Positions 1 to 14,732 of a DNA stretch of 14,732 nucleotides are shown piece after piece. Made by a program: the position numbers and the translations under genes. The stretch spans positions 1-14,732 of the forward strand of contig JAJFTY010000040.1 in the NCBI GenBank assembly GCA_021372695.1, in the 5' to 3' direction. The notes beneath the pieces were generated by a model. That model ran no database searches and had not been told where the DNA came from. It was given only the letters and a program-made list of their open reading frames with translations. The stretch is from Deltaproteobacteria bacterium (GTDB lineage: Bacteria > Desulfobacterota > Syntrophia > Syntrophales > UBA5619). How positions within the stretch are numbered: the first letter of the stretch is position 1; each line of letters opens with the position of its first letter.

Positions 1-96
1 CCCCGGGTCGTCCTCTCCAACTCCTTCGCCTTCGGCGGAAACAACACGACGGTCATTTTCGGCCGCTTCCGGGACGAGGGAGGGCAGCATGGCTGA
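1..96 (+). CDS. Beta-ketoacyl-ACP synthase, C-terminal fragment (cut by window edge)
   Basis: Frame 1 is open from the first base to a TGA at 94-96 and encodes the last 31 residues of a protein. The stretch SNSFAFGGNNTTVIFGR matches the C-terminal signature of FabF/FabB-type condensing enzymes (the FGFGGTN-type loop near the active site followed by the final beta strand). The catalytic Cys and two His residues would lie upstream, outside the window. The reading frame overlaps the next gene by 8 bp (ATGGCTGA at 89-96), so the two are probably translationally coupled. As the next gene is a ketosynthase-fold protein without catalytic residues, this fragment is likely the active KS partner. The family call is fairly safe; the pathway is inference. 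Confidence 0.8.
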   Translation, partial: PRVVLSNSFAFGGNNTTVIFGRFRDEGGQHG

Positions 97-1318
97 TCAC
101 GCCGACAGGCGCGTTTGCGTCACCGGGATCGGAATGGTGACCCCGCTGGGGGTCGGAAAAGGGCGCTTCTGGGAAGCGCTCCGGTCCGGCGAAAAGGGTA
201 TCCGGGAGATCGCCGCTTTTCCGACGGTCGGGCTGGGATCGCATCTCGGCGCCGAAGTCCACGATTTCCAGCCGCGAGACTTCGTCACCCTGAAGAATCT
301 GCGGAAAATGGACCGCCTTTCCGCCATGACGACCGCCTCCGTCCGGATGGCGCTGGAAGACGCCGGGATCACCGTCTCACCTGCCAACCGCGACCGGATC
401 GGCATCGTCATGGGGACCGCTTTCGGGAATACCGAGCAGAAGGTCCAGAGCGCCCGGATCCTCTTTACAGAGGGGCCGGGGATGGTCAACCCGATCCACG
501 TGCCGAATACCGTGATGAACGCCCCGGCCGGCCACGCCTCGATCGAACTGGGCTTCCGCGGGGTGAATACGACCGTCAACCATCTGGCCGTCTCGGCCGA
601 GGCGGCCATCGCCTATGCCTCCATGGAGATCCGGCGCGGCGCGGCGGATGTGATCCTGGCCGGCGGCGCAGACATCCTGTCGCCTTTCTTCTACGAGGCT
701 CTCTGTCGTTTTCGCTCCCTCTCTCCCGTGGATGGAGGCGTCGAGGGAGCCCGTCCGTTCGACATGGCCCGCAACGGGCCGGTCATGGGTGAGGGTTGCG
801 GGATCGTCTGCCTGGAGGCTGGTGAGTCGGTTGTCGGGCGGGGGGCCGCTTCCTACTGTGAGATTTCGGGGTGGGGGATGGCTTCTGCGCCTTCGGAGCC
901 TGCGGGATGGTCCGGCGACCCGCGCGGCTTCCAACTTGCGCTGGAGCGCGCCCTCCGGATGGCGGGCGCGAAGGCGCCGGAGATCGACTGCATCGCCGCT
1001 GCGGGCAACGGCGGAGGCGAGCCAGACGCGATGGAGGCCCAGGTGTATGGCCGGCTCTTCGGCGGCGAACGACCCGGGCCGCTCATCACAACGCTCAAGG
1101 GGGCAACAGGAGAGATCTTCGCCTCCGGAGGGATCCGTGCCGCGGCCCTGACCCTGGCCATCCGGGCAGGGGTGGTTCCGCCCACGGCCGGTCTGCTGCG
1201 CCCCATCTCCACCCTTCCCTTTGTCATCGGTACGGCCAGACAGCGGATGGTGGGGAAGGCGCTCCTGAGCGGGATCTCATTCGGGGGGACCTTCGTGGGC
1301 CTCGTGTTCCAGAAGTGA
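89..1318 (+). CDS. Ketosynthase-fold protein lacking the catalytic triad (chain-length-factor-like)
   Basis: A 409-residue protein, full length for FabF/KS-alpha/beta enzymes. Landmarks of the thiolase fold are present: VCVTGIGMVTPLG at the N terminus, ADVILAGGAD (about 186-194), FDMARNGPVMGEGCGIV (224-240) and GISFGGTFVGLVF at the C terminus. The active-site positions are not conserved. The nucleophilic Cys of the TACTSG motif aligns with Ala167 (HLAVSA), the first His of NAHGT aligns with Ala305 (AAAGNG) and the second His of TGHLLG aligns with Glu342 (TGEIFA). The Lys five residues before that last site is kept (Lys337). Such proteins cannot condense alone; in aryl-polyene and type II polyketide systems they act as the chain-length-factor half of a KS heterodimer. 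The 8-bp overlap with the upstream KS tail supports this. The alignment was made by eye, so single positions could shift by one. Confidence 0.8.
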   Translation: MADHADRRVCVTGIGMVTPLGVGKGRFWEALRSGEKGIREIAAFPTVGLGSHLGAEVHDFQPRDFVTLKNLRKMDRLSAMTTASVRMALEDAGITVSPANRDRIGIVMGTAFGNTEQKVQSARILFTEGPGMVNPIHVPNTVMNAPAGHASIELGFRGVNTTVNHLAVSAEAAIAYASMEIRRGAADVILAGGADILSPFFYEALCRFRSLSPVDGGVEGARPFDMARNGPVMGEGCGIVCLEAGESVVGRGAASYCEISGWGMASAPSEPAGWSGDPRGFQLALERALRMAGAKAPEIDCIAAAGNGGGEPDAMEAQVYGRLFGGERPGPLITTLKGATGEIFASGGIRAAALTLAIRAGVVPPTAGLLRPISTLPFVIGTARQRMVGKALLSGISFGGTFVGLVFQK

Positions 1319-1485
1319 AGTCTTGCATCATCACGATCCCGAAGGAGCCGGACAGATCGTCGGATAAAGGTGTGGAGAAAAAACCCGAATCCCTGTACAA
1401 CGCCTGAACCGTCTCCATTTCATTGTGGCCTCTGCAGGGGAGGGGATGAAGAGGGAAAGGGCAATCGCGAGGATATAAAGAAAGC

Positions 1486-2409
1486 ATGGCAAAAAAAATC
1501 GGCATCGCCCTGGGCAGCGGATCCGCCCGGGGATGGTCTCATATCGGCGTGATCCGGAGCCTGATCGCGGCCGAGATTCCGGTGGAGATCGTCTGCGGCG
1601 CCTCGGTCGGAGCGCTGGTGGCCGGTTCGTTCGCCGCCGGTTTTCTCGACCCCCTGGACCGGTGGGCGAGGCGGCTGAACTGGTCGCACCTCATCGGCTT
1701 CATGGACATGGCGATCCCCCGGTCGGGACTGGTCGAGGGGGAGAAGATCTCCTCATATCTGCGCGAGGTCCTCTCCGATCCGATGATCGAAAACCTGCCG
1801 GTGCCGTTTGCCGCTGTGGCCACCGATCTCAAGACGGGCAAAGAGGTGTGGATCCGTGAGGGGTCCCTCATCGATGCCGTCCGCGCCAGCATTTCACTCC
1901 CGGGGATTTTCACCCCCTTCGGGCGGAACGGCCAATGGCTGGTCGACGGCGGGCTGGTCAATCCCGTTCCCGTATCGTTGTGCCGGATGATGGGTGCCGA
2001 GATCGTCATCGCCGTCAATCTGAACTCGGACATCATGAGAAAGCCGCGCCTCCGCCAGATGGCCGATCCTCCGGTCAACGGAAACGGGGTCTCGCCCCGG
2101 GCCCAGGGCCGCTGGGCGGCCTTTCTCAGCCGGACGGCGCAGCAGGGGAATCTGACCCTCTTCCGGCAGCTTTTTCAGGAGCAGCCCGGCCCCGGGCCGA
2201 CGCTCTTCGATGTGATGGCGACCTCCGTGAAGATCATGCAGGATGCCATCACCCGCCAGCGGCTGCTCGACGACCCGCCGGACATCCTGGTCCGTCCCAA
2301 GCTGGCCGATATCGGGCTGATGGAGTTCAACCGGGCCGGCGAAGCGATCGAGGAGGGGACGCGCGCCATGGACCTGCTGATCCCCATGCTCCGAGACCTG
2401 ATGGACTAA
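1486..2409 (+). CDS. Patatin-like phospholipase family protein (RssA/NTE-type)
   Basis: A 307-residue protein with the full catalytic set of a bacterial patatin-like serine hydrolase: an N-terminal glycine-rich oxyanion loop (GSGSARGWSHIG, about 10-21), a nucleophile elbow GASVG with Ser40, and the second dyad residue Asp154 in VDGGLVNPVPV. No signal peptide or membrane segment is seen, so a cytoplasmic acyl-hydrolase or lysophospholipase is expected; the true substrate is unknown. The block IRASISLPGIFTPF-like region just before the Asp is typical of the RssA subgroup. The C-terminal portion after about residue 180 is less conserved and helical. A weak Shine-Dalgarno (GAGGA at 1469-1473) precedes the ATG by 12 nt. 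A 167-nt gap separates it from the ketosynthase gene, so it may or may not share that transcript. Confidence 0.88.
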   Translation: MAKKIGIALGSGSARGWSHIGVIRSLIAAEIPVEIVCGASVGALVAGSFAAGFLDPLDRWARRLNWSHLIGFMDMAIPRSGLVEGEKISSYLREVLSDPMIENLPVPFAAVATDLKTGKEVWIREGSLIDAVRASISLPGIFTPFGRNGQWLVDGGLVNPVPVSLCRMMGAEIVIAVNLNSDIMRKPRLRQMADPPVNGNGVSPRAQGRWAAFLSRTAQQGNLTLFRQLFQEQPGPGPTLFDVMATSVKIMQDAITRQRLLDDPPDILVRPKLADIGLMEFNRAGEAIEEGTRAMDLLIPMLRDLMD

Positions 2410-2435
2410 GAGAGTGCTGAAAGACACCCCACTGG

Positions 2436-2663
2436 GCAGGCTGTTCAAAAATGTTCAGATGCAAGGCGCGCAAAAAACGAAGAGCGAGGCGTATACAGAA
2501 ATACGTTGAGCGATGAGGTTTGCAGCGCAACGCAGCAGATGAGCGTTTTGGAAGCCCGCCCGTGGGCGGTGCTTCCCGGCAAGGAAGCCTTCGGTTCTTG
2601 ATTACGCCCTCCGGCCCGCGTGCGGGCGGAACCGGCGGGATGCGCTCCCGGTCAACAGCCTGC
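2436..2663. repeat. MITE/REP-like intergenic element with 10-bp terminal inverted repeats
   Basis: The 228-nt stretch is bounded by GCAGGCTGTT (2436-2445) and its exact reverse complement AACAGCCTGC (2654-2663). It has no coding capacity. Inside it are several palindromes: CGTAT/ATACG (2490-2505); a long hairpin at 2550-2576 in which GGAAGC pairs with GCTTCC and CCGCCC with GGGCGG, with one bulged T; and GCCCGC-GT-GCGGGC at 2614-2627. GCTTCC (2571-2576) can also pair with GGAAGC at 2583-2588. The layout resembles non-autonomous, structure-rich intergenic repeats that begin with GGCTGTTCAAAAA in deltaproteobacterial genomes (from memory, not searched). It sits between convergent genes and its right end is the first base of the minus-strand gene's stop codon, so it may also serve as a bidirectional transcription end. 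No target-site duplication was identified. Confidence 0.6.
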
Positions 2664-3406
2664 TAAATCGTCATTTCCAGTCCGTCCACTCCCGCCGTCG
2701 TTGCCGGGAAGATCCGGGCGGCAACCTTCTCCGACTCCTCACGCTCGACAAGGCTCCGGTAAATCCCTGCATCGAAATGGGTGAGGACGAGGCGTTTTGC
2801 CGCCGCCTCCACGGCGATCCGTGCCGCGGTCTCGGGATTGAGATGGGGCCAGGTCTCGCTGGACTGGCCTTGCTTGAAGGCGCACTCCGTGATCAAAAGA
2901 TCCGCCGAGCGTCCCAGGGCCACCGCATTTTCGCAATAACCCGTGTCGGGGCAGTAGGCGATCATCCGGTCGTCGACGGCGATTCGGTATCCGAGGGTCA
3001 GCGATGTGTGGCGAAGCGGCATGGCCTCGACGGGGAAGGGGAGGGAAGCGGCCTCTTCCGGCATTTCCGTGATCGTGACCGGATAGGGAAGCCCGGCGAT
3101 GGGAACCGTGAACGGGACGTTGAGAAAGGTTCCCAGGATCTCACGGCTCCCGGCCGGCCCGCAGATGCGGAGCCCCTTCGGGAAACGGAACTTCGTGAGG
3201 ATATGGAGCCCTTCGATATGATCGATGTGGAAGTGGCTGAGGAATAGAAAGACCGGCTTATTGCCGTCGATGTGGCTTTCCACCCGGTGGATGCCGTTCC
3301 CGGCGTCGAGAAGAATATCGTACCCCTCGGTCTTCAAGAGGGTGCAGACCGTATTGCCGGTTTCCGTATCGTACCAGCCGTTCGTACCCAGAAAGATCGC
3401 CTTCAT
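2663..3406 (-). CDS. Metallo-beta-lactamase-fold hydrolase (RNase Z-like)
   Basis: A 247-residue MBL-fold protein. It starts MKAIFLGTNGWYDTETGNT, the usual first strand and substrate loop of RNase Z/ElaC-like and phosphodiesterase-like members, and carries the metal motif SHFHIDHIEG (His58, His60, Asp62, His63). Further likely ligands are His133 (LRHTS), Asp154 (CPDTGY) and His210 (LTHFD); His188 lies in HLNPETAARIA. It is shorter than bacterial RNase Z (about 300 residues) and shows no clear exosite arm, so tRNA 3' processing should not be assumed; a small-molecule or cyclic-nucleotide phosphodiesterase role is equally possible. It is the only minus-strand gene, converging with the patatin gene across the repeat. 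Its start is preceded on its own strand by a G-rich tract (GGGGGGTGGGAG) abutting the ATG. Confidence 0.85.
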   Translation of the reverse strand: MKAIFLGTNGWYDTETGNTVCTLLKTEGYDILLDAGNGIHRVESHIDGNKPVFLFLSHFHIDHIEGLHILTKFRFPKGLRICGPAGSREILGTFLNVPFTVPIAGLPYPVTITEMPEEAASLPFPVEAMPLRHTSLTLGYRIAVDDRMIAYCPDTGYCENAVALGRSADLLITECAFKQGQSSETWPHLNPETAARIAVEAAAKRLVLTHFDAGIYRSLVEREESEKVAARIFPATTAGVDGLEMTI

Positions 3407-3612
3407 CTCCCACCCCCCGCAGCTTTTTTTTGGGGCAATGTCTTTGCGCTGTTCCTATACCTCAGGGGGCGCCGTCACACAACCCCTTTATGGATGGCAT
3501 CCTCTGCACGACACGCCAAGGTCGTCATCAATCCTGGGATCAGCCTGCCGTGTTGTTTTGGGCGGAATCGTGATATGGATAGGCCTCAATCCGTGCGAAG
3601 ATCGGAGGGAAT

Positions 3613-4677
3613 ATGCGTCATTGGTGGTTCATGGCCCTGCTGGCCCTGGCCTCCCCCGCATGGGGCGCCGAATGGAAACCGCTGCCCTCGACGGCAGATC
3701 ACCAATCCCAGGTCGATCTGGAATCGGTCGGCACCTACACCGTCTTTCTCTTGAACCGCGCGTATGTTCAGCCGCAGAAACTGGCATCGGGCAAGAGCTA
3801 CTCCACGATGCGCACCCAGTATTTCGCGCTCTGCGGCGAAGGAAAGGTCTCGCTGGAGTCGGCCACGTACTTTGCCGAAGGCGGGAAACCGACGCACATC
3901 GATTTCCGGAGGGATTGGAAAGCGAAGTTTGTCCCACCTGAGAAAGGTTCCGACGTCGAAGCGGCCATGGCGCTCGCCTGCGGCCGTACCATTGCGGGCG
4001 ATGGGGCCGGGGCGGCTGCGATGAGGAAATCCGCTGCGGCGAGGCCGGCTGGCGGGAGCGTTTCGACGGGATCGGGCATCGTGATCAACCGGGACGGCGT
4101 GATCCTGACCAATGAGCACGTGGTCCGGCAATGCGACGCCTTTCAGGTCGTTCTCGATCCCAGCCGCACCGTCCGGGCGACGCTGCGGGCTGCCGATGCG
4201 GCCCGGGACCTTGCGCTGCTTTGGGTGGAGGGTCCGCTGCCGCAGGCTGCTCAGATCCGGCAGGAGGCGGCGCCCAGACTGGGCGAGCCGGTCGCGGTCA
4301 TCGGGTACCCGCTCGTCCAGGTGCTCAGCGCACAGCCCAAGGTCAGCTTCGGCCATGTGAACTCCCTGGTCGGCGTGAAGGGGAATCCCGGCCAGATGCA
4401 GATCGATGTCCCGATCCAGCGGGGAAACAGCGGAGGGCCGGTGATCGATGCGGCGGGCAACGTGATCGGCATCGTCGTCTCCAAGCTCGATGCCCTGAAG
4501 CTCGCGAAAAGCACCGGCGATTTGCCGCAGAACATCAATTTCGCGATTCGCGGCGACGTCGTGCGCTCATTCCTCGATGCCCAAGAGGTCGATTTCGCGT
4601 CTTCCTCCGCTTCCGGCAAACTAGAGAACACCGAAATCGCCGACCGGGGCGCCGCAATCACCGTGCTCGTTCGCTGA
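3613..4677 (+). CDS. Exported trypsin-like serine protease (S1C/DegP-like) with N-terminal accessory domain
   Basis: A 354-residue protein. Residues 1-18 (MRHWWFMALLALASPAWG) form a signal peptide with an Ala-x-Gly type cleavage site, so it acts in the periplasm or outside. Residues about 20-125 form a small beta-rich domain (WKPLP...VDLESVGTYTVFLLNRAY...TQYFALCGEGK) that resembles the surface-adhesin-E type domain; this resemblance is from memory and tentative. A low-complexity Ala/Gly linker (about 129-150) leads to a trypsin-like domain with GSGIVINRDGVILTNEHVV (His169), ARDLALL (Asp199) and GNSGGPVID (Ser273), a complete catalytic triad. There is no PDZ domain, unlike true DegP/DegQ. GGAGG at 3604-3608 lies 4 nt before the ATG. 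It is probably monocistronic: a 206-nt gap precedes it and a separate promoter follows. Confidence 0.85.
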   Translation: MRHWWFMALLALASPAWGAEWKPLPSTADHQSQVDLESVGTYTVFLLNRAYVQPQKLASGKSYSTMRTQYFALCGEGKVSLESATYFAEGGKPTHIDFRRDWKAKFVPPEKGSDVEAAMALACGRTIAGDGAGAAAMRKSAAARPAGGSVSTGSGIVINRDGVILTNEHVVRQCDAFQVVLDPSRTVRATLRAADAARDLALLWVEGPLPQAAQIRQEAAPRLGEPVAVIGYPLVQVLSAQPKVSFGHVNSLVGVKGNPGQMQIDVPIQRGNSGGPVIDAAGNVIGIVVSKLDALKLAKSTGDLPQNINFAIRGDVVRSFLDAQEVDFASSSASGKLENTEIADRGAAITVLVR

Positions 4678-4883
4678 ATCAGCGACACCGCGCAGCCGGC
4701 CAAGCCTCCGGCGCAACCCTTACCTTCTTTCCCGATCTTTTCGATCCCCCATTGTCCGGCGAAACGGCCCGGCAAAAATCGAACCGCCCCATGGAGAGGT
4801 CAGCGGAGAGAGCGGAATCCCGTCTCCACGACCCACAGGCGGCGGCATCGGCGAGACCACCCCCAGGGACGAAAAAAAAAGAT
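4678..4883. other. Non-coding stretch between protease and regulator promoter
   Basis: This is the first part of a 333-nt gene-free interval (4678-5010). It holds only a weak hairpin GCCGG/CCGGC (4695-4712) followed by a pyrimidine-rich run that might help end protease transcription, and a short A-run (4872-4880) just before the promoter at 4884. I see no gene or RNA family here. Confidence 0.4.
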
Positions 4884-4912
4884 TTGACATCGGCGGGCAG
4901 TTTTGTTATTAG
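4884..4912 (+). promoter_or_regulatory. Sigma-70-type promoter P1 of the IclR regulator/TRAP-1/catabolic operon
   Basis: A perfect -35 box TTGACA (4884-4889) is followed after 17 nt by TATTAG (4907-4912) as -10. An A-rich tract lies directly upstream and could act as an UP-like element. The predicted transcription start is near 4919, giving a leader of about 92 nt before the regulator ATG at 5011. The same layout recurs at 12673-12701. Confidence 0.78.
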
Positions 4913-4936
4913 GAACACGGTTCCGCATTATGGAAC
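4912..4936 (+). promoter_or_regulatory. Predicted IclR-family operator O1
   Basis: A perfect inverted repeat GTTCC-GCATTAT-GGAAC lies at 4920-4936. A third half-site, GGAAC at 4912-4916, forms another palindrome with the left arm (GGAAC-ACG-GTTCC, 4912-4924). The site begins at the -10 box and covers the predicted start, so binding should block transcription. The core recurs with one arm mismatch (GTTTC) at 12709-12725 with identical spacing from its promoter. Assignment to the adjacent IclR protein is inference from position and symmetry. Confidence 0.75.
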
Positions 4937-5010
4937 TTACTCTCTGGCGGAGGATCCCCTTCCGCCGGTCCGGCAGGGTGATCGCCCTTATTGAAGAAGG
5001 ACAGGAGCCT

Positions 5011-5835
5011 ATGGAACGCAAAACAGCCCAATCCAAGCCGAACAATCTGGTCCAGACTATCGAGCGGGTATCCCTCATCCTCGATATGGTGGGGAACGCC
5101 CCCCACGGGATGAGCATCAAGGATCTCTCTGCGGGCCTGAATCTTCCGAAGGGGACGATTCACCGCATTCTCTCCTCTCTTTCCTATTTCGGCTACATTC
5201 GCCAGGATCCGGAGACGAAGATCTATTTTCTGGGCCTGAAGCTGATGGATCTGAATGCACAGTTGAGCAACCAACTCGATTTCCGCAAGGTCGCGGAGCC
5301 GATCCTGAGGGATCTGGTGGAGAGGACCAAACAGACGGCGCATCTGGTCATCCTGGACCGGGAAGAGGTGGTCTATATCGACAAGATCGAAACACAGCAA
5401 CCGGCCGGCGGCCTGAAAATGGCGTCACGCATCGGTTCGCGGAATCCGATTCACAGCAGTGCGGTAGGGAAGGCGCTGCTCGCCCATCTGCCGGAGGAGG
5501 CCTGGGAAGCCTTCCTGCAAGACAAGGGGCTTCCCCGGCGCACCGTGAACACCATCACGGACCCCGTAACATTCCGAAGCCATCTGAAAAGCGTCCGGAG
5601 TCAGGGATACGCGATCGACGACGAGGAGAACGAACAGGGAATCCGTTGCGTGGGCGCCCCCATTTTTGACGGGAAAGGGCGGCCTGTGGCCGCCGTCAGC
5701 CTTTCGGGTTCCGTCTTCCAGGTGACCAGGAAAGCCGTCCACGATGTCATGAAGGGAGAGGTGATGGATGCCGCAGCCGAGATTTCCCGGAGACTGGGTT
5801 TTTCGGGCGAAATGCCGGGACGCAGCAGGAGTTAG
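5011..5835 (+). CDS. IclR-family transcriptional regulator (likely local repressor of the ketodeoxyuronate regulon)
   Basis: From the ATG at 5011 the protein has 274 residues, normal for IclR. A winged helix-turn-helix covers about 12-75 (SIKDLSAGLNLPKGTIHRILSSL), followed by the effector domain (about 90-265) with YIDKIETQQP, HSSAVGKALLAH and the IclR signature around GYAIDDEENEQG and RCVGAPIFD. The frame is open upstream to 4903, but that would run through the promoter and operator; ACAGGAG at 5001-5007 next to the ATG supports the 5011 start. It is the first gene of the operon and is preceded by a palindrome (4920-4936) also found before the second TRAP operon, so autorepression and control of both units are predicted. 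By analogy with KdgR, an IclR-family regulator responding to KDG, a pathway intermediate is the likely effector, but this is not shown by the sequence. Confidence 0.92.
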   Translation: MERKTAQSKPNNLVQTIERVSLILDMVGNAPHGMSIKDLSAGLNLPKGTIHRILSSLSYFGYIRQDPETKIYFLGLKLMDLNAQLSNQLDFRKVAEPILRDLVERTKQTAHLVILDREEVVYIDKIETQQPAGGLKMASRIGSRNPIHSSAVGKALLAHLPEEAWEAFLQDKGLPRRTVNTITDPVTFRSHLKSVRSQGYAIDDEENEQGIRCVGAPIFDGKGRPVAAVSLSGSVFQVTRKAVHDVMKGEVMDAAAEISRRLGFSGEMPGRSRS

Positions 5836-5943
5836 GCAATCGCGGGTTGAAGCGAGGGCAAGAGGCCGCCGGCGATCGTTCGATGGATCAGGGGGGTGCC
5901 GGCGGGATTTCATTTTGAAACCATTATGAATCGGGGGGAAAAT

Positions 5944-6933
5944 ATGAAAAAAACAGTGTTGATGGTTCTTCTGTTGTCGGTCGTTTTCATTCCGTTTGCC
6001 CATGGGGCCTCTTCCAAACCGATTGAGATGAAGCTGGGCCATTTCGCTGCGGATGCCCACCCGGGCAACCTGGCCAGCAAGATGTTCGCCGAGGCAGTTG
6101 AAAAACGGACGAACGGGGCGATCAAGGTCACGATCTATCCCAACAACGCCTTGGGCGCACCGCCGGAGGTCCTCGAGCAGAACATCCTGGGTGCCGTGGA
6201 CATGAGCCTGCCCACGCAGGGGCAGTTGGGGAAGTATTCCAAGAAATTCAATTGCGTCATGCTGCCCTTCATGTTCAACGACTACGCCCAGGCCGACAAG
6301 GTTCTGGACGGCGTATTCCTCAAATGGGCCGCGCCGGATCTGGACAAGGCCGGGCTGGTGTTCCTCTCCAACTGGGAATGGGGATTCCGCAACCTGACGA
6401 ACAGCAAGCATCCGGTCAACGTTCCGGCGGATGTGAAGGGGCTCAAGATCCGCACCCCGCCGGAACTGCCCACGCAGGCGGCCATGGAGGCGCTGGGCGC
6501 CGTTGTGGCTACGATCAATTTTAATGAGCTTCAGATGGCCCTGAAAACGGGGGTCGTCGACGGCCAGGAAAACCCGATCGCTGTCATCCACTCCAACAAG
6601 ATCTACGAAACGCAAAAATATCTGGCCATGACCGGCCACAACTACGGCTCGATGGTCCACGTGATCAGCAAGAAGGTCTGGGACAAACTGACTTCGGCGC
6701 AGCAGAAAATCGTCCGCGAGGAGAGCAAAAAAGCCGGCGACTGGATGAGGAAGAGCTGCCGCGACGCCGAATCGACGCAGATCAAGGATCTTCAGGGATT
6801 CGGGATGGAGGTCACCTATCCCGACAAGAAGGCCTTCAAAGCGCTCATGAAGCCTGCCTACGACCGGATGGCTGCCATCGCGGGCGAGGACAACATCGCG
6901 ACCTTCACCAAGATGGTGGAGGCGGCGAAGTAG
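5944..6933 (+). CDS. dctP: TRAP transporter 1 substrate-binding protein (DctP family)
   Basis: From the ATG at 5944 the protein has 329 residues, typical for DctP. Residues 1-21 form a signal peptide (MKKTVLMVLLLSVVFIPFAHG) with likely cleavage at AHG-A; mature protein is periplasmic. The fold markers are VDMSLPTQGQLG, LPFMFNDY, the substrate-carboxylate-binding Arg170 in GLKIRTPPELPTQ, and DGQENP (about 206-211). Upstream in-frame ATGs exist (5896, 5929) but G6 at 5933-5938 lies 5 nt before 5944 and the signal peptide starts there. It lies 108 nt after the regulator gene with no convincing promoter of its own, so it is probably read through from P1. Context suggests an acidic sugar (uronate, unsaturated uronide or KDG) as ligand; the sequence alone does not fix it. 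Confidence 0.92.
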   Translation: MKKTVLMVLLLSVVFIPFAHGASSKPIEMKLGHFAADAHPGNLASKMFAEAVEKRTNGAIKVTIYPNNALGAPPEVLEQNILGAVDMSLPTQGQLGKYSKKFNCVMLPFMFNDYAQADKVLDGVFLKWAAPDLDKAGLVFLSNWEWGFRNLTNSKHPVNVPADVKGLKIRTPPELPTQAAMEALGAVVATINFNELQMALKTGVVDGQENPIAVIHSNKIYETQKYLAMTGHNYGSMVHVISKKVWDKLTSAQQKIVREESKKAGDWMRKSCRDAESTQIKDLQGFGMEVTYPDKKAFKALMKPAYDRMAAIAGEDNIATFTKMVEAAK

Positions 6934-6946
6934 TCTGATCGGAAAT

Positions 6947-6996
6947 CGGCAGGGCATCGGGACCGGACGCAATCGCCGATCCCGATGCCTTTGCCG
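6947..6996 (+). promoter_or_regulatory. Intercistronic stem-loop between dctP and dctM of TRAP 1
   Basis: GGCATCGGGA (6953-6962) pairs perfectly with TCCCGATGCC (6980-6989) around a 17-nt loop. A lower stem CGGCA (6947-6951) with TGCCG (6992-6996) extends it past a small internal bulge. It lies 13 nt after the dctP stop and is not followed by a T-run. It is more likely an mRNA-stabilising or partial-termination element that raises the binding protein over the membrane subunits than a full terminator. Confidence 0.65.
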
Positions 6997-7061
6997 TCAT
7001 CCTTTCATCGTCGGGAAGATCGGAACCAAACGCAAGTCCGGATGCATCCAAGGGGCCATCC

Positions 7062-8351
7062 ATGCTGACACTGTCCATCTTTGCCGTGCTTCTGCTGTTC
7101 ATCATCCTGAACATCCCCATCGCCGTTGCCATGGGGCTGACGGCGATCATCTTCTTCATCGGCTTGGGAAACGCGTCGCTCCTGACGATGCTGCCGCAGC
7201 GGATGTACGCCTCCACAACGGGCTTTACGCTGCTCGCGATTCCCTTCTTCATCCTGGCGGCAAATCTGATGAATACGGGCGGGGTGACGAGCCGGATCTT
7301 CCGCTTCGCCAAGGCCGTGGTTGGCCATATCCCGGGAGGCCTCGGCCAGGTATGCGTCATCGCCAACGTCATCTTTTCCGGGATGTCGGGCTCGGCGATC
7401 GCGGATGCGGCTGGCTTGGGTCAGGTCCTCCACAAGGCCATGGTGGACAACGGCTTCAGACCGCAATTTTCTGCTTCCATCGTGGCTGCCGCAGCGACCA
7501 TCGGCCCCGTGATCCCCCCGAGCATCCCCTTTGTCCTCTACGGGGCGCTGACCGGGGTCTCCGTCGGCAAGCTCTTCCTGGCCGGTTTCATCCCCGGGGT
7601 GCTCATGGCCGTGGCGATCATGGCGGCCATCGCCCTGCGGGCCAAAAGCGAAAATCTGCCGAAGGAAAAACGGGCCGATTTCGCGGAGGTCGTCGCCAGC
7701 ACGAAATCGGCGTTCCTGCCCCTGCTCACGCCGGTCATCATCATCGGCGGGATCCTCGTCGGGGTCTTCACTCCGACGGAGGCGGCGGTGGTCGCCTCCC
7801 TGTACGCGCTGTTTCTGGGATTCTTCTACCGGGATCTCAAATGGAAGGACCTGCCGGATATCTTCTGGGCGTCGATCCGGCAGACGGTCAGCCTGCTTTT
7901 CATCATCTCGGCGGCCGGATTTTTCGGCTGGCTCACCATCCATCAGAAGATTCCCGACCAGATCATCCTCTCGCTGACGGGCATGAGCCTGTCGCCGGCG
8001 GGGGTCATGGCGATGATCATCGTGATCCTCCTGATTCTCGGCTGTTTTCTTGAGGGGAATGCGATATTCATCATCACGATCCCGATCTTCATGCCGATCG
8101 CGCAGCAGTTCGGGATCGACCTTCTCAACCTCGGCGTCGTGATGACCCTGCTGATCATGGTGGGGAACCTGACGCCGCCCGTGGGGATGTGCCTCTTCGC
8201 GGTCTCCAGTTTCAGCAACGTGAGCATTGGGGCCCTCTCCAAGGAGATCGTTCCGTATCTGATCGGGATTTTCATCGTCACGGTCTTCATCGCCTATGTT
8301 CCGCAGATTTCCACTTTCCTGCCGAATCTGCTGATGGGGGGGAGGGGATGA
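7062..8351 (+). CDS. dctM: TRAP transporter 1 large permease subunit (DctM)
   Basis: A 429-residue, very hydrophobic protein of normal DctM length with about 12 membrane segments. Family landmarks are GGVTSRIFRFAKAVVGHIPG, then the conserved NVIFSGMSGSAIADAAGLG stretch, IGPVIPPSIPFVLYG, FTPTEAAVVASLYAL and GNLTPPVGMCLFAVSS. DctM carries the sodium-coupled translocation path of the tripartite transporter in the inner membrane. AAGGGG near 7050-7055 precedes the ATG by about 6 nt. It follows dctP after a 128-nt gap holding a strong stem-loop and overlaps dctQ by 4 bp. The order P-M-Q differs from the common P-Q-M order that is used by the second transporter in this window. Confidence 0.95.
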   Translation: MLTLSIFAVLLLFIILNIPIAVAMGLTAIIFFIGLGNASLLTMLPQRMYASTTGFTLLAIPFFILAANLMNTGGVTSRIFRFAKAVVGHIPGGLGQVCVIANVIFSGMSGSAIADAAGLGQVLHKAMVDNGFRPQFSASIVAAAATIGPVIPPSIPFVLYGALTGVSVGKLFLAGFIPGVLMAVAIMAAIALRAKSENLPKEKRADFAEVVASTKSAFLPLLTPVIIIGGILVGVFTPTEAAVVASLYALFLGFFYRDLKWKDLPDIFWASIRQTVSLLFIISAAGFFGWLTIHQKIPDQIILSLTGMSLSPAGVMAMIIVILLILGCFLEGNAIFIITIPIFMPIAQQFGIDLLNLGVVMTLLIMVGNLTPPVGMCLFAVSSFSNVSIGALSKEIVPYLIGIFIVTVFIAYVPQISTFLPNLLMGGRG

Positions 8352-8866
8352 AAATGGATAAGATGATGGACTTCTTGGCTTCTATCGACGGACTGGTTCT
8401 CAAGGCGCTCAAGGTCGTCACGATCGTCGTTTTCATTCTGCTGACGATCCTGATCACGGCCAATGTGATCGTCCGCTTTTTCCCCATCGTTTCACTGCAC
8501 TGGTTCGATGAGATCATCGAGATGCTCTACGCCTACCTCGTCTTTTACGGCGCGGCTGCTCTGTGGATCCTGCGGGGCCACATCAGCGTGGGGGACTGGA
8601 TCGAGAAGAGCATCTCCAACCTTCGCCTGCGGCGTCTTTACCGGGCATTCGTCGAGCTTCTGGTGCTGGTCTTTGCCGCGTTCTTCTTTTACTACGCCCT
8701 GAGACTGACCGTCCTGGCGCTGGATGTCACGAACGTTTTCCAGATTCCCAAGAGGGTTCTCTATTCCTGCATGCCGGTTGCCGGCGCCCTCATGGTGATC
8801 TATTCACTCCGCAACATCGCGGTCGAACTTATCGAGCTTGGAAGAGTCGGAAGAGGAGAGGCATGA
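8348..8866 (+). CDS. dctQ: TRAP transporter 1 small permease subunit (DctQ)
   Basis: A 172-residue protein with four predicted membrane helices (about 21-43, 57-76, 100-123 and 139-158), the DctQ topology. The family-typical acidic/aromatic stretch WFDEIIEMLYAYLVFYGAA and the GHISVGDWIE loop (about 77-86) are present. It pairs with DctM in the inner membrane. The ATG at 8348 overlaps the dctM stop (ATGA), which favours coupled translation; the in-frame ATG at 8354 has better spacing (8 nt) from GGAGG at 8341-8345 and is a fair alternative. The gene ends overlapping the aldolase start, so dctM-dctQ-eda form one translationally coupled block. Confidence 0.92.
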   Translation: MKMDKMMDFLASIDGLVLKALKVVTIVVFILLTILITANVIVRFFPIVSLHWFDEIIEMLYAYLVFYGAAALWILRGHISVGDWIEKSISNLRLRRLYRAFVELLVLVFAAFFFYYALRLTVLALDVTNVFQIPKRVLYSCMPVAGALMVIYSLRNIAVELIELGRVGRGEA

Positions 8867-9831
8867 TGAACGACATCATCAAAAAAATCGAGGATTATGG
8901 CATTGTCCCGGTGGTCAGAATCGAAAAAGCGGCGGACGCCGTCCCCCTGGCGAAAGCCCTCTGCGAAGGGGGACTGTCGCTTGCGGAGATTACCTTCCGA
9001 ACCGCTGCCGCGGAGGAGGTGATCCGGACCCTGACGGAGAAGGCGCCGGAACTGATCGTGGGCGCCGGAACGGTGCTCACGACCGAGCAGGCCCAGGCGG
9101 CAATCCGGGCGGGCGCCCGCTTCATCGTTTCCCCGGGATTCAATCCGAAGATCGTCTCTTTCTGCTGCGAGAAGGGGGTTCCGGTGATCCCGGGCGTGAA
9201 TTCGCCGACCCAGATCGAAGCGGCGATGGAGTGCGGGCTTCGCACCCTCAAATTTTTCCCCGCCGAGGAGTCGGGCGGCGCTGCATTCCTGAAGGCGGTT
9301 GCCGCTCCCTACGAGGGAGTCCGGTTCATCCCGACGGGCGGGGTCAACGCCGCAAACCTCATCTCCTATCTCTCCCTGAAAAACGTTGCCGCCTGCGGCG
9401 GCAGCTGGATGGTGAAGACGGAGCTGATTTCGGGCGGAAAATTTGCGGAGATCACGCGGCTCGTACAGGAGGCGATCCGCATCCTGCTCGGCTTCGAGCT
9501 TACCCACGTCGGCGTCAATCAGGAAGACAGCCAACAGGCCAGCAAGAGCGTGGATCACTTTTCCCGCCTTTTCCGTCTCGCGGTCGCGGAGGGGCAGAGC
9601 TCCTATTTCCTCGGAGAGAAGGAGATCGAGGTTCTGAAGGCACCCGGCCGGGGGGAAAAAGGACACTTGGCTATTGCGACGAACGACGTCGACAGGGCGC
9701 TCTTTTACCTCGCCCGGCAGGGCGTCGCGCCCGTTTCTGGGACGGAGAAACAGAAGGATGGAAAAACGGTTCTGGTCTATCTGGATTGCGAGATCGCCGG
9801 ATTCGCGATCCATCTCCGGAAGAAAGGATGA
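8863..9831 (+). CDS. eda: KDPG aldolase (Eda-type) with C-terminal VOC/glyoxalase-like domain
   Basis: A 322-residue protein, about 110 residues longer than ordinary KDPG/KHG aldolase. Residues 1-208 are a class I aldolase (TIM barrel) that splits 2-keto-3-deoxy-6-phosphogluconate into pyruvate and glyceraldehyde-3-phosphate: GIVPVVRI, Glu42 and Arg46 in AEITFRT, GAGTVLT, the Schiff-base Lys130 in TLKFFPAE and the phosphate-binding PTGGVN (158-162). Residues about 211-322 form two short beta-alpha-beta units (LTHVGVN..., EIEVLKAP, GHLAIATNDVDRAL, GFAIHLRKK) like a VOC domain; His215, Glu256 and His268 sit where metal ligands often occur. I recall similar fusions in Clostridia, so the architecture is unlikely to be unique, but the role of the added domain is unknown. 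ATG 8863 overlaps the dctQ stop; ATG 8866 has better spacing from AGGAG (8854-8858). Confidence 0.9.
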   Translation: MMNDIIKKIEDYGIVPVVRIEKAADAVPLAKALCEGGLSLAEITFRTAAAEEVIRTLTEKAPELIVGAGTVLTTEQAQAAIRAGARFIVSPGFNPKIVSFCCEKGVPVIPGVNSPTQIEAAMECGLRTLKFFPAEESGGAAFLKAVAAPYEGVRFIPTGGVNAANLISYLSLKNVAACGGSWMVKTELISGGKFAEITRLVQEAIRILLGFELTHVGVNQEDSQQASKSVDHFSRLFRLAVAEGQSSYFLGEKEIEVLKAPGRGEKGHLAIATNDVDRALFYLARQGVAPVSGTEKQKDGKTVLVYLDCEIAGFAIHLRKKG

Positions 9832-9834
9832 GAA

Positions 9835-10869
9835 ATGGCCATGAAGAAGATCGTGACCTTCGGCGAGATCATGCTGAGATTGAAGGCTCCAGGGAGCGAC
9901 AAGCTCTTTCAGAGCCCGACACTGGAGGCGACCTTCGGAGGAGGGGAGGCGAACGTGGCCGTGGGGCTGGCCCGCTTCGGATTGGATGCGGCCTTCCTGA
10001 GCGTGATCCCCCAGAACCGGATCGGGGATGCCTGCATCGCGGAACTGAGAAGGCATGGCGTCGATACCTCCCGTATCGTCCGGAAGGGAAAGAGACTCGG
10101 CATCTATTTTCTGGAGGCCGGGGCGAATCAGCGGCCCTCCGTCGTCATCTATGACAGGTTGCACTCCGCGATCGCCGAGGCCGCACTCGGAGAAATTTCC
10201 TGGGACGGGGCCTTTTCCGGGGCCGGATGGTTCCACATCACGGGGATCACCCCAGCGATTTCGGAATCCGCCGCCCTCCTTTCGATGGAGGCGGTGATGA
10301 AGGCCAAGGGAAAGGGTCTGACCGTCTCCTGCGACCTCAACTACCGCAAGAATCTGTGGAAATACGGCCGGAAGGCGCAAGAGGTGATGACGGAAATCGT
10401 GAAGCACGTGGATATCGTCATGGCCAACGAGGAGGACTGCCAGATGGCCCTCGGCATCTCGGCCGATTCGGACGTGGAGTCCGGGAAGATGGAAACGGAT
10501 CCCTACCGGCGGCTTACGGAGAGGGTGCTCGAACAGTTTCCGGCCATCCGGAAGATCGCGGTGACGCTCCGGGAAAGCCATTCCGCGGACCACAACGGCT
10601 GGTCGGCGGTTCTGAACAACCGGAGCGAGCTCCTGATTTCACGGAAATACGAGATCCGGGACATCGTGGATCGGGTGGGGTCGGGCGATTCGTTTGCGGC
10701 AGGTCTGATCTATGGGTTCCAGGAGCTGAAAACGGACCGGGAAGCCCTGGAGTTCGCGGTCGCCGCCTCCTGCCTGAAACATTCGATCCCGGGTGATCTG
10801 CCGCTGCTTTCGGTGGGAGAGGTTCAGGCGCTGGTCGGGGGACAGGCCTCGGGCAGGGTGCAGAGATAG
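9835..10869 (+). CDS. kdgK: 2-keto-3-deoxygluconate kinase (PfkB/ribokinase family)
   Basis: A 344-residue PfkB-family sugar kinase. It has the N-terminal FGEIMLRL strand, the GG-containing substrate motif [16 protein letters not shown] (34-49), [11 protein letters not shown] (165-175) and the C-terminal ATP/anion-hole motif [16 protein letters not shown] (279-294) with catalytic Asp285. DLNYRKNLW is typical of KDG kinases, which form KDPG for the aldolase encoded just upstream. AAAGGA at 9823-9828 is 6 nt before the ATG at 9835, and only 3 nt separate it from the aldolase stop. A 5-residue insertion-like acidic stretch around 209-222 ([14 protein letters not shown]) makes it slightly longer than many KdgK proteins. 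Other PfkB sugar kinases are possible from sequence alone; the operon makes KDG the clear choice. Confidence 0.9.
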
Positions 10870-10969
10870 TGGACGGCGGGATGGGCTCCCGGTCCAATGC
10901 GTGCTCACGGGAATTGGTTCTCGGTACTGTAAAGAATGACATGAGAGATAGGAAGCGAGGAGAATGACC

Positions 10970-11800
10970 ATGGATATCCGTTACGCCGTACATCCGGACC
11001 ATATGAAGACGCTGGACACCCGAGGGATCCGGGACCTTTTTCTGGTGGAGAACCTCTTTGAGAAGGATGGGCTGAACCTGGTCTACAGTCATATCGATCG
11101 GATCATCGCCGGAGGGGTCTGCCCCGTTGAGGGGAAGGTGGCGCTCCAGGGGACCAAGGAGCTGGGCGTCGATTTCTTCCTCCAGCGGCGGGAGGTCGGG
11201 ATCATCAACATCGGCGCCGCCGGTACCGTCACCGTCGACGGAAAGGAGTACACGCTCGGCAACAAGGAGTGCCTCTACATCGGCATGGGGGCCAAAGAGG
11301 TCTCCTTCGCGAGCGCCGACCGGAACGACCCGGCCCTGTTTTACCTCAACAGTGCACCGGCGCACGCCGCTTATCCCATCGTGAAGATCTCCCTGACCGA
11401 TGCGCAGCGGCTCGACCTGGGCGATCCGGTCAAGGCGAACGTTCGGACGATCTACCAGTTCATCCACCCGAAGGTGCTCAAGAGCTGTCAGCTCGTGATG
11501 GGGCTCACGATTCTGGCGCCGGGGAGCAACTGGAACACGATGCCCTGCCATACCCACGACCGCCGCATGGAGGTCTACCTCTATTTCGACATGCCGGCCG
11601 ATGCCGTGGTGTTCCACCTCATGGGAGCGCCCGCGGAGACGCGGCATATCGTCGTCCGCAACCGGCAGGCCGTCATTTCGCCGAGTTGGTCCATCCATTC
11701 CGGGGTCGGCACCGGCAGCTACACCTTCATCTGGGGAATGGTCGGGGAGAATCAGACCTTTACGGATATGGACGATGTGCCCATGTCGACATTGAAATAG
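10970..11800 (+). CDS. kduI: 4-deoxy-L-threo-5-hexosulose-uronate ketol-isomerase (5-keto-4-deoxyuronate isomerase)
   Basis: A cupin-fold isomerase that turns 5-keto-4-deoxyuronate into 2,5-diketo-3-deoxygluconate in the cytoplasm. It is similar to E. coli KduI along its length: [56 protein letters not shown] and [27 protein letters not shown]. The zinc ligands are all present (His194, His196, Glu201, His243 in this numbering, matching 196/198/203/245 of E. coli). An ATG at 10964 is only 1 nt from the Shine-Dalgarno GAGGAG (10957-10962); the ATG at 10970 has 7-nt spacing and gives the expected MD(I/V)R start, so it was chosen (276 residues). The 100-nt gap after kdgK holds a small hairpin (10877-10891) but no convincing promoter. 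Confidence 0.96.
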
Positions 11801-11825
11801 AACATCCCTATCAAAGGAGACTGTC

Positions 11826-12611
11826 ATGATACTGGATCGTTTCACCCTTAAAGGCAAAGTGGCTTTCATCACCGGTGCCTCCTACGGCATCGGGTTCGCG
11901 ATCGCCAAGGCGTACGTCGAGGCCGGCGCAAGAATCGTCTTCAACGATATCAAGCAGGAGTTGGTCGACAAGGGGCTCGCTGCCTATAAGGAAGCGGGCA
12001 TTCAAACCCGCGGTTACGTCTGCGATGTGACCGATGAAAATGCCGTCCACGAAACCGTGAAGCGGATCGAGGAGGAAGTCGGCGTCATCGACATCCTGGT
12101 GAACAACGCCGGCATCATCAGACGCATCCCAATGCTGGAGATGAGCGCTGCCGAGTTCCGTAAGGTGATCGACGTGGATCTCAACGCGCCCTTCATCGTA
12201 TCCAAGGCCGTCATCCCCTCCATGATCAAGAAGGGTCACGGTAAGATCATCAACCTCTGCTCGATGATGAGCGAGCTTGGACGGGAGACCGTTTCCGCCT
12301 ATGCCGCCGCCAAGGGCGGACTCAAGATGCTGACCCGGAACATCTGCTCCGAGTACGGGCAGTATAATATCCAATGCAACGGGATCGGACCCGGGTATAT
12401 CGCCACACCCCAGACCGCTCCGCTCCGCGTCGACGGTCATCCTTTCAACAGCTTCCTCATTGCCAAGACGCCGGCGGGTCGCTGGGGAACGACGGAGGAT
12501 CTCACGGGACCGGCGGTTTTCCTTGCGTCCGATGCGTCGGATTTTGTCAACGGACACATCCTCTACGTCGACGGAGGCATACTTGCGTATATCGGCAGGC
12601 AGCCATCGTAA
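11826..12611 (+). CDS. kduD: SDR-family 2-keto-3-deoxygluconate (2,5-diketo-3-deoxygluconate) dehydrogenase, KduD-type
   Basis: A 261-residue classical short-chain dehydrogenase. It shows the dinucleotide motif TGASYGIG (16-23), CDVTD (66-70), NNAG (93-96), and catalytic Asn120, Ser146, Tyr159 and Lys163 (YAAAK). The stretch NIQCNGIGPGYIATPQTAPLR is shared by KduD and gluconate 5-dehydrogenase-like enzymes. Position directly after kduI (25-nt gap) points to KduD, which reduces 2,5-diketo-3-deoxygluconate to KDG with NAD(P)H; pure sequence cannot exclude gluconate 5-dehydrogenase. The Asp at 41 after the second strand suggests preference for NAD(H), a general SDR rule. AAAGGAG at 11813-11819 lies 6 nt before the ATG. 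It is the last gene of the first operon; a promoter begins 61 nt after its stop. Confidence 0.9.
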   Translation: MILDRFTLKGKVAFITGASYGIGFAIAKAYVEAGARIVFNDIKQELVDKGLAAYKEAGIQTRGYVCDVTDENAVHETVKRIEEEVGVIDILVNNAGIIRRIPMLEMSAAEFRKVIDVDLNAPFIVSKAVIPSMIKKGHGKIINLCSMMSELGRETVSAYAAAKGGLKMLTRNICSEYGQYNIQCNGIGPGYIATPQTAPLRVDGHPFNSFLIAKTPAGRWGTTEDLTGPAVFLASDASDFVNGHILYVDGGILAYIGRQPS

Positions 12612-12672
12612 AATGCGGCGCAGGTGCGTTTTCCCGCGGAAATGAAGGACTGGGCCGGGACCCGGATAAAAG

Positions 12673-12701
12673 TTGACATGCAGGAAAGGTTTTGTTATAA
12701 A
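12673..12701 (+). promoter_or_regulatory. Sigma-70-type promoter P2 of TRAP operon 2
   Basis: TTGACA (12673-12678), a 17-nt spacer and TATAAA (12696-12701) make a near-consensus promoter. It is the closest match to consensus in the window. The predicted start is near 12708, so dctP2 would have a leader of about 237 nt. From 12690 to 12725 it matches the P1 region 4901-4936 at 31 of 36 positions with no gaps. Confidence 0.85.
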
Positions 12702-12708
12702 GATCACG

Positions 12709-12733
12709 GTTTCGCAATATGGAACGATGTTCC
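12709..12733 (+). promoter_or_regulatory. Predicted IclR-family operator O2
   Basis: GTTTC-GCAATAT-GGAAC (12709-12725) is the counterpart of O1 with one arm mismatch, again starting 7 nt after the -10 box and lying over the predicted start. An extra half-site GTTCC at 12729-12733 forms GGAAC-GAT-GTTCC with the right arm, whereas in O1 the extra half-site is on the upstream side. Confidence 0.75.
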
Positions 12734-12944
12734 GACATTCTCGACGGATCGTCTGGGCAGTGGAGATTGCGAATGCATGTCGGAAGCAACAGAAGCATCA
12801 GCGAATGGAACCGAAATATTCCGGTTTCTTAGGGAAGGGGGATGAGAAGGGGCGGACTGGTCGGAGAGGTCAACATCTTCCTTCAAGGCATATGTGCAGA
12901 TAAACAGTTCCAAAACCGTAACCATCGAGAAAGGGAGGATTTGT
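12734..12944 (+). other. Long leader of TRAP operon 2 with a hairpin
   Basis: With the promoter and operator this completes a 333-nt gene-free interval (12612-12944). The leader holds a stem-loop at 12807-12828 in which GGAACCG pairs with CGGTTTC (one G-U) around an 8-nt AT-rich loop; its arms contain GGAAC and GTTTC, the same half-sites as the operators but in swapped order. GGGAGG at 12933-12938 is the ribosome binding site for the ATG at 12945. No known riboswitch class or convincing small gene was recognised. Confidence 0.45.
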
Positions 12945-13943
12945 ATGAAAAAGTTTAAGCGTTCCGTTCTGGTCATCATGAGCATCATAGCAATCACGTT
13001 CGGCATCCACGCAGTCGGCTTGGCAGCGGATCAGATGGTGCTGAAGCTCTCCGAGATTCACGGCAAGGGATACCCCACCGAGCTGGCCGACGAGGAGTTC
13101 GCCCGTCTGGTCAATCAGTACACCAAGGGGCAGATCAAGGTCGACGTCTTCCCCGGTGGCCAGATCTCCGGCGATGAGAAGGTGGTTATCGAGCAGGTCA
13201 AGATCGGTGCCATCGCCATCGCCCGCGTCAGTTCAGGAGCTCTCGGCTCCTTCAACCCCCAGCTCAACGTCTTCGCGCTGCCCTTCATCTTCGATTCGAA
13301 GGATCACATGTGGTCGTTCCTGAACGGCAAAGCAGGCCAGAAGATGCTTGCGGATCTCGCCCCCTCGGGATTTGTCGGCCTCTGCTGGTATGACGGCGGC
13401 GCCCGCTCCTTCTACGCCAACTATCCGCTCAACACGATTGCGGACCTCAAGGGCAAGAAGTTCCGCGTGATGCCCAACGCCATTCTCGTCAAGATGGTCG
13501 AGGCCATGGGTGCAAGCGCCGTTCCGATGGGCGCCGGGCAGGTATTCAGCGCGATTCAGACCAAGGTCATCGACGGCGCGGAGAACAACGCGCCTTCGCT
13601 CATCTCCTTCAACCACTACCAGGTTGCCAAATACTACATGCTCGACGAGCATCTCCGTCTTCCCGAGGTCCTCTTCATGAGCAAGATCGTTTGGGACAAG
13701 CTCAGCAAGGACCAGCAGGCCGCCCTCCGCAAGGCTGCCGTCGAGACTGTGAAATTCCAGCGCGCGAAGTGGGATGCCTACGAAATCGAGGCCCTCAACA
13801 AGATCAAGGCGGAAGGTGAGATCGTCGTCGAGATTAAGGACAACACCCCCTTCCGAAACGCGGTCAAGCAGCTGCTGGCCGAGGAGTCGCCGAAGTTTGC
13901 CGAAACGATCAAGGAGATCAATGCGGCCAAACCGAAGAAATAA
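12945..13943 (+). CDS. dctP: TRAP transporter 2 substrate-binding protein (DctP family)
   Basis: From the ATG at 12945 the protein has 332 residues. A basic/hydrophobic signal peptide covers about 1-27 (MKKFKRSVLV..., cleavage near GLA-A). Family markers are the N-terminal strand VLKLSEIHGKGYP, the KVDVFPGGQISG and FALPFIFDSKDHMW stretches, YDGGARSFY with Arg154, the carboxylate-binding Arg174 in GKKFRVMP, and IDGAENN (209-215). GGGAGG 6 nt upstream of 12945 supports this start over the in-frame ATG at 12894. It is clearly a different subgroup from the first DctP of the window, so the two transporters probably take different ligands. Upstream lies a near-consensus promoter with an operator like that of the regulator gene; downstream is a perfect 10-bp stem-loop before dctQ. 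Confidence 0.93.
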   Translation: MKKFKRSVLVIMSIIAITFGIHAVGLAADQMVLKLSEIHGKGYPTELADEEFARLVNQYTKGQIKVDVFPGGQISGDEKVVIEQVKIGAIAIARVSSGALGSFNPQLNVFALPFIFDSKDHMWSFLNGKAGQKMLADLAPSGFVGLCWYDGGARSFYANYPLNTIADLKGKKFRVMPNAILVKMVEAMGASAVPMGAGQVFSAIQTKVIDGAENNAPSLISFNHYQVAKYYMLDEHLRLPEVLFMSKIVWDKLSKDQQAALRKAAVETVKFQRAKWDAYEIEALNKIKAEGEIVVEIKDNTPFRNAVKQLLAEESPKFAETIKEINAAKPKK

Positions 13944-13980
13944 AGAAGGATCGATCCTGTAACGATTGAGGCGGGGTCCC

Positions 13981-14004
13981 GTTTGAGGCGGCCTCGCCTC
14001 AAAC
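13981..14004 (+). promoter_or_regulatory. Intercistronic stem-loop between dctP and dctQ of TRAP 2
   Basis: GTTTGAGGCG (13981-13990) and CGCCTCAAAC (13995-14004) pair perfectly around the loop GCCT. TTGAGGCGG also occurs at 13966-13974 as a direct repeat of 13983-13991, so an alternative, longer-loop pairing with the right arm is possible. No T-run follows at once. The place, just after the binding-protein gene and 20 nt before the dctQ ribosome binding site, suggests attenuation or 3'-end protection of the dctP message. Confidence 0.7.
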
Positions 14005-14036
14005 CGTTGTTCATCATCAGTACAAGGAGGATTCCC

Positions 14037-14582
14037 GTGCTCGTAAAGAAAGCTCCCGTGCCCGAAAAGAGAGGTCCCGTGCGGAGTTTTTTGCTGAAGA
14101 TCGACAAGGCCATCGACGGCTTCTGTATCATCCTGCTGGTGGCCATGATCCTGATCGTCGTGATGGCGGTCATCACCCGCAAGGGGTTCGGCTGGATGTT
14201 TGCCTGGTCCGAGGAAATCACCCTCCTCTGTCTCACCTGGTTCACCTTCATGGGCATCGCGGTCGGCTTCCGCGAGCGGCTCCACCTCAGCATGGACCTC
14301 ATAGACGCAGACAAGTTACCCCCGAAGTTGCTCTGGGTTTCCGACCGTTTCATCGATCTGGTCACCTTTTTCTTCGGCCTCTACCTGGTCATCTATGGCT
14401 GGAACTTTGCCATGTCGATGCGGGGATCGATCCTTTCGGCCACCGAGATGCCGAACCTGGTCCAGTACATCGTCATGCCGATCACCGGCGTGATGACCTG
14501 CGTCTACGCGGGGCTCCAGTTTATGGGCCATGATCTGCGCCGTTACAACGTCATAGAAGAGGAGATTAAACGCGATGCCTAA
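14037..14582 (+). CDS. dctQ: TRAP transporter 2 small permease subunit (DctQ)
   Basis: The chosen start is a GTG at 14037, 6 nt after a perfect AAGGAGG (14024-14030), giving 181 residues. An in-frame ATG at 13983 lies inside the stem-loop, has no ribosome binding site and would add an Arg-rich stretch, so it was rejected. Four membrane helices are seen (about 27-47, 61-79, 105-122, 142-162) with the DctQ-typical WSEEITLLCLTWFTFMGIAVGF followed by RLHLSMDLID. It forms the membrane complex with the DctM encoded directly after it, whose ATG overlaps the dctQ stop by 8 bp. Confidence 0.92.
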   Translation: MLVKKAPVPEKRGPVRSFLLKIDKAIDGFCIILLVAMILIVVMAVITRKGFGWMFAWSEEITLLCLTWFTFMGIAVGFRERLHLSMDLIDADKLPPKLLWVSDRFIDLVTFFFGLYLVIYGWNFAMSMRGSILSATEMPNLVQYIVMPITGVMTCVYAGLQFMGHDLRRYNVIEEEIKRDA

Positions 14583-14732
14583 CGATACCACAGCCATCTG
14601 GATCCTCTGCGTCACATTCTGCGTGTTCCTGGTGCTGAGGTTCCCCGTTGCCCTGGTCCTGGTCATCTCCTCCATCGCCACGCTCTGGTATCTCGGCATG
14701 CCTATCGTGGTGGTTGCGCAGCAGACGCTCCA
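14575..14732 (+). CDS. dctM: TRAP transporter 2 large permease subunit (DctM), N-terminal fragment (cut by window edge)
   Basis: An open frame starts at ATG 14575, overlapping the dctQ stop (ATGCCTAA), with AGAGGAG about 10 nt upstream, and runs to the window end (52 complete codons). The product starts MPNDTTAIWILCVTFCVFLVLRFPVALVLVISS, then IATLWYLGMPIVVVAQQTL. That is the first membrane helix, RFPVALVL-type turn and second segment seen at the N terminus of DctM proteins. Family assignment rests on these 52 residues plus the P-Q-M gene order. The remaining roughly 370 residues lie to the right. Confidence 0.85.
   Translation, partial: MPNDTTAIWILCVTFCVFLVLRFPVALVLVISSIATLWYLGMPIVVVAQQTL

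Follow-up and report, generated by a model that had tools for sequence, protein, structure and literature searches.

Among the described operators of IclR-family regulators, the closest to those considered here belong to group 1 in the survey of Suvorova and Gelfand (2021; PMC8222616), namely, the GTT-11-AAC subgroup with the consensus GTTYCRYW3RYGRAAC, which frequently accompanies genes for sugars and sugar acids. That survey reports tandem IclR sites, spaced 18-22 nt, for 94 orthologous groups and gives the KdgR box of gamma-proteobacteria (Table 1) as RWWGAAACGNCGTTTCAKKA, in the group 2 arrangement. The delta/epsilon share of the GTT-11-AAC subgroup is 1.36%, i.e., this lineage has hardly been sampled. 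The window analysed here (the whole stretch of DNA, 14,732 nt) carries an IclR-family gene followed by transporter and sugar-acid genes:

5011-5835, + strand: IclR-family regulator gene, 274 aa; Pfam HTH_IclR and IclR_C; under the NCBIfam cut-offs for KdgR and BhcR
5896-8866, + strand: TRAP transporter 1 (DctP, DctM, DctQ); first open frame begins with GTG, starts putative
8866-9831, + strand: KDPG/KHG aldolase; C-terminal extension of ~115 aa without a Pfam match
9835-10869, + strand: PfkB-family sugar kinase, KDG-kinase-like; no KDG-kinase model above its cut-off
10964-11800, + strand: KduI, 5-dehydro-4-deoxy-D-glucuronate isomerase; 447.9 bits against a cut-off of 250
11826-12611, + strand: SDR dehydrogenase; gluconate 5-dehydrogenase (PRK07097) above cut-off, kduD below
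12945-14582, + strand: TRAP transporter 2 (DctP, DctQ); DctP open frame from GTG 12894, likely ATG at 12945

The regulator belongs to the IclR family by both Pfam domains (HTH_IclR, 49.9 with a gathering score of 22; IclR_C, 170.8 with 24), and its best relative of solved structure is 1mkm (E 2e-44). It scores 201.8 bits with the BhcR model (NF045644.1), below the curated cut-off of 350, and 181.1 bits with the KdgR equivalog model (PRK15090.1), its second-best NCBIfam match, below the cut-off of 275. The assignment of the locus to ketodeoxyuronate catabolism, made in the preliminary description, is firm for KduI and KDPG aldolase, whereas the dehydrogenase and kinase miss the curated kduD and KDG-kinase cut-offs.

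The regions 4901-4936, before the regulator gene, and 12690-12725, before TRAP operon 2, had been described as matching without gaps at 31 of 36 positions, and recomputation gave the same count. This is the top ungapped 36-mer pair in the window (the runner-up has 28/36), and with one extra base the first block becomes 4900-4936, with 32/37 identical. By base composition, the probability of at least 31/36 is 7e-14, or ~8e-6 over all pairs of positions. Other parts of that description were likewise borne out: TTGACA occurs twice on the + strand of the window, at 4884 and 12673, with an offset of 7789 equal to that of the blocks; an inverted repeat (GTTCC-N7-GGAAC at 4920-4936 and GTTTC-N7-GGAAC at 12709-12725) starts 7 nt past the -10 boxes TATTAG (4907-4912) and TATAAA (12696-12701); and the surroundings are unlike, with identities of 23/100 upstream (4784-4883) and 25/100 downstream (4937-5036). 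With up to 3 mismatches, the motif proposed earlier is found at only two places in the window, i.e., both blocks; shuffled sequences would be expected to give 0.08 matches, and 1 of 200 shuffles also gave two.

Each block, however, contains more of an operator than the downstream inverted repeat recognised at first: a second, weaker palindrome in the first 17 bases had been missed. Both blocks consist of two 17-bp palindromes with a centre spacing of 20 bp, the weaker, upstream one overlapping the -10 box:

4884-4889, + strand: -35 box TTGACA of the iclR promoter, from sequence
4900-4916, + strand: weaker upstream palindrome of operator 1, GTTTTGTTATTAGGAAC; 14/17 to GTTYCRYW3RYGRAAC, -10 box TATTAG (4907-4912) inside
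4920-4936, + strand: strong downstream palindrome of operator 1, GTTCCGCATTATGGAAC; 17/17, over the predicted start
12673-12678, + strand: -35 box TTGACA of the TRAP 2 promoter, from sequence
12689-12705, + strand: weaker upstream palindrome of operator 2, GTTTTGTTATAAAGATC; 13/17, -10 box TATAAA (12696-12701) inside
12709-12725, + strand: strong downstream palindrome of operator 2, GTTTCGCAATATGGAAC; 17/17

Much of the conservation ascribed to the promoter is the upstream palindrome. When a leave-one-out matrix was applied, a second site at offset -20 scored +5.9 on average and ranked first in 19 of 23 sequences (the exceptions being L024, L027, L015 and L020), against -18.9 to -57.5 at other offsets within 45 bp, the site itself excepted. 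The outer halves of the pair read RTTYC in 16/23 and GRAAY in 22/23, with at most 3 and 7, respectively, at other offsets, and the distance from TTGACA to the palindrome is identical in 11 of 11 strong sites. A single palindrome next to an unrelated conserved promoter is ruled out by the second palindrome at -20, both outer halves of which are conserved beyond the -10 core. The leader between operator 2 and the TRAP 2 DctP gene is 219 nt long. The strong site of operator 2 is centred 228 nt upstream of the dctP2 ATG, beyond the -20 to -80 zone described as usual in PMC8222616.

Of 26 relatives, most of them deltaproteobacterial, 21 carry such a palindrome close to iclR (-300 to +30), against ~0.23 expected; the other five have no site within this interval. 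Among 53 Firmicute-type relatives, the group 1 motif was found in four (expected 1.8) and the group 2 motif in three (expected ~1.2), and neither group clearly stands out. The double-site pattern, which drew on 3 of 9 strong sites, gave nine matches with at most one mismatch in 155 genomes of one order. These fall in five genomes; seven precede iclR, TRAP or tripartite tricarboxylate (TTT) transporter genes, and the remaining two precede contig ends that resemble an iclR leader. A close iclR is present in 4 of the 155 genomes, all of which carry double sites. In G003, the module lies 146 nt upstream of the ATG of a dctP2 relative (94% identity over the part compared), and in G002 and G004, a TTT transporter stands under a double-site operator. 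Both this recurrence in five genomes and the iclR-linked palindromes support the earlier view that the blocks define a local regulon, most likely as sites to which the neighbouring IclR protein would bind.

Looser searches were less specific. Matches to the double-site pattern with three mismatches (six in six genomes; two for the reversed control) are probably due to chance; one of them, in G002, is upstream of an aldose 1-epimerase gene. The single 17-mer with two mismatches gave 31-40 matches per genome in four genomes against 18-39 for the reversed control and is not specific when whole genomes are scanned. In L001 and L004, DctP genes that follow an SDR gene have no good upstream site (best 13/17 and 12/17).

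Modules of this kind are present, conserved and linked to iclR and transporter genes. The mechanism that we consider very probable, judging from sequence comparison, is repression by the IclR protein, through the tandem operators, both of its own operon and of TRAP operon 2, with release by a pathway intermediate. In each block, a tandem IclR operator would lie on top of a promoter of the sigma-70 type. The centres of its two palindromes, 20 bp apart, are separated by two DNA turns; the upstream palindrome would cover the -10 box, and the downstream one the transcription start. The regulator (5011-5835) most likely binds both palindromes as a pair of dimers, presumably forming a tetramer, and when bound would exclude RNA polymerase, i.e., repress rather than activate. 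The repressed set would comprise its own genes (TRAP 1, aldolase, kinase, KduI and dehydrogenase), which probably form a single operon, together with TRAP operon 2. Release would most likely depend on KDG or a ketodeoxyuronate.

It is improbable that an IclR-family paralogue encoded elsewhere in the genome, rather than the adjacent protein, binds the blocks. The motif class is indeed common to much of the family (PMC8222616), and the G131 assembly, with its three strong sites, lacks a close iclR; its only two IclR genes show 38% and 28% identity. However, the sites track iclR itself, both in the 21 of 26 relatives and in all four close-iclR genomes. Two contigs of G131 end in sequence resembling the L001 iclR leader (46/58 and 48/58; other leaders compared, 20-37), which suggests that its iclR was probably lost in assembly. 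Moreover, the single site that a neighbouring paralogue, IclR2, has in L001, L004 and G131 lacks a partner at -20 (2 to 5 of 17), although it is of the same broad class. Activation by the adjacent protein, or activation and repression depending on ligand, appears equally unlikely. Some members of the family, such as PcaU and PobR, are activators, and the PDB title of PobR reads transcriptional activator; however, activators usually bind upstream of -35, whereas palindromes over the -10 box and the start, together with a perfect TTGACA -35 box, fit repression. That the blocks are merely two strong sigma-70 promoters, a recent duplication or a chance likeness is hardly credible: the -10 box does make up part of the block and both copies lie in one locus, but the flanks are unrelated, chance stands at the ~8e-6 given above, conservation extends to those halves of the palindromes that lie outside the -10 box, and other genomes carry the module ahead of different genes and with a different spacer sequence. 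The palindromes at iclR in relatives and the second palindrome at -20 also contradict this reading.

The paired blocks provide an uncharacterised IclR protein with a specific candidate operator and a small putative regulon, in Syntrophales-type bacteria represented here by metagenome-assembled genomes. One control would then govern two TRAP operons and, among relatives, also a TTT operon, which helps to predict transporter cargo. It is possible, albeit rather doubtful, that a fixed cassette (TTGACA, a palindrome doubling as the -10 region, and a strong palindrome at the start) spread in one piece through the Syntrophales-type group, tying TRAP and TTT transporters to the catabolism of sugar acids derived from uronates. 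If so, the substrate taken up by the TTT transporter of G002 and G004 would be a uronate-like sugar acid, not a tricarboxylate.

The preliminary description had suggested a possibly new operator motif, a claim that must be abandoned: both 17-mers (4920-4936 and 12709-12725) fit the published group 1 consensus at 17/17 positions, which rules out a new motif class, and because of this match, the site is of a known kind and not a new type of switch. Most likely, on the sequences compared, the blocks are a well-supported new example of this kind, and the published motif class and tandem arrangement thereby reach a lineage that PMC8222616 hardly sampled. Their spacing of 20 bp lies within the 18-22 nt between centres seen in part of the family, whereas the upstream palindromes are degenerate (14/17 and 13/17) and fused to the -10 box. 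As in the three-box sites of PcaU, PobR and HmgR described there, alternating boxes (GGAAC-N3-GTTCC-N7-GGAAC) occur in site 1; however, a fourth box (RTTYC in 16/23) is also conserved here, so tandem palindromes, which contain the three-box arrangement, describe the site better. Like gamma-proteobacterial KdgR, the regulator is an IclR-family protein adjoining KDG/uronate-pathway genes. Nonetheless, as the preliminary description noted, its motif is unlike the enterobacterial KdgR box: a group 1 operator with conserved GTTYC-N7-GRAAC takes the place of RWWGAAACGNCGTTTCAKKA (PMC8222616, Table 1), and the regulon includes TRAP and, in relatives, TTT transporters.

The likeness of the two blocks that the preliminary description had singled out, one before the regulator gene iclR and one before TRAP operon 2, is real: 4901-4936 and 12690-12725 agree at 31/36 positions and rank top among ungapped 36-mer pairs in the window (runner-up 28/36), the chance of such a pair anywhere in it being about 8e-6 from base composition. 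As had been claimed, a TTGACA box precedes both (4884 and 12673) and the surroundings are unrelated (flank identities 23/100 and 25/100). The spacer from this box to TATTAG in block 1, and to TATAAA in block 2, is 17 nt. No further copy of the 17-mer proposed there occurs in the window, even allowing 3 mismatches. Each block forms part of a probable double operator:

4900-4916 and 4920-4936: palindromes of operator 1
12689-12705 and 12709-12725: palindromes of operator 2

When 23 sites (2 from the window and 21 from relatives) were aligned and scored with a leave-one-out matrix, the offset 20 bp upstream of the aligned site had a mean score of +5.9, against means between -18.9 and -57.5 for all other offsets within 45 bp, the site itself excepted. 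It was the top upstream offset in 19/23 sites, the others being L015 and L020 (rank 2), L027 (6) and L024 (50). A merely common -10 box is ruled out as the upstream element because both outer halves of the -20 palindrome contribute (RTTYC in 16/23 and GRAAY in 22/23; at other offsets at most 3 and 7). The upstream palindromes of the window match the published consensus, GTTYCRYW3RYGRAAC, at 14/17 and 13/17; besides the two 17/17 sites, the whole window reaches 14/17 at 1 position and 13/17 at 7.

The IclR-family gene starts 74 nt past the end of block 1. Behind it lie the genes of a TRAP transporter (DctP, DctM, DctQ), then those for a KDPG/KHG aldolase, a PfkB-family kinase, KduI and an SDR dehydrogenase; block 2 is followed by the DctP and DctQ genes of another TRAP transporter. 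Curated cut-offs are exceeded by KduI and the aldolase; the SDR dehydrogenase scores above that of the gluconate 5-dehydrogenase model PRK07097 (496.7 vs 369) and under the kduD cut-off (230.8 vs 338.85), and the kinase reaches the cut-off of none of its models. Past its aldolase domain (matched residues 5-199), the aldolase (8866-9831) carries a C-terminal extension of ~115 aa, which has no match in Pfam and by eye looks like a glyoxalase-type (VOC) domain. Because the regulator scores under the cut-offs for KdgR (181.1 vs 275) and BhcR (201.8 vs 350), the name KdgR is unwarranted from sequence alone.

Among the best 80 of 387 relatives from the genome collection, L001-L027 are mostly deltaproteobacterial metagenome-assembled genomes (identity 47-84%) and L028-L080 mostly Firmicutes. 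A palindrome with ≤2 mismatches to GTTYCRYWWWRYGRAAC was found from -300 to +30 of iclR in 21/26 of the first set (L009, with 28 nt upstream only, left out), where ~0.23 are expected from 11 matches in 407,531 bases elsewhere, and in 4/53 of the second (~1.8 expected). As to the five exceptions, the L002 site heads a TctBAC-containing stretch running to iclR; that of G003 (L003) precedes a relative of dctP2, the DctP gene of TRAP transporter 2, on a contig that shares 13 bases at its end with the start of L003; the palindrome is degraded, judged by eye, in L005 and L017; and L016 has none near iclR, the closest lying ~1.6 kb upstream. Since the Firmicute-type relatives (~40% identity) mostly lack the motif upstream of iclR, the two groups seem to have different operators; no motif of their own was found there.

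In the genome scan that the preliminary description had proposed, the single 17-mer proved non-specific genome-wide. A 34-base double-site pattern (≤1 mismatch) gave 9 sites in 5 genomes among 155 scanned from the order of the relative G001. This pattern was composed after inspecting sites of the window, L001, L002 and L004, and 3 of the 9 fed it (G001 iclR, G004 iclR and G002:C228). The six outside its making are:

G002, contig C108: double site before DctQ-DctM
G003, contig C177: double site before the dctP2 relative
G004, contig C151: double site before TctB-TctA
G131: three double sites, one before DctQ-DctM-DctP and two before contig ends

The first three had also come up in the single 17-mer scan, their upstream halves not included. 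Six genomes each contribute one further match, with 3 mismatches; 2 matches came from the reversed control. In all 11 strong sites (2 in the window, 9 in the scan), TTGACA stands at a constant distance and is followed by GTTTTG(T/C)TAT. Genes of a tripartite tricarboxylate transporter (TctB, TctA, TctC) lie under this double operator in G002 and G004 (L002 55-3340; L109 1-2954).

At E ≤1e-90, iclR is confined to G001-G004 (4/155 genomes); the two IclR genes of G131 show 38% and 28% identity. The 58 bases past each of two G131 operators agree with the iclR leader of L001 at 46 and 48 positions (other leaders compared, 20-37), and this suggests a break in the assembly at iclR. An almost identical operator, with a leader like that of iclR, lies at the ends of its contigs C15 and C43 (L122 1-92, L123 1-92), as though the assembly had broken on two iclR copies or strains.

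The double operators might instead answer to IclR2, a second IclR gene ~30% identical to the first. In relatives this gene neighbours the iclR locus, accompanied by SDR and TRAP genes and a palindrome of its own:

L001 7243-9162: IclR2 locus
L004 3698-5613: IclR2 locus
L122 423-2061: IclR2 locus (G131)

Its palindrome belongs to the same broad class, but it is separate and single (15/17, 14/17 and 15/17 in L001, L004 and G131) and has no partner at -20 (2/17, 4/17 and 5/17), which argues, if not decisively, against IclR2. With the first regulator, the simplest reading, in which we infer binding, direction and effector, is that it represses its own gene and TRAP operon 2 until a pathway intermediate lifts repression; two dimers would sit on one DNA face, over the -10 box and start, and such occupancy should shut out RNA polymerase.

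Regulation of TRAP operon 2 in this way is not general, since in L001 and L004 the DctP genes that come after the SDR gene (45% and 40% identical to dctP2) lack a good site upstream (best 13/17 and 12/17). In L001 (10001-11960), a 52-aa DctQ1-like remnant directly follows iclR, and DctP1 and DctM1 are missing, through either an operon-internal deletion or an assembly fault.

This regulon was not found in the literature searched, which left aside the supplements of PMC8222616 and RegPrecise. Counted from the likely dctP2 ATG, operator 2 has its centre 228 nt upstream, beyond the -20 to -80 zone that PMC8222616 gives for most IclR sites. The suggestion of a possibly new motif is dropped because the window sites fit the GTTYCRYW3RYGRAAC subgroup of IclR group 1 in the same account, which comprises 54 orthologous groups and 1364 sites, in which sugar and sugar-acid genes are common; tandem sites at 18-22 nt are reported there in 94 orthologous groups.
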